From positions 1 through 64,000 of the forward strand of contig JAPHRO010000033.1 of the NCBI GenBank assembly GCA_026195895.1: DNA of 64,000 nt, written 5' to 3'. The stretch comes from Gammaproteobacteria bacterium (GTDB taxonomy: Bacteria > Pseudomonadota > Gammaproteobacteria > SZUA-229). The translations under genes were made by a program, and so were the position numbers. The notes beneath the pieces were generated by a model that saw nothing but the letters and a program-made list of their open reading frames with translations, was not told where the DNA came from and did no database searches. This document shows positions 1 through 64,000 of the stretch, one piece after another (position 1 is the stretch's first letter; each line of letters starts with the position of its first letter).

Positions 1-252
1 ATAGGAATATATTCTGTGCGGGACTTAAACGAATTTTAATGAAAACAGTAAAAATTAATCTGGTTGTAAAAAACTTGTGGTTTTTCTACAGCCTCGTTAC
101 AAACGAAAACAAGTAGTATCTGAAAACAGCTCACTGACACCCAGCATGAGACGGGTGTAATTAGTAAATCCAATTTGGATTCACATCGGTATTTTTTATA
201 AAATGTTAATGCAAGTTCTATTTCATTTTCTGATAATACCTGTCAAACAGGA

Positions 253-573
253 GTGAATCGCATGAGCAGTACCAATAATGACTTTAACGAGCAGTGTTAT
301 GAATTACTCAGGCGGGTTCCTGCGGGTAAAGTAACCACCTATCGAGAAATTGCGCGGGCATTAAATACTAACGCCTGGCGGGCGGTGGGTAGTGCCATGG
401 CTAAAAATAAAAATTTGTTTGTGATTCCCTGTCATCGAGTGGTTCGTAGTGATGGCGCAATTGGACAATACGCTCTGGGTGCAGATAAAAAGGCGCAGTT
501 GTTACAAGAGGAAGGTGTGGCCGTGTCGAATGGTAAAGTTGCCAGCCTTGACAGCTTTATGCACCACTTTTGA
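253..573 (+). CDS. MGMT/Ada-C-domain family (methylated-DNA-[protein]-cysteine methyltransferase-like), short single-domain form
   Basis: ORF with VPAGKVTTYREIA and active-site-like IPCHRVVRSDG motif; about 103-106 aa, GTG or internal ATG start. Confidence 0.85.
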   Translation: MNRMSSTNNDFNEQCYELLRRVPAGKVTTYREIARALNTNAWRAVGSAMAKNKNLFVIPCHRVVRSDGAIGQYALGADKKAQLLQEEGVAVSNGKVASLDSFMHHF

Positions 574-596
574 AATTTTTATAAACTTTGCTTTTG

Positions 597-1244
597 TTAT
601 TTGTTTTTGTGATCAAAGGCATGCATTTTTTCTGGCAGGGTCTGCCAGTTACAGTCGCGCATGACTTTCGCTACAGAATGCAGCTTGCCCTGCTTAATGG
701 CTTTGCGACGTTCGCCTTTTTTTCTGATGCCATAAAATGGCAGCATGGTGTCAAAGGCTTCATCGGTAAATCGTTTGATCGGGATCATGACGTCTTTCCT
801 GCGGCTGTGAAAAGCATCTTCGCCCTCGGCGCAGGCTTTATCCAGCACGTTGAATTGCCGGCAGGCGATGGGTCGCATTGGATGAATGCTGCAGGCGCCA
901 TCCAGTAAAAACGGACAGGTATTTATCTTCTCAATATTTTCTAATTGCTGTTTGAGTTGTTCACGTAGCGGCGATGCCAGTTTTTCAATGACGTACCAGC
1001 TCATACCCATTAATTCCAGCGGGTAAACGGGAATATCCTGATGAGTGGCACAGCAACTGCTGCAGCCTTTGGCGCAGGCCAGTTCGCGTCCGTTCAACTG
1101 TTCGCTTCTGATGGCAGCGCTGACGCCCTGATCGATAGTGGCGTAGGCGTCCAGTAATGTGACCAGCCAGGGAAAGCGTGCTTCATCGTCAGCGAATGAC
1201 AGGCGTTGCGGCTTGCGGTAGTCGCATTCAGGTAGTTGAGACAT
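597..1244 (-). CDS. YkgJ-type cysteine cluster protein
   Basis: CAKGCSSCC...CPFLLDGACSIHPMRPIACRQF cysteine pattern. Confidence 0.8.
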   Translation of the reverse strand: MSQLPECDYRKPQRLSFADDEARFPWLVTLLDAYATIDQGVSAAIRSEQLNGRELACAKGCSSCCATHQDIPVYPLELMGMSWYVIEKLASPLREQLKQQLENIEKINTCPFLLDGACSIHPMRPIACRQFNVLDKACAEGEDAFHSRRKDVMIPIKRFTDEAFDTMLPFYGIRKKGERRKAIKQGKLHSVAKVMRDCNWQTLPEKMHAFDHKNK

Positions 1245-1338
1245 AGTTGTTCCAGGGTTTTGATATGCTGGACTGGATATTCAGGCCAGCAAAGAGACTT
1301 TCGGTGATTATAACAATTTGATTAATCAGGGCCAGTCT

Positions 1339-1459
1339 CAATGCCAGTAAGTTAAGTAAAATCGCGATCTAAAGATGCGCTCCTACAGGATTATTTATGC
1401 AGTAGGAGCGACCTTAAGGTCGCGATTGAATCTGGTAATTCCTTAACTTACTGGCATTG
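1339..1459. repeat. REP/MITE-like element: 18-bp perfect terminal inverted repeat (CAATGCCAGTAAGTTAAG) enclosing a REP-like hairpin (GTAGGAGCGACCTTAAGGTCGCGATT)
   Basis: Left arm 1339-1356 equals the reverse complement of right arm 1442-1459; nested imperfect inverted repeat between them. Confidence 0.75.
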
Positions 1460-1482
1460 GCGTCAGTCCATGTTTTTTAGTC

Positions 1483-1857
1483 TCAGTAATTTAAAATAGG
1501 AACGGCATAGATAATGCTGCCGATAAAAAAGAAAACAAAAAAAGCGACCGAGGCCCGGTGATGCAGCTTGAAGAAGATAATCTGTTGAATAGATCGTGCC
1601 AGCCAGAATAACGACATTAAAATCGGCAGACTATGGCCGAGGGATGTGCTGAGCAGTTCGTTGGTATGTACCAGTGAAAGATAACTGAAAATAGCAAAAA
1701 CGAACATCAGGCTGATATTTAATACCTGCATGATCGCCCGATTTAGAAAAGTCAGCTTTTGCAGATCTTCGGGCCAGTTAAATATGCGCCAGAACAACAG
1801 ATGAAAAATTATCAGGATGATGTTGTAGATGCCGCCAATTTTTATCAGTAGTTCCAT
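1483..1857 (-). CDS. small multi-pass membrane protein, unknown function
   Basis: Hydrophobic 124-aa ORF directly downstream of the RND gene, same strand. Confidence 0.65.
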   Translation of the reverse strand: MELLIKIGGIYNIILIIFHLLFWRIFNWPEDLQKLTFLNRAIMQVLNISLMFVFAIFSYLSLVHTNELLSTSLGHSLPILMSLFWLARSIQQIIFFKLHHRASVAFFVFFFIGSIIYAVPILNY

Positions 1858-1863
1858 GGCGTT

Positions 1864-4368
1864 TTATGGGTTAGTGTTTTTAAAGGGTTTGAAATAGGCA
1901 ATTAATAAAGGTAACAAGGCCAGGTCTGCCAGCAGTGCGATCAACATGGAAAATCCGGTCAGTAAGCCAAAATAAATCATCGGGATAAAATTTGATAAAG
2001 CCAGTATGGAAAATCCCAGGGTAATGGTGATGGTGGTGTAGTACATGGCGCGGCCAATACTGGCATGGCAACGATTAATGGTTTGCCAGTAGTCCTGGTC
2101 CTGTTTGAATTCTATCTGGTATCTATGGATATAGTGAATGGTGTCGTCAACCGCAATACCAATACATATCGCAGCGATGGTGATGGTCATGATGTCCAGT
2201 GGTACACCGGCCAGACCCATTAAGCCAAGCACCATACTGGCGGCAAACACATTTGGGATAATGGCAATCGCGGCGAGATAAAAAGAACGGAACAGTATGG
2301 CAAACATAATCATGATGGCGAGGAAAACAACGCCAATGGTAAGTATCTGGGAACGATACAGGCTCTGCAGCATATTGTTGTACAACACAACCATGCCGGA
2401 CAGGTGTAGCTGATCCTGTTCCAGACCTATATTTTCGGTTAAATGCGTTTTGATTTTTTCCAGCAGGGCGTCGCGTTGTAGTGATTTATCCGATTCAAAT
2501 ATTCTGACACTGATCCGAATCTGATTACCGTCTTCTGTCATATAAGGATGAATAAGTTCGTTGCGAATTTTATCGGGTACCCGTTTGTAAATTATGGACA
2601 GGAAAAAATCATTCAGATCCTGGTTGTCGCGTAATTGTTCCAGCATGTTCACCGTAGTATAGATGGATAACACTTTACCAGTTTCGGGTAACTGATCCAG
2701 ATAATCATGGATCTCCCTGATCTGATCCAGCATGCCATAGTTGAACCAGTAACTGGTTGCAGTAATGCCCGCTTCGTCATCATCATCGAATTCCAGTTCG
2801 AGTTCCGTTGCTAAGGCTAGCAATTCCGCATCAGTTTCTGGTTGTTCAAAAAAAGACGCGGGTGGGTCAATAATAATGTCCAGCGGCGTGGTGCCGCCAA
2901 GTTGTTGATCGATGAGTTCCATGCCACGGTAAATTTCAGTGTGCTGTTTGTAATAATCAATGAATCTATTTTCAACAGTAAGCGAGCTAATGCCGATAAT
3001 GCTTAACAGGGTGAAAACTGAAAATATAATAATTGTAATGATACCGAAACGACCAATCCATCGGGCCAGATAGCGCGTGATAATGCCGGTTACGTCTCGA
3101 AGGTGAGCCGGTGTGCCCGGTTTTAAAAATAGCAGAGCGGCGGGAAAAAAAGTAAAACTAACAACAAATGCGATAAAAATACCAATGACCATCATCCAGC
3201 CGAAATCAATAACGGGCCTTATGTCGCTCACCAGCAGCGATCCGAAGGCGACCATGGTGGTGATAGCGGTATAGAATGCCGGTAAAAATTTTGACTGGAC
3301 AGTATTTTTGACTAAGGTGTACTGATCAAACTGAGGATGCTGTTCATGTAATTCCCGGTAGCGAACAATTAAATGGATGGTAAGCGACAGGGTAATAATT
3401 AATAACAGGGATAAAAAGTTGGAAGAAACAACGGTAACTCGCCAGTCTAAAAAACCCAGTAAACCCGTCATTATCAACCCGGCGCTGAAGCAGGTGATCA
3501 TGGGTAATATAACCCAGCGGGGTTTGCGGAAGGCCAGTGCCAGAATAAATACAATAAAAAAAACAACACCGATGCCAAATGTTTGCAGGTCATGCTGGAT
3601 ATATTCAAGGGAATCGGCAGCAATCATGGGTACACCGCCAAGATGCAGTTTTGCCAGATGGCGGTGTTTGTGCATCAGTTTGCGTACTTCTGCAATAAGC
3701 TGTTTTTCCTGGTCCATTAAATCATGGCTATATTGTTTAAACTGTTCGCTTAAATCGTCAAGTTGTTTGCTTTCGAAATTGGTGAGTTTTTGAGTTAACT
3801 GCTGTTCACGTAATTGATTTCGTTGTTGAAGCAGTTGGTGATATGTTTCATCGCGTTTTAGATTTAGCTGTAATGCCGTGGTTTTTGCATCCGGGCTAAT
3901 AATTAAATTGTGGTATAGCGGGCTGGATAATAGTTCTTTGCGCGCTAGTGATCGGTCCATGCCCGGTGTTTCAAGGGTGCGAATGCTGTCGCTTAATTCT
4001 GCTAATGATACGGCCGGGCTTTGAGTCAGCGGCACATCCAGGATACTGGTAACGGAATCGATCCGCGGCAGTGCTATTAATTCATTTCTTAGCAGGCGTA
4101 TGTCATTTAATATTTCTTCATCGAATAAATCTTTTTCGGGTGAATAAGTAATTATTAAAAAATCATCCGAGGTGTAGCGTGCTTTAATTGAGCGGTAATA
4201 TTTTAGTGCCTGATCATTTTCCAGTACCAGCGAGTCAGCCGAAGCATCCAGTTTAAAATTGCTGGCAAAGTAGCCAAAAAATACGGTGATTGCAACGCTG
4301 AACAGAATAGCGAACAGGGGTTGTTTTAATAGCAGTCGTTCATAAAGCTGAAACAGGGTCTTAGTCAT
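1864..4368 (-). CDS. RND superfamily (MMPL-type) exporter
   Basis: 834 aa with two repeated 5-TM blocks and GIAVDDTIHYIHRY-type motif. Confidence 0.88.
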   Translation of the reverse strand: MTKTLFQLYERLLLKQPLFAILFSVAITVFFGYFASNFKLDASADSLVLENDQALKYYRSIKARYTSDDFLIITYSPEKDLFDEEILNDIRLLRNELIALPRIDSVTSILDVPLTQSPAVSLAELSDSIRTLETPGMDRSLARKELLSSPLYHNLIISPDAKTTALQLNLKRDETYHQLLQQRNQLREQQLTQKLTNFESKQLDDLSEQFKQYSHDLMDQEKQLIAEVRKLMHKHRHLAKLHLGGVPMIAADSLEYIQHDLQTFGIGVVFFIVFILALAFRKPRWVILPMITCFSAGLIMTGLLGFLDWRVTVVSSNFLSLLLIITLSLTIHLIVRYRELHEQHPQFDQYTLVKNTVQSKFLPAFYTAITTMVAFGSLLVSDIRPVIDFGWMMVIGIFIAFVVSFTFFPAALLFLKPGTPAHLRDVTGIITRYLARWIGRFGIITIIIFSVFTLLSIIGISSLTVENRFIDYYKQHTEIYRGMELIDQQLGGTTPLDIIIDPPASFFEQPETDAELLALATELELEFDDDDEAGITATSYWFNYGMLDQIREIHDYLDQLPETGKVLSIYTTVNMLEQLRDNQDLNDFFLSIIYKRVPDKIRNELIHPYMTEDGNQIRISVRIFESDKSLQRDALLEKIKTHLTENIGLEQDQLHLSGMVVLYNNMLQSLYRSQILTIGVVFLAIMIMFAILFRSFYLAAIAIIPNVFAASMVLGLMGLAGVPLDIMTITIAAICIGIAVDDTIHYIHRYQIEFKQDQDYWQTINRCHASIGRAMYYTTITITLGFSILALSNFIPMIYFGLLTGFSMLIALLADLALLPLLIAYFKPFKNTNP

Positions 4369-4484
4369 GCTGTAATTAGGGTTTTATTAGGGAAAACAAC
4401 CAGTTTGATTGTACAGATATCTGGATTTAATGCTGTGAAAATTAGCAGCCTGAAAGCATGAGTAAATCTGCTCGTTTTTTAAAT

Positions 4485-4498
4485 TTGATACAGATCAA
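4485..4498. promoter_or_regulatory. FNR/Dnr-type operator TTGATACAGATCAA
   Basis: Perfect match to TTGAT-N4-ATCAA in the divergent intergenic region between the RND gene and a Crp/Fnr regulator. Confidence 0.65.
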
Positions 4499-4638
4499 GA
4501 AGCTGTTATCCTGTCAATTAATAGGCATTTAACTGTCGGATGTTCGACTAGAATTACTAACCTTAAGTTTGTAGTTCTGTTGTTCAATTAGAATATTAAT
4601 TAATAATAATAAAGAGCAAATGAATAAAGGATCGAGCA

Positions 4639-5337
4639 ATGAATGTGAATGCCCTTACTCTCCCCAACGCTGAATTAAATCAACTTTCCCTGCTGTCCAA
4701 GCTGGCAGAAAATCAACTGAATAAAATTCAGAAAACCATGAAGCTGATTAACCTGTCGGAAGGTGAACACCTGTTTGAACAGGGGCAGCCAGCGGAACGT
4801 TTTTTTCTGGTGCGCTCAGGGCAGATGAAATTGTACCGTGTGTCTATGGAAGGCAGTGAGCGGGTAATCGAAGTGAAGCAGCCGGGCGATATATTTGCCG
4901 AGGCGGTGCTATTTCTGGATACACGAGAATATCCATTGAGTGCGGCGGCACTGGTTAATACGGAAATCCTGGCGTTTGATTTTATGACCTTTAAAAGTGT
5001 GCTGGAAGAGTCTCGAGAAACCTGTTTTCAGCTCATGGCCAATATGAGCAAGGGTTTGCATCAGAACCTGAATCAGGTCGATTACCTGACCTTGCAAAAT
5101 GCGACATTTCGTCTGGTCAATTATTTATTGCAGCAGATCCCGGCCGATCAGCAAACGGCCGAAAGCTACAGGTTTGAGTTAAGTACTTCCAAGAGCATTA
5201 TTGCATCCTGTCTATCTATTCAGCCGGAGACATTTTCACGCATTCTTCGCAGTTTAAAAACGCGTGAATTGATCATGGTAAAAGGCAAATCGATTACACT
5301 GATGGATATTGCCGGCTTAAAGGCGATGATTGCATAA
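4639..5337 (+). CDS. Crp/Fnr family transcriptional regulator (Dnr-like, no N-terminal Fe-S cysteine cluster)
   Basis: cNMP-binding fold (LFEQGQPAERFFLVRSGQMKLYR) plus HTH (SIIASCLSIQPETFSRILRSL). Confidence 0.88.
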   Translation: MNVNALTLPNAELNQLSLLSKLAENQLNKIQKTMKLINLSEGEHLFEQGQPAERFFLVRSGQMKLYRVSMEGSERVIEVKQPGDIFAEAVLFLDTREYPLSAAALVNTEILAFDFMTFKSVLEESRETCFQLMANMSKGLHQNLNQVDYLTLQNATFRLVNYLLQQIPADQQTAESYRFELSTSKSIIASCLSIQPETFSRILRSLKTRELIMVKGKSITLMDIAGLKAMIA

Positions 5338-5343
5338 ATCGAT

Positions 5344-6630
5344 TTAGCCAGAATAAACAATGTCGCCGTTGACAATGGTGTACTGAACTTTGCCTCTGAA
5401 TCCCCAGCCGATAAAGGGCGTGTTTTTACCTTTGCTTTGAATGTTATCCAGTTCCAGTGTCCATTCTGCATCCGGATTGATAATGCATATATCGGCGTTA
5501 CTGTTTATCGACAGGTTGCCTGCGTCAATGCCGAGGATGCGGGCAGGTTCGTTGCTTACACAGTTGATCGCGGTAGTTAAGTCTATTTGGTGTTCTTCAA
5601 CCAGACGTAAGCTGAGTGGCAGCAATGTTTCCAGTGCGGATATGCCAGGCTCAGTCGCCGGGAATGGTGCCAGTTTGGCATCGATTTCATGTGGCTGATG
5701 GTCTGAGCAGATGGCGTTGATGGCACCAGTGGCAATGCCTCGACGTAGCGCCTCCATATCCCGCTGATTGCGCAGGGGTGGAATGACATGGCACTGGGCG
5801 TTGAAGCTATTGATATCCATTTCGGTTAGAAATAACTGGTGGGCCGCGACATCTGCGCTGACGTTCAGACCAGCAGCTTTTGCCTGGCTAATCATTTCGA
5901 CGCTGCGGGCACAGGACAGGTGACTGAAGTGTGCGCGTACTTCGGTTTCAGCAATCAGCTCAAGCTGCTGGGCAATTGCGGCTGTTTCTGCGGCGTAAGG
6001 TATTGCGGGTAAGCCCAGTCGAGTTGCTACCGGGCCGTCATGTGCGCAGCCATTGTCACTGAGATATTGATCATTTGCTTCAATAAAAACAGTAATATCA
6101 TGGGTGGCGGCATATTCCATTGCGCGGCGCATAACAAGCGTGTTTTTAATAGTGTTTTTGCCATTGCTGAGGCCGACGCAGCCCGCGCCTTTGAGTGCCG
6201 CCATTTCACTTAGATGTTCGCCTTTTAGTCTGGCCGTCAGCGCACCCAGCGCAACCACATTGGCATGTCCTGCATTTTCGACTTTACGGTGAATTAATTC
6301 GACCACGGCCGGTTCATCGATAACCGGCTCGGTATCGGGTGGCACACAAAGCGTGGTAATGCCTGCGGTGGTCGCAGCAATGGTTTCCGACGTAATCGTG
6401 CCTTTGTGTTCCAGCCCCGGCTCCCGTAAGCGTGCCGATAAATCGACCAGTCCAGGAATAACCCAGTGATTGCTGGCATCAATAGTTTGCTCAGGGTGGA
6501 AATTTTCCGGCTGTTCACCCAGACCAGTAATTATTCCATTGCTGATATAGAGGTCTGTGACCGTATCCAGTTGATTTGCCGGATCGATAACACGACCATT
6601 TTTTATTAGCAGTTGATTGGAGGAGGTCAT
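5344..6630 (-). CDS. pyrC': dihydroorotase-like protein, probably catalytically inactive PyrC' (PyrX) partner of ATCase
   Basis: Dihydroorotase fold, but the HxH metal motif is replaced (VDLSARLREPG); overlaps the pyrB stop. Confidence 0.85.
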   Translation of the reverse strand: MTSSNQLLIKNGRVIDPANQLDTVTDLYISNGIITGLGEQPENFHPEQTIDASNHWVIPGLVDLSARLREPGLEHKGTITSETIAATTAGITTLCVPPDTEPVIDEPAVVELIHRKVENAGHANVVALGALTARLKGEHLSEMAALKGAGCVGLSNGKNTIKNTLVMRRAMEYAATHDITVFIEANDQYLSDNGCAHDGPVATRLGLPAIPYAAETAAIAQQLELIAETEVRAHFSHLSCARSVEMISQAKAAGLNVSADVAAHQLFLTEMDINSFNAQCHVIPPLRNQRDMEALRRGIATGAINAICSDHQPHEIDAKLAPFPATEPGISALETLLPLSLRLVEEHQIDLTTAINCVSNEPARILGIDAGNLSINSNADICIINPDAEWTLELDNIQSKGKNTPFIGWGFRGKVQYTIVNGDIVYSG

Positions 6631-7667
6631 TATTTGTCCTCCTTGTCATCGCTGGTATTTTTATTGCCGATGCTGCCGCTTAATGTCATCGACATGACGG
6701 CCATGCGCACGGCAATACCGTAGGTGACCTGATTCAGAATCACAGAACGATTGCCGTCGGCGACACTGGAGTCAATTTCAACGCCGCGGTTGATCGGACC
6801 GGGATGCATTACGATGGCATCTGGTTTGGCTGACTGTAAGCGTTCTTCGGTCAGGCCATAGAGCTGGAAATATTCCTGTTCACTGGGCAGTAGAGCGCCC
6901 TGCATGCGTTCTTTTTGTAAGCGCAGCATAATGACGACATCAGCATCTTTAATGCCTTCTTCCAGATCGTGAAAAACACTGACGCCCATTTGTTCGATAT
7001 CTTTCGGTAACAGGGTTCTTGGCGCGACTACGCGCACGTCACCGGTATTTAATGTATTGAGTGCGTGGATTTGTGAGCGCGCGACCCGTGAATGCAGGAT
7101 ATCGCCCACAATGGCAACCCGTAAGCCACCAAAGTCAGCGCCTTTGTTGCGGCGGATGGTGAACATGTCGAGCATGGCCTGCGTCGGGTGTGCGTGGCGA
7201 CCATCGCCCGCATTCAATACGCTGATGTGCGGTGCGGCGTGATTAGCAATAAAATGGGCCGAACCGGAGTTTGCGTGACGAACGATAAACATGTCGCATT
7301 GCATGGCTTCGAGATTGCGCAGGGTATCCAGCAGGGACTCGCCTTTACTGGTAGCGGAGGTGCTGATATTAATATTGAGTACATCGGCGGATAATCGTTT
7401 TGCGGCCAGTTCAAAAGTGGTGCGGGTTCGGGTGCTGGCTTCAAAAAATAAATTCACAATGGTTTTGCCGCGCAGCAGGGGAACTTTTTTTACCGATTCG
7501 TTTACCCCGGCAAAGCTCTCGGCGGTATCCAGAATCTGGTTGAGTATATTGGTGCCGAGTCCTTCGATGGTCAAAAAATGTTTCAGCTTGCCATTGGCAT
7601 CGAGCTGGATATTCCAGAGATCCTGTCCAATCAGGAGATCCGTGGGGCGAGTGGCCTTGTTAACCAT
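6630..7667 (-). CDS. pyrB: aspartate carbamoyltransferase catalytic subunit
   Basis: [41 protein letters not shown]. Confidence 0.95.
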
Positions 7668-7692
7668 TGTGTTTACTCATTTCGTTAGCGTG

Positions 7693-8208
7693 TTATTTTG
7701 CATTGTTGATTTTTTTAATTTCCCATGTCAGCGGGTCGGGGCCAGTGAGTTTTATATGTTCATTTTCACCCAGCTCCAGAGACTGGCCAACGACATCGGC
7801 CTGCACAGGCAGTTCGCGACCTGGGCGCTCAATCAGGCAGGCCAGCATGATTGAAGCAGGGCGGCCATAATCAAATAATTCGTTCATGGCGGCGCGAATG
7901 GTGCGGCCAGTCTGTAATACATCATCAACCAGAATAATATGACAGTCTTCTACCTGTGGCGGCAGGCTGGAGGTTTTAACCTGTGGATGCATACCAATAC
8001 GTGAAAAATCATCACGATAGAAACTGATATCAAGTGTCGCCAGTGGTTGTTTCAGTTTGAGTTTTTTATGCAAATGCTCCGCTAGCCAGGCGCCGCCGGT
8101 GTGTATGCCGACCATCAGTGGATCACTGATATTTCTCTGTTCGAGTAGGTTTTCCAGATCGGTCGCCAGTTTTTCCAGCAATTGATCAGGCTGTGCTGCA
8201 TGGGTCAT
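7693..8208 (-). CDS. pyrR: bifunctional pyr operon regulator / uracil phosphoribosyltransferase
   Basis: PRPP motif ILVDDVLQTGRTIRAAM; adjacent to pyrB. Confidence 0.93.
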   Translation of the reverse strand: MTHAAQPDQLLEKLATDLENLLEQRNISDPLMVGIHTGGAWLAEHLHKKLKLKQPLATLDISFYRDDFSRIGMHPQVKTSSLPPQVEDCHIILVDDVLQTGRTIRAAMNELFDYGRPASIMLACLIERPGRELPVQADVVGQSLELGENEHIKLTGPDPLTWEIKKINNAK

Positions 8209-8621
8209 GTATTCTGCTCCAGCCAGTTTTGTACGATGATGGCTGCCGCCATTTTATCAATCTCCTGTTTATTGTGCTGGCCTATTTTTTTATTTTGCTG
8301 CAAAAGTTGTTCGGCTTCATATGAGCTCAGCGCTTCGTTGATGGTATGCACCGGTAACTTGAATCGCCCTTCCAGTTGGCGGCAAAAACGTTCGGCTTTA
8401 TCGCTGATGTCACTTTTACCGCCATCAAGCAACAGTGGCAGGCCGACTATCAGGGCGTCCGGTTGCCATTCTTCGATCAGCTTTTTTATCTGATCCCAGT
8501 CAGGTTTATTATTAACCGCATTGAGAGTGATCAGTGGTGATGCATTGCCGGTGATGGTCTGGCCAGTGGCTACGCCGATGCGTTTTTCACCGAAGTCGAA
8601 GCCGAGCACCGACTGCACCAT
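8205..8621 (-). CDS. ruvX: Holliday junction resolvase-like, YqgF/RuvX
   Basis: LGFDFGEKRIGVATGQ, VGLPLLLDG; syntenic. Confidence 0.93.
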   Translation of the reverse strand: MVQSVLGFDFGEKRIGVATGQTITGNASPLITLNAVNNKPDWDQIKKLIEEWQPDALIVGLPLLLDGGKSDISDKAERFCRQLEGRFKLPVHTINEALSSYEAEQLLQQNKKIGQHNKQEIDKMAAAIIVQNWLEQNT

Positions 8622-9187
8622 CAGGCGTGTCCTGTGTCTGAGCTAAGCAATTGCAAATCGATGCCAAGCAATTTTGCGGCGGCTTCCCAGCGTTTTTCTG
8701 GAGGGGTGTGGAACAGGATTTCTTCATTGGCCGGGCAGCTTAACCAGGCGTTCTGTGAGAGTTCGTATTCCAGTTGTCCGGGTCCCCAGCCAGCGTAACC
8801 GAGGGTGATGATCACGTTTTCCGGGCCTTTATCCTGGGCAATGGCTTCGAGTATGTCCCTGGAAGTGGTGACGGCTATGGCGTCGGTAACTTTCAGACTG
8901 GAATCCCAGTTACCGTGGGGTTTGTGTAATAAAAAGCCGCGATCCTGCTGCACAGGCCCACCGATAAAAATAAACTGGTCAGCAATTTCAGTATTGGCTG
9001 CTTCGATATTTAACTGGGTAAATATTTCCTTGAGCTGAATATCGATGGGCCGATTGATGGTAATGCCCAGAGCGCCGTTGTCGTCATGTTCGCAAATGTA
9101 AGTTACCGATTGAGAAAAATTGCCATCTTCAAGGCTGGGCATGGCGATCAGAAAATGATTGGTTAAATTGGTTTCTGTGTCATCCAT
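8621..9187 (-). CDS. YqgE/AlgH family protein
   Basis: FLIAMPSLEDGNFSQSVTYICEHDDNGALGITINRP. Confidence 0.93.
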   Translation of the reverse strand: MDDTETNLTNHFLIAMPSLEDGNFSQSVTYICEHDDNGALGITINRPIDIQLKEIFTQLNIEAANTEIADQFIFIGGPVQQDRGFLLHKPHGNWDSSLKVTDAIAVTTSRDILEAIAQDKGPENVIITLGYAGWGPGQLEYELSQNAWLSCPANEEILFHTPPEKRWEAAAKLLGIDLQLLSSDTGHA

Positions 9188-9199
9188 TTGATAAATCCA

Positions 9200-10075
9200 T
9201 TAGTAGCTTCGAAGTTGGTGGTTGCTAAGAAATTCCCAGCTACGCGTGATGTGAATGATGTCGGCTGTTTTAAGTAAATTTTTTGGAAACGGTTCAAACG
9301 GCGAGGCCATTTTAACAATGCGTTTCGCTGCATCATCAAGTATTTGATGGCCGGATGAACGGCGCAGGTCGACCTTGTTTAAACTGCCGTCTGCATTAAT
9401 AACGACATCGAGTATCAGGGTGCCGCTGAGTTTTTTCCGAATCGCATCATCGGGATAATCAGCATTGCCCAGGCGCTCAACTTTGTCGATCCATTGGCGC
9501 ATATAGGTTGCCGCTACATATTCCCTGGTTCTTGAGTTGAGGAATTTTTCTTTGGGTTTTTGTGAAAACTCCTGGAAGGTCAGGCTGAGTTCTTCAACCA
9601 TTCTGGCTGGCAGTTTGTTCTGTTGCCTGGCTTCGCTGAGCAAGGTGTTGATGTCTTGCTGACTGGTTTTTTTCTGTGTATTTATTTTGTGAGTAGCATT
9701 TTTCCGGGTGAGCAACGCCTGTTTGTTGTTATTTTTTATGCGCGGTTTTGCGGTTGCTGTTTGTTGCATGGCAATGCCGGGCTTTTGCGACAGACTCGGT
9801 GCTGAAAAAAGATCGGTAGGCCTGACTTTTTTATCACTGGTGCCACCGCCGTCCTGTGAAACCTGGGCCAGATATTCTGCCTGTTCAGTTTTGGATGGAT
9901 TAGATGTATTTACCAGGATCACATCCAGCGAAGGTGGAATTTTTTGTCTGGCGAGCGGCGATGAAACAAAGGTAATGCCAAGTATAAGAATGCCATGGAA
10001 TAAAATCGCAAAAAAGAGAGTCATGCCAAGACGATCATTGGCGGTAACTGGCGGGGTTGCGGCAGTTTTCTGCAT
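9200..10075 (-). CDS. tonB: energy transducer TonB family protein
   Basis: N-terminal TM segment, C-terminal TonB box-binding domain (LILDVVINADGSLNKVDLRRSSGHQILDDAAKRIV). Confidence 0.85.
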   Translation of the reverse strand: MQKTAATPPVTANDRLGMTLFFAILFHGILILGITFVSSPLARQKIPPSLDVILVNTSNPSKTEQAEYLAQVSQDGGGTSDKKVRPTDLFSAPSLSQKPGIAMQQTATAKPRIKNNNKQALLTRKNATHKINTQKKTSQQDINTLLSEARQQNKLPARMVEELSLTFQEFSQKPKEKFLNSRTREYVAATYMRQWIDKVERLGNADYPDDAIRKKLSGTLILDVVINADGSLNKVDLRRSSGHQILDDAAKRIVKMASPFEPFPKNLLKTADIIHITRSWEFLSNHQLRSY

Positions 10076-10083
10076 GGCGTTGA

Positions 10084-11118
10084 TTATAGTGGCGGACTCA
10101 CAATTAGTGTAGTCTGAATTTGCTTATTTAATATTAATTTCTGTTGCATTTCAGGTGATACATGGACGTTTCCATCAGCATCGATCAGCATCACCTTGGT
10201 AATACCCAGATTTTTTGCCATGCGGTGCCAGTGATCCGGGCCCGCAATGAAAAGCGCAGTGGCGGCAGCATCGGCCAGACCTGAATCATGATGTATGACT
10301 GTTACCGATTGTGTACCTTCGGCAGGGTAACCTGTGTTCGGGTCGAGAATATGGTGATAGCGCTTGCCCTCATACATATAAAAACGCTCATAGTCGCCGG
10401 AGGTGAAAATGCTTTCCTCGCCCTGGGGTTCAATGCTGGCAATGATGTCATCTTTTCGTGGATGGCGTATGGCAATTTTCCAGGGACGATCGCCATGATT
10501 TCCCATGGTTTTCAAGTCACCGCCGGTATTGATTATGGCATTATCTATACCCAGTTGTTTTAAGCGCTTAATGCTAAGGTCAATCGCATAACCCTTGGCG
10601 AAGGCGCCAAAACTGAGTTGCACATTGGGGTTGTCGCTATACATTTTTACGCCTTCGAGATGAAGGTTGGACATCTGCGGATTTTGTTGAATCAGCTGGT
10701 CTATTTGCTGTTTATCGGGTGGCGCTATACCGGGCTGGTCGTGTTTGTGAAATTGCCACAGATTAATTAGCTTACCAATGGCGGGATTGAATAAATTGTC
10801 TGTTTTGGCGGCTAATTTTTTTGATTCAATTACCAGAGGGATTACCGAAGGATCCATGGAGAATTTCTTGCCGGTGGGAATCAGAGAATTGACGCGACTG
10901 ACAGAGCTGGGTTCCCAGGGCGTCCAGTTCTGATGCATGTATTCAAAATCTGCGTCGAGTTCTTTGAAGGCCTGTGCGGCAAGTTTTTCATCGACGTCGT
11001 AAAGTGTTACATCAATTATGGTGCCGAATTGTAAAATACTGTGGTGAAACTCTTTCGGGTTGTTATCACAGGCAGTAAGTAGTAGCGCTAGCAGGCTGAA
11101 AATAAAAAATTTAATCAT
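10084..11118 (-). CDS. apbE: FAD:protein FMN transferase, lipoprotein
   Basis: Lipobox LLTAC; INTGGDLKTMG; ILDPNTGYPAEG; likely start MIKFFIF at 11118 (ORF extends to 11139). Confidence 0.9.
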   Translation of the reverse strand: MIKFFIFSLLALLLTACDNNPKEFHHSILQFGTIIDVTLYDVDEKLAAQAFKELDADFEYMHQNWTPWEPSSVSRVNSLIPTGKKFSMDPSVIPLVIESKKLAAKTDNLFNPAIGKLINLWQFHKHDQPGIAPPDKQQIDQLIQQNPQMSNLHLEGVKMYSDNPNVQLSFGAFAKGYAIDLSIKRLKQLGIDNAIINTGGDLKTMGNHGDRPWKIAIRHPRKDDIIASIEPQGEESIFTSGDYERFYMYEGKRYHHILDPNTGYPAEGTQSVTVIHHDSGLADAAATALFIAGPDHWHRMAKNLGITKVMLIDADGNVHVSPEMQQKLILNKQIQTTLIVSPPL

Positions 11119-12062
11119 GATCTGAGTGTTTCGATGCAATTCATTAATTGTATGCCAATATCAAGCTTGAATTGTGTATCCAGTTCTCGAATACAGGTGG
11201 GGCTGGTGACATTAATTTCGGTCAGATAGTCGCCAATAACATCAAGGCCAACAAAAATGAGTCCCATGTCTTTTAGCGTTGGGCCAACCTGTTGGCAAAT
11301 CCAGTGCTCTCGTTCAGTGAGCGCCATGCCAACACCCTGACCTCCCGCAGCAATATTGCCGCGAGTTTCACCAGCTGCTGGAATGCGGGCCAGTGAATAG
11401 GGTACGGCCTCACCGTTAATCATTAAAATGCGTTTATCGCCCTGGTTGATTTCAGGAATAAACTTTTGTGCCATGACGGTTTTGTTGCCATGCTGGGAGA
11501 TATTTTCCAGTATGACGGAGAGATTGGCATCATCGGGGCGGACTCTAAATATCGATTCTCCACCCATGCCGTCCAGTGGTTTTAAAATAACATCCTGCTG
11601 TTCACTAATGAAGTTGCGCAGTTGTTTCGGCTGGCGAGATACCAGTGTGTCTGTGCAACATTGCGGAAAATGAGTAGTAAAAAGTTTTTCGTTAGCATCC
11701 CGCAGACTGGCAGGTTTGTTGACAATTAAAGTTCCGTGTTTTTCTGCCTGTTCGAGCAGATAGGTGGTATAGATGTATTCCATGTTAAAAGGCGGATCTT
11801 TACGCATCAGAATCACATCAAGTTCGGCTAAAGCGATGTCCTTGACGGGTTCTAATGTAAACCAGTCATCGGCATTGTCTTCAACTTCAAGCTTTTGCAT
11901 CCTGGCGAATGCCTGGCTATCGCGTAAATATAAATCCGACTGTTGCATGTAGTAGAGTGGCCAGCCTTTTTTCTGGGCGGCCAGCAACATGGCGAAGCTG
12001 CTGTCTTTATAGGTTTTGATGGACTCTATTGGGTCCATGACGATGCCGAGTTTGAGTTTCAT
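11115..12062 (-). CDS. gshB: glutathione synthetase
   Basis: LGIVMDPIESIKTYKDSSFAML; LKPLDGMGGESIFRV; start at MKLKLG. Confidence 0.94.
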   Translation of the reverse strand: MKLKLGIVMDPIESIKTYKDSSFAMLLAAQKKGWPLYYMQQSDLYLRDSQAFARMQKLEVEDNADDWFTLEPVKDIALAELDVILMRKDPPFNMEYIYTTYLLEQAEKHGTLIVNKPASLRDANEKLFTTHFPQCCTDTLVSRQPKQLRNFISEQQDVILKPLDGMGGESIFRVRPDDANLSVILENISQHGNKTVMAQKFIPEINQGDKRILMINGEAVPYSLARIPAAGETRGNIAAGGQGVGMALTEREHWICQQVGPTLKDMGLIFVGLDVIGDYLTEINVTSPTCIRELDTQFKLDIGIQLMNCIETLRS

Positions 12063-12318
12063 GGGCCTATTTTGTGTTGATTTGGTGTGCAATTCATGAA
12101 TTGTGCCTTATTTCAAATAAATAATGCAATAAATATCGTTAAAAATCAAAATCTTACTAGAGCAACCTTAAGGCTGTACATAATATTTTGAGCGTAACTG
12201 TTTTATTTTTGTTGGTTTTTATTTGCGTAAATCAAGTACTTGAGCTACATTCCAAAATAATTAAGTGTTGAGACCTGGAGCAGGCTGTTGCCTGCTGCGG
12301 CAAGAAAAATAGACCTGA

Positions 12319-12729
12319 TTGGGGACGCACAGGACAGTTATGGCAGAAGATTCCAAAGCTATTGATGGCCTGAAGGTCATGGTGATTGATGATAGTAAAA
12401 CCATTCGCCGTACCGCAGAAAATTTATTAAAAAAAGAAGGTTGTGAGGTAGTTACTGCGGTAGATGGCTTTGAAGCTCTCTCCAAAATAGCCGAACACAA
12501 ACCCGATATTATTTTTGTCGATATTATGATGCCACGGCTGGATGGCTATCAGACATGTGCTTTGATAAAACACAACCGCATGTTTAAAAGTACGCCAGTC
12601 ATTATGTTATCCAGTAAAGACAGTATTTTTGACAGAGCTCGAGGTCGGATTGTCGGTTCAGAGCAGTATTTGACCAAGCCTTTTACCAAAGATGACTTGC
12701 TGGGTGCGATTAAAGAGTACACAGGGTAA
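12319..12729 (+). CDS. pilG: twitching motility response regulator PilG
   Basis: REC domain with DIMMPRLDGYQTCALIK; followed by pilH, pilI, pilJ. Confidence 0.92.
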   Translation: MGTHRTVMAEDSKAIDGLKVMVIDDSKTIRRTAENLLKKEGCEVVTAVDGFEALSKIAEHKPDIIFVDIMMPRLDGYQTCALIKHNRMFKSTPVIMLSSKDSIFDRARGRIVGSEQYLTKPFTKDDLLGAIKEYTG

Positions 12730-12804
12730 AAATAAATAGTCCATTAACTGCTACAGACTGAATGTAGTAGCGATTGTGAAGTAGAAGGTGGTTGGAGTAA
12801 ACGA

Positions 12805-13173
12805 ATGGCAAACATTCTAATAGTTGATGATTCACCGACTGAAGTCCACGTTTTCAAGACGATGCTTGAAAAGAACGGGCATACGGTAAGTGTGGCTGAA
12901 ACAGGTGAGACCGGCATTGAAAAGGCAAAGGAAGTGTTACCCGATCTGGTGTTGATGGATATTGTAATGCCGGGCATAAATGGTTTTCAGGCGACCCGTC
13001 AACTGGCGACAATTGAAGAAACATCGAAAATACCTGTCATTATTGTAACGACAAAAGACCAGGAAACAGACAAAGTCTGGGGTATACGGCAGGGTGCCAA
13101 AGATTACATCGTAAAACCGGTTAAGGAAAAAGATCTGATTGATCGGGTAAATTCTGCGCTGGCAGGTGGTTAG
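12805..13173 (+). CDS. pilH: twitching motility response regulator PilH
   Basis: REC domain, MDIVMPGINGFQATRQL; synteny. Confidence 0.92.
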   Translation: MANILIVDDSPTEVHVFKTMLEKNGHTVSVAETGETGIEKAKEVLPDLVLMDIVMPGINGFQATRQLATIEETSKIPVIIVTTKDQETDKVWGIRQGAKDYIVKPVKEKDLIDRVNSALAGG

Positions 13174-13176
13174 TCA

Positions 13177-13719
13177 TTGGATGAAGTAATGAGTGAACCA
13201 TTCCAGAGGCTGCTTGAGATAGAACAGAAATGTCGTGCCAGCGCCGCTGTATTGCCTGGCCTGGATAGCGACAAAGACGAATGGTCGGGCATCGGCTTTC
13301 GAATAGGCGGCACAGAATTTTTATCAAAAATGGGTGAGGTAACGGAAATACTCGACCCACCAGAATATACCAGAATACCGGGCGTTCAATCCTGGGTTGT
13401 TGGTATAGCCAATGTTCGCGGTAGCCTTTTGCCTTTAATGGATTTGAAAGGTTTTATAACCGGAGAGAGTTTGGCTAACAGAAAGAATGGTCGTGTACTG
13501 GTAATTAACCATAATGGTGTCAATATCGGGCTGATCGTTGATGAAGTGTTAGGAATGAGGCACTTCTTTTTAAGTGAGAAGGCGTATGAGTTGCCTGAAA
13601 TGGAAAATAACATGCGGCCATATATCAAGCAGGCTTTTTTGCGAGATAAACAGTACTGGCCCGTATTTAGTTTTCATTCGCTGGTTGAAGATGAGCGTTT
13701 TTTACATGCTTCATTGTAA
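13177..13719 (+). CDS. pilI: CheW-like PilI
   Basis: CheW domain (VVGIANVRGSLLPLMDLKGF); synteny. Confidence 0.9.
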   Translation: MDEVMSEPFQRLLEIEQKCRASAAVLPGLDSDKDEWSGIGFRIGGTEFLSKMGEVTEILDPPEYTRIPGVQSWVVGIANVRGSLLPLMDLKGFITGESLANRKNGRVLVINHNGVNIGLIVDEVLGMRHFFLSEKAYELPEMENNMRPYIKQAFLRDKQYWPVFSFHSLVEDERFLHASL

Positions 13720-13775
13720 TAGGTATTAAAACGAAATCGATTTATTACGGTGTCGTGCTTGGAGAATAAAAAGAT

Positions 13776-15875
13776 ATGAGTGCAGCAAAACGAAACCCGT
13801 TTGCTATAGGTGCAATCAGCAAGCCAATTCTGATATTGGGTTTTGTCCTGGTGGTGTCTATTTTAGCGATGGGTGGTAGCTTATGGTATGCGGCAACCCA
13901 GCAGGCATATCAACAGCAGTATCTCGAAATAGTATCGGAACAAAAGCTTCTGTCTCAGCGTATTGCAACATCCTCGCTGGAAGCCGCCGCAGGTAAAGAG
14001 ACGGCATTTTTTCAACTGGAGCAATACAAAAGCCGATTCGATGAAACATTAAACATTTTTTCTTCTGGTAACGTAGTGGCAAAGCTTCCGCCACTGCCGT
14101 CTTCAGCACGCAGTGGACTGAATTCGGTGAAAGGTGTATGGGCCGGTGAAACGGGAGGCAGTTTACCGGACGATACGGCTTATCGACAAAATATTCTGCG
14201 TATTCTTGAAGGTAAGGTGGCTATTTCAGAAGTCGGCGAGTTCGTGCTGGTTATACAGGAATTTATACCGCAGTTATTGTCATTCTCTGAAGAAGTTGTC
14301 GATCTTCTGGTAGAGCGTGATGCACCGCCACACCAGGTTTTCATGGCATCACGACAGTTGATGTTGACCCAGCGTATAGAAAATAACATGAACCGTGTTT
14401 TATCGGGCGGTGAAGGTGCGGCAGCGGCAGCTGACAGGTTTGGTCGCGACGCTGCGCGTTTCGGTAGTGTACTGGAAGGCATGCTGAAAGGTTCTAAAGC
14501 GTTACGTATTAAACAAATTAATGATGAAGTGGTGCGGACCAAGTTACGTGAAGTCGCTATGTTATTTAGTTCGGTTAGTGATCACGTAGAAGCGATTCTT
14601 GAATTATCACCTGACCTGTTTGATGTTAAAGGCGCTGCTGACAAGGTAGATAAACTGAGTGCTGAGCTGCTGGCCGAAACTGAAGTGCTGGAAAAACAAA
14701 TTGTTGCACACGGTAAATTCCTTGATGTAGTGAGCTGGATTGGATTTGCTGCTGGTGGCCTGGCGGTAATCGCTATCATCCTGGCCGGTATTCTGATGGT
14801 ACGTGACTCCGGTGAGCGTGAGGATGCAGCACTCGAACAAAATAGAAGAAATCAGCGCGCGATCCTGCGCTTGCTGGATGAAATGGCAAATCTGGCGGAA
14901 GGTGACCTTACCGTGCATGCAACGGTAACCGAAGAAATCACCGGTGCGATCGCCGATTCGGTTAACTACGCGATCGACGCGCTGCGATCCCTGGTAGCCA
15001 CCATTAACACCACCGCCGTGGAAGTGTCGTCAGCGGCAGAAAAAACACAGGCGACAGCATCACGATTGACCGATGCATCGGCGCATCAGGCGCGTGAGAT
15101 TGCCTCGGCCTCGGCAGCAATCACCGATATGGCCGACTCGATGGAAGGTGTATCGAAAGACGCGGAAGGCTCGGTGGATGTAGCGCATAAATCACTGGAA
15201 ATCGCACAGAAAGGTGCGGGCATTGTACGACGTAGTATTCAGGGTATGGATACGATTCGTGAGCAGATTCAGGAAACATCAAAACGTATCAAGCGACTGG
15301 GTGAATCATCCCAGGAGATCGGTGATATCGTTGGACTGATTACTGAGATCGCCGACCAGACGAATATTCTGGCATTGAACGCTGCCATTCAGGCATCGAC
15401 CGCCGGTGAAGCGGGTCGTGGTTTCGCGGTTGTTGCGGACGAGGTACAGCGACTGGCGGAACGTGCAGGTAATGCAACCAAGCAGATTGAAGCACTGGTT
15501 AAAACCATCCAGGCGGATACCAGCGAAGCGGTAAGCTCGATGGAAGCCAGTACTACCAACGTGGTAAGCGGTGCGAAGATGGCTGAAGATGCGGGTGAAG
15601 CATTGATCGAAATCGAAACCGTATCCGATGAACTGGCCGAATTGATCCAGGGTATTTCCCAGTCAGCGAGCCGTCAGGCGTCGGTGGCGATGGATGTATC
15701 AAACACCATGAATGTTATCCAGGAGATTACACTGCAAACATCTGAAGGTACTGAAGAGACTTCAGCATCGATCGGTAATCTAAGCGAGCTTGCGAATGAA
15801 CTTCGTAAGTCAGTAGCCGGCTTTAAGCTGCCAGACAGCGACGAGCAGGTTGAAACAGTTATTTTGAATGGCTAA
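13776..15875 (+). CDS. pilJ: type IV pilus methyl-accepting chemotaxis protein PilJ
   Basis: Two TM segments; signalling hairpin [41 protein letters not shown]. Confidence 0.93.
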
Positions 15876-15894
15876 GGCAACGGCGTATTTATAG

Positions 15895-18800
15895 ATGAAG
15901 ACAGAGGATACTGTTGAATACAATTCGTTACGCTGGGTTAAAAAAGAACTCGATCTGATTCTTAATGAAGCCCAGTCATCCTTGTCTGTATATATTGAAG
16001 ATACGGATGAAGTTGATCGTTTACGTGAATGTATAGAGCATTTGCATATGGTTCAGGGAACCCTGCAGATGGTTGAGCTTTACGGTGCGGCGCAATTGGC
16101 AGAAGAGATGGAGCAGGTGGCGACCGCTGTGCTGAATGGCGCACTGGAAAAAACTGATGACGCCTACGATGTTCTAATGCGCTCCATGTTGCAGCTACCC
16201 GATTATCTGGAGAGCTTGCAGGCAGGTAACAAAGATGTGCCGATGGTGCTACTGCCGTTGCTTAACGATTTGCGTGCTTCTCGTAGTGCAAATTTATTAT
16301 CTGAAAATGTTCTGTTCTTTCCTGATATTGAAGCCAGTGATGATCAGGCAGAATCCGTTGAAGTAGCGGCCGGACAATTACAGGCGCTGGCTAAAAAGTT
16401 ACGACCTCATTATCAAATTGGCTTGCTTGGCTGGTTTAAAGGTCAAAAAATTCGAGCCAGCTTAAAGCGAATTCTGGCGGTACTCACCGAGCTGGAAAAA
16501 AAATCAGCGACTAATTCAATTTCACGCCTATGGTCGGTTAGTGCCGCACTTACGGAAGGTTTGGCAAACGAAGGTATAGATTCAAGCGTTAGTATAAAAA
16601 TGTTACTGGGCCAGGTTGACCGAGCTGTTAAACAGCTTATCGACCAGGGCGAAGAATCGTTTGCTAAAAATATACCAGAAGAGTTACTAAAAAACTTACT
16701 CTACTATATTGCCCGTGTTGAAAAAGAAAGCCCGCGTGTAAATAAAGCCAAAGAGACTTATCGGTTGCAGGAATTATTACCTGCTGATAGTGAGCTGGAA
16801 GAAGCGCGTTCAGGTCTGGGTGGCTTAAATACTGAGCTGCTTCGTACAGTATCTCAGGGGATTCGTGAAGACCTGCTTGAAGTTAAAGATGTTATAGAAA
16901 TATTTGTACATAGTGAGTCACACAATCCTGAACGTTTGTCCGGACTACCTGAGTTATTGAATAAGATAGCTGACACATTGGCTATGCTTGGTTTGGGCGG
17001 TCCGAGAGAAAATGTACTGGAACAGTGCGATAAAATTAAGCAACTGGTAGATGGCAGTATTGAGGCGGTAGACGATGAGGTGATGAACGTCGCCAGTGTG
17101 CTATTGAATGTCGAGTCGCAGCTAAATAACTTTATAGCATCACGTTCTGGTATTGTTGATGATATTGAAGGACAGAAGCGGCGGGTAGGTGATCTTGGTG
17201 AAATGCCAGAAGCCGAATATCTGGAAGTTTTGTCGGCCGTAATCAGAGAGGCGCTGCAGGACTTCAGTGATGCCAGGCAGGCAATACTTGGATATCTTGA
17301 AAATAATACAGATAAAGAATTATTAGACATTATTCTTAAGCGTCTTGATGAAGTTAGCGGCGCAATGTTTATGTTACCAATCCAGAAGCTTGAGCCTCAG
17401 ATTGCAGCTTTGCATGATTATGTGGCAAAAGTTTTGCGCAATGCTGGGCAAGTGCCTGATCAGCAAACACAGGATGATATGGCTGATGTTGTTACCAGTG
17501 TCGAATACTATCTGGAAGCAATTCTTGAAGGGCGGCCTGATCTTGAGTTATCACTAAGTACTGGTGAGGCAGCGGCGCAAAGGCTAAATAAGGTTTCATC
17601 GAAATTTGAAGATGTAGCTGAACCATTGCCTTCGGAAGAAAAATTAGCGGAAGTTAAAGCCGAAGTAGTTGAAGAAAAAAAACCTGCCAAAGAGAAAGCT
17701 GCAGAAAAAACGGCAGCTACTGAATCAACTGATGTAGAGCAACGTTATGTCATACTGGGTGACGATGCAGACGAAGAAATACTCGAAATTTTTATCGAGG
17801 AAGCGCTAGAAGAACTCGCTTCGCTGAATGAGCAGATACCTGTTTGGGCAAATAATCACCAGGATGAAGAAGCGCTAACAACAATCAGACGCTCTTTTCA
17901 TACATTGAAGGGAAGTGGTCGACTTATTGGGGCCGAACTCATTGGCGAGTTTTCATGGGGCTTTGAAAACATGCTAAATCGGATTATCGATAAATCCCGA
18001 CCTTTGAACCAGGAAGTCTTCGATGCGCTCGACGAGGCGCTGGGTGTCCTGCCACAATTGATCGAACAGTTAAAAGGTAACCGCGAACCTATTCCCAATG
18101 TGTATGAGCTCATTGATCGGGTGGAATCGCTGGGAAAGTGGCAAAAGTCTGATGCCACAACCAAGGGCGCAGACTTGGAAACAGACACAAAAAATGAGTC
18201 TGGGTCTGAACAGGAAGAGTTAACGGAATCTATTGAATTAGAGATCACGGAACCAGAGCCAGAAATTGTTCAGCAAGATGTGCAGCTGATTGTCGAAGAA
18301 AAAAATCCTGTTGATGAAATAGACGCGGCTGATGATTTGCCTGATCTGAGTGAGGAAATATCAGAATCTGATATAGATGATGAATTCGATATTGACTTAA
18401 CCGAAGATCTTGAAGCTTTGCAGTTGGCTATTTCCCCAGAAGATGAAGATGCTGGCGAAGAAGAAATTTTACTGGAAATTGAAGAAGAGCCCGTTGTAGA
18501 GGCCGAAGAAACAGAGGCGTTTGAAATTGAAGAAGATGCATCTGCTACTCAATTAGACATCGAAGAAACCGAAGACTTCAATGCTGAAGATGCACTTGAA
18601 ATCCATATTGATCCTGTACTGTTTAAAATATTTAAAGGCGAGTCAGAAAGTCACCTGCAAAATATTCGCGACTTGCTCGATAAACACTATCAGGGCGTTG
18701 AAGCATTATCGGCGAATCAGGAATTAATCAGGGCGTTACATACCCTTTTTGGTAGTGCACGTACTGCCAATGTTGATGAGATAGCAGAGCTTTGTGGGGC

Positions 18801-21687
18801 GCTGGAGAAATATGTAAAACTTTATCAGGAATTCGATGATTTAGTTATCCATGAAGACGGTGTTAAAGTTATTGATGATGTTAGTGCTAAAGTTTCATTA
18901 ATGTTAGAAGCGCTGGCAGATCCAGAAAAACGATTGCATAGCGATCAGGTGCTGTTAGATAGAATTAATTCTTTAAGCGCTAATTTACAAAAACAAGTAA
19001 ACGCTGCAGTAATAGAACCTGTCACACCACCATTGGAAGATCTTCAGAGCCAGGTTGAGCCAGAACAGGATCAAGTCCAGCTGAGCGATTCAGAATCTCT
19101 GGTGTCTTATAGTGATGTTGATGATGAGCTGGTAGATATATTTCTCGAAGAGGCGGAAGAATTACTGGATAGTTGTGAAAATAGTTTGCAACGATGGAGT
19201 AATAATAATGCCGACGTCGAAAGTGTAAATGATCTACAGCGACATTTGCATACTCTTAAGGGTGGCGCAAGAATGGCGGATCTTGCACCTATAGGTAATC
19301 TGACTCATGCTCTTGAGTCACTTATTATTTCAGCAAATGAAGGTCGAATTAGTTTCTCGCGAGACATGTCAAATGCGCTGCATGACTCGATGGATCGTTT
19401 GTCTGATATGTTGGCCAGGGTAAAAAGCAGGGATCCTATTTCGTCAGCAGAAGATTTGATAAATAATATTGAATTATTACGTCATGGCAAAGATATCAAT
19501 ACCAAGCCTGCGGCAGATGATGTTTCTGCGGGAGAAGACGAAGAACCCGAGCCGGAATCTTTTCCGGAAGAATCATTTGAAATCGAAGAAATAAATACAG
19601 GTAATGATCAGGACGAGGCATATTCCCTCGAGTTTGATGAGTCAATAATTGTTGATGACGCAAACGATGTAAGTGATTCGGTTGAGCTGGTCTTTGAGGG
19701 GGCTCCTGATGAAACGGATTTCAAAACAGAGATTGCTGCGCCATCAGATTTAGAAAAATCCATTCCAGAAAAACCCATTCCAGAAAAATCATCTTTCGTC
19801 CTGCCAAAAGAAGAAGCCGGTTCTACAGAAGAACCGGCTCAAAAAGGTGGTATAGCTCACGAGCAGGTTCGTGTTAGATCCGATCTATTGAATGAACTGG
19901 TAAATAGTGCGGGTGAGGTGAGCGTTTATCATGCCCGTATGGGGCAGCAAATGTCCGACTTTTCATTTAACCTGTCCGAAATGGACCAGACGGTTATTCG
20001 TTTGCGTGAACAGCTACGTAAACTTTCTATAGAAACTGAAGCGCAAATTCTGTCGCGTTATGAAAAAGAATCAGACCAGTATGATGAAGACTTTGATCCA
20101 TTGGAAATGGATAGATTTTCTACCATGCAACAAATCTCACGAAGTCTGCAGGAAACCGTAGCTGATATAGACAGTATTAAAAATATACTTGCTGAAGATG
20201 TTCGAGATGCTGAAACGCTGCTGCTGCAGGAGTCGCGTGTTAGTACAGAGCTGCAGGAAGGATTGATGCGAACACGCATGGTCCACTTTGGTGGTCTTGC
20301 ATCTCGTTTGCGTCGAATTGTTAGACAAACGGCACGTGAAATAAGCAAGGATGTAGAGCTGGAAATTACCGGTGAAACGTCGGAAGTGGATAGAACCGTT
20401 CTGGACAGGATCGTGGCGCCACTGGAACATATGCTGCGTAATGCCGTATCGCATGGTATTGAGTTACCAGAAGATCGTGTCGCTGCGGGCAAGTCTGAAA
20501 CGGGTAATATCAGTATAGGTGTAGATCGTGAAGGTGGTGACGTTGTTATCAAGGTTGTCGATGACGGTCGAGGAATTGATGTCAGCGCCGTTCGAAAACG
20601 CGCATCTGAGCAGGGTCTGCTAGAGCATGACAGTAACCTGAGCGACCATGATGTGTTGCAGTTTATTATGCAGCCTGGTTTTAGTACGGCAGAAAAAGTT
20701 ACCCAGATTTCAGGCCGCGGTGTCGGTATGGATGTGGTTGATAGTGAAATCAAGCAACTAGGTGGGGTACTGGAAATAGATACACTGCCAGGTAAGGGTA
20801 CAACTTTTACCATTCGCCTGCCGCTTACGTTAGCTATTAATCACGCGCTATTGGTTAATTCAGGCGAAGATATTTACGCGGTACCATTAAATAGCATTGA
20901 AGGTGTCGTTCGCTTATCAGGGCCAGAGTTACAGCAGTTTTATAATAGCGAGGACAATAGCTATGAGTTTGCCGGTACCCATTATGAATTAAAACATCTT
21001 GGTTATTTGCTGACTGGGCAGCAGCCAGATTATTCAAGAAGCGGTCAATTATTCCCGGTATTGCTGGCACACGTTGGCGATCAACGAGTGGCCCTGCATG
21101 TTGATGATTTATTAGGTCGTCGAGAAATAGTTGTTAAGCCAGTTGGTCCACAAATCAGCACAGTTCGCGGTATATCCGGTGCCACTATTCTGGGTGATGG
21201 GCGAGTCGTGCTTATTCTGGAAATGAATGCGCTGGTGCTGGGTGAATCACTCTTCCATGTGTCAGCAGAAGCAGCAGAACAACCAGCAATAGCGATCGAG
21301 GCAGCGCCGAAAGAAGAGCGTGAAACGGTTGTTATGGTTGTGGATGATTCGATTACCATTCGTAAGGTTACCGAGAGAATGCTGTCGCGTCACAACATAA
21401 AAGTTATTACAGCAAAAGATGGTGTTGATGCTGTCGCGCAGCTTCAGGAGCAGATACCGGATGTTATGTTACTTGATATCGAAATGCCGCGTATGGATGG
21501 ATATGAAGTTGCGACCCATGTGCGCAACGATGAGCGCCTGAAAAACTTGCCAATAATAATGATTACTTCCCGTAGTGGTGCCAAGCATCGTGAAAAAGCC
21601 ATGGAAATTGGTGTAAATAAATATTTAGGGAAGCCCTATCAGGAAGATGATTTAATGGAAAATATCAGAGAGTTAATCGATGTCTGA
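15895..21687 (+). CDS. chpA: ChpA-type hybrid CheA histidine kinase (multiple Hpt domains, CheA core, C-terminal REC)
   Basis: 1930 aa; Hpt motifs HTLKGSG, HTLFGSAR, HTLKGGAR; ATPase GRGVGMDVV; REC MLLDIEMPRMDGYEVA. Confidence 0.93.
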   Translation: MKTEDTVEYNSLRWVKKELDLILNEAQSSLSVYIEDTDEVDRLRECIEHLHMVQGTLQMVELYGAAQLAEEMEQVATAVLNGALEKTDDAYDVLMRSMLQLPDYLESLQAGNKDVPMVLLPLLNDLRASRSANLLSENVLFFPDIEASDDQAESVEVAAGQLQALAKKLRPHYQIGLLGWFKGQKIRASLKRILAVLTELEKKSATNSISRLWSVSAALTEGLANEGIDSSVSIKMLLGQVDRAVKQLIDQGEESFAKNIPEELLKNLLYYIARVEKESPRVNKAKETYRLQELLPADSELEEARSGLGGLNTELLRTVSQGIREDLLEVKDVIEIFVHSESHNPERLSGLPELLNKIADTLAMLGLGGPRENVLEQCDKIKQLVDGSIEAVDDEVMNVASVLLNVESQLNNFIASRSGIVDDIEGQKRRVGDLGEMPEAEYLEVLSAVIREALQDFSDARQAILGYLENNTDKELLDIILKRLDEVSGAMFMLPIQKLEPQIAALHDYVAKVLRNAGQVPDQQTQDDMADVVTSVEYYLEAILEGRPDLELSLSTGEAAAQRLNKVSSKFEDVAEPLPSEEKLAEVKAEVVEEKKPAKEKAAEKTAATESTDVEQRYVILGDDADEEILEIFIEEALEELASLNEQIPVWANNHQDEEALTTIRRSFHTLKGSGRLIGAELIGEFSWGFENMLNRIIDKSRPLNQEVFDALDEALGVLPQLIEQLKGNREPIPNVYELIDRVESLGKWQKSDATTKGADLETDTKNESGSEQEELTESIELEITEPEPEIVQQDVQLIVEEKNPVDEIDAADDLPDLSEEISESDIDDEFDIDLTEDLEALQLAISPEDEDAGEEEILLEIEEEPVVEAEETEAFEIEEDASATQLDIEETEDFNAEDALEIHIDPVLFKIFKGESESHLQNIRDLLDKHYQGVEALSANQELIRALHTLFGSARTANVDEIAELCGALEKYVKLYQEFDDLVIHEDGVKVIDDVSAKVSLMLEALADPEKRLHSDQVLLDRINSLSANLQKQVNAAVIEPVTPPLEDLQSQVEPEQDQVQLSDSESLVSYSDVDDELVDIFLEEAEELLDSCENSLQRWSNNNADVESVNDLQRHLHTLKGGARMADLAPIGNLTHALESLIISANEGRISFSRDMSNALHDSMDRLSDMLARVKSRDPISSAEDLINNIELLRHGKDINTKPAADDVSAGEDEEPEPESFPEESFEIEEINTGNDQDEAYSLEFDESIIVDDANDVSDSVELVFEGAPDETDFKTEIAAPSDLEKSIPEKPIPEKSSFVLPKEEAGSTEEPAQKGGIAHEQVRVRSDLLNELVNSAGEVSVYHARMGQQMSDFSFNLSEMDQTVIRLREQLRKLSIETEAQILSRYEKESDQYDEDFDPLEMDRFSTMQQISRSLQETVADIDSIKNILAEDVRDAETLLLQESRVSTELQEGLMRTRMVHFGGLASRLRRIVRQTAREISKDVELEITGETSEVDRTVLDRIVAPLEHMLRNAVSHGIELPEDRVAAGKSETGNISIGVDREGGDVVIKVVDDGRGIDVSAVRKRASEQGLLEHDSNLSDHDVLQFIMQPGFSTAEKVTQISGRGVGMDVVDSEIKQLGGVLEIDTLPGKGTTFTIRLPLTLAINHALLVNSGEDIYAVPLNSIEGVVRLSGPELQQFYNSEDNSYEFAGTHYELKHLGYLLTGQQPDYSRSGQLFPVLLAHVGDQRVALHVDDLLGRREIVVKPVGPQISTVRGISGATILGDGRVVLILEMNALVLGESLFHVSAEAAEQPAIAIEAAPKEERETVVMVVDDSITIRKVTERMLSRHNIKVITAKDGVDAVAQLQEQIPDVMLLDIEMPRMDGYEVATHVRNDERLKNLPIIMITSRSGAKHREKAMEIGVNKYLGKPYQEDDLMENIRELIDV

Positions 21688-22141
21688 TACATCTGCGCAA
21701 ATTAAATGCGTTTTGCTAAACATTAATAATGATAAATTAGTGTTGCCCAATGCGGCAGTTGCTGAAATCGTGCCTATTCGTAATATTATCAACGTGGCGA
21801 ATAAACCGGGCTGGATGCTGGGATATCTGGACTGGCGAGGTAATTCAGTGCCACTGGTATCATTTGAAGCCATGGGCGGTGTTCGTATGCCCAGCCTTGC
21901 CAGCGGTGATGTTAAAGCAGTGGTTATCTATGCGATTGGTGAAGATAAAGATTTTCCGTTTATGTCATTTTTGATGCAGGGTGCGCCGCAGGTTGTAAAC
22001 ATATCGGCTACCGATGTGATCGCAGCAGGCGAAGCATCGCAAAATCCAGCAGTTGATCAGAAATTATTGATAAAAGATGAAGAAGTCAGCCTGGTGAATC
22101 TGGAAACACTTGAATCCATCATCAAGGAAGTAATGACCTAG
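21680..22141 (+). CDS. CheW-domain protein, ChpC-like
   Basis: CheW fold (NAAVAEIVPIRN...GYLDWRGNSVPLVSFEAM); overlaps chpA stop. Confidence 0.82.
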   Translation: MSDTSAQIKCVLLNINNDKLVLPNAAVAEIVPIRNIINVANKPGWMLGYLDWRGNSVPLVSFEAMGGVRMPSLASGDVKAVVIYAIGEDKDFPFMSFLMQGAPQVVNISATDVIAAGEASQNPAVDQKLLIKDEEVSLVNLETLESIIKEVMT

Positions 22142-22148
22142 GCCATTT

Positions 22149-22880
22149 TCATGGCTTAAAATCTCCCCATATTGTTTGTATCACAGTAATACCAGCGATG
22201 GCCGCAGTTTCTGTTCTTAATATTCTTGGTCCAAGTCGGATGCCTTTAAATCCTGTTGCTCGAGCATAATTTATTTCATCGTCAGATAAACCGCCTTCTG
22301 GTCCTATGAGTAAGTTAACAGATTGAGATTCGGGTTTTAGTGAATGTATGTTTGTCTGTCCTTCGGGATCAAGCGTCAATTTGAGTCCGTCAAGATTGAG
22401 CTGGTTCAATTCTGAAAGTTTAATTGAGGGTAATAGTTCTGGAACAATATTGCGTCCGGATTGTTCACAGGCATTTATGATAATACCTTGCCAGTGGCGC
22501 ATTTTTTTTCCCTGGCGCTCACCTTTTAAATTGACAACGGTACGCTGACAAACAACAGGCAGAATTTTTTGTGCGCCCAGTTCGACCGCTTTCTGGATGC
22601 TAATATCCATGCGCTCACCTCTGGAAACTCCTTGTAATAAAGTGATGTGTAAATCTGATTCGGTATTGATGTTATGGAAGTCGCCAATATGTGCCAGAAT
22701 TTTTTTGCCGCTATATTTCAGTCGAGCAGAATATTCTCCACCTCTGCCATTAAACAGGTTTATTTGATCTTCATGTTTAAGGCGTAAAACGTTTTTCAGA
22801 TGATGAGTGGCTTCCTTGCCGAGTTCAACCAGGCTGTCTGTTTGCAGATCTATATCCTGATATATGCGAACAGTTCTCAT
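22149..22880 (-). CDS. rsmE: 16S rRNA m3U1498 methyltransferase
   Basis: MRTVRIYQD start; LLIGPEGGLSDDEI and LGPRILRTETAAI motifs. Confidence 0.93.
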   Translation of the reverse strand: MRTVRIYQDIDLQTDSLVELGKEATHHLKNVLRLKHEDQINLFNGRGGEYSARLKYSGKKILAHIGDFHNINTESDLHITLLQGVSRGERMDISIQKAVELGAQKILPVVCQRTVVNLKGERQGKKMRHWQGIIINACEQSGRNIVPELLPSIKLSELNQLNLDGLKLTLDPEGQTNIHSLKPESQSVNLLIGPEGGLSDDEINYARATGFKGIRLGPRILRTETAAIAGITVIQTIWGDFKP

Positions 22881-22884
22881 GGCT

Positions 22885-23736
22885 TTATAAGGAAAGATTA
22901 TTCCAGATGCGCAATGTCGCTTCGGATTGATTGAGTGTGTAGAAGTGTAATCCAGGCGCACCTGCATCCAGTAAGCGTTGACACATGTCAGTAACGACAT
23001 CGGCACCCAGATCTTTTATGGCATCTATGTCATCACCCAGCCCCAGCAGGCGTTTGCGCAACCATTGTGGTATTTCTGCACCACAGGCACTCGAAAAACG
23101 TGCCAGACTGCTGTAATTAGTAATGGGCATGATGCCCGGCATAATGGGGATGTCGATGCCCATTTTTTCGCAGCTTTCCACAAATCGAACATAGGCATCA
23201 ATGTTATAGAAATATTGAGTAATCGCAGTGTTGGCGCCCGCTTCAACTTTACGTTTGAAGTTTTTTAAATCCTGTTCCGCAGTTTCGGCCTGCGGGTGAA
23301 ATTCAGGGTAGGCGGCCACTTCTAAATGAAAATGATCACCATGCTCCTGGCGAATAAAGCTCACCAGTTCATTGGCATAATTAAAATCTCCCGGCGAAAC
23401 CATGCCCGAAGGGATGTCACCGCGCAAGGCGACAATATGTTTTATTCCCTGGGATTTGTAATTATCAAGAATATCTGCAAGCTGCTGTTTGGTTGAGCCG
23501 ATACAGGATAAATGCGGGGCAACGCTCACACCTGAACTTTGATTAATTTGTGTGACCGCATCAAAGGTTCGATCTCGAGTTGAGCCACCGGCACCAAAGG
23601 TAACGGAGAAATATTCCGGGTTAATTGCGTCTTTCAGTGTGTTGCTGGTGGCAACAAGTTTTTCCATGCCCTGATCAGTTTTGGGCGGAAAAAATTCGCA
23701 ACTGAAACTGCGCTCGAATTTTTTTTGAGATTCCAT
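22885..23736 (-). CDS. metF: 5,10-methylenetetrahydrofolate reductase
   Basis: SCEFFPPKTDQGMEKL; FSVTFGAGGSTRDRT. Confidence 0.95.
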   Translation of the reverse strand: MESQKKFERSFSCEFFPPKTDQGMEKLVATSNTLKDAINPEYFSVTFGAGGSTRDRTFDAVTQINQSSGVSVAPHLSCIGSTKQQLADILDNYKSQGIKHIVALRGDIPSGMVSPGDFNYANELVSFIRQEHGDHFHLEVAAYPEFHPQAETAEQDLKNFKRKVEAGANTAITQYFYNIDAYVRFVESCEKMGIDIPIMPGIMPITNYSSLARFSSACGAEIPQWLRKRLLGLGDDIDAIKDLGADVVTDMCQRLLDAGAPGLHFYTLNQSEATLRIWNNLSL

Positions 23737-23767
23737 GGCACTAGTCTTTTAAATAGTTGGAGTATAG

Positions 23768-23792
23768 CAGGGCACTGACTTGCAGTGCCCTG
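23768..23792. other. perfect 10-bp stem / 5-nt loop hairpin between ahcY and metF
   Basis: CAGGGCACTG-ACTTG-CAGTGCCCTG with no T-tract. Confidence 0.7.
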
Positions 23793-23817
23793 TCACAACT
23801 GGCCAATCAGTTGGCTA

Positions 23818-25227
23818 TTAGTAGCGGTAATGATCCGGCTTGTACGGGCCATCAACAGGGACATTAATATAATCAGCCTGCTCCTGGCTCAGTATCGTCA
23901 GGTCCGCACCAATTTTATCCAGATGCAGACGTGCTACTTTTTCATCCAGATGTTTTGGCAGAATATAAACTTTATTTTCATAGTCATCAGGATTATTAAA
24001 GAACTCGATTTGTGCCATGACCTGGTTAGTGAAAGACGCAGACATAACAAAACTTGGATGACCGGTGGCGCAACCCAGATTAACCAGGCGACCTTTAGCC
24101 AGAATGATAATGCGTTTGCCGTCAGGGAAAATCACGTGATCAACCTGTGGTTTGATTTCTTCCCACTCATATTTTTCCAGTGAGGCAATATCAATTTCTG
24201 AATCGAAGTGACCAATGTTACAAACAATCGCTTCGTTTTTCATGGCAGCCATGTGATCGTGGTTGATTACACTTACGTTACCGGTAGTGGTAACAAAAAT
24301 ATCACCCATGCTGGCAGCATCATTCATATCAACGACTCGATAACCTTCCATCGCTGCCTGCAGTGCACAGATAGGATCAATCTCGGTGACCAGTACAGTC
24401 GCGCCCATGCCACGGAATGCCTGCGCACAGCCTTTGCCAACATCACCGTAGCCCAGTACAACACAGATTTTACCGGCGATCATGACATCTGTTGCGCGCT
24501 TGATACCATCCAGTAATGATTCACGACAGCCGTACAGGTTATCGAATTTGGATTTGGTGACCGAGTCATTTACGTTCATGGCAGGGAACATCAGTTCACC
24601 GGCTTCCATCATCTGGTATAAGCGATGCACACCAGTTGTGGTTTCTTCAGTAACACCTTTAACGTCGTTGACGATTTTGGTCCACTTGTCAGAGCCGGGA
24701 GTGATAGTACGTTTGAGTACATCGATAATGGCTTTCCATTCTTCGTTATCGTTGTCTCTGGCATCGGGAACAGCTCCGGCTTTTTCGTATTCCGCACCTT
24801 TGTGAACCAGTAATGTGGCATCGCCGCCATCATCCAGAATCATGTTGGGTGTGCCGCCGTCAGGCCAGGTCAGTGCCTGTTCAGTACACCACCAGTATTC
24901 GTCGATGGTTTCACCCTTCCAGGCAAATACAGGAATGCCCTGATCAGCAATGGCTGCGGCGGCCTGATCCTGGGTCGAAAAAATGTTGCAGGAGGCCCAA
25001 CGGACTTCGGCACCCAGGGCGACCAGGGTTTCGATCAGTACCGCAGTCTGGATAGTCATGTGCAGGCTGCCAGTAATACGAGCGCCTTTTAGCGGTTTTT
25101 CATTGCCGTATTCCTCACGCAATGCCATCAGTCCTGGCATTTCGGTTTCGGCAATTTTGATTTCCTTGTGACCCCAGTCAGCAAGGGATATATCGGCAAC
25201 TTTAAAATCAGTGAACTCAGCACTCAT
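23818..25227 (-). CDS. ahcY: S-adenosylhomocysteinase
   Basis: [24 protein letters not shown]-terminal [10 protein letters not shown]. Confidence 0.97.
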
Positions 25228-25258
25228 CGTTCATCTCCTGTATCTTTAGTATGGAAAT

Positions 25259-25324
25259 TAATAAATGAGCGCCGTTTTGGATTCTGAGCCTGACAGGATA
25301 GACCTGTTGCAGCGCTCCTCAGAA
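25259..25324 (-). promoter_or_regulatory. SAH riboswitch (aptamer-like leader) upstream of ahcY
   Basis: Minus strand: GAGGAGCGCTGCAACAGGTCTATCCTGTCAGGCTCAGAATCCAAAACGGCGCTCA, matching recalled SAH riboswitch core elements (GAGGAGCGCUGC, AGGCUC, AACGGCGCUCA). Confidence 0.9.
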
Positions 25325-25349
25325 ATTATGGGTGATTTACACCGGGGGA

Positions 25350-26510
25350 TTAGAGTCCAGCCGCATCTTTCAATGCTGCGGCTTTATCTGTTTTTTCCCA
25401 GGTGAAATCAGCTTCTTCACGGCCGAAGTGACCATAGGCTGCCGTGTTACGATAAATTGGTCGCAACAGGTCCAGCATCTGGGTCAGGCCTTTGGGTTTA
25501 AGGTCGAAGTGTTCACGCACCAGTTCAACTATGCGTGCATCATCAATTTTGCCGGTACCAAAGGTTTCCACCGAAATTGAAGTGGGTTCAGCGACACCAA
25601 TGGCGTAGGACACCTGGATTTCACATTTGTCGGCCAGGCCTGCAGCAACAATGTTCTTGGCCACATAACGACCGGCATAAGCGGCGGAACGATCTACTTT
25701 GGAAGGGTCTTTGCCGGAGAACGCACCACCACCATGACGGGCCATGCCGCCATAGGTATCAACAATGATTTTTCGGCCAGTCAGACCGCAGTCACCGACC
25801 GGGCCACCAATAACAAAGTTGCCGGTAGGGTTAATAAAGTATTTGGTGTCTTTGCTAATCCATTCTTTGGGCAGTACCGGCGTGATGATTTCATCCATTA
25901 CCGCCTCGCGCAACGCTTCCAGCGAAATATCAGGATTATGCTGGGTAGATAGTACCACGGCATCAATAGCCGTAGGCTGGCCATCTTCATAACGGAAAGT
26001 GACCTGGCTTTTCGCATCGGGACGTAACCAGGGCAGCGTACCGTTCTTGCGGACTTCTGCCTGGCGTTTAACCAGTTTATGCGCATAAGTAATGGGTGCC
26101 GGCATCAGTACATCGGTTTCGTTGCTGGCATAGCCAAACATCAGGCCCTGGTCGCCCGCGCCCTGTTCATGGTCTGAGGATTCGTCGACGCCCATGGCAA
26201 TATCTGCAGACTGCTTGTCGATGGAGGTAATAACCGCACAGGATTCCCAGTCGAAGCCCATTTCAGAGCTGTTGTAGCCAATTTCTTTAACGGTTTTACG
26301 TACGATCTCCTGCATATCCACCCAGGCAGATGTAGTGATTTCGCCGGAGAGGATAACCATGCCCGTGTTAACCAGTGTTTCACAGGCAACGCGTGCTTTA
26401 TTGTCCTGTTCGAAAATGGCGTCCAGGATGGCATCGGAAATCTGGTCCGCGACTTTATCTGGATGACCTTCAGAAACCGATTCAGATGTAAATAAATGGC
26501 TATTTGACAT
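25350..26510 (-). CDS. metK: S-adenosylmethionine synthetase
   Basis: [49 protein letters not shown]. Confidence 0.97.
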
Positions 26511-26655
26511 GGTATAAATTTCCTCGTTGCTATCGTTAACGATTAGCAAATACGCTGTGTATTAAATGTATCAGGATGAGGAGGATCGCTGTTCATGGCA
26601 GTTGGTATGCCAGAAGATTTCAGATCTACGCTCATTCTTTAGCTTTGCTAGAGAC

Positions 26656-26727
26656 TAATAAATGAGCGCCGTTCGTATATAGATGCACCGAGCCTGACAG
26701 AGAAATCTGCTGCAGCGCCCCTCAGTG
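26656..26727 (-). promoter_or_regulatory. second SAH riboswitch-like leader, upstream of metK
   Basis: Minus strand: CTGAGGGGCGCTGCAGCAGATTTCTCTGTCAGGCTCGGTGCATCTATATACGAACGGCGCTCA; shares the 18-nt 3' end AACGGCGCTCATTTATTA with the ahcY copy. Confidence 0.85.
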
Positions 26728-26775
26728 CGGAGGAAGATTATAGACGAAATGTTTTGAAATGGCTAATAGCCTGAT

Positions 26776-28530
26776 TTAAGGTGACTGGTTCGCCTTCTGT
26801 CTAAGGCATTCCCTGAGTTCTTCTTTTTCTTGCTCAGTAATATTCTCCTTATTAAGCAGGGTCTCGGTTCTCTGGTCAATATGCTGTTTTTGCAGGCCTT
26901 CAATAGAATCTTTAAATTGCTTTAGCCGATTTTGTTCGTCGCTTTTGGGTATATCCCATTGCATCAACTGCGTCAGCGCGTTTTCATCGGGGCTGCCGCG
27001 CCAACGTTCCAGCAGGACGGAAGGGGATATGTTTTCGGTTTGTACAATGGTCTGGTGCAGTTTGAATAGCAGTGGTAGTCCGGGTATGTCGGCTGAATGC
27101 AGGGCTTCAGGTAATGCAGCCTGCTGGGCTATTTCCGGATGTTGTAGTAGCAGCGCAACGGCTAAACGGGTATGAGTGCGTTGAATTTTATGGCGCGGCT
27201 GCGGGCGCGTTTGTTGTTGTGATTGAGGGGGTGCTGGATTACCCGATGGCATATGCTGCTGCAGAAGCCGGCTGGACAGACCGATGCGTTTTGACAGTTG
27301 CTCCAGTAGCAAATCCTTGAATACGCCATCGGCGATTTTTGCGATCAGCGGCCTGGCCAGTTCAGATAGCCGGGCGCGGCCATCCATCGAACTCAGGTCC
27401 ACCTGTTCGGCCAGGTGATCGAGCATGAAATCAGACAGGGGCGTGGCACTGTGTAGTCGTTGTTCAAACTGTTGCTGGCCTTCCTTTCTAATCAGCGTAT
27501 CGGGATCTTCGCCGTCGGGGAGAAATAAAAACCGGGCCTGTACGCCATCGCGCAGCACTGGCAGGGCATTTTCCAGTGCCCGCCAGGCGGCTTTCTGGCC
27601 GGCCGCATCACCATCAAAACAGAAAATAATTTCCGGTACGATTCGAAACAGTTTTGATATTTGATCCTGTGAAGTGGCCGTGCCCAGAGTAGCGACCGCA
27701 TAAGGGATGCCGTGTTGCGCCAGGGCCACCACATCCATATAGCCTTCTACAATGACAATGTGTTTAAGATCGCGTACCGCCTGGCGGGCTTCAAACAGGC
27801 CGTACAGTTCCTGGCCTTTGTGGAATACCGGGGTTTCTGGCGAGTTCAGGTATTTGGGTTCGCCCTGATCGAGGATGCGTCCGCCAAAGCCGATGACCCG
27901 GCCGCGGCGATCACGAATCGGGAACATGATGCGATCACGAAAACGGTCATAATATTTGCTGGCGGTTTTTTCAATTAACAGGCCGGCTTTCAATAATGTC
28001 GTACGGGTTTCTGCCGTTGTGCCGAGCTGGTTCAAGATATAATCCCAGCTATCGGGGGCATAGCCGAGCTCAAAGGTTTTGGCAATTTCACCACTCAGCC
28101 CGCGCCCCTTCAAATAGTCGATGGCTTTCTGTGACGGCTTTAGCTGCTGTTCAAACAGCTTTGATGCTTTTTGCAACACATCGAAAATGGCGGTTTTATC
28201 TTCCTGCTGCTGGGGATTAAAGCCACCGTCTTCGCGCGGCACTTCCAGATGATAGTCGGCCGCCAGTGCTTCAACGGCGTCAACAAAATCCAGTCGTTCG
28301 TATTCCATGATAAAACCGAGGGCGGTGCCATGCGCGCCACAGCCGAAACAGTGATAAAACTGTTTGTTCTGACTGACCGTAAATGAAGGGGATTTTTCGT
28401 TATGGAATGGGCAGCAGGCGACATATTCCTTGCCGCGTTTTTTTAACGCGACGCGCGAATCGACGACGTCGACGATATCGACCCGGTTGATCAGGTCATC
28501 GATAAATTGTTGGGGAATGCGGCCAGCCAT
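26776..28530 (-). CDS. dnaG: DNA primase
   Basis: CPFHNEKSPSFTVSQNKQFYHCFGCGAHG zinc finger; EGYMDVVALAQHGI. Confidence 0.96.
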   Translation of the reverse strand: MAGRIPQQFIDDLINRVDIVDVVDSRVALKKRGKEYVACCPFHNEKSPSFTVSQNKQFYHCFGCGAHGTALGFIMEYERLDFVDAVEALAADYHLEVPREDGGFNPQQQEDKTAIFDVLQKASKLFEQQLKPSQKAIDYLKGRGLSGEIAKTFELGYAPDSWDYILNQLGTTAETRTTLLKAGLLIEKTASKYYDRFRDRIMFPIRDRRGRVIGFGGRILDQGEPKYLNSPETPVFHKGQELYGLFEARQAVRDLKHIVIVEGYMDVVALAQHGIPYAVATLGTATSQDQISKLFRIVPEIIFCFDGDAAGQKAAWRALENALPVLRDGVQARFLFLPDGEDPDTLIRKEGQQQFEQRLHSATPLSDFMLDHLAEQVDLSSMDGRARLSELARPLIAKIADGVFKDLLLEQLSKRIGLSSRLLQQHMPSGNPAPPQSQQQTRPQPRHKIQRTHTRLAVALLLQHPEIAQQAALPEALHSADIPGLPLLFKLHQTIVQTENISPSVLLERWRGSPDENALTQLMQWDIPKSDEQNRLKQFKDSIEGLQKQHIDQRTETLLNKENITEQEKEELRECLRQKANQSP

Positions 28531-28574
28531 GGCTTAGATTGTGCCACAACAGGCATCAGAGATTTGAACTAACA

Positions 28575-28618
28575 ACGTGAAGAGGCAAAGAAAAATTAAT
28601 TGCCTTGCGTCTTCACGT
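28575..28618. other. imperfect inverted repeat between gltB and dnaG
   Basis: ACGTGAAGA-GGCAA ... TTGCC-(TTGCG)-TCTTCACGT. Confidence 0.55.
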
Positions 28619-28630
28619 GCTCGCGTCAAA

Positions 28631-31600
28631 TTAAGCCGCTTCCAGCAGTGCGTCCAGCAGTGATTCAAGATCCGCTGCCTTGGGTTTGACCAGCCAGAAA
28701 TCACAGATAAAGGTTTCGAAGTTATCCAGAATTTGCTGACCCCAGGCGCTACCGGTTTCTGCGACATAATCACTAATGATATTCCGCAGGTATTCACGGT
28801 GCGGCTCCATCAGTTCGGTATTCAAACGATGAATGTCCAGCAGTTCATGGTTATAGCGATCAACGAAGTTTTTCTCCTGATCCAGTACAAAGCCAAAACC
28901 ACCGGTCATACCCGCGCCGAAGTTAATACCGGTTTTGCCCAGTACGGTGATAACGCCGCCGGTCATGTATTCGCAACCGTGATCACCAACACCTTCGACG
29001 ACGGCTTTGGCGCCGGAGTTGCGTACGCCGAAACGTTCGCCCGCCAGACCCGCCGCATAGAGCGTGCCGCCGGTGGCACCATACAGGCAGGTATTGCCGA
29101 TGATGGTCGATTCATTGGTTTTGAACGCGCTGCCCTGTGGTGGGGTGATGGTGATCTTGCCGCCGGTCATGCCTTTACAGACGTAATCATTGGCGTCACC
29201 TTGCAGATGCATTTCCAGACCGCCCGCATTCCACACGCCGAAACTCTGGCCACAGGTGCCTTTCAGTTTCAGTTTGATGGGGTTGTCTGCCATGCCCTGA
29301 TTGCCGTGACGTTTGGCTATTTCACCGGACAGGCGTGCACCAATGGAGCGATCGGTGTTGCGCACTTCATAGCTGAATTCACCACCGGATCTGGTTTCGA
29401 TAGCGTTCATCGCATCGGCGACCATTTTTTCCGCCAGTTCGGCTTTATCGAACGGTTCATTGTGGGGCTCAACACAGAACTGGGCTTTATCTGCGGGAAC
29501 ACCGCCGTCAGATAGAATCTGCGATAAATCCAGTTTCGCCTGCTTGCTGGTGGCACCAGGCAGTACCTTGAGTAGATCCGTGCGGCCAATCAGGTCTTCC
29601 AGTCTGGCAATACCCAGTTTGGCCAGCCATTCACGGATTTCCATGCCGATGAAACGGAAGTAGTTCATAACCATTTCCGCTTCACCAATGAAGTGCTCCA
29701 TACGCAGCACTTTGTGTTGCGTGGCGATACCAGTCGCGCAGTTGTTCAGATGACAGATGCGCAGGTATTTACAGCCCAGTGCTACCATTGGGCCGGTACC
29801 GAAGCCGAAGCTTTCTGCACCCATGATGGCAGCCTTGATGACGTCCAGCCCAGTCTTCAGGCCGCCGTCCGTTTGCAGGCGAACCTTATCGCGCAGATCA
29901 TTGGCGCGCAGTGTCTGGTGGGTTTCGGTCAAGCCCAGCTCCCAGGGCGAGCCGGCATAACGAACTGAGGTGAGTGGGCTTGCGCCAGTACCGCCGTCAT
30001 AGCCGGAAATGGTGATCAGGTCGGCATAGGCTTTGGCTACGCCCGCGGCAATCGTGCCAACGCCGGCTTCCGCCACCAGTTTCACCGAGACCAGCGCACT
30101 GGGGTTAACCTGTTTCAGATCGAAAATGAGCTGGGCCAGATCTTCAATAGAATAGATATCGTGATGCGGTGGCGGTGAAATCAGTGCCACCCCCGGTGTT
30201 GCATAACGCAGGGTCGCGATCATCTTGTCGACTTTGTGACCGGGTAACTGACCGCCTTCACCTGGCTTGGCGCCCTGGGCTACCTTGATCTGCAGTACTT
30301 CAGCGTTAACCAGATAATGCGGTGTAACCCCGAAGCGGCCGGAAGCAACCTGCTTGATTTTCGACATTTTATCGGTATTGAAGCGAACCGGGTCTTCACC
30401 GCCTTCACCCGAATTCGAACGACCACCCAGACGATTCATCGCCTGGGCCAGAGCTTCGTGGGCTTCTGGCGACAGAGCGCCCAGTGACATGGCGGCTGAA
30501 TCGAAGCGTTTGAAAATATTTTCCAGTGGTTCTACATCATTGATATCGATGGCTTGAGTGTCGCCTTTGAGCTGGAACATATCACGCAAGGCAGCGGCAG
30601 GGCGCTCGTTGACGTGTCTGGCATAGACCAGGTAATCATCATAGCTGCCAGAGCGCACGGCTGTATGCAGGCTGTTGACCACGTCCGGATTGTAAGTGTG
30701 GTATTCACCGCCATGGACATATTTCAGCAGGCCGCCATGGGATATTTTCTTGCGGTTATCAAATGCCAGTTCGGTCAGCGCGCGGGTATCGGTTTCGAGT
30801 TCTGCAAAACCGGTGCCCTGTACCCGTGAGGTGGTGTCTTTGAAACACAGGCTAACCACTTCATCATGCAGGCCAACGATTTCAAATAACTGAGCGCCAC
30901 GGTAGGAGGCGATGGTCGAAATACCCATTTTTGAAGTGATCTTGAACAGGCCTTTATTGATGCCTTTACGGTAATTTTCACCTAGCAGCTGGATGTCCGT
31001 TTCTTTGATTTCACCCGAGTTCACCAGGTCGACCAGCACTTCATAAGCCAGGTAAGGATAGATGGCCGTTGCGCCGTAACCGAGCAATACGGCGAAGTTG
31101 TGCGGATCACGTGCTGTGGCAGTTTCTACAATAATATTGGCATCGCAGCGCAGGCCTTCTTCAATCAGGCGATGATGCACGGCACCGGTGGCCAGCAGGG
31201 CATGGACCACCAGTCTATCTTTGGCGATATTGCGATCTGATAATACCAGTACCACCTTGCCGCCCTTGATAGCATTAGCCGCCTGCTCGGTGATTTTATC
31301 CAGCGCGGTTTTAATATCGATGCTGCCGTCGAAACACAGATCAATGATCTCGTGACCATAGTGATCGCCATCCAGGCTCAGCAGCTTACGGAATTTGCCT
31401 TCCGATAAAACAGGTGAGCTGATCACCAGGCGATTGGCGTGATCTTCGGTCTCCTTGAATAGATTACGTTCGCGGCCCAGACAGGTTTCCAGTGACATAA
31501 CCACCGCTTCACGAATCGGGTCGATTGGCGGATTGGTGACCTGGGCAAATTGCTGGCGGAAATAATCGAACAATGAACGCTGTTGTGTTGACAGTACCGG

Positions 31601-33097
31601 GAAGGGCGTGTCATCCCCCATGGAGCCGATAGCTTCCTGACCGGCTTCGGCCAGGACCCGGATAACCTGATCCCGTTCTTCGAAGCTGACCAGGAACTGT
31701 TTTTCAAAAGTATTCAGGGTGGACTCATCCATGGGTTCGGTGGACAGGGGTTCACCTTCCAGGGCTGATACCAGATGGCAGCAGTTTTTGGCCAGCCATT
31801 TACCATAGGGTTGAGCAGATTTTAGCCGGTTGTCGATATCTTCCGGTAGCAGCAGTTTGCCGGTTTCGGTATCGGCAGCAATCATCTCACCGGGTTTCAG
31901 GCGGCCTTTGGCAACCACATCTTCAGGCTGGTAATCGTAAACGCCGATTTCAGAAGCCAGAGTAATATGGCGATCTTTAGTGATGACATAACGCGCCGGG
32001 CGTAAGCCGTTGCGATCCATGGCGCAGCAGGCGTGGCGACCATCGGTGAGTACAATACCGGCCGGGCCATCCCAGGGCTCCATATGCATGGAGTTGTATT
32101 CATAAAAGGCACGCAGCTCAGGGTCGAGGTGCTCCACATTTTGCCAGGCGGGCGGCACCAGCAAACGCATGGCGCGGAATACATTCACGCCACCGGCAAG
32201 CAGGGCTTCCAGCATGTTATCCATGGAGCTGGAATCTGAGCCTGACATATTCACCAGTGGACGTAAGGAATCCATCTCCGGCAGCAAATCACTTTTAAAT
32301 TTGAAGGCGCGTGCCTGGGCCCAGTTGCGGTTGCCCTGTACGGTGTTGATTTCACCATTATGGGCCAGATAGCGGAATGGCTGGGCGAGACGCCATTGTG
32401 GCCAGGTATTGGTGGAGAAACGCTGATGGAAGACGCACAGTGAGGTTTCAAATTTTTCGTCGTTCAGGTCTTTATAGAAAACCGGCAGGTTTTCCGGCAT
32501 CACCAGACCCTTGTAAGACATCAAACGAGTCGACAGGCTGGGGATATAGAACATGTCGTCCGATGATTCGATGGCAATTTCAGTGCGACGACGCGCGACA
32601 TACAGCTTGCGCTCCATTTCATCCTGATCCATGCCATCAGCGGCATTAATAAAAATCTGCTGGATATCGGGCAGGGTGCGCAGCGATTCTTCACCACAGG
32701 CTTCTGGATTAACCGGTACTTCACGCCAGCCGGCGATATGCAGTCCCAGCAGTGACAACTGACTGGCCAGTTCTTTTTTGGCAGCATCAGCCAGTGCAGC
32801 ATCGGTATTCAGGAATACCAGGCTGGAGGCATAGATATCGTCCAGGTCGATGCCGGCTTCAGCAGCAACGTTACGGCAGAATGAGTCCGGCTTTTTAATC
32901 AGCAGGCCACAGCCGTCGCCAGATTTACCGTCGGCGGCGATGGCGCCGCGGTGAGTCAGGCGGGCCAGGGCGTGGATTGCGGTATTCAGCAGCCAGTGAC
33001 TGGGCTTGTTGTCCATCTGGGCAATCAGGCCAAAACCACAGGAATCTTTTTCAAAAGCCGAATTGTACAGTCCAGAAGTTGGAATTCTGTTGCTCAT
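28631..33097 (-). CDS. gltB: glutamate synthase large subunit
   Basis: [11 protein letters not shown]-terminal Cys nucleophile; [10 protein letters not shown]; 1488 aa. Confidence 0.97.
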
Positions 33098-33210
33098 AAA
33101 GTCGTACCGTAACGAAATATTTGGATCATTAAGACGGGTTTCTACCCGGCAAAAGGGCAGAAATTTTACCCTCTTGAGCAGGTATGTTCAACAACGGTGA
33201 AGCAAGGGTA

Positions 33211-34833
33211 TTATTTTCCAGCCACTTTGTGTATCGAGGCGATGCTTTTTACCCAGGGTCTGGCTTTTTGCAGGTCTGCCGGAAGGCGCGTAATCGATTG
33301 GCGGGCGATGTCGCGATCGGTATAAATACGATGCACCAGAACATACCAGGGTTTGCCTTTCAGCCATGTTTTGTACCAGGCACTGTCCTGGCCTAACTTG
33401 TGACGTTTGGCGAATTTAACTAGGGTCGCGGGATCGCGGGCACCGAGAATTTGTAAAGTCCAGTTTTTAGCGTCCTGTTTTTTTAGCCAGTTGACGTCAT
33501 GCACACCCAGTGCTGATAGTGCCGCCAGAGCCGGGTCTTCTGCGACTGCCGTATTTTTTATCGGTTGGACCGGTTCAGGTTTGATAATCGATGCTGGCGC
33601 TGGTTTCACCGGTATCGGTTCCGGGGCGACTGTGTCTTCTAGTACCGGAGCTGGTTTTTCTTTCTGTTCGGTTAGCGTTATTGGTTGCGGCGCTGCTGGA
33701 ACGGGTGGCGATGCGGGTTTTTCAATTTCTGCTTGCGTAGCTGTCTGAATGGTTTCAGCTATTGTTTCTTTAACAGGATCACTTGCTGGTTGTTCGACTG
33801 TCGGAGTCGTATTTTCTGCAGAGTTGATTGTTTCAATAGTTTCATTTGCGCTAGCAATTGGCTCGGCTGCATTTGTGTCTTCTATGACGGTTTGCTCGAT
33901 AATGGGCGTATGTTTTTCCTGTATGATTTCCGGCGGTTGAAAAGCCTGCTGTTCGGCGGTTTGAAAAAACGTAAATGCCATATAACCGAGAGCAGCGAGT
34001 ACAAGCAGTACAGTAACAATGACCAGCACTAATTTAGCGGATAACCGATTCGAGCCTGTTTTCTTTCTGGTCAGGCGTTCGAGATAATTGACGGCAACAG
34101 CCATTATGTCGGCAGGGGTGCCGGTTGTTTTCTTGAATATGGCCTGGACGCTGTCGCTATTCAGTATGGGTTCTTTTGCATATCCCGCTAAAATTAATTT
34201 GTGATTAATAAAAGCATTTATCTGCTTGGGTGTGTATGCCGGTAATTCCAGTAGATATCGCTGATTGGCCTGAATGTCCGTTATTTGTTCAAGCGTTCTG
34301 GTCATGCCGGTGTTGGCCAGCAATAAAATCTTTAATTTAGTTTCATGCTCGATTTCGAGCTGTTTCTGGTAGCGGATCAGTTCCTGCAGGGTTGTGTCGC
34401 TCAATATATGGGCGTCGTCAATAATGATAACCGGTGTCTGATCGAAAACCTGTAAATGCTTTAGATTGTCCTCTAGATGATTGGCATCGCCCTGATCCTG
34501 AAGATGAATGGAAATTTTTTGTTGAATCTGAACCAGGGTATCGTTTGCTTCGGCGTGAATAGATAATAATTTTAAGTTCGGAACTTCATCCTGGATAAGA
34601 TGACGGAACATGGTGGTTTTGCCGCTGCCCAGATCACCCTCAATTATTAGAATCAGATCACTGAACTGTAAATGATGTTTGATGGTTTCAAATAACTGGT
34701 CGAGACTGGCATCGGTGAAAATCGCATCTGCCGATAAAATGTTCGAAGTAAATGGTTGTTGCGATAGACCAAGAAATTCCAGAGCCTGGGGGCTTAGTGA
34801 AAGCGTGTCCTGATTATTTTGATTTTTTGCCAT
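33211..34833 (-). CDS. AAA ATPase with C-terminal SPOR domain (DamX/ExeA-like)
   Basis: Walker A GDLGSGKTT, Walker B VIIIDDAH, TM segment, Pro/Glu-rich linker, C-terminal SPOR-like WTLQILGARDPATLVKF. Confidence 0.85.
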   Translation of the reverse strand: MAKNQNNQDTLSLSPQALEFLGLSQQPFTSNILSADAIFTDASLDQLFETIKHHLQFSDLILIIEGDLGSGKTTMFRHLIQDEVPNLKLLSIHAEANDTLVQIQQKISIHLQDQGDANHLEDNLKHLQVFDQTPVIIIDDAHILSDTTLQELIRYQKQLEIEHETKLKILLLANTGMTRTLEQITDIQANQRYLLELPAYTPKQINAFINHKLILAGYAKEPILNSDSVQAIFKKTTGTPADIMAVAVNYLERLTRKKTGSNRLSAKLVLVIVTVLLVLAALGYMAFTFFQTAEQQAFQPPEIIQEKHTPIIEQTVIEDTNAAEPIASANETIETINSAENTTPTVEQPASDPVKETIAETIQTATQAEIEKPASPPVPAAPQPITLTEQKEKPAPVLEDTVAPEPIPVKPAPASIIKPEPVQPIKNTAVAEDPALAALSALGVHDVNWLKKQDAKNWTLQILGARDPATLVKFAKRHKLGQDSAWYKTWLKGKPWYVLVHRIYTDRDIARQSITRLPADLQKARPWVKSIASIHKVAGK

Positions 34834-34850
34834 GGTCTATATGAATCTTG

Positions 34851-36038
34851 TTATGGAATTAAATTAACAAATGATAGCTGCCGGGGATTAAAAATGCGCT
34901 CATATTCAACAATGGCATATCGATCGGTCATGCCGGCAATATAATCCGCAATGCCTCGGGCTATACCTGTGTCGCCCATTTTTTCTTTCAGGTCATTACA
35001 GTGATGTTTGGCGTCGGGGGGTAAAATATTGACGTCATCCATGAAGGCTTCAAATAATGCAGTCAGTACGTTCATCGCTTTTTTAGTCATGCGTGTTACG
35101 CGGTAATGACGATAGAGGTTTTCCCTTAGAAAACGTTTGAGCTCCAGGTTCTGTTGCTGCACGTCTTCACTAAAGCCAATGAGATAATGGGCTTGCTGTC
35201 TGGCTTCATCCGGGTGGCTTAAATTGAGCTGTAAAAGTTTTGCCTTACTCGTTTCAATCAGGTCCACCACCATACGATTGATCATACGACGAATGATTTC
35301 ATGTATCTGTCGGCGTTCATTCAGGTCAGGATAGAGTTGTTTAACTTTATCATGTTGATCACGAAATAATTGCGTATCCAGTAACTGCTTTATGTTGATG
35401 AGACCGTAGCGAATGCCGTCATCAATGTCGTGATTATTATAAGCAATTTCATCGGCGTGATCGCAGACCTGTGCCTCCAGACTGGGCTGGTTTTTTGCCA
35501 GGAAACGCTGCCCGAGTTCGCCCAGGTGTTTGGCGTCTTTGGCCGAGCAGTGCTTAAGAATGCCCTCTCTTGATTCATAAGTCAGGTTCAGGCCAGGGAA
35601 TTCAGCATATTTTTCTTCCAGCTCATCGACCACACGCAGTGACTGCAAATTATGTTCAAAGCCACCGTATTTTTTCATGCAGTGATTTAATGCGTCCTGG
35701 CCTGCATGACCAAATGGTGCGTGACCCAGATCATGGGCAATGGCGATGGTTTCAGTTAAATCTTCATGTAGATTCAGTTCGCGAGAAATAGAGCGTGCGA
35801 TCTGGGAAACTTCTAATGAATGAGTCAGCCGGGTTCTAAATAAATCGCCTTCATGATTCACAAATACCTGCGTTTTGTATTCTAATCGCCGGAAGGCTGC
35901 CGAGTGAATGATTCGGTCGCGGTCGCGTTGATACTGGTTACGATGAACAGGGTCAGCTTCAGCATGAATACGGCCTCGCGAGGTGCTTTCAGTGCACGCA
36001 TAAGGCGCGAGATTTCTGGGATCATAACCACTGTGCAT
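34851..36038 (-). CDS. dgt: deoxyguanosinetriphosphate triphosphohydrolase-like HD protein
   Basis: RRLEYKTQVF...THSLEVSQIARSI...AHDLGHAPFGHAGQDAL. Confidence 0.92.
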   Translation of the reverse strand: MHSGYDPRNLAPYACTESTSRGRIHAEADPVHRNQYQRDRDRIIHSAAFRRLEYKTQVFVNHEGDLFRTRLTHSLEVSQIARSISRELNLHEDLTETIAIAHDLGHAPFGHAGQDALNHCMKKYGGFEHNLQSLRVVDELEEKYAEFPGLNLTYESREGILKHCSAKDAKHLGELGQRFLAKNQPSLEAQVCDHADEIAYNNHDIDDGIRYGLINIKQLLDTQLFRDQHDKVKQLYPDLNERRQIHEIIRRMINRMVVDLIETSKAKLLQLNLSHPDEARQQAHYLIGFSEDVQQQNLELKRFLRENLYRHYRVTRMTKKAMNVLTALFEAFMDDVNILPPDAKHHCNDLKEKMGDTGIARGIADYIAGMTDRYAIVEYERIFNPRQLSFVNLIP

Positions 36039-36046
36039 GTTTCATC

Positions 36047-37123
36047 CTAATAGCTATCAGCAATAGTTTCCATTAATGCTTCCTGGGTGTAATCGCTGGT
36101 GACGACAGCCTTGCCAATATCTTTTAATAAAACCAGCTTCAGTACGCCATCGGAAACTTTTTTGTCTATGGCCATGAATTCCAGAAAACGTTTCGAAGTC
36201 ATTTTCTCAGGCGCCTTAACCGGCAGGTTGGCGCGTTCAACAATATCGATAACTCTATCGACGTCTGTCGGTTTTATCCAGCCGAGTTTTTCAGACATGC
36301 GGGCAGCCATGACCATGCCGCTGGCCACGGCTTCACCATGTAACCAGTTGCCGTAGCCCATACCTGTTTCAATGGCATGGCCAAATGTATGGCCAAGATT
36401 CAGCAGTGCGCGTTGGCCGGCTTCGGTTTCATCGGCGGCAACAACATCAGCCTTATTTTTGCAGCAGCGATCGATTGCGTAGGCAAGTGCGATAGTGTTT
36501 CGGCTAATCAGTTTGTCGATATTCTTTTCCAACCATTCAAGAAATTCGATATCCCGAATCAGGCCGTATTTGATAACTTCGGCAATGCCTGCGCTGAGTT
36601 CTCTATCTTCCAGGGTGTTTAATGTTTCCGTGTCAGCGATGACAGCCCGCGGCTGGTAAAAGGCGCCGATCATATTTTTACCCAGTGGATGATTAACCGC
36701 AGTTTTACCGCCAACGGAAGAATCTACCTGGGAAAGCAGGGTGGTGGGAATTTGAATTAAATGTACGCCGCGTTGATAAGTGGCCGCCGCAAAACCGGTG
36801 ATATCGCCAATCACGCCACCACCCAATGCGATAAGGGTTGTATTGCGATCAAACTGGTTGCTGAGCAGGCAATCATAAATCGTGTTGAGTGTTTCCTGGT
36901 TTTTGTATTTTTCACCATCGGGTAATACCAGGGTTTTGTATTTCAGGCCTGCGAGGGATTTTTCCACTTTATTCATGTACAGCGGGGCAACTGTTTCATT
37001 GCTGACAATAAGTGCACTGTTGCCTGGGATATGCTGGGTCAGTAATTCACTGCGATCCAGCAGGTTTTTTCCGATACAAATAGGGTAGCTCCGCTCACCC
37101 AGATTAACCTTTAAAGTGATCAT
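36047..37123 (-). CDS. aroB: 3-dehydroquinate synthase
   Basis: [41 protein letters not shown]. Confidence 0.96.
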
Positions 37124-37659
37124 CTGTTGTTTTCGTTCTGATATGCTTTTAGTTTGTCAAGGATAACGGTTATTACCGATCGAATCGACTTTTCTCCGGT
37201 ATTTATGATGATATCGGCAGTCTCTCGATATAAAGGTTCGCGGATTTTCATCAGTTCCCTGAGTTTAGCTGCGGGATCGGCTGTTTGCAGCAGGGGGCGG
37301 TTCTTGTCGTGTCGCGTACGATCGATGAGGTGCTTGATATCGCTATGCAGATAGATAACCGTACCCCGTTCTTTCAGGTGTTTGCGGTTTTCTGCACTGA
37401 TAACCGCGCCACCACCCGTGGCCAGTACCAGGCCATTTTTCCGGGTCAGTTCATCAATAATTGATTCTTCACGCTTGCGAAAACCTGTTTCGCCTTCTTT
37501 CTCAAAGATTAACGGTATATCCGCACCCGTATGCTGTTCAATAGCATGGTCGCTATCCAGGAATTCCAGGTTAAGGCGTTTGGCAAGCTGGCGCCCCATG
37601 GTGGTTTTGCCTGCGCCCATAGGGCCGATAAGAAAGATGTTTTTAGTGTGATTACCCAT
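37120..37659 (-). CDS. aroK: shikimate kinase
   Basis: [30 protein letters not shown]. Confidence 0.95.
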
Positions 37660-37700
37660 GACGGGCGATTGTATCGTGTTTATCTGGATTCACAAATAAT

Positions 37701-39074
37701 CTACTGTGATGCAGTATATATTTGCATATCAGACTCGGTGTCATCTGTTTTCTGGAAATTAATATTTGAATAAAAGGCGGTAATGTTGCCGGTAAGATTT
37801 GCGCTAGGATATGATATGTAATCGGTAAGTGCCAGGGTATCAGCTTCTGTTTCAATGATGGTTGAAATGTTCGATGCATCTGCGTTAACGCTCATAATAC
37901 GGGCCTGGTAATTGGTAGTAGTATAAGCACCCGTGGCAGGCAAAGTATCACAATAAATAATGCGAGAACCATCGCCAGACATGCTGAACATATCACTACC
38001 ATCAAAGGGCCAGCCTGGGCCGGTATAAAAAGCGGGTCGCCAGTCGGTAGTTAATTGGGTAACTGTGGCGCTGCCAATATTTACGCTGAATAATTCCACA
38101 GAATTGTCTGCATTAGAACCTGTAGGGTCACGGTCTGAACGAAACACAACTATATTGCTATCATTGCTAATGAAGATTTTTCCTGTGTCATTTGCGCCTG
38201 CGGTATCTGTGTGTATGGCAAGTCCCGTGCCGCCTGAACCATTGGACTGAATGGTATAAATTTCGGCATTACCATCGGCGTTACTCGCATCATTTAGCCA
38301 GTCTCCCTGACCGGTAAAAGCCAGAAGCCCGGTTGGGCTAACGTCTATCCAGCCAATACCCGTGCCGGTTCCGCCATTGCTGGTTTCCTGTGCAACACCT
38401 GATCCATCGGCATTGATAGAAAAAATCTGTAAATCATTGCCGCCATTGGCGCCTGCGTGATCCCCGGTTGATGCAAAATAAATGGAGCTACCATCGGTGG
38501 CAACGGCAGGCGGTGCATTGGTAATGGTGCCACCAGCGCTGGCAGTGGCAAGCTGGGTTAAGCCTGTACCATCCGAGGCCATAGTAAATATTGAAACATT
38601 GGCCGCGCCATTGGTGCCAAGCGGATCCTGTGTGCCAGCCCACGCGATTTGTGAGCCATCCGCAGATAGAACAAGCTCTGTGTAAGGGAGGCCTGAGCTG
38701 GCGGCTTTCATTCCTGGGTTAGCCAGCGTAAAGGACGAGATTTGTGAAACTGCACTACCGATGATGGTAAAAATTTGTTCAATATTATCTGGATTGCTTC
38801 CGGTGTCCATTTGAGCACTGAAAACAATGATATTCCCATCGTCAGATTGCAGGACATTTCGAATATGGTTTGAGGTTTGTGCGGTAGTAATGCCGGTTTT
38901 GATGACAACATTTGGGAGATCGTTGGGGCCGCTACTGCTGCCGCCACCACCACCGCCACCGCCGCCGCCACCGTCACCACTGCCACCGGAGCCGCCGCTG
39001 CCAATAAAAGGGCTGTCTCCGCTGGCGCAGGCAAGTAAGGAGGCAGTTAATAAGATGAGTAATATTTGACGCAT
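37701..39074 (-). CDS. putative lipoprotein: poly-Gly linker plus TolB/PD40-like beta-propeller
   Basis: Lipobox LLACASGDSPF, GGSGDGGGGGGGGGGGSSS linker, repeated SADGSQIAW / NADGSGVAQ-type blades. Confidence 0.75.
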   Translation of the reverse strand: MRQILLILLTASLLACASGDSPFIGSGGSGGSGDGGGGGGGGGGGSSSGPNDLPNVVIKTGITTAQTSNHIRNVLQSDDGNIIVFSAQMDTGSNPDNIEQIFTIIGSAVSQISSFTLANPGMKAASSGLPYTELVLSADGSQIAWAGTQDPLGTNGAANVSIFTMASDGTGLTQLATASAGGTITNAPPAVATDGSSIYFASTGDHAGANGGNDLQIFSINADGSGVAQETSNGGTGTGIGWIDVSPTGLLAFTGQGDWLNDASNADGNAEIYTIQSNGSGGTGLAIHTDTAGANDTGKIFISNDSNIVVFRSDRDPTGSNADNSVELFSVNIGSATVTQLTTDWRPAFYTGPGWPFDGSDMFSMSGDGSRIIYCDTLPATGAYTTTNYQARIMSVNADASNISTIIETEADTLALTDYISYPSANLTGNITAFYSNINFQKTDDTESDMQIYTASQ

Positions 39075-39136
39075 GGTTTATTTTTAGAGTCTGAAAATGA
39101 TTTGACGGAGATGGCCAAAATATTAATGAAAATTAA

Positions 39137-39823
39137 TTATGGTGTTTCAAGCATGTCCATTCGGCTTATATCTAGAATATAGATTCTAGTTTCATTGCCG
39201 CAAAGAGTTGAATGTGCACAGCCATCGCCATTATATGCACCATTTGCAGGTGTGTGGCCGCCACTATTGTCAACATCAATGACAACATCAGTAGCCGGGG
39301 TATAAACGCCATCATGGTTAAGGTCCTCAAACGGCTCTGGCAGGTCTCTAAGGAATGTATTGCCATCACCATCGTCAAAATAACCGTTACCATTCAGATC
39401 GATAAATGATTCTTCGCCGAGAGTATAGGCAGTGACGGAATTGAGTAGATCTCCCGGAATAAAATTAAAATTACCATTACTCGTCCATTTGACCGAGCAG
39501 GAGCCATTGCTTATTTCACAGCTATTTGCATCCAGTGTTCCCCATTGCGATCTAATATGAACGGTTCCGCCTGTAACCAGCGCATTGTTTCTATCAGCGG
39601 CCACAATGGTTATCGTAACTTCAACATCAGCGTGGCCTGCGTCATCCTGGTCAATAACGATTGGATTCGGTTCATCAAAAAATATACTAAAATTTTTATC
39701 TGCAATGATATTGGTTGATGATGATGCGGCACCGGTTCCAAACGGGCTGTCATCCGAACTGGCACAGCCCGCCAGAACAGATGTCAAAAGTAGCGATGTT
39801 ATAATTTTAAGCTGTTGGTTCAT
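39137..39823 (-). CDS. putative lipoprotein with Ig-like region and Asp/Asn-rich, probably Ca-binding loops
   Basis: Lipobox VLAGCASSDDSPFG; DLNGNGYFDDGD and DLNHDGVYTPATD loops. Confidence 0.65.
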   Translation of the reverse strand: MNQQLKIITSLLLTSVLAGCASSDDSPFGTGAASSSTNIIADKNFSIFFDEPNPIVIDQDDAGHADVEVTITIVAADRNNALVTGGTVHIRSQWGTLDANSCEISNGSCSVKWTSNGNFNFIPGDLLNSVTAYTLGEESFIDLNGNGYFDDGDGNTFLRDLPEPFEDLNHDGVYTPATDVVIDVDNSGGHTPANGAYNGDGCAHSTLCGNETRIYILDISRMDMLETP

Positions 39824-39852
39824 TACTAAACTCCAAACTGAATCAGGTGCAG

Positions 39853-41964
39853 TTACAGGCTGAGTGAATCTTTCAGGATCTTAGGTGTAACAAATATCAG
39901 GAGCTCCTGTTTTTCAACTGATTCCAGCGTGTGACGGAACAAAGCGCCGATTAACGGTAGATCGCCCAGTACGGGGACTTTATCAACCTCGTTACGCGAT
40001 TCTGTTTCGTAAATACCGCCCAGTACAATAGTGTCGCCGTTGCTAACCAGTACCTGAGTCGTAACCTGGCGGGTATCTATGCTCGGGATATTGGCAAATA
40101 CCTGGCCTACTGCATCTTTATTCACAGACAGATCCATAATGATCCGGTCATCGGGGGTAATTTGTGGTGTGACTTTAATGCTCAGTACCGCCTTTTTAAA
40201 TTCAACCTGAGTGGCACCACTGGAAGTGGCAGACAAATAGGGAATTTCTACACCCTGTTCAATAAAGGCTTCATGACGATCAGAGGTAACGACGCGGGGG
40301 CTAGATATGATTTCACCCTCTTCTTCGGCTTCCAGTGCAGATAGTTCCAGATCAAGCAGGTTACCGCCGCTCAGTATGGCAAAAGCAATGCTTCCGGTGG
40401 CGCCGATTACTGGCATGTCTACATTAAGTCTTTCGGCGCCGCCGCCTATATCGACCGGTGTGATCTGGCCAGCATCACCCAGATTTCCTAAAGCGCTGTT
40501 AACTGAAGTGTTGGTGCTAGAGAAAGAGCCCGAAGTGACATTGAGACCATCGGCACCCGTTGGGTCGACTGAGTTTGCGCCAAACCGGACGCCCATTTCT
40601 TTTCTGAAGTCATCAACGGCAATTACAATACGCGATTCAATCAGCACCTGGCGTACGGGAACGTCGAGTTGTTTCAGGATGCGTCTGATCTCAGACAATA
40701 CTTCTTCCGTGTCTTTGATGATTAGCGTGTTGGTTCTTTCGTCGACAATTACTTTACCGCGAGGCGATAACAGACTGGGGCTGGATTCTTCATCACCGCT
40801 TTCAAATAGCGCCTGTAATTCAGTGACTTTTGCGAAATTAATTTCGAAAAATGCGCTGCGTAATGGAGCAAGTTCTGTTACCTGTGCCATCGCTTCCAGG
40901 TCAAGTTTTTCCTGGGCTGCGATTTCTTCGCTTGGCGCGATTAACATTACGTTGCCTGCTTCACGTTTGGACAGGCCTTTGGCTTTCAGGATAATGTCGA
41001 GCGCCTGATCCCAGGGCACATTTTTTAAGCGTAAAGTCAGATTGCCATCAACGGAGTCACTAACGACGACGTTTAATCCGGTGAAGTCGGCGATAAGCTG
41101 CAGCACGGCTCGAACGGGAATGTCCTGGAAATTTAGCGACAGGCGTTCACCGGTGTAGCCAAATTTGGATTTTTTCTGTTCATCTAATTCTTCTTTGGAA
41201 ATCGGAATAAATTCAACCGTAAACGTTTTGTCTGTCTGATAAGCCAGATGTTCAAATTCCTTATGGCTGGGTTCTATTTCAATTCGTGCACTGCCTTCCT
41301 GTTTGAAGCTGTCGATGGCTTTTACCGGGGTGGCAAAGTCGAGAACATCAAGTCGTTGGAATAGTTCTTCCGGTAAGTCGGTATCAACAAAGTTAATGAT
41401 AATCTTCCCAAACTCTTCAGAAATATCCATAGGGATACTGGATTCGGTCATTTCAATGATGACGCGGCCTTCGCCTTTTTCGCCACGGCGGAAGTCAATT
41501 TTTGTGATGCCTTTTCCGGTTGCCTGGTATCTGTTTTGTGATGTTAAGGCAGAGCCGCCAGCAGTGCTGGCAGAAGTATCTGATGTTTCACTATCAAGAA
41601 TAATAGATATTTCATCGCGGTTCGTTTCGACCTGATAAGGCACAGTCTCGGTCAGGTTTAGAATGACACGGGTTTTGTTTTTTGCGGTGACCGCAGTAAC
41701 TGATTGTGCGATGCCAATACCAATCAGTTGTTTCCGTTTGGGAAGTTTGCTGATGGTGTCTTCGAAATCGAAGGCAATTCTTGCGGGATTATCAATCGTA
41801 AAACTCAGCGGTTTTTCTGCCGGCTGATTGAGTTTGATATTAATCTGCAGTCGATTGCCGGGCAATGTTGAATAGCTTATTGCTTCAATTGCATTTGACT
41901 CAGCAAAAACATTGCCAGTGTATAAGCAGGGGATAAGTAATAATAAAGAAAATATTTTTTTCAT
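39853..41964 (-). CDS. pilQ: type IV pilus secretin PilQ
   Basis: AMIN domain, STN domain, C-terminal secretin; likely start MKKIFSLLLL at 41964 (ORF to 42024). Confidence 0.95.
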   Translation of the reverse strand: MKKIFSLLLLIPCLYTGNVFAESNAIEAISYSTLPGNRLQINIKLNQPAEKPLSFTIDNPARIAFDFEDTISKLPKRKQLIGIGIAQSVTAVTAKNKTRVILNLTETVPYQVETNRDEISIILDSETSDTSASTAGGSALTSQNRYQATGKGITKIDFRRGEKGEGRVIIEMTESSIPMDISEEFGKIIINFVDTDLPEELFQRLDVLDFATPVKAIDSFKQEGSARIEIEPSHKEFEHLAYQTDKTFTVEFIPISKEELDEQKKSKFGYTGERLSLNFQDIPVRAVLQLIADFTGLNVVVSDSVDGNLTLRLKNVPWDQALDIILKAKGLSKREAGNVMLIAPSEEIAAQEKLDLEAMAQVTELAPLRSAFFEINFAKVTELQALFESGDEESSPSLLSPRGKVIVDERTNTLIIKDTEEVLSEIRRILKQLDVPVRQVLIESRIVIAVDDFRKEMGVRFGANSVDPTGADGLNVTSGSFSSTNTSVNSALGNLGDAGQITPVDIGGGAERLNVDMPVIGATGSIAFAILSGGNLLDLELSALEAEEEGEIISSPRVVTSDRHEAFIEQGVEIPYLSATSSGATQVEFKKAVLSIKVTPQITPDDRIIMDLSVNKDAVGQVFANIPSIDTRQVTTQVLVSNGDTIVLGGIYETESRNEVDKVPVLGDLPLIGALFRHTLESVEKQELLIFVTPKILKDSLSL

Positions 41965-42026
41965 GTTGTTCTTCGCAATATCATGGAATTTAGACTGTAC
42001 GTTATTCATAGTGGCTCCACACATGC

Positions 42027-42560
42027 TTAATCAGATCCGATGGCAAGCGATGCGTTACGTTCGATGTAACCACCAATGCCATCTGGAATAATTTCAACAA
42101 TATCAATTTGTTTTTCGGAAACAGCCACTATTTGACCCTCGTTCTGGCCCGCATAATTACCTGTCTGTACTCGATGTACGACATTATTGGGATCTTTTAC
42201 CAGTCCCCAGGTTTGCTGGTTCTGAACCAGGATGCCAACCATTCGAAGCGTATCCAGGGGAAATGTTTCTAATGGTTCTTTCGGGCGACGAGAATCGGGC
42301 CTGAGGCCGGAATCATCTACGTTCTCATTAACTTCGGCTTCAAATGCCGGCTCGAAAGGGTCGCGCAGCTCAGAGGCCGAATAGGTGAAATTCTGATACG
42401 GCTCAAAGGTAGGTAAAGGCTGTACGCTACCTAAATGTTTTGATTTGGTAGTTTCAATAAACTGGTATAGATCAGCATTGTCACGGCTGCATCCACTGAC
42501 ACTAATTGTAATAAGAGCAATGAAGGATATGCTGTATATGTTTTTATACAAACTGCACAT
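42027..42560 (-). CDS. pilP: type IV pilus pilotin/assembly lipoprotein PilP
   Basis: Lipobox SVSGCS; LRDPFEP; synteny. Confidence 0.93.
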   Translation of the reverse strand: MCSLYKNIYSISFIALITISVSGCSRDNADLYQFIETTKSKHLGSVQPLPTFEPYQNFTYSASELRDPFEPAFEAEVNENVDDSGLRPDSRRPKEPLETFPLDTLRMVGILVQNQQTWGLVKDPNNVVHRVQTGNYAGQNEGQIVAVSEKQIDIVEIIPDGIGGYIERNASLAIGSD

Positions 42561-42562
42561 TG

Positions 42563-43183
42563 CTAAACACCCTCTTGCTCATCAAGGTATTGATAGGTCA
42601 CAGCGGTTACTTCCATTTCAAGTTTTACACCGGGCTCTTTGTCAGGGTGCTTGATGGTTATATCTCGCATGGTAACGATGCGCGGCAGCGCTGCCACACC
42701 ACTAACGAAGCGACCGAATTGATGATAGCGGCCTGTTACGCGTAATTTAATAGGGAATTCCGCATAGAATTCCTTGGGGCTTAAGCCTTCAGGTCTGAAG
42801 TATTCGATTTCCAGCCCGCTGGCGATACCGGTTTGTGAAATATCGGTGAGTAAAGATTCAATTTCAGTTTTATTTGGGAGCTGCCGGAGTAGTGCGCCAA
42901 AAGAGCTTTTCATTTCTTCTAGTTGTTGTGCATAAGCATCCAGGTTTGCTGCTTTGCTTTGTTTTTCATCAAAAGTTGTGCGCAGTGACAATTCTTCCTT
43001 TTCAGCTTTTTCCAGAACATCCAGTTGTTTCATTGTATCCAGCCAGATGCCGAGTCCGGCCACAATGAGGCAGATAATGACAATAATTATAGCCTTGACC
43101 GGTCCGGGGGCGGTGCCGATTTTTTTGATGTCATTGATGTCAATGTCACTTAAATCGATTTCATTAAGCTTCGATAAATCCAC
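42563..43183 (-). CDS. pilO: type IV pilus inner-membrane protein PilO
   Basis: Single TM, coiled coil, LLTDISQTGIASGLEIEYF; synteny. Confidence 0.93.
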   Translation of the reverse strand: MDLSKLNEIDLSDIDINDIKKIGTAPGPVKAIIIVIICLIVAGLGIWLDTMKQLDVLEKAEKEELSLRTTFDEKQSKAANLDAYAQQLEEMKSSFGALLRQLPNKTEIESLLTDISQTGIASGLEIEYFRPEGLSPKEFYAEFPIKLRVTGRYHQFGRFVSGVAALPRIVTMRDITIKHPDKEPGVKLEMEVTAVTYQYLDEQEGV

Positions 43184-43748
43184 TACAGTTCTCCCTCAGC
43201 ATTGTTGTCTTTCGGGGCATCTTGAGAGGCAACAATTGTAAATTCACTGCCACGACCATCTTTGCGTTTACTTTCAATAACTTTGAGTTGCGGGTTTTTC
43301 ATCCATTCAGAAGCATCAATGTTTCTCATGTAAGCAGAAACGCGGCCATTGGATTCTGCTATACCATGAATAGTCAGCGTGCTGCCGCGTTGCTGGATTT
43401 CTGTAACGTGTAAGCCTTCGGGCACGGTTCTTACAACATCATCAAATAAATGAACAACCTGTGGTCGTTTTTGTTGCAAGGATTGAATAATTTCCATTCT
43501 GGAAAGCAGCTTTTCTTTGGTCTCTTCCAGACCTTTTATTTTTAACAGCTCAACATCCAGCCGTTTAATTTCTTCCTGCAGAATACCGTTACGCTGGTTC
43601 TGGAAATCAATCATGCGATTAATATTCACATGAACCAGCAAAATAACGGCTGCAGTTAAGATAACCGAGAAAATAGTCAGCGTAGTGAATTGCCGAGTCT
43701 GGGCTTTGCGCAGTTCTTCGCGCCAGGGTAACAGGTTAATGCGAGCCA

Positions 43749-43749
<1 letters not shown>
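43183..43749 (-). CDS. pilN: type IV pilus inner-membrane protein PilN
   Basis: INLLPWREELRK N-terminus; synteny. Confidence 0.94.
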
Positions 43750-44858
<1,109 letters not shown>

Positions 44859-45007
44859 TTAATTCCACTTTACGTTTAAGTAGTTATAGCTCTTTTATGA
44901 ATATTTGCATTAAATATTAGCTGCAAGTATCGAATAATACTAGTCTATTTTTTAAAATCATGTCGCTTGAATTCAAATCTGAGACTATAATTTCATTACA
45001 TTTGAGA

Positions 45008-45030
45008 CGGCCAGCAGGCCGATTTTTTTT
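45008..45030 (+). terminator. intrinsic-terminator-like hairpin plus T-tract in the mrcA upstream region
   Basis: CGGCC-AGCA-GGCCG followed by ATTTTTTTTT. Confidence 0.55.
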
Positions 45031-45175
45031 TGAGAGTCATTTGAGGAAGAGCATTTTCCTAGAATTTCAGTTACTTAAACCCTGCTTGATGTGATCGGAA
45101 AATGCAGATCTGGCTTAATCAGGCAACTATTTGATTTAATTTTGCTCTATAGCCACATTAGGATAGAACAATAAT

Positions 45176-47698
45176 ATGCAAAAATTTTTAAAATTTCTTC
45201 GAATCAGCTCCAAAATACTGATTGGCCTGCTGGTTCTGGTCTTTAGTGGCTTAATCGGTCTGTATCTTTATCTTGAGCCAGAATTACCTTCTATCGAAGG
45301 CTTGAGTGATGTGCAATTGCAGGTGCCTCTGCGTGTATATAGTTCGGAAGGGGCGCTGATAGCAGAATATGGTGAAAAACGCCGCTCTCCTAAAGTCATT
45401 GAAGAAATACCGGAAAAACTGAGGCAGGCATTTTTATCGGCGGAAGATGATCGCTTCTACCAGCATCCAGGTGTTGATTACCAGGGTATTTTGCGTGCCG
45501 TGGTACATTTATTGAAGACCGGAGAACGTGGTCAGGGTGGCAGTACCATTACCATGCAGCTCGCCCGAAACTTTTATTTAAGTCGTGAGAAAACGTTTGC
45601 TCGAAAACTCAATGAGATTTTCCTGGCGTTAAAAATAGAGCAGCAAATTTCCAAAGACGCCATCCTGGAGCTTTATCTAAATAAAATTTATCTGGGCAAC
45701 CGGGCCTATGGTGTGGCGGCGGCAAGCCGAGTTTATTACGGCAAGGAATTGCATGAACTGGACCTGGCGCAAATCGCCATGATTGCCGGTCTGCCGAAAG
45801 CGCCATCTCGCTACAATCCAATCATAAATCCAGATCGTGCGGTGACGCGACGAAATTACGTGCTGAACCGAATGGGCGAGCTGGGTTTTATATCTGAGGC
45901 GGACCAGCGCTGGGCCAAATCGCAGCCGGTCACGGCGGGTCTGCATGATTCGCCAGTGGAAATTTCCGCTTATTATGTGGCTGAAATGGTGCGTTCCGAA
46001 ATTTCCCAGCAGTTTGGCGAAGAGGCTTATACCAAAGGCCTGAAAGTCTACACCACAATTGACAAACGCATGCAGAAAGCAGCCAATAGCAGTTTGCGCC
46101 ATGCTTTGCTGGCATATGATCAGCGCCATGGTTATCGGGGTGCGGAGCAGCATGTAGAATTTGATGATCAAATGACGCAGGCGCCTGAACTTGAAGATAG
46201 CAGGGAAGAGGCGCTGGAAGAGCTGGGCGTTTATGGCAATCTTGTTCCTGCGCTGGTGGTTGAAGTGGGTGATAAGGATGCCAGGGTTTATTTAAAAGGC
46301 GGTCGCCTTATTAGTCTGGACTGGTCAGCATTATCCTGGGCCAAACCCTATATTGATGTGAATCACCAGGGCAAGGCTCCGGAGTCTGCCGCAGACATCC
46401 TTAAGGTTGGCGATATTATTCGTATCTATCGGGATGTGGACGATAACTGGCGTATGGGGCAGGTGCCTGAAGTGCAGGGCGCACTGACTGCGCTGGTGCC
46501 TAATGATGGTGCGATAAAGGCGCTGGTCGGTGGCTTTGATTTCCACCAGAGCAAATTCAATCGCGCCGTTCAGGCCAGGCGTCAGGCCGGATCCAGCTTT
46601 AAGCCATTTATTTATACCTCGGCCCTGGAAAAACAATACACTGCGGCATCGATAATCAATGATGCGCCTGTGGTGTTTCATGACCCTGCGCTGGAAGGTA
46701 CCTGGCGGCCGGAGAATTATAGTGGCAAGTTTTACGGGCCGACTCGATTGCGCGAGGCCCTGGTAAAATCCAGAAATCTGGTGTCTATTCGTTTGTTACG
46801 CTCAATTGGTGTGCGCTATGCGACGCAGTTTGCCGGGCGGTTCGGATTTAATCCTGCTCTATTGCCCAGGGATTTGTCCCTGGCTTTAGGTAGCGGCGAG
46901 GTGAGTCCGTTGAACTTGTCGACGGGCTTTGCGGTGTTTGCCAATGGGGGGTATCGCATTACACCTTATTTTATAGACCGTATTGAAGATCTGGATGGCA
47001 AGGTGCTGTTTAAAGCCGATCCGGCAGTGGCATGTGTAAGTTGTGTGCTGGAGGCCCGAAAGATGGTGCCGCAGTCCAGGCCGGTGGCAATGGCTATTCA
47101 GGCGGAACCGCTGGCGGAGCAGCAAATGCTGGACGCTTCGTTTACCGCGGAAGACGATGGGCAGGTAGTAGAGGAGAATCTGGATACGCATTTGCCCAAA
47201 CAGGCAGAGCGCGCAGTCGAAGAAAGAGTGGTTTATATCATGAATTCGATTTTGCAGGATGTTATCAAGCGCGGAACTGGGCGTAGAGCCAGGGCGCTGG
47301 GCCGGTCTGATTTACATGGAAAAACCGGCACTACCAATGATCAGAGAGATGGCTGGTTCAATGGTTTTAATAGTGCGTTGGTGGCTACCGCCTGGGTTGG
47401 TTTTGATCAGCAGCAGCGCGTACTGGGCAACTATGAAACCGGTTCCAAAGCTGCTCTACCCATGTGGATTGAATTTATGCGTACAGCCTTACAGGGTGTG
47501 CCCGAAAGCACGATGCCACGACCCGAAAATCTGGTTACGGTAAAAATTAATCCGGAAACCGGTGAGCTGGCGGATGTAAATGATAAGGCAGCGATTTTTG
47601 AAATTTTTCGTGCTGAACGCGCCCCAACTCAAAAAGCGGGGCAGCAGTTACCCAGGAATAACAGCAATAATGGTGTAATTCCTGAGCAATTGTTTTAG
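45176..47698 (+). CDS. mrcA: penicillin-binding protein 1A (bifunctional transglycosylase/transpeptidase)
   Basis: AEDDRFYQHPGVDYQGILRA; QGGSTITMQLARNF; GSSFKPFIY; HGKTGTTND. Confidence 0.94.
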   Translation: MQKFLKFLRISSKILIGLLVLVFSGLIGLYLYLEPELPSIEGLSDVQLQVPLRVYSSEGALIAEYGEKRRSPKVIEEIPEKLRQAFLSAEDDRFYQHPGVDYQGILRAVVHLLKTGERGQGGSTITMQLARNFYLSREKTFARKLNEIFLALKIEQQISKDAILELYLNKIYLGNRAYGVAAASRVYYGKELHELDLAQIAMIAGLPKAPSRYNPIINPDRAVTRRNYVLNRMGELGFISEADQRWAKSQPVTAGLHDSPVEISAYYVAEMVRSEISQQFGEEAYTKGLKVYTTIDKRMQKAANSSLRHALLAYDQRHGYRGAEQHVEFDDQMTQAPELEDSREEALEELGVYGNLVPALVVEVGDKDARVYLKGGRLISLDWSALSWAKPYIDVNHQGKAPESAADILKVGDIIRIYRDVDDNWRMGQVPEVQGALTALVPNDGAIKALVGGFDFHQSKFNRAVQARRQAGSSFKPFIYTSALEKQYTAASIINDAPVVFHDPALEGTWRPENYSGKFYGPTRLREALVKSRNLVSIRLLRSIGVRYATQFAGRFGFNPALLPRDLSLALGSGEVSPLNLSTGFAVFANGGYRITPYFIDRIEDLDGKVLFKADPAVACVSCVLEARKMVPQSRPVAMAIQAEPLAEQQMLDASFTAEDDGQVVEENLDTHLPKQAERAVEERVVYIMNSILQDVIKRGTGRRARALGRSDLHGKTGTTNDQRDGWFNGFNSALVATAWVGFDQQQRVLGNYETGSKAALPMWIEFMRTALQGVPESTMPRPENLVTVKINPETGELADVNDKAAIFEIFRAERAPTQKAGQQLPRNNSNNGVIPEQLF

Positions 47699-47731
47699 CA
47701 GTTTTCGAGGTGTTGTTGAGCAGGCCACCGG

Positions 47732-48796
47732 TTAACGATGGTATTGCTCACTCAGCTCATGCACGGCATCGACCAGAGCGGCCACATGTTCCGGGTTGAT
47801 ATCGGGTGTAATACCATGACCCAGATTAAAAACATGGCCAGAGCCATTGCCGTAGGCGGCCAGGATTCTGGCGGCTTCCTGGCGAATCACATCAGGTGAA
47901 GCATAGAGCGTGTTTGGGTCCATATTGCCCTGTAGTGCAACACGGTCACCAACCATCTGGCGAGCTTTCGTTATATCCATGGTCCAGTCCAGCCCCAGTC
48001 CGTCACAGCCCGAATCGGCCAGTTCGTTCAACCACAGGCCGCCGCCTTTGGTGAACAGAATAACCGGTACCTTACGGCCATCGTTTTCACGAGTCAGGCG
48101 TGACACGATATCTTTCATGTAATTCAACGAGAACTCGCTGTACATGTGGTGCGCCAGATTGCCGCCCCAGGTATCAAATATCATTAGCGCCTGTGCACCG
48201 GCTGCAACCTGGGCATTCAGGTAGCTCACCACCGAGTCGGCAATTTTACCCAGGAGCATATGCGCCAGTTTCGGCTCGTTGAACAACATGGTTTTTGATT
48301 TGCTGAAGGTTTTGCTGCTGCCGCCTTCGATCATGTAGGTCGCCAGAGTCCACGGGCTGCCTGAGAAGCCAATTAACGGCACGCTGCCGTTTAATTCGCG
48401 GCGAATCGTGCGTACTGCGTCCATCACGTATTTCAGCTCGTCTTCAGGGTCAGGTATGGGTAAATTCTCGATTTGTTTTGCAGTGCGAATGGGCGTCTTA
48501 AACTTTGGTCCTTCGCCTTCTTCAAAATATAGCCCCAGCCCCATGGCGTCGGGGATGGTTAATATGTCGGAAAACAGTATGGCTGCGTCCAGCTCGAAAC
48601 GTTCCAGTGGCTGCAAGGTGACTTCGCAGGCTAAATCTGGCGTTGAGCATAAGGTCATGAAGTCACCAGCTTTTTCACGGGTGGCTCGATATTCTGGTAA
48701 ATAGCGGCCAGCCTGGCGCATGATCCAGATGGGTGTGCGATCAACAGGTTGTTTCAGCAGGGCGCGGAGGAAGCGGTCATTTTTTAAGTCAGACAT
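47732..48796 (-). CDS. hemE: uroporphyrinogen decarboxylase
   Basis: [21 protein letters not shown]; start at MSDLKN. Confidence 0.96.
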
Positions 48797-48816
48797 AGTG
48801 GCCTTTAAAAGCAAGA

Positions 48817-48921
48817 TTGACCACGGAGGACGCGGGAAGCATAGAGGAAGGTGTTTATTGTGATGGGCAGCTACGCCGCCATTTTAAAAACCTCGGTGTC
48901 CTCTTTAGTCCTCTGTGGTGA
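48817..48921. repeat. degenerate inverted repeat of CCACRGAGGAC type between hemE and gltD
   Basis: TGACCACGGAGGACG (48817-) versus CCTCTGTGGTGA (-48921), with a second GAGGACACCGAGG half on the right side. Confidence 0.5.
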
Positions 48922-48931
48922 AAAAAATTAA

Positions 48932-50831
<1,900 letters not shown>

Positions 50832-50868
50832 TAAATAGATGCTCTAGTAGAGGTTCAGGCAAATAATC

Positions 50869-51096
50869 TTAGCGACGGCGGCGAGGACTACGGCTTAAAC
50901 GATCTCTTTCTTTAGACAGTTTTTTCAGGTGACGTTTCACTGCAGCAGCAGCTTTACGCTTACGTTCTGTAGTGGGTTTTTCATAAGCTTCGCGACGACG
51001 GATTTCTGTTAAGATACCGGCTTTCTCGCAAGAACGTTTGAAGCGACGCAGAGCAACGTCAAAGGGCTCGTTGTCTTTAACTTTTACTTGTGGCAT
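50869..51096 (-). CDS. rpsU: 30S ribosomal protein S21
   Basis: [42 protein letters not shown]. Confidence 0.97.
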
Positions 51097-51176
51097 TAAA
51101 ATCTCACTTAAAAAATATATACGGTTCAGTAGAACCGCGGGATTATATATCAGCCCATTAAGGTTTGCCAATTAAT

Positions 51177-52202
51177 ATGATAGTTCTCGGAATAGAAACA
51201 TCCTGTGATGAAACTGGCCTGGCCGTATACGACTCGGACAGGGGCTTGCTTGCCCATACCCTGCATTCGCAAATCAAGCTACATGCCGAGTATGGCGGTG
51301 TGGTGCCGGAACTGGCCTCGCGGGATCATGTGCGCTATTTATTGCCACTGGCGGAACAGGCACTGCAACAGGCGGGGGTCAGTAAGCATGAGCTTGATGG
51401 TATTGCTTATACGGCTGGCCCAGGCCTGATTGGTGCGTTGATGGTTGGAGCTTCCACCGGTCGAGCGCTGGCCATGACACTGGGAATCCCCGCGATTGCG
51501 GTGCATCACATGGAAGGTCATTTACTGGCGCCGATGCTGGAAGACGCGGCTCCCGATTTTCCTTTTATCGCTTTGCTGGTTTCCGGTGGGCACACCCTGC
51601 TGGCGGAAGTGCAGGGCATTGGCCAGTACCAGATACTGGGGGAGAGCCTGGATGATGCGGCAGGTGAGGCCTTTGATAAAACCGCCAAGATGCTGGATCT
51701 GGGCTACCCCGGCGGGCCGATTCTGGCCAAACTGGCCGAGCAGGGTCGCAGCGGACAATATAAATTTCCCCGCCCGATGGTTGATCGTCCTGGCCTGGAT
51801 TTCAGTTTTAGTGGCCTGAAAACCTTTACCCTGAATACCTGGCAGGATGCGAAACAGGCCGGCAGCGATGACGAGCAGACCAGGGCTGATATTGCACTGG
51901 CTTTTGAAGAAGCAGTGGTTGATACCCTGATGATAAAGTGTCGACGCGCGCTTCGAGAAACCGGTATTAAAACGCTGGTGATTGCCGGTGGCGTGGGGGC
52001 CAATTTGCGCTTGCGCGGTGCGTTGCAGGCGATGGTAGAAAAAGAAAATAGTGCGCTGTTTTATCCACGGATTGAGTTTTGTACTGATAATGGCGCAATG
52101 ATCGCGCATGTGGGCTGTTTAAGATTGCAGGCGGGCCAGCAGGAAGATTTGCAGATCAATACCCGAGCGCGCTGGCCTATCGATGAGCTGGAAAAAATTT
52201 AA
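51177..52202 (+). CDS. tsaD: tRNA N6-threonylcarbamoyladenosine synthase subunit
   Basis: [39 protein letters not shown]. Confidence 0.97.
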
Positions 52203-52220
52203 TCGTCAATAAATGCTAAT

Positions 52221-52835
52221 TTATTTTTTCGCACCGATTTTATCTTCGGCGCCAGACAGCAGGTTGATTATATTGGTTCGGTGACGCCAGTAGAGCAGTG
52301 CGGCCATGAGCGCCGTTGTTGTTGCGATGACGGCAGAGTGGGTGACCAGCCAGGCGAGCAACGGGGAAAATAATGCCGCGACCAGGGCGGATAAAGAGGA
52401 GTAGCGGAAAGTAAAGGCCATGCTTAGCCAGATCAGAATGGCCCCCAGGCCAATCATCCAGTGAGTACCAATCAACACACCCAGTAATGTCGCCACACCT
52501 TTACCGCCTTTGAAGCCATAGTAAACGGGATAGACGTGACCGAGAAAGGCGGCCAGGCCGGTGACTGCTATCAACATATCGGTCATCGCAAAAACGTGTG
52601 CCAGTGAGACTGGAATCACGCCCTTGAGCATATCGCCGAACAGCGTAATTACCGCTGCTTTTTTGCCGCCTTCACGTAGCACATTGGTGGCGCCCGGATT
52701 GCCTGAGCCGACTTTACGCGGATCCGGCAGGCCCATGGCTTTACAGGTAATGATGGAAGTGGAAACAGAACCCAGCAAATAGCCAAACAGGCTAAAAGCA
52801 AGAATCAGTATAATAGGTTGCTGTAATGTATCCAC
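52221..52835 (-). CDS. plsY: acyl-phosphate glycerol-3-phosphate acyltransferase
   Basis: GYLLGSVSTSIITCKAMGLPDPRKVGSGNPGATNVLR; probable GTG start at 52835 rather than the longer ORF. Confidence 0.93.
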   Translation of the reverse strand: MDTLQQPIILILAFSLFGYLLGSVSTSIITCKAMGLPDPRKVGSGNPGATNVLREGGKKAAVITLFGDMLKGVIPVSLAHVFAMTDMLIAVTGLAAFLGHVYPVYYGFKGGKGVATLLGVLIGTHWMIGLGAILIWLSMAFTFRYSSLSALVAALFSPLLAWLVTHSAVIATTTALMAALLYWRHRTNIINLLSGAEDKIGAKK

Positions 52836-52895
52836 GCGCGATATCTGAATGTTTAAAAGAAGGCGCAATTTATCACGATTTGAATGGGGCTGCGA

Positions 52896-53648
52896 ATGTC
52901 GGCTAAAAAAGTAAACTGTGTATTTGTGCACGGCTGGGGAATGAATCGAGAAGTGTGGCAGCCGTTGCTGGATAGTTTGCCAGAATGGATTATACCGTTG
53001 GCAATTGATTTGCCTGGTCATGGTCAAAATGCCGCGACAGGTTTTCAAACCCTGGATGATCTGGTGGCCGCATTAAATAATCGGGTCGATGATGCGGCAA
53101 TCTGGATCGGCTGGTCGCTGGGCGGTCTGGCTGTGGCACAGTTGGCGCTGCAATACCCGGAAAAAGTTAACGCGATAATGCTGGTGAGCAGCTCTCCCTG
53201 TTTCGTGCAAAAAAAAGACTGGTCAAGCGGTATGCCGGCCAGTATTTTTGATGAATTTTCCACCCAGCTAGAAGAAGATTTTTCAGGTACAATTCAGCGC
53301 TTTTTATCGCTGCAGGTTCGAGGCTCAGCAAGTGGTCGTCAGTTACTGCGTAGTTTGCGTAAAAAAATACTGGCACAACCGGCGGCCAATATCGATGCCT
53401 TGCGCAGTGGTTTGCAGGTACTGAAAAATACTGATTTACGCACGCATTTATCCGGCGTAAATATGCCTGTCAGCTGGGTGCTCGGCGGCCAGGATGGCCT
53501 GGTTAAAGCCGAACTGGCGCAACAGTTAGAACAGCTGGTGCCTGGCGTAGCAACACATGTTTTTGAAAAAGCGGCACATGCGCCTTTTTTATCTCACCTG
53601 GAGGAATTTCGTGAACAGTTGATAGCGTTCACCAAACGTGTCACATGA
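52896..53648 (+). CDS. bioH: pimeloyl-ACP methyl ester carboxylesterase
   Basis: VHGWGMNREVWQPL; GWSLGGLAVAQLAL; directly followed by bioC. Confidence 0.88.
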   Translation: MSAKKVNCVFVHGWGMNREVWQPLLDSLPEWIIPLAIDLPGHGQNAATGFQTLDDLVAALNNRVDDAAIWIGWSLGGLAVAQLALQYPEKVNAIMLVSSSPCFVQKKDWSSGMPASIFDEFSTQLEEDFSGTIQRFLSLQVRGSASGRQLLRSLRKKILAQPAANIDALRSGLQVLKNTDLRTHLSGVNMPVSWVLGGQDGLVKAELAQQLEQLVPGVATHVFEKAAHAPFLSHLEEFREQLIAFTKRVT

Positions 53649-54514
53649 CATCTTTAGCTAATAGCAATAAATATAGAATACGCAAACATTTTGATGCAAA
53701 AGCAGATTGTTATGAATCATCTGCGATTTTGCAAAATGAAGTATGTAATCGCATGATTGAGCGCCTGGACTGGGTGACGCTGAAACCGCAGGTGATTCTG
53801 GATGCGGGTAGTGGTACTGGCTGGGGTGTGCAGGGCTTGATGGAGCGTTACAAATCATCAAAACTCATAGCACTGGATCTGTCTGCCCAGATGTTATTGC
53901 AAACCAGAACCAAAGGTCGCTGGTTACGTAAGCCGGGACTGGTGTGCGCCGACGCTGAGGCCATTCCGCTGGCAGACGAATCGGTTGATCTGATATTTTC
54001 AAATTTAATGTTGCAGTGGTGTCAGCCGGAACAGGCGTTCGCAGAATTTCGGCGCATTTTAAAACCTAATGGGCTGTTGATGTTTAGCACCTTTGGTCCC
54101 GATACATTAAAAGAATTACGTCATAGCTGGGCACAGGTGGATGCGGGTCGTCATGTGAATGAGTTTACCGATATGCATGATCTGGGGGATATCTTATTAA
54201 CTACTGGATTTGCCGAACCGGTTATGGATATGGATTTGATAACTTTAACTTATCAGGATGCCAAAGCAGTCATGACTGATCTGAAGGCAATAGGCGCGAA
54301 TACGCCCATGGTGGATCAGTCCAAAGGATTGATGACACCAGGCAAGCTAAAAAAAGTTTTCGAAGCCTATGAAAAATTTAGGAAATCCGATGTATTGCCC
54401 GCGACTTATGAAGTGGTTTACGGCCATGCCTGGAAAATGCCCCAACGTATAAAAAAAATTGATAAAGAAAATTTCTCAATTCCTGTTGATCAGATAATAA
54501 AACCTCATAAATAA
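53645..54514 (+). CDS. bioC: malonyl-ACP O-methyltransferase
   Basis: ILDAGSGTGWGVQGL SAM motif; MFSTFGPDTLKELRHSW. Confidence 0.9.
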   Translation: MTSLANSNKYRIRKHFDAKADCYESSAILQNEVCNRMIERLDWVTLKPQVILDAGSGTGWGVQGLMERYKSSKLIALDLSAQMLLQTRTKGRWLRKPGLVCADAEAIPLADESVDLIFSNLMLQWCQPEQAFAEFRRILKPNGLLMFSTFGPDTLKELRHSWAQVDAGRHVNEFTDMHDLGDILLTTGFAEPVMDMDLITLTYQDAKAVMTDLKAIGANTPMVDQSKGLMTPGKLKKVFEAYEKFRKSDVLPATYEVVYGHAWKMPQRIKKIDKENFSIPVDQIIKPHK

Positions 54515-54610
54515 CTTTTGTATTTGATGTTATTAACGGTTGTTCATCTTCGTGTCGGTCTGCGCTATAAATAAATAACCCCCTTTTCTAATCAGATGAA
54601 GGAGATTGTT

Positions 54611-54958
54611 ATGACTCAGGTAGTAGAACACCGTGTTCCCGTGGGTGAAGGCCATTTAAAAGAACTGGCTGACTGGTCTGAAGCGCTGGCGAAACAATAT
54701 GCACGCGAAGATGGAATTGAACTGACGCAGGAGCATTTTAATATTCTGGCTTATTTAAGAAAGTATTATGACAAGTATGGTCAGGGCTACAACGCACGAA
54801 CCCTGTTGAATGTCATGGAATTTGAATTTGGTAACTGGGAAGGAAAGCGCCATTTATATGAATTGTTCCCGAAAGGCCCAGTGAGTCAGGGATGTAAATA
54901 TGCGGGATTGCCCTTGCCGCCTAACTGCAATGATGCTTCATTTGGTTCGGTGCATTAA
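54611..54958 (+). CDS. TusE/DsrC/DsvC family sulfur-relay protein with both C-terminal cysteines and a C-terminal tail extension
   Basis: DWSEALAKQYAREDGIELTQEHFNILAYLRKYY; VSQGCKYAGLPLPPNCNDASFGSVH. Confidence 0.9.
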   Translation: MTQVVEHRVPVGEGHLKELADWSEALAKQYAREDGIELTQEHFNILAYLRKYYDKYGQGYNARTLLNVMEFEFGNWEGKRHLYELFPKGPVSQGCKYAGLPLPPNCNDASFGSVH

Positions 54959-54983
54959 ATTTATTCAGCAAATTAAAAATCGC

Positions 54984-55019
54984 AAATAAAAAAAGCGGCT
55001 TAAGCCGCTTTTTTTATTT
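54984..55019. terminator. bidirectional intrinsic terminator between dsrC-like gene and rpoH
   Basis: 36-bp perfect palindrome AAATAAAAAAAGCGGCTTAAGCCGCTTTTTTTATTT. Confidence 0.92.
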
Positions 55020-55040
55020 AAAGTTTTGATGCAGTTGTAA

Positions 55041-55901
55041 TCAGGCTTCGAAAGAGGTTCTAAGTTTTTTCATCGCATTTTTTTCAAGCTGTCGAATACG
55101 TTCTGCTGAAACCTGGTATTTATCGGCCAGATCATGCAGCGTGGCTTTGTTGTCGTCGTCCAGCCAGCGAGACATCAGAATGTCTTTACTGCGCTCGTCC
55201 AGTTGATCCATGGATTCAGCCAGTACCTGCATTTGTTGCTGTTTCCAGTCATCACTTTCCAGTTGTCTTGCCGGGTCGCTGATTGGGCTGGCGACAAAGC
55301 TGGCAGGCGCGGCATAACTATCGTCGTCATCATCGGTGCCAGAATCAAAAGCCATATCATAATTGGCCAGGCGGGCCTCCATTTCGAGAACGGTTTCTGG
55401 CTTAACGCCCAGGTCTTTGGCGACGCCTTCGACTTCTTCCTGAGAGAACCAGCCCAGACGTTTTTTGGAGCTACGCAGATTAAAGAACAGTTTGCGTTGT
55501 GCCTTGGTGGTCGCTATCTTAACGATGCGCCAGTTGCGTAGTACAAACTCATGAATTTCTGCACGAATCCAGTGAACTGCAAAGGATACCAGTCGGACAT
55601 TACGGTCAGGCTTAAAGCGTTTGACGGCTTTCATCAGGCCGACATTACCTTCCTGAATCAGGTCGGCGAGCGGCAGGCCATAACCCTGATAGCCACGTGC
55701 AACACGCACTACAAAGCGAAGATGCGGCATAATCAGTTTCTGCGCGGCGTCCAGTTCATCATGCTCAGCCAGGCGTATACCCAGTTCATGCTCTTCTGCT
55801 GCTGTCAGCATTGGAATGGCATTAATCCGCTGGATATATTGATCCAGGCTACCGCTGCTTATGGGTAGATGATTTTGGGCAAGAATCAGTTCGTTTGTCA
55901 T
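55041..55901 (-). CDS. rpoH: heat-shock sigma factor sigma-32
   Basis: [66 protein letters not shown] (RpoH box). Confidence 0.96.
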
Positions 55902-55934
55902 ATAAACTCAACTCCAATTGTCTCTGTGACTATA

Positions 55935-55961
55935 TTAGCACTCAAACAATAAGAGTGCTAA
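55935..55961. promoter_or_regulatory. CIRCE element (HrcA operator) upstream of rpoH
   Basis: TTAGCACTC-AAACAATAA-GAGTGCTAA, exact match to TTAGCACTC-N9-GAGTGCTAA. Confidence 0.92.
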
Positions 55962-56011
55962 TCACAATATAAGTTCCTGTTAATAATGAAAAAAGAGACT
56001 AGCTGTAGGGT

Positions 56012-56875
56012 TTATTGATTAGCCGAGATGGCATTTTCCGGATGATGCAACTGTAAATATTGCTGGCGCAGGGTCAGCAGGGTGTTGATGCGAGCAACCA
56101 GCATGGGTTCTCTGATGGGTTTTTCCAGGATGTCATTTGCCCCGGCTGAAAAAATGCGATTGAGTCCATCCGGGTCGGCGTCGTAGTTGCTGGAGGTGGT
56201 GACCAGAATAGGTAGTTGCTCGTAGCCAAGGCCTATACCATAACGAATTTCCCGAATCAGGTCACGGCCCGACATATGACCTTCTAGCTGGATGTCAGTT
56301 AGTATGAGATCAAATGGCTGCACATTGTGCGTCTCATTAAACGAATGCTGGATATTCTGTAGCGCATGTTCGGCGTCTTTTGCCAGTAGATAATTGTGAC
56401 CATGCTGCGTCAGAAAGCTTTTTACCGCCTGGGCCACGGTCGCGCTGTCTTCGACGTAAAGAATATTGCCGGTAATGCTGGCTGCCGGGCCATCGTAGCT
56501 TAGAAATGATTTTATATAGCCGACCAGTTTTTTTTGTCCCAGTTTTTTATCGAAGTAGCCATTCACATACTGGCAGGCGATCTGTTCTTCTAAAACACCC
56601 ATGTCCTCACCGGAAACCACGATCAATGGTGTGCGGTAATTATGCAGTTCAACCCGAATTTTTTTGACCAGGTCGTGGCAGTCGATATCGGGCAGGTTGC
56701 GTGACATGGTGATCAGTTGATATTTATTTTTGATCAGCAGCTCAATCGCCTCGCCTGAGCTGGTGGCAATGTCTACTATGGTATTGCGAATATGCTTATG
56801 GATCAGTTTGGTGATAATAGCCAGGGCCGTGCCCGAATGGTCTATTAACAGAACCCGTTGTTCTTTTTTCGTCAT
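56012..56875 (-). CDS. response regulator with two receiver domains and no output domain; N-terminal receiver degenerate
   Basis: C-terminal REC has VEDSA/LILTDIQLEG/EKP; N-terminal REC-like LLIDHSGT/LITMSRNLPDID lacks the phospho-Asp at its normal position. Confidence 0.82.
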   Translation of the reverse strand: MTKKEQRVLLIDHSGTALAIITKLIHKHIRNTIVDIATSSGEAIELLIKNKYQLITMSRNLPDIDCHDLVKKIRVELHNYRTPLIVVSGEDMGVLEEQIACQYVNGYFDKKLGQKKLVGYIKSFLSYDGPAASITGNILYVEDSATVAQAVKSFLTQHGHNYLLAKDAEHALQNIQHSFNETHNVQPFDLILTDIQLEGHMSGRDLIREIRYGIGLGYEQLPILVTTSSNYDADPDGLNRIFSAGANDILEKPIREPMLVARINTLLTLRQQYLQLHHPENAISANQ

Positions 56876-57091
56876 CTTGTTTAAACCTGAATATTCCCGA
56901 AAATCCGTGGGCTGTAAGGCATATCTGCAATTTATTAATAATTATTTTTGTTCTGGATAAAATGCCATTAATGCTGTCTGGCTTGAAGGCAGGCTATCCA
57001 GTAAATGCCACATTCCATCTAAATATAGCAGTTAAAGCCAGGTGGTGATGCCACATACGGGGTGATGAATCAATATTGCCGTTGAATTTGT

Positions 57092-58051
57092 TTAGCTGGG
57101 TTCGATTTCGTCGAGATGACGGCCCACGGCGATCCAGGAGCCCAGTAACCCCAGCAGGCAGCTAAATCCGATGAGCGACATGGCTTCGCTAAACGCCAGT
57201 CCGGTAAGCTGAAAAGCGCTGTTATACAGGCTGGCCAGGTTTTCCACTGAGCCGGCCAGAATGCCGATTGACAGGCTGATTAGTATCCAGGCCAGAATGC
57301 CGCCGCTCAGACCGTACCAGAAACCGGTATAGAGAAACGGCCGACGAATAAATGCGTTGGTTGCGCCGATCAGTTTAGTAACTTCAATTTCTGAGCGCCG
57401 ATTCTGGATATCCAGTCGAATAGTGTTGCCGACCACCAGCAATACGGCCATCGCGAGCAGAATCGAAATCACCCATATCCCTTTGCGGGCTATTTCCAGC
57501 ATCGAGTACAGGCGTTTTACCCATTGCAGGTCCAGTTGGGCGATATCCACCTGTTTAAGTTCGCGGAGCTGTTTCATCAGGTGGGCTATTTTATCGGGGC
57601 GCTCAGGGTCAACCACGGGTTGTACCGCCAGAACATGGGGCAGGGGGTTTGAGCCCAGGGATTCGATGGCATCGCCAAACCCGGAGACGCGTTGAAATTC
57701 GGCCAGCGCCTGGTCTTTATGAATGAGTTTTACGCTGTCAATGCCATCATAAAGGCGGAGTTTGCTGGCCAGGGTTCTGGCCTGTTTTTCAGACACATTG
57801 GCTTTTAGAAATAGCGAAATCTGGGCGCTGTTATCCCAGCCAACGCTGACATGACTGGCATTGGATAGCAGTACATATAAGCCGGCGGGCAGTGCCAGGG
57901 CAATGGCAATCACCGCCGTCGTCATCGCCGATGAGGCAGGGCTGCGAAATAATACGCCCAGGCTGGCGATCAGTGTCCGCGCATGGTGAATGAAGTAGGC
58001 GGTAACCGGTGCGTTTCGGGCAGGCTTGTTGGAAGTGTCAGGCTTCGACAT
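57092..58051 (-). CDS. ftsX: cell division ABC transporter permease FtsX
   Basis: FtsX membrane topology, LRLYDGIDSVKLIHKDQAL; overlaps ftsE. Confidence 0.93.
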   Translation of the reverse strand: MSKPDTSNKPARNAPVTAYFIHHARTLIASLGVLFRSPASSAMTTAVIAIALALPAGLYVLLSNASHVSVGWDNSAQISLFLKANVSEKQARTLASKLRLYDGIDSVKLIHKDQALAEFQRVSGFGDAIESLGSNPLPHVLAVQPVVDPERPDKIAHLMKQLRELKQVDIAQLDLQWVKRLYSMLEIARKGIWVISILLAMAVLLVVGNTIRLDIQNRRSEIEVTKLIGATNAFIRRPFLYTGFWYGLSGGILAWILISLSIGILAGSVENLASLYNSAFQLTGLAFSEAMSLIGFSCLLGLLGSWIAVGRHLDEIEPS

Positions 58052-58724
58052 CTGCCACCTCTTTTAAATCGTCATGGATTAGCATGCCCTGGCTCAGGCT
58101 GATTACCGGGCTGCCCATCTGCTTGATCAGGTCCAGGTCATGGCTGGCGATCAGTACGGACACGCCCACCTGGTTAAAGCGGGCAAACAGCTCCATGATT
58201 TCGCGGGATAATTCAGGATCCAGATTACCAGTCGGTTCATCCGCCAGTAATAATGAAGGTTTGTGTACGATGGCGCGGGCGATGCCGACGCGCTGCTGTT
58301 CACCGCCAGACAGCGTAATGGGCGCGCACTTTTCCTTGTTCAACAGGCCGACCTGATCCAGTGCAGCACGCACGCGCTTGCCAACTTCCCGATGCTGATA
58401 GCCTGCGATTACCAGTGGCAGTGCGACATTATCGAAGACAGTGCGGTCATACAGCAGGTGGTGGTTCTGGAAAATAATGCCAATATTACGGCGGATGTAG
58501 GGGACTTTGCTGTTACGGACGTTGCTCAGATTGACGCCATCCAGCAGTATGTTACCGCGACTGGGGCGTTCAATCAGGGCGATGAGTTTAAGCAGGGTGC
58601 TTTTTCCTGCGCCGGAATGGCCGGTGAGATAGGCCATCTTGCCACGGGGTAAATGAAAGCTGATGTTACTTAGCGCTTCATGGCCACCGGGATAGCGTTT
58701 ATTCACATTGTCGAAACGAATCAT
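58038..58724 (-). CDS. ftsE: cell division ATP-binding protein FtsE
   Basis: GHSGAGKSTLLKLI; LSGGEQQRVGIARAIVHKPSLLLADEPTGNLD. Confidence 0.95.
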   Translation of the reverse strand: MIRFDNVNKRYPGGHEALSNISFHLPRGKMAYLTGHSGAGKSTLLKLIALIERPSRGNILLDGVNLSNVRNSKVPYIRRNIGIIFQNHHLLYDRTVFDNVALPLVIAGYQHREVGKRVRAALDQVGLLNKEKCAPITLSGGEQQRVGIARAIVHKPSLLLADEPTGNLDPELSREIMELFARFNQVGVSVLIASHDLDLIKQMGSPVISLSQGMLIHDDLKEVADVEA

Positions 58725-58801
58725 GGGTGGTTATTGTGCCGCATCGAAGGATTAAGGCAAGTGCCGGAGCTAACTGATTTTCAATTTATTTTTCAGTGGC
58801 C

Positions 58802-60022
58802 TCAGGTTTCTCGATCCAGCAACGCATCGACAAATTCCCGAGCATGGAATTCGCGCAGGTCGTCGATACCTTCACCAACACCGATGAACCGAATCGGTAT
58901 ACCCAGTTTTTCGGCAATGGCGAAGACGATGCCGCCCTTGGCGGTGCCATCCAGTTTAGTCAGTGCCAGACCTGTCAGTCCCATCGCTTCATTGAATTGC
59001 TGTGCCTGAATCAGACCGTTCTGACCAAAACCCGCATCCATTACCAGCAATACTTCGTGGGGCGCAGTGTCATCGAGTTTTTTCATCACGCGTTTTATTT
59101 TGATGAGTTCATCCATCAGGTTGGACTGGGTGTGCAGGCGGCCGGCAGTATCGGCGATAACGATGTCGATGTTTCTGGCGCGGGCAGAGTCGATGGCATC
59201 ATAGATGACCGAGGCGGAATCCGCGCCAGTGCCCTGGGCGATAACCGGGATGTCGTTGCGTTCGCCCCAGGTTTGTAATTGTTCGACGGCCGCGGCGCGG
59301 AACGTATCGCCGGCGGCCAGCATGACCTTATGTCCCTGGTGCTGGAAGCGCCTGGCCAGCTTGCCAATGGTGGTCGTTTTACCGGCGCCGTTAATACCCA
59401 CCACCAGAATGACGAAAGGTGAACGGGTCGAGTCAATAGTCAGTGGTTGATTGCAGGGTTGCAGGATATTTTCCATATCATCGCAGAGCGCTTCGAACAG
59501 CGCTTCGGCGTTATTCAGTTCCTTGCGGGAGACACGTCGGGTCAGATTGTTGATGATTTTACTGGTGGCCTCAATACCCACATCGGCCATGATTAAACGT
59601 GTTTCCAGCTCCTCCATGAGTTCATCGTCGAGGGTTTTTTTACCCAGTACCAGATCTGCCATGCCATCGGTGAGGCCATGACGGGTTTTGCTCAGTCGAT
59701 TGCGCAGGCTGGAAAATAAGCCCGGTTTTGATGCTTTTTCCTGCTTATCATCGGTTTCGGTTTCGGTTTCGGTTTCGGTTTCGGTTTCGGTTTCGGTTTC
59801 GACTGTAGCGGCTATAGTTTCTTCAGTAGTCGATTCAGCTACTGCTACAGTCGGGACTGGCTCGACCGGTGTGTCGGGTTTTTCTACGGCGTCAATAGCT
59901 TCGGGAGCTTCGGGCGGGGCTTCAGGTTCCACCAGTTCCGTTGCAGGTGACGCATTTTCAGCGGGCAGTTCTTCTGCTTCAGGCTTTGTTTTATCTTTGT
60001 TGCGGCGTAGGAAACCAAACAT
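58802..60022 (-). CDS. ftsY: signal recognition particle receptor FtsY
   Basis: VVGINGAGKTTTIGKLARRF; DTAGRLHTQSNLMDELIKI; acidic N-terminal domain. Confidence 0.96.
   Translation of the reverse strand: MFGFLRRNKDKTKPEAEELPAENASPATELVEPEAPPEAPEAIDAVEKPDTPVEPVPTVAVAESTTEETIAATVETETETETETETETETDDKQEKASKPGLFSSLRNRLSKTRHGLTDGMADLVLGKKTLDDELMEELETRLIMADVGIEATSKIINNLTRRVSRKELNNAEALFEALCDDMENILQPCNQPLTIDSTRSPFVILVVGINGAGKTTTIGKLARRFQHQGHKVMLAAGDTFRAAAVEQLQTWGERNDIPVIAQGTGADSASVIYDAIDSARARNIDIVIADTAGRLHTQSNLMDELIKIKRVMKKLDDTAPHEVLLVMDAGFGQNGLIQAQQFNEAMGLTGLALTKLDGTAKGGIVFAIAEKLGIPIRFIGVGEGIDDLREFHAREFVDALLDRET
59751..59801. repeat. hexanucleotide tandem repeat (TCGGTT)~8.5 inside ftsY
   Basis: Uninterrupted TCGGTT units encoding (Glu-Thr)n on the minus strand. 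Confidence 0.95.
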
Positions 60023-60141
60023 AATTATCTAATAGGTTGTATATCAGGATGCGCTTATCCTATCATCGCCATTACTCAGGTGAAACTTTTAAGTTATCGT
60101 CTGAGTCCTATGCGCAAGATAACTAACCGTGAGGGAACTCT

Positions 60142-61554
60142 ATGCGATTACTCGCATTACTGGGCGTTGCTCTGCTTACCCAGGGCCTGGTTGCCTGCCA
60201 GACAACAGTCAAACCTGCTACAGAACAGCAGGCATCTGATTCCGATGCAAAAGTGCAGACTTTTATGCTGGATAACGGCATGAAAATACTGGTGCATGAA
60301 AATCATCGTGCACCGGTAGTGGTATCACAGGTCTGGTACAAGGTCGGCAGCAGCTATGAATATGACGGCATTACCGGCGTATCCCATGCGCTGGAACATA
60401 TGATGTTCAAGGGCACGAAAAATTTAAAACCGGGTGAATTTTCAGAAATTATTGCAGCCAATGGCGGTAGCGAAAATGCCTTTACCGGCAAGGATTACAC
60501 CGCCTATTTTCAACGTATAGCCAGTGACCGGCTGGAGCTGTGTCTGAAATGGGAAGCCGATCGCATGCGCAATCTGGTCATGGACGAGGCAGAGTTTAAA
60601 AAGGAAATCGAAGTCATCAAGGAAGAGCGTCGTATGCGTACCGATGACGAGCCGACTTCATTAACCTATGAGCGATTTAATGCCGTCGCATTTTTAAATT
60701 CCTCTTATCACCAGCCCATCATCGGCTGGATGGAAGACCTCGACACCATGACCATGGAAAATTTACGGGACTGGTACGAAACCTGGTATGCGCCGAATAA
60801 CGCAACGTTAGTCGTGTCCGGTGATGTTAAGGCGGCGGATGTTTATCAGTTGGCAAAAAAATATTTTGGTCCGCTCAAACCTTCTGTTATTCCGGAAGTA
60901 AAGCCGCGGCGTGAAGTTAAACAGCAGGGTGAGCGTCGGATTACGATCAAAGCCCCGGCCAAGGTACCGTATCTGCTCATGGGTTACAAAGTGCCGGTTT
61001 TAAAAACGGCGGCTGAACCCTGGGAGGCCTATGCGCTGGAAGTGCTGGCGGGCGTACTGGATGGCGGCGATAGTACCCGGCTGAGTTCCGAGCTGGTGCG
61101 TAATCGGGAGATCGCCTCATCGGCGGGTGCAGGTTACGATTTATATAATCGCCAGGACAGTCTGTTTTTATTCGATGGTACGCCGACCAAAAAAAGCTCA
61201 ATGGCAAAGCTGGAACAGGCGCTGATCAATGAAGTGAAAAGAATTCAACAGACGCCACCGGATGAAGCCGAACTGGAGCGAGTCAAGGCACTGGTAATGG
61301 CGTCTGCGGTTTATGAGCAGGATTCCAGTTTTTACCAGGCAATGCAGCTGGGTATTCTGGAAACCATCGGGCTTGGCTGGGAGCACAAAGCCGAATACCT
61401 GAAAAATATCGAAGCGATTACTGCTGAACAGGTGCAGGCAGTGGCGCAGAAGTATCTGGTGCCGGACCAGTTAACCGTTGCCGTACTGGATCCTCAGCCC
61501 ATAACAGGGCGTCGTGTTGCAAAATCAACGGGAGGGTCGCGTCATGGCCACTAA
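60142..61554 (+). CDS. M16 family zinc metallopeptidase (catalytic-type, lipoprotein/secreted)
   Basis: HALEHMMFKGT (HxxEH inverted zinc motif); N-terminal signal/lipobox LVACQ. Confidence 0.93.
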   Translation: MRLLALLGVALLTQGLVACQTTVKPATEQQASDSDAKVQTFMLDNGMKILVHENHRAPVVVSQVWYKVGSSYEYDGITGVSHALEHMMFKGTKNLKPGEFSEIIAANGGSENAFTGKDYTAYFQRIASDRLELCLKWEADRMRNLVMDEAEFKKEIEVIKEERRMRTDDEPTSLTYERFNAVAFLNSSYHQPIIGWMEDLDTMTMENLRDWYETWYAPNNATLVVSGDVKAADVYQLAKKYFGPLKPSVIPEVKPRREVKQQGERRITIKAPAKVPYLLMGYKVPVLKTAAEPWEAYALEVLAGVLDGGDSTRLSSELVRNREIASSAGAGYDLYNRQDSLFLFDGTPTKKSSMAKLEQALINEVKRIQQTPPDEAELERVKALVMASAVYEQDSSFYQAMQLGILETIGLGWEHKAEYLKNIEAITAEQVQAVAQKYLVPDQLTVAVLDPQPITGRRVAKSTGGSRHGH

Positions 61555-62875
61555 AATATTCTCGAAAGTTTTGCTGCTGCTGGGTTTGTCTTTTTCAGGC
61601 CAGTTATTCGCGGCGCCTGAAATTCAGAGCTGGCAAACCGACAATGGTGCGCGGGTTAATTTTGTGCCGGTAATGGACTTGCCCATGCTGGATGTGCGTG
61701 TGGTATTCGATGCGGGTAGTGCACGGGATAATGGTATAGGCGGTGTGGCGCTGTTAACTAATGGTTTACTGGCGGAAGGTGCTGGCAAACAGAGTGCGCA
61801 AAAACTGGCGGAGCAATTTGAAGCCGTGGGCGCGGATTTTTCCAATGGGTCATTGAAAGATATGGCCTGGGTGAGTTTGCGTAGTTTGCGTGAAGATCGC
61901 TATTTGCAACCGGCATTAAAAAATCTGAAAAACATTTTAAGCCAGCCTGATTTTCTGCCAGAGTCTTTTAATCGCGAACTGAACCGCATGAAAATTTCGC
62001 GCCAGGCCAGCAAACAGTCGCCCAGCACTATAGCCTCGGAGGCTTTTTATAAAGCGCTGTATGATGATCATCCTTATGCCCTGCCTTCAGGGGGAACGGA
62101 TGAAAGCCTGCAGCGTTTAACACTGGGACACGTAACCGCGTTTTATAAGCAATATTATGTGGCCAGAAATGCGGTGATTTCTATTGTCGGGCAAATGACC
62201 CGGCAACAGGCCGAGGAGATGGCAAACGAACTGGTCTCCGGGCTTGCCAGTGGTGAACGAGCCGAGGCCTTGCCTGAAGTGAAACCACTAACAGCATCGA
62301 AAACGATTCGTATAGATTTTCCCTCGCGGCAAAGTCATGTGCTGGTCGGTCAGCCAGGTACCCGACGTGGTGATGCCGATTATTTTGCCCTGTATGTTGC
62401 CAATCACCCGTTTGGCGGTAGTGGTTTTACCTCGCGGCTGGTAGATGAAGTGCGGGAGAAACGCGGGCTGGCCTACAGCGTTTATAGTTATTTCTCGCCC
62501 ATGCGTGCCGATGGCCCATTCATGCTGGGATTACAGACGCGTAATGATCAGGCCGAGCAGGCACTCGATATCGTTAACAAAGAGCTGCAGAAATATGTTG
62601 CTGAAGGTCCGACAGACGATGAACTCAATGCCAGCTTACAGAATATTACCGGCGGTTTCCCACTGAAAACCGATAGTAATAAAAAAATCATCGAGTATTT
62701 ATCAATGATCGGGTTTTATGATTTGCCGCTGGATTATCTGAATACTTTTATCGGCAAGGTTAAAGCCGTCAATCAGTCAGCCATAAAGGATGTACTGCAG
62801 CGACGTGTTCAACCCGACAGGATGATCACGGTGATTGTGGGTGGCCAGTCATCAGCCGCTGCTGCGGGTGGTTGA
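61544..62875 (+). CDS. M16 family peptidase-like protein (partner subunit lacking HxxEH)
   Basis: M16 C-domain (GLAYSVYSYFSPMRADGPFMLGLQT); N-terminal region has no HxxEH. Confidence 0.9.
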   Translation: MATKIFSKVLLLLGLSFSGQLFAAPEIQSWQTDNGARVNFVPVMDLPMLDVRVVFDAGSARDNGIGGVALLTNGLLAEGAGKQSAQKLAEQFEAVGADFSNGSLKDMAWVSLRSLREDRYLQPALKNLKNILSQPDFLPESFNRELNRMKISRQASKQSPSTIASEAFYKALYDDHPYALPSGGTDESLQRLTLGHVTAFYKQYYVARNAVISIVGQMTRQQAEEMANELVSGLASGERAEALPEVKPLTASKTIRIDFPSRQSHVLVGQPGTRRGDADYFALYVANHPFGGSGFTSRLVDEVREKRGLAYSVYSYFSPMRADGPFMLGLQTRNDQAEQALDIVNKELQKYVAEGPTDDELNASLQNITGGFPLKTDSNKKIIEYLSMIGFYDLPLDYLNTFIGKVKAVNQSAIKDVLQRRVQPDRMITVIVGGQSSAAAAGG

Positions 62876-62914
62876 TCTTGTCCTGTATCAAAATTTGTCC
62901 TGTTTCGTTCGTGT

Positions 62915-64000
<1,086 letters not shown>

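Follow-up and report, generated by a model that had tools for sequence, protein, structure and literature searches.

A predicted HrcA operator interleaved with a sigma-E-type promoter at rpoH, recurrent in hrcA-bearing Gammaproteobacteria

Introduction

The two classical circuits of the bacterial heat-shock response, the HrcA repressor and sigma-32, are usually presented as running in parallel or as alternatives to each other. CIRCE, the operator of the repressor HrcA, is classically found before groESL and dnaK, and rpoH of E. coli is controlled by an mRNA thermosensor and several sigma factors, not by HrcA. Within E. coli rpoH control, P3 is a sigma-E promoter active at high temperature. The stretch of gammaproteobacterial DNA analyzed here (64,000 nucleotides, referred to as the window) carries a CIRCE element directly in front of rpoH, raising the question of whether the heat-shock sigma factor gene may itself be under HrcA control and, if so, how such control would relate to the promoters from which rpoH is transcribed. 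Here, we combine a search of the window and of the 3.33 Mb genome with comparisons of rpoH upstream regions across the Gammaproteobacteria to address both parts of this question.

Results

The rpoH gene of the window (55041..55901, minus strand) encodes a sigma-32 protein of 286 aa that scores above cut-off against both TIGR02392 (397.6 bits, cut-off 323.1) and PRK06596. Our pattern scan of the window placed an exact 9-9-9 CIRCE, TTAGCACTC-AAACAATAA-GAGTGCTAA, at 55935..55961 with no mismatch, in agreement with the original prediction for this locus. Read in the rpoH sense (minus strand), the left arm TTAGCACTC occupies 55953..55961 and the right arm GAGTGCTAA 55935..55943, so that the full TTAGCACTC-N9-GAGTGCTAA pattern is present in the promoter or leader region of a heat-shock gene. 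The gap between this predicted HrcA site and the rpoH ATG is 33 nt; the proximity that had been predicted holds, and the distance is corrected from about 34 nt. No other CIRCE match at three or fewer mismatches occurs in the window (shuffle expectation 0.02). At the same threshold the whole 3.33 Mb genome contains two sites, both exact, one before rpoH and the other, a further site of the kind that the original prediction had suggested looking for, before groES, whereas a reversed control pattern gave no match genome-wide. Simple arithmetic puts the chance expectation for 18 fixed bases in 3.3 Mb at about 5e-5, and a CIRCE before rpoH that is both exact and nearly unique is therefore far beyond chance.

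The genome also contains the cognate repressor gene. A single, intact hrcA encodes a protein of 346 aa with no internal stop (PF01628, E 8e-67) that resembles the solved T. maritima HrcA, 1stz, which answers the first check proposed alongside the original prediction. The gene order around it is lolD-hrcA-grpE-dnaK, with only 5 nt between the end of lolD and the start of hrcA (L003 1447-3227, contig C50). The search found no CIRCE at hrcA and no sigma-32 promoter belonging to it, and a perfect sigma-32 promoter, CTTGAA-N14-CCCCAT, lies between hrcA and grpE. As hrcA lies upstream of this promoter and lacks a CIRCE, it is not obviously autoregulated here. Likewise, the best sigma-32 promoter candidate before rpoH has two mismatches and is far upstream, which gives no clear indication of autoregulation. 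The genome further encodes rpoE (RpoE above cut-off) together with an anti-sigma factor, the rseA- and rseB-like ORFs that follow rpoE having been read by position and sequence, not by family search; inspection by eye revealed no obvious sigma-E promoter upstream of rpoE itself.

The gene immediately upstream of rpoH, between it and ftsX, encodes a protein that has two receiver domains but lacks an output domain (56012..56875, minus strand; response-regulator matches over two stretches). A two-receiver protein gene also lies between ftsX and rpoH in a close relative (L007, 2020-2892), whereas E. coli, unlike this lineage, has no gene at this position. Elsewhere in the window, a coding microsatellite is present in the ftsY frame (around 59750-59800, minus strand), where the acidic N-terminal region carries a long run of Thr-Glu dipeptides.

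To describe the sequence context of the operator, we aligned 98 rpoH upstream regions of the class on CIRCE. The alignment contains GGAACTT at -16 from CIRCE and TCTnA at positions 7-11, with T, A or C, and A at spacer positions 9-11 completing a TCTnA that begins in the end of the left arm, and with A-A-T after the right arm forming a TAAAAT across its edge. In our genome the corresponding letters are a sigma-E type -35 box of exact consensus, GGAACTT (55971..55977, minus strand), at the offset of -16 that is also seen in most of the class's rpoH regions with a CIRCE, followed after 16 nt by a sigma-E type -10 box, TCTTA (55950..55954, minus strand), whose first two bases coincide with the last two of the left arm. 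A general sigma-E pattern (GGAACTT, 15-17 nt, TCnnA) is therefore present at 55950-55977, and the stricter form GGAACTT-N15..17-TCTnA occurs only once genome-wide, at this same place (GGAACTT-N16-TCTTA). The culturable species Plasticicumulans lactativorans and P. acidivorans (L012, L020) show this architecture as well. A candidate sigma-70 -10 box, TAATAT (55932..55937, minus strand), overlaps the end of the right arm, and a weak candidate -35, TTAGCA (55956-55961, minus strand), lies within the left arm, 18 nt from TAATAT. A standard sigma-70 scan of the rpoH promoter made no call. Compared with TTGACA and TATAAT hexamers 16-18 nt apart, the -35 is weak, and the -10-like TAATAT is kept in register; the last-position T of this box is found in 87 of the 98 aligned regions. 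The TAnnnT box over the right arm is probably a sigma-70 -10 element.

The groES operators of the class served as a control for this arrangement. They lack all of these letters; their CIRCE directly follows the -10 box of a TTGAC..TATnA promoter and has a spacer beginning with AC, whereas the rpoH CIRCE lies inside the promoter and has a spacer beginning with TnA. Moreover, the sigma-E pattern often persists at rpoH genes that have no CIRCE (L021, L037, L076, L084 and others). Both features bear on an alternative account in which CIRCE represses rpoH but GGAACTT and TCTnA do not form a sigma-E promoter, transcription coming only from sigma-70 or from ftsEX read-through. GGAACTT within two mismatches is in register in 65 of the 98 regions, against a background of about 4, leaving around one third of CIRCE-bearing regions with a poor match, and the T of TAnnnT at the right edge of CIRCE is better conserved than GGAACTT. 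Furthermore, no terminator was found between the upstream gene and rpoH, and the upstream operon could feed a read-through transcript into rpoH that is free of the CIRCE promoter. Set against these observations, GGAACTT-N16-TCTnA reproduces the form and spacing of E. coli P3 at the same gene (TGAACTT-N16-TCTGA in the E. coli region that we compared), is unique in the genome, persists where CIRCE has been lost and is absent from groES operators, and we consider an exclusively sigma-70 or read-through origin of rpoH transcripts unlikely. On the reading that we prefer, the operator is interleaved with a predicted sigma-E promoter of the P3 type, and HrcA control at rpoH would not replace control by sigma factors. 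The original prediction, which set an HrcA circuit above the sigma-factor circuit, gains support from the presence of hrcA and from the conservation described below, but had missed the promoter with which the operator is interleaved.

The conservation of the element was assessed in 148 genomes of the class, drawn evenly and almost all of different families, in which rpoH upstream regions and hrcA were scored. CIRCE precedes 94 of the 102 rpoH genes of hrcA-bearing genomes, as opposed to 5 of 37 in genomes without hrcA, and the arms are perfect in 47 of those 102 regions. Mismatch counts in hrcA-bearing genomes fall into two peaks, one at 0-3 and the other mostly at 6-8, while reversed-sequence controls almost all lie at 5-9. 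A similar split is seen in 80 named GTDB RpoH loci, the best upstream match having either 0-3 or at least 6 mismatches; one of them, L070, was scored at 7 mismatches but actually carries a CIRCE copy with an 8-nt spacer. Among the nearest relatives of our genome, L006 and L007 carry a perfect CIRCE at about the same distance from rpoH, and it is likewise found before rpoH in G125, in line with the conservation that the original prediction would lead one to expect. In a second draw, over the phylum, CIRCE was present at rpoH in 4 of 4 class members with hrcA and 0 of 24 without, but in only 3 of 32 hrcA-bearing genomes outside the Gammaproteobacteria. CIRCE at rpoH is thus the rule in the sampled hrcA-bearing Gammaproteobacteria and rare elsewhere in the phylum, and the predicted HrcA wiring of rpoH, first presented as an oddity of this locus, is instead the usual state in members of the class that possess the repressor.

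The association is also visible at finer scale. In the 34 named genomes checked for hrcA, every one with CIRCE at rpoH has the repressor gene, and those without CIRCE comprise both genomes lacking hrcA (Methylophaga, Wenzhouxiangella and others) and genomes retaining it. The latter include the sampled Chromatiaceae, some Ectothiorhodospiraceae, Halorhodospira, Nitrococcus and others, indicating that the HrcA-rpoH link is dispensable. Within one genus, G258 has both hrcA and CIRCE, whereas G156 has neither; within one family, G431 has both, whereas G127 and G337 lack both. The hrcA of G431 (L310) is divergent and its rpoH CIRCE is perfect, and with the family's other sampled genera lacking both, the pair was either regained or retained. 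On the RpoH tree, well-supported branches provide three to four independent pairs, of which 2.6-3.7 are concordant, a result that is not significant from an underpowered comparison. As relatedness inflates the hrcA and CIRCE counts, the association may in part reflect shared descent, and the same applies to the Fisher p obtained for the 148 genomes.

Given that hrcA was not detected in some genomes that keep the element, it might be argued that the rpoH CIRCE does not influence the gene and is a leftover or decoy. Near-perfect sites occur without a detected hrcA in G083, G123, G116 and G014 (L217, L230, L180 and L232), and a degraded one in G069; the former may be relics, may reflect missed hrcA genes or may serve another reader, which means either that sites can outlive their repressor or that HrcA was missed. 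However, perfect arms here and in nearly half of the hrcA-bearing regions make selection visible across the class, and in the comparison of G156 with G258 the left arm has decayed in the genome without hrcA, although the right arm and the letters of the promoter are still there. A site without effect on rpoH is, in our view, very improbable. Other variants of the element were also encountered. Two loci from pseudomonad-like genomes without hrcA (L306 of G442, and L077) have a faded CIRCE-like repeat at the rpoH sigma-E promoter, which in G442 reads TTGCAGTC...AGTGCTACA. In G008 (L197), a second half CIRCE, AGAGTGCTAA, directly precedes the rpoH CIRCE, and its position suggests tandem operators.

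A perfect inverted repeat upstream of a start codon could also work at the RNA level, forming a hairpin in the leader of the rpoH message that affects stability or thermosensing, and not as a DNA operator. Several observations speak against this possibility. A transcript from either predicted promoter would begin within the right arm or beyond it, and the full repeat would therefore not be transcribed; the sequence of the spacer goes with the promoter; relatives often show changes in one arm only (TTGGCAC..GTGCTAA), which breaks the symmetry of pairing; and the presence of CIRCE tracks hrcA. The leader with the start of rpoH, moreover, folds no better than shuffled sequences (z = 0.57). We regard a role as an RNA hairpin as extremely unlikely. 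An RNA thermosensor of the E. coli rpoH type was likewise rejected, on the same fold result, obtained for the leader plus the initial ~200 nt of the coding region, and on a comparison of rpoH and its flanking sequence with Rfam, which returned nothing above gathering score, only sub-threshold chance matches.

Discussion

The combination of an exact operator, an intact repressor gene, interleaved promoter letters and recurrence across the class enables us to propose, with considerable confidence, that the rpoH CIRCE truly functions as an HrcA operator, lies within the promoter of the gene and confers GroE-dependent repression. We infer HrcA binding, repression, GroE titration and the use of both promoters from sequence comparison. 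The notion that GroEL availability would gate RpoH synthesis draws on HrcA biology in other bacteria, where GroE raises HrcA binding to CIRCE (PMC6032397). In this model, free GroE in an unstressed cell would keep HrcA active and bound to CIRCE, covering the -10 boxes of the predicted sigma-E promoter and of the putative sigma-70 promoter. As both -10 boxes would be covered, both promoters are expected to be blocked, and little sigma-32 would be made. When GroE becomes occupied by unfolded protein, HrcA would turn inactive; because its activity needs GroE, a shortage of chaperonin would free groESL and rpoH together. Derepressed rpoH output would then scale with sigma-70 and, under envelope stress, with sigma-E, and the resulting sigma-32 would drive grpE-dnaKJ from its own sigma-32 promoter.

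This arrangement can be compared with several known systems. It shares operator and repressor with the groESL and dnaK operons that are controlled through HrcA and CIRCE, and groES in this genome has an identical site, but the target here is the gene for a sigma factor. The CIRCE-rpoH link itself has a precedent in Geobacter sulfurreducens, for which a perfect CIRCE was predicted 51 nt before rpoH (Rodionov et al. 2004, PMC545781, Table 8). That prediction concerned a single genome of another phylum, with neither a sigma-E overlap nor a class-wide pattern described, and there the hrcA operon also has a CIRCE, unlike hrcA in our genome. Our search of the open full-text literature, to which the closest earlier survey (Permina and Gelfand 2003, covering proteobacteria of the beta, gamma and epsilon classes) does not belong, found no report of a class-wide CIRCE-rpoH link or of the sigma-E overlap. 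CIRCE at rpoH has thus been predicted before, whereas that literature yielded no account of it as a class-wide element embedded in the promoter.

The closest promoter parallel is E. coli rpoH P3, which depends on sigma-E (PMC2909356; PMC8745692). The two share the gene, the ftsE-ftsX-rpoH neighborhood, the type of -35 and -10 box and the 16-nt spacing, and differ in that E. coli has neither hrcA nor CIRCE, whereas in our genome operator and -10 box overlap. We see roughly an even chance that the gammaproteobacterial heat-shock response originally had an rpoH promoter of the sigma-E/sigma-70 kind repressed by HrcA and that the E. coli circuit is what remained after the loss of hrcA. If so, the sigma-E -10 box of E. 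coli P3 would sit at the former end of the CIRCE left arm, and E. coli would have kept the sigma-E-driven P3 together with post-transcriptional control of sigma-32.

In the organism studied here, the HrcA and sigma-32 circuits would stand in series at one promoter, and our comparison suggests that this was the usual state in Gammaproteobacteria before the enterics, pseudomonads and others lost hrcA. Such wiring would make groESL and rpoH a single co-repressed pair that reads chaperonin load. Envelope stress, acting through sigma-E, would be the other input, and the origin of the P3 promoter of E. coli could be explained in the same way.
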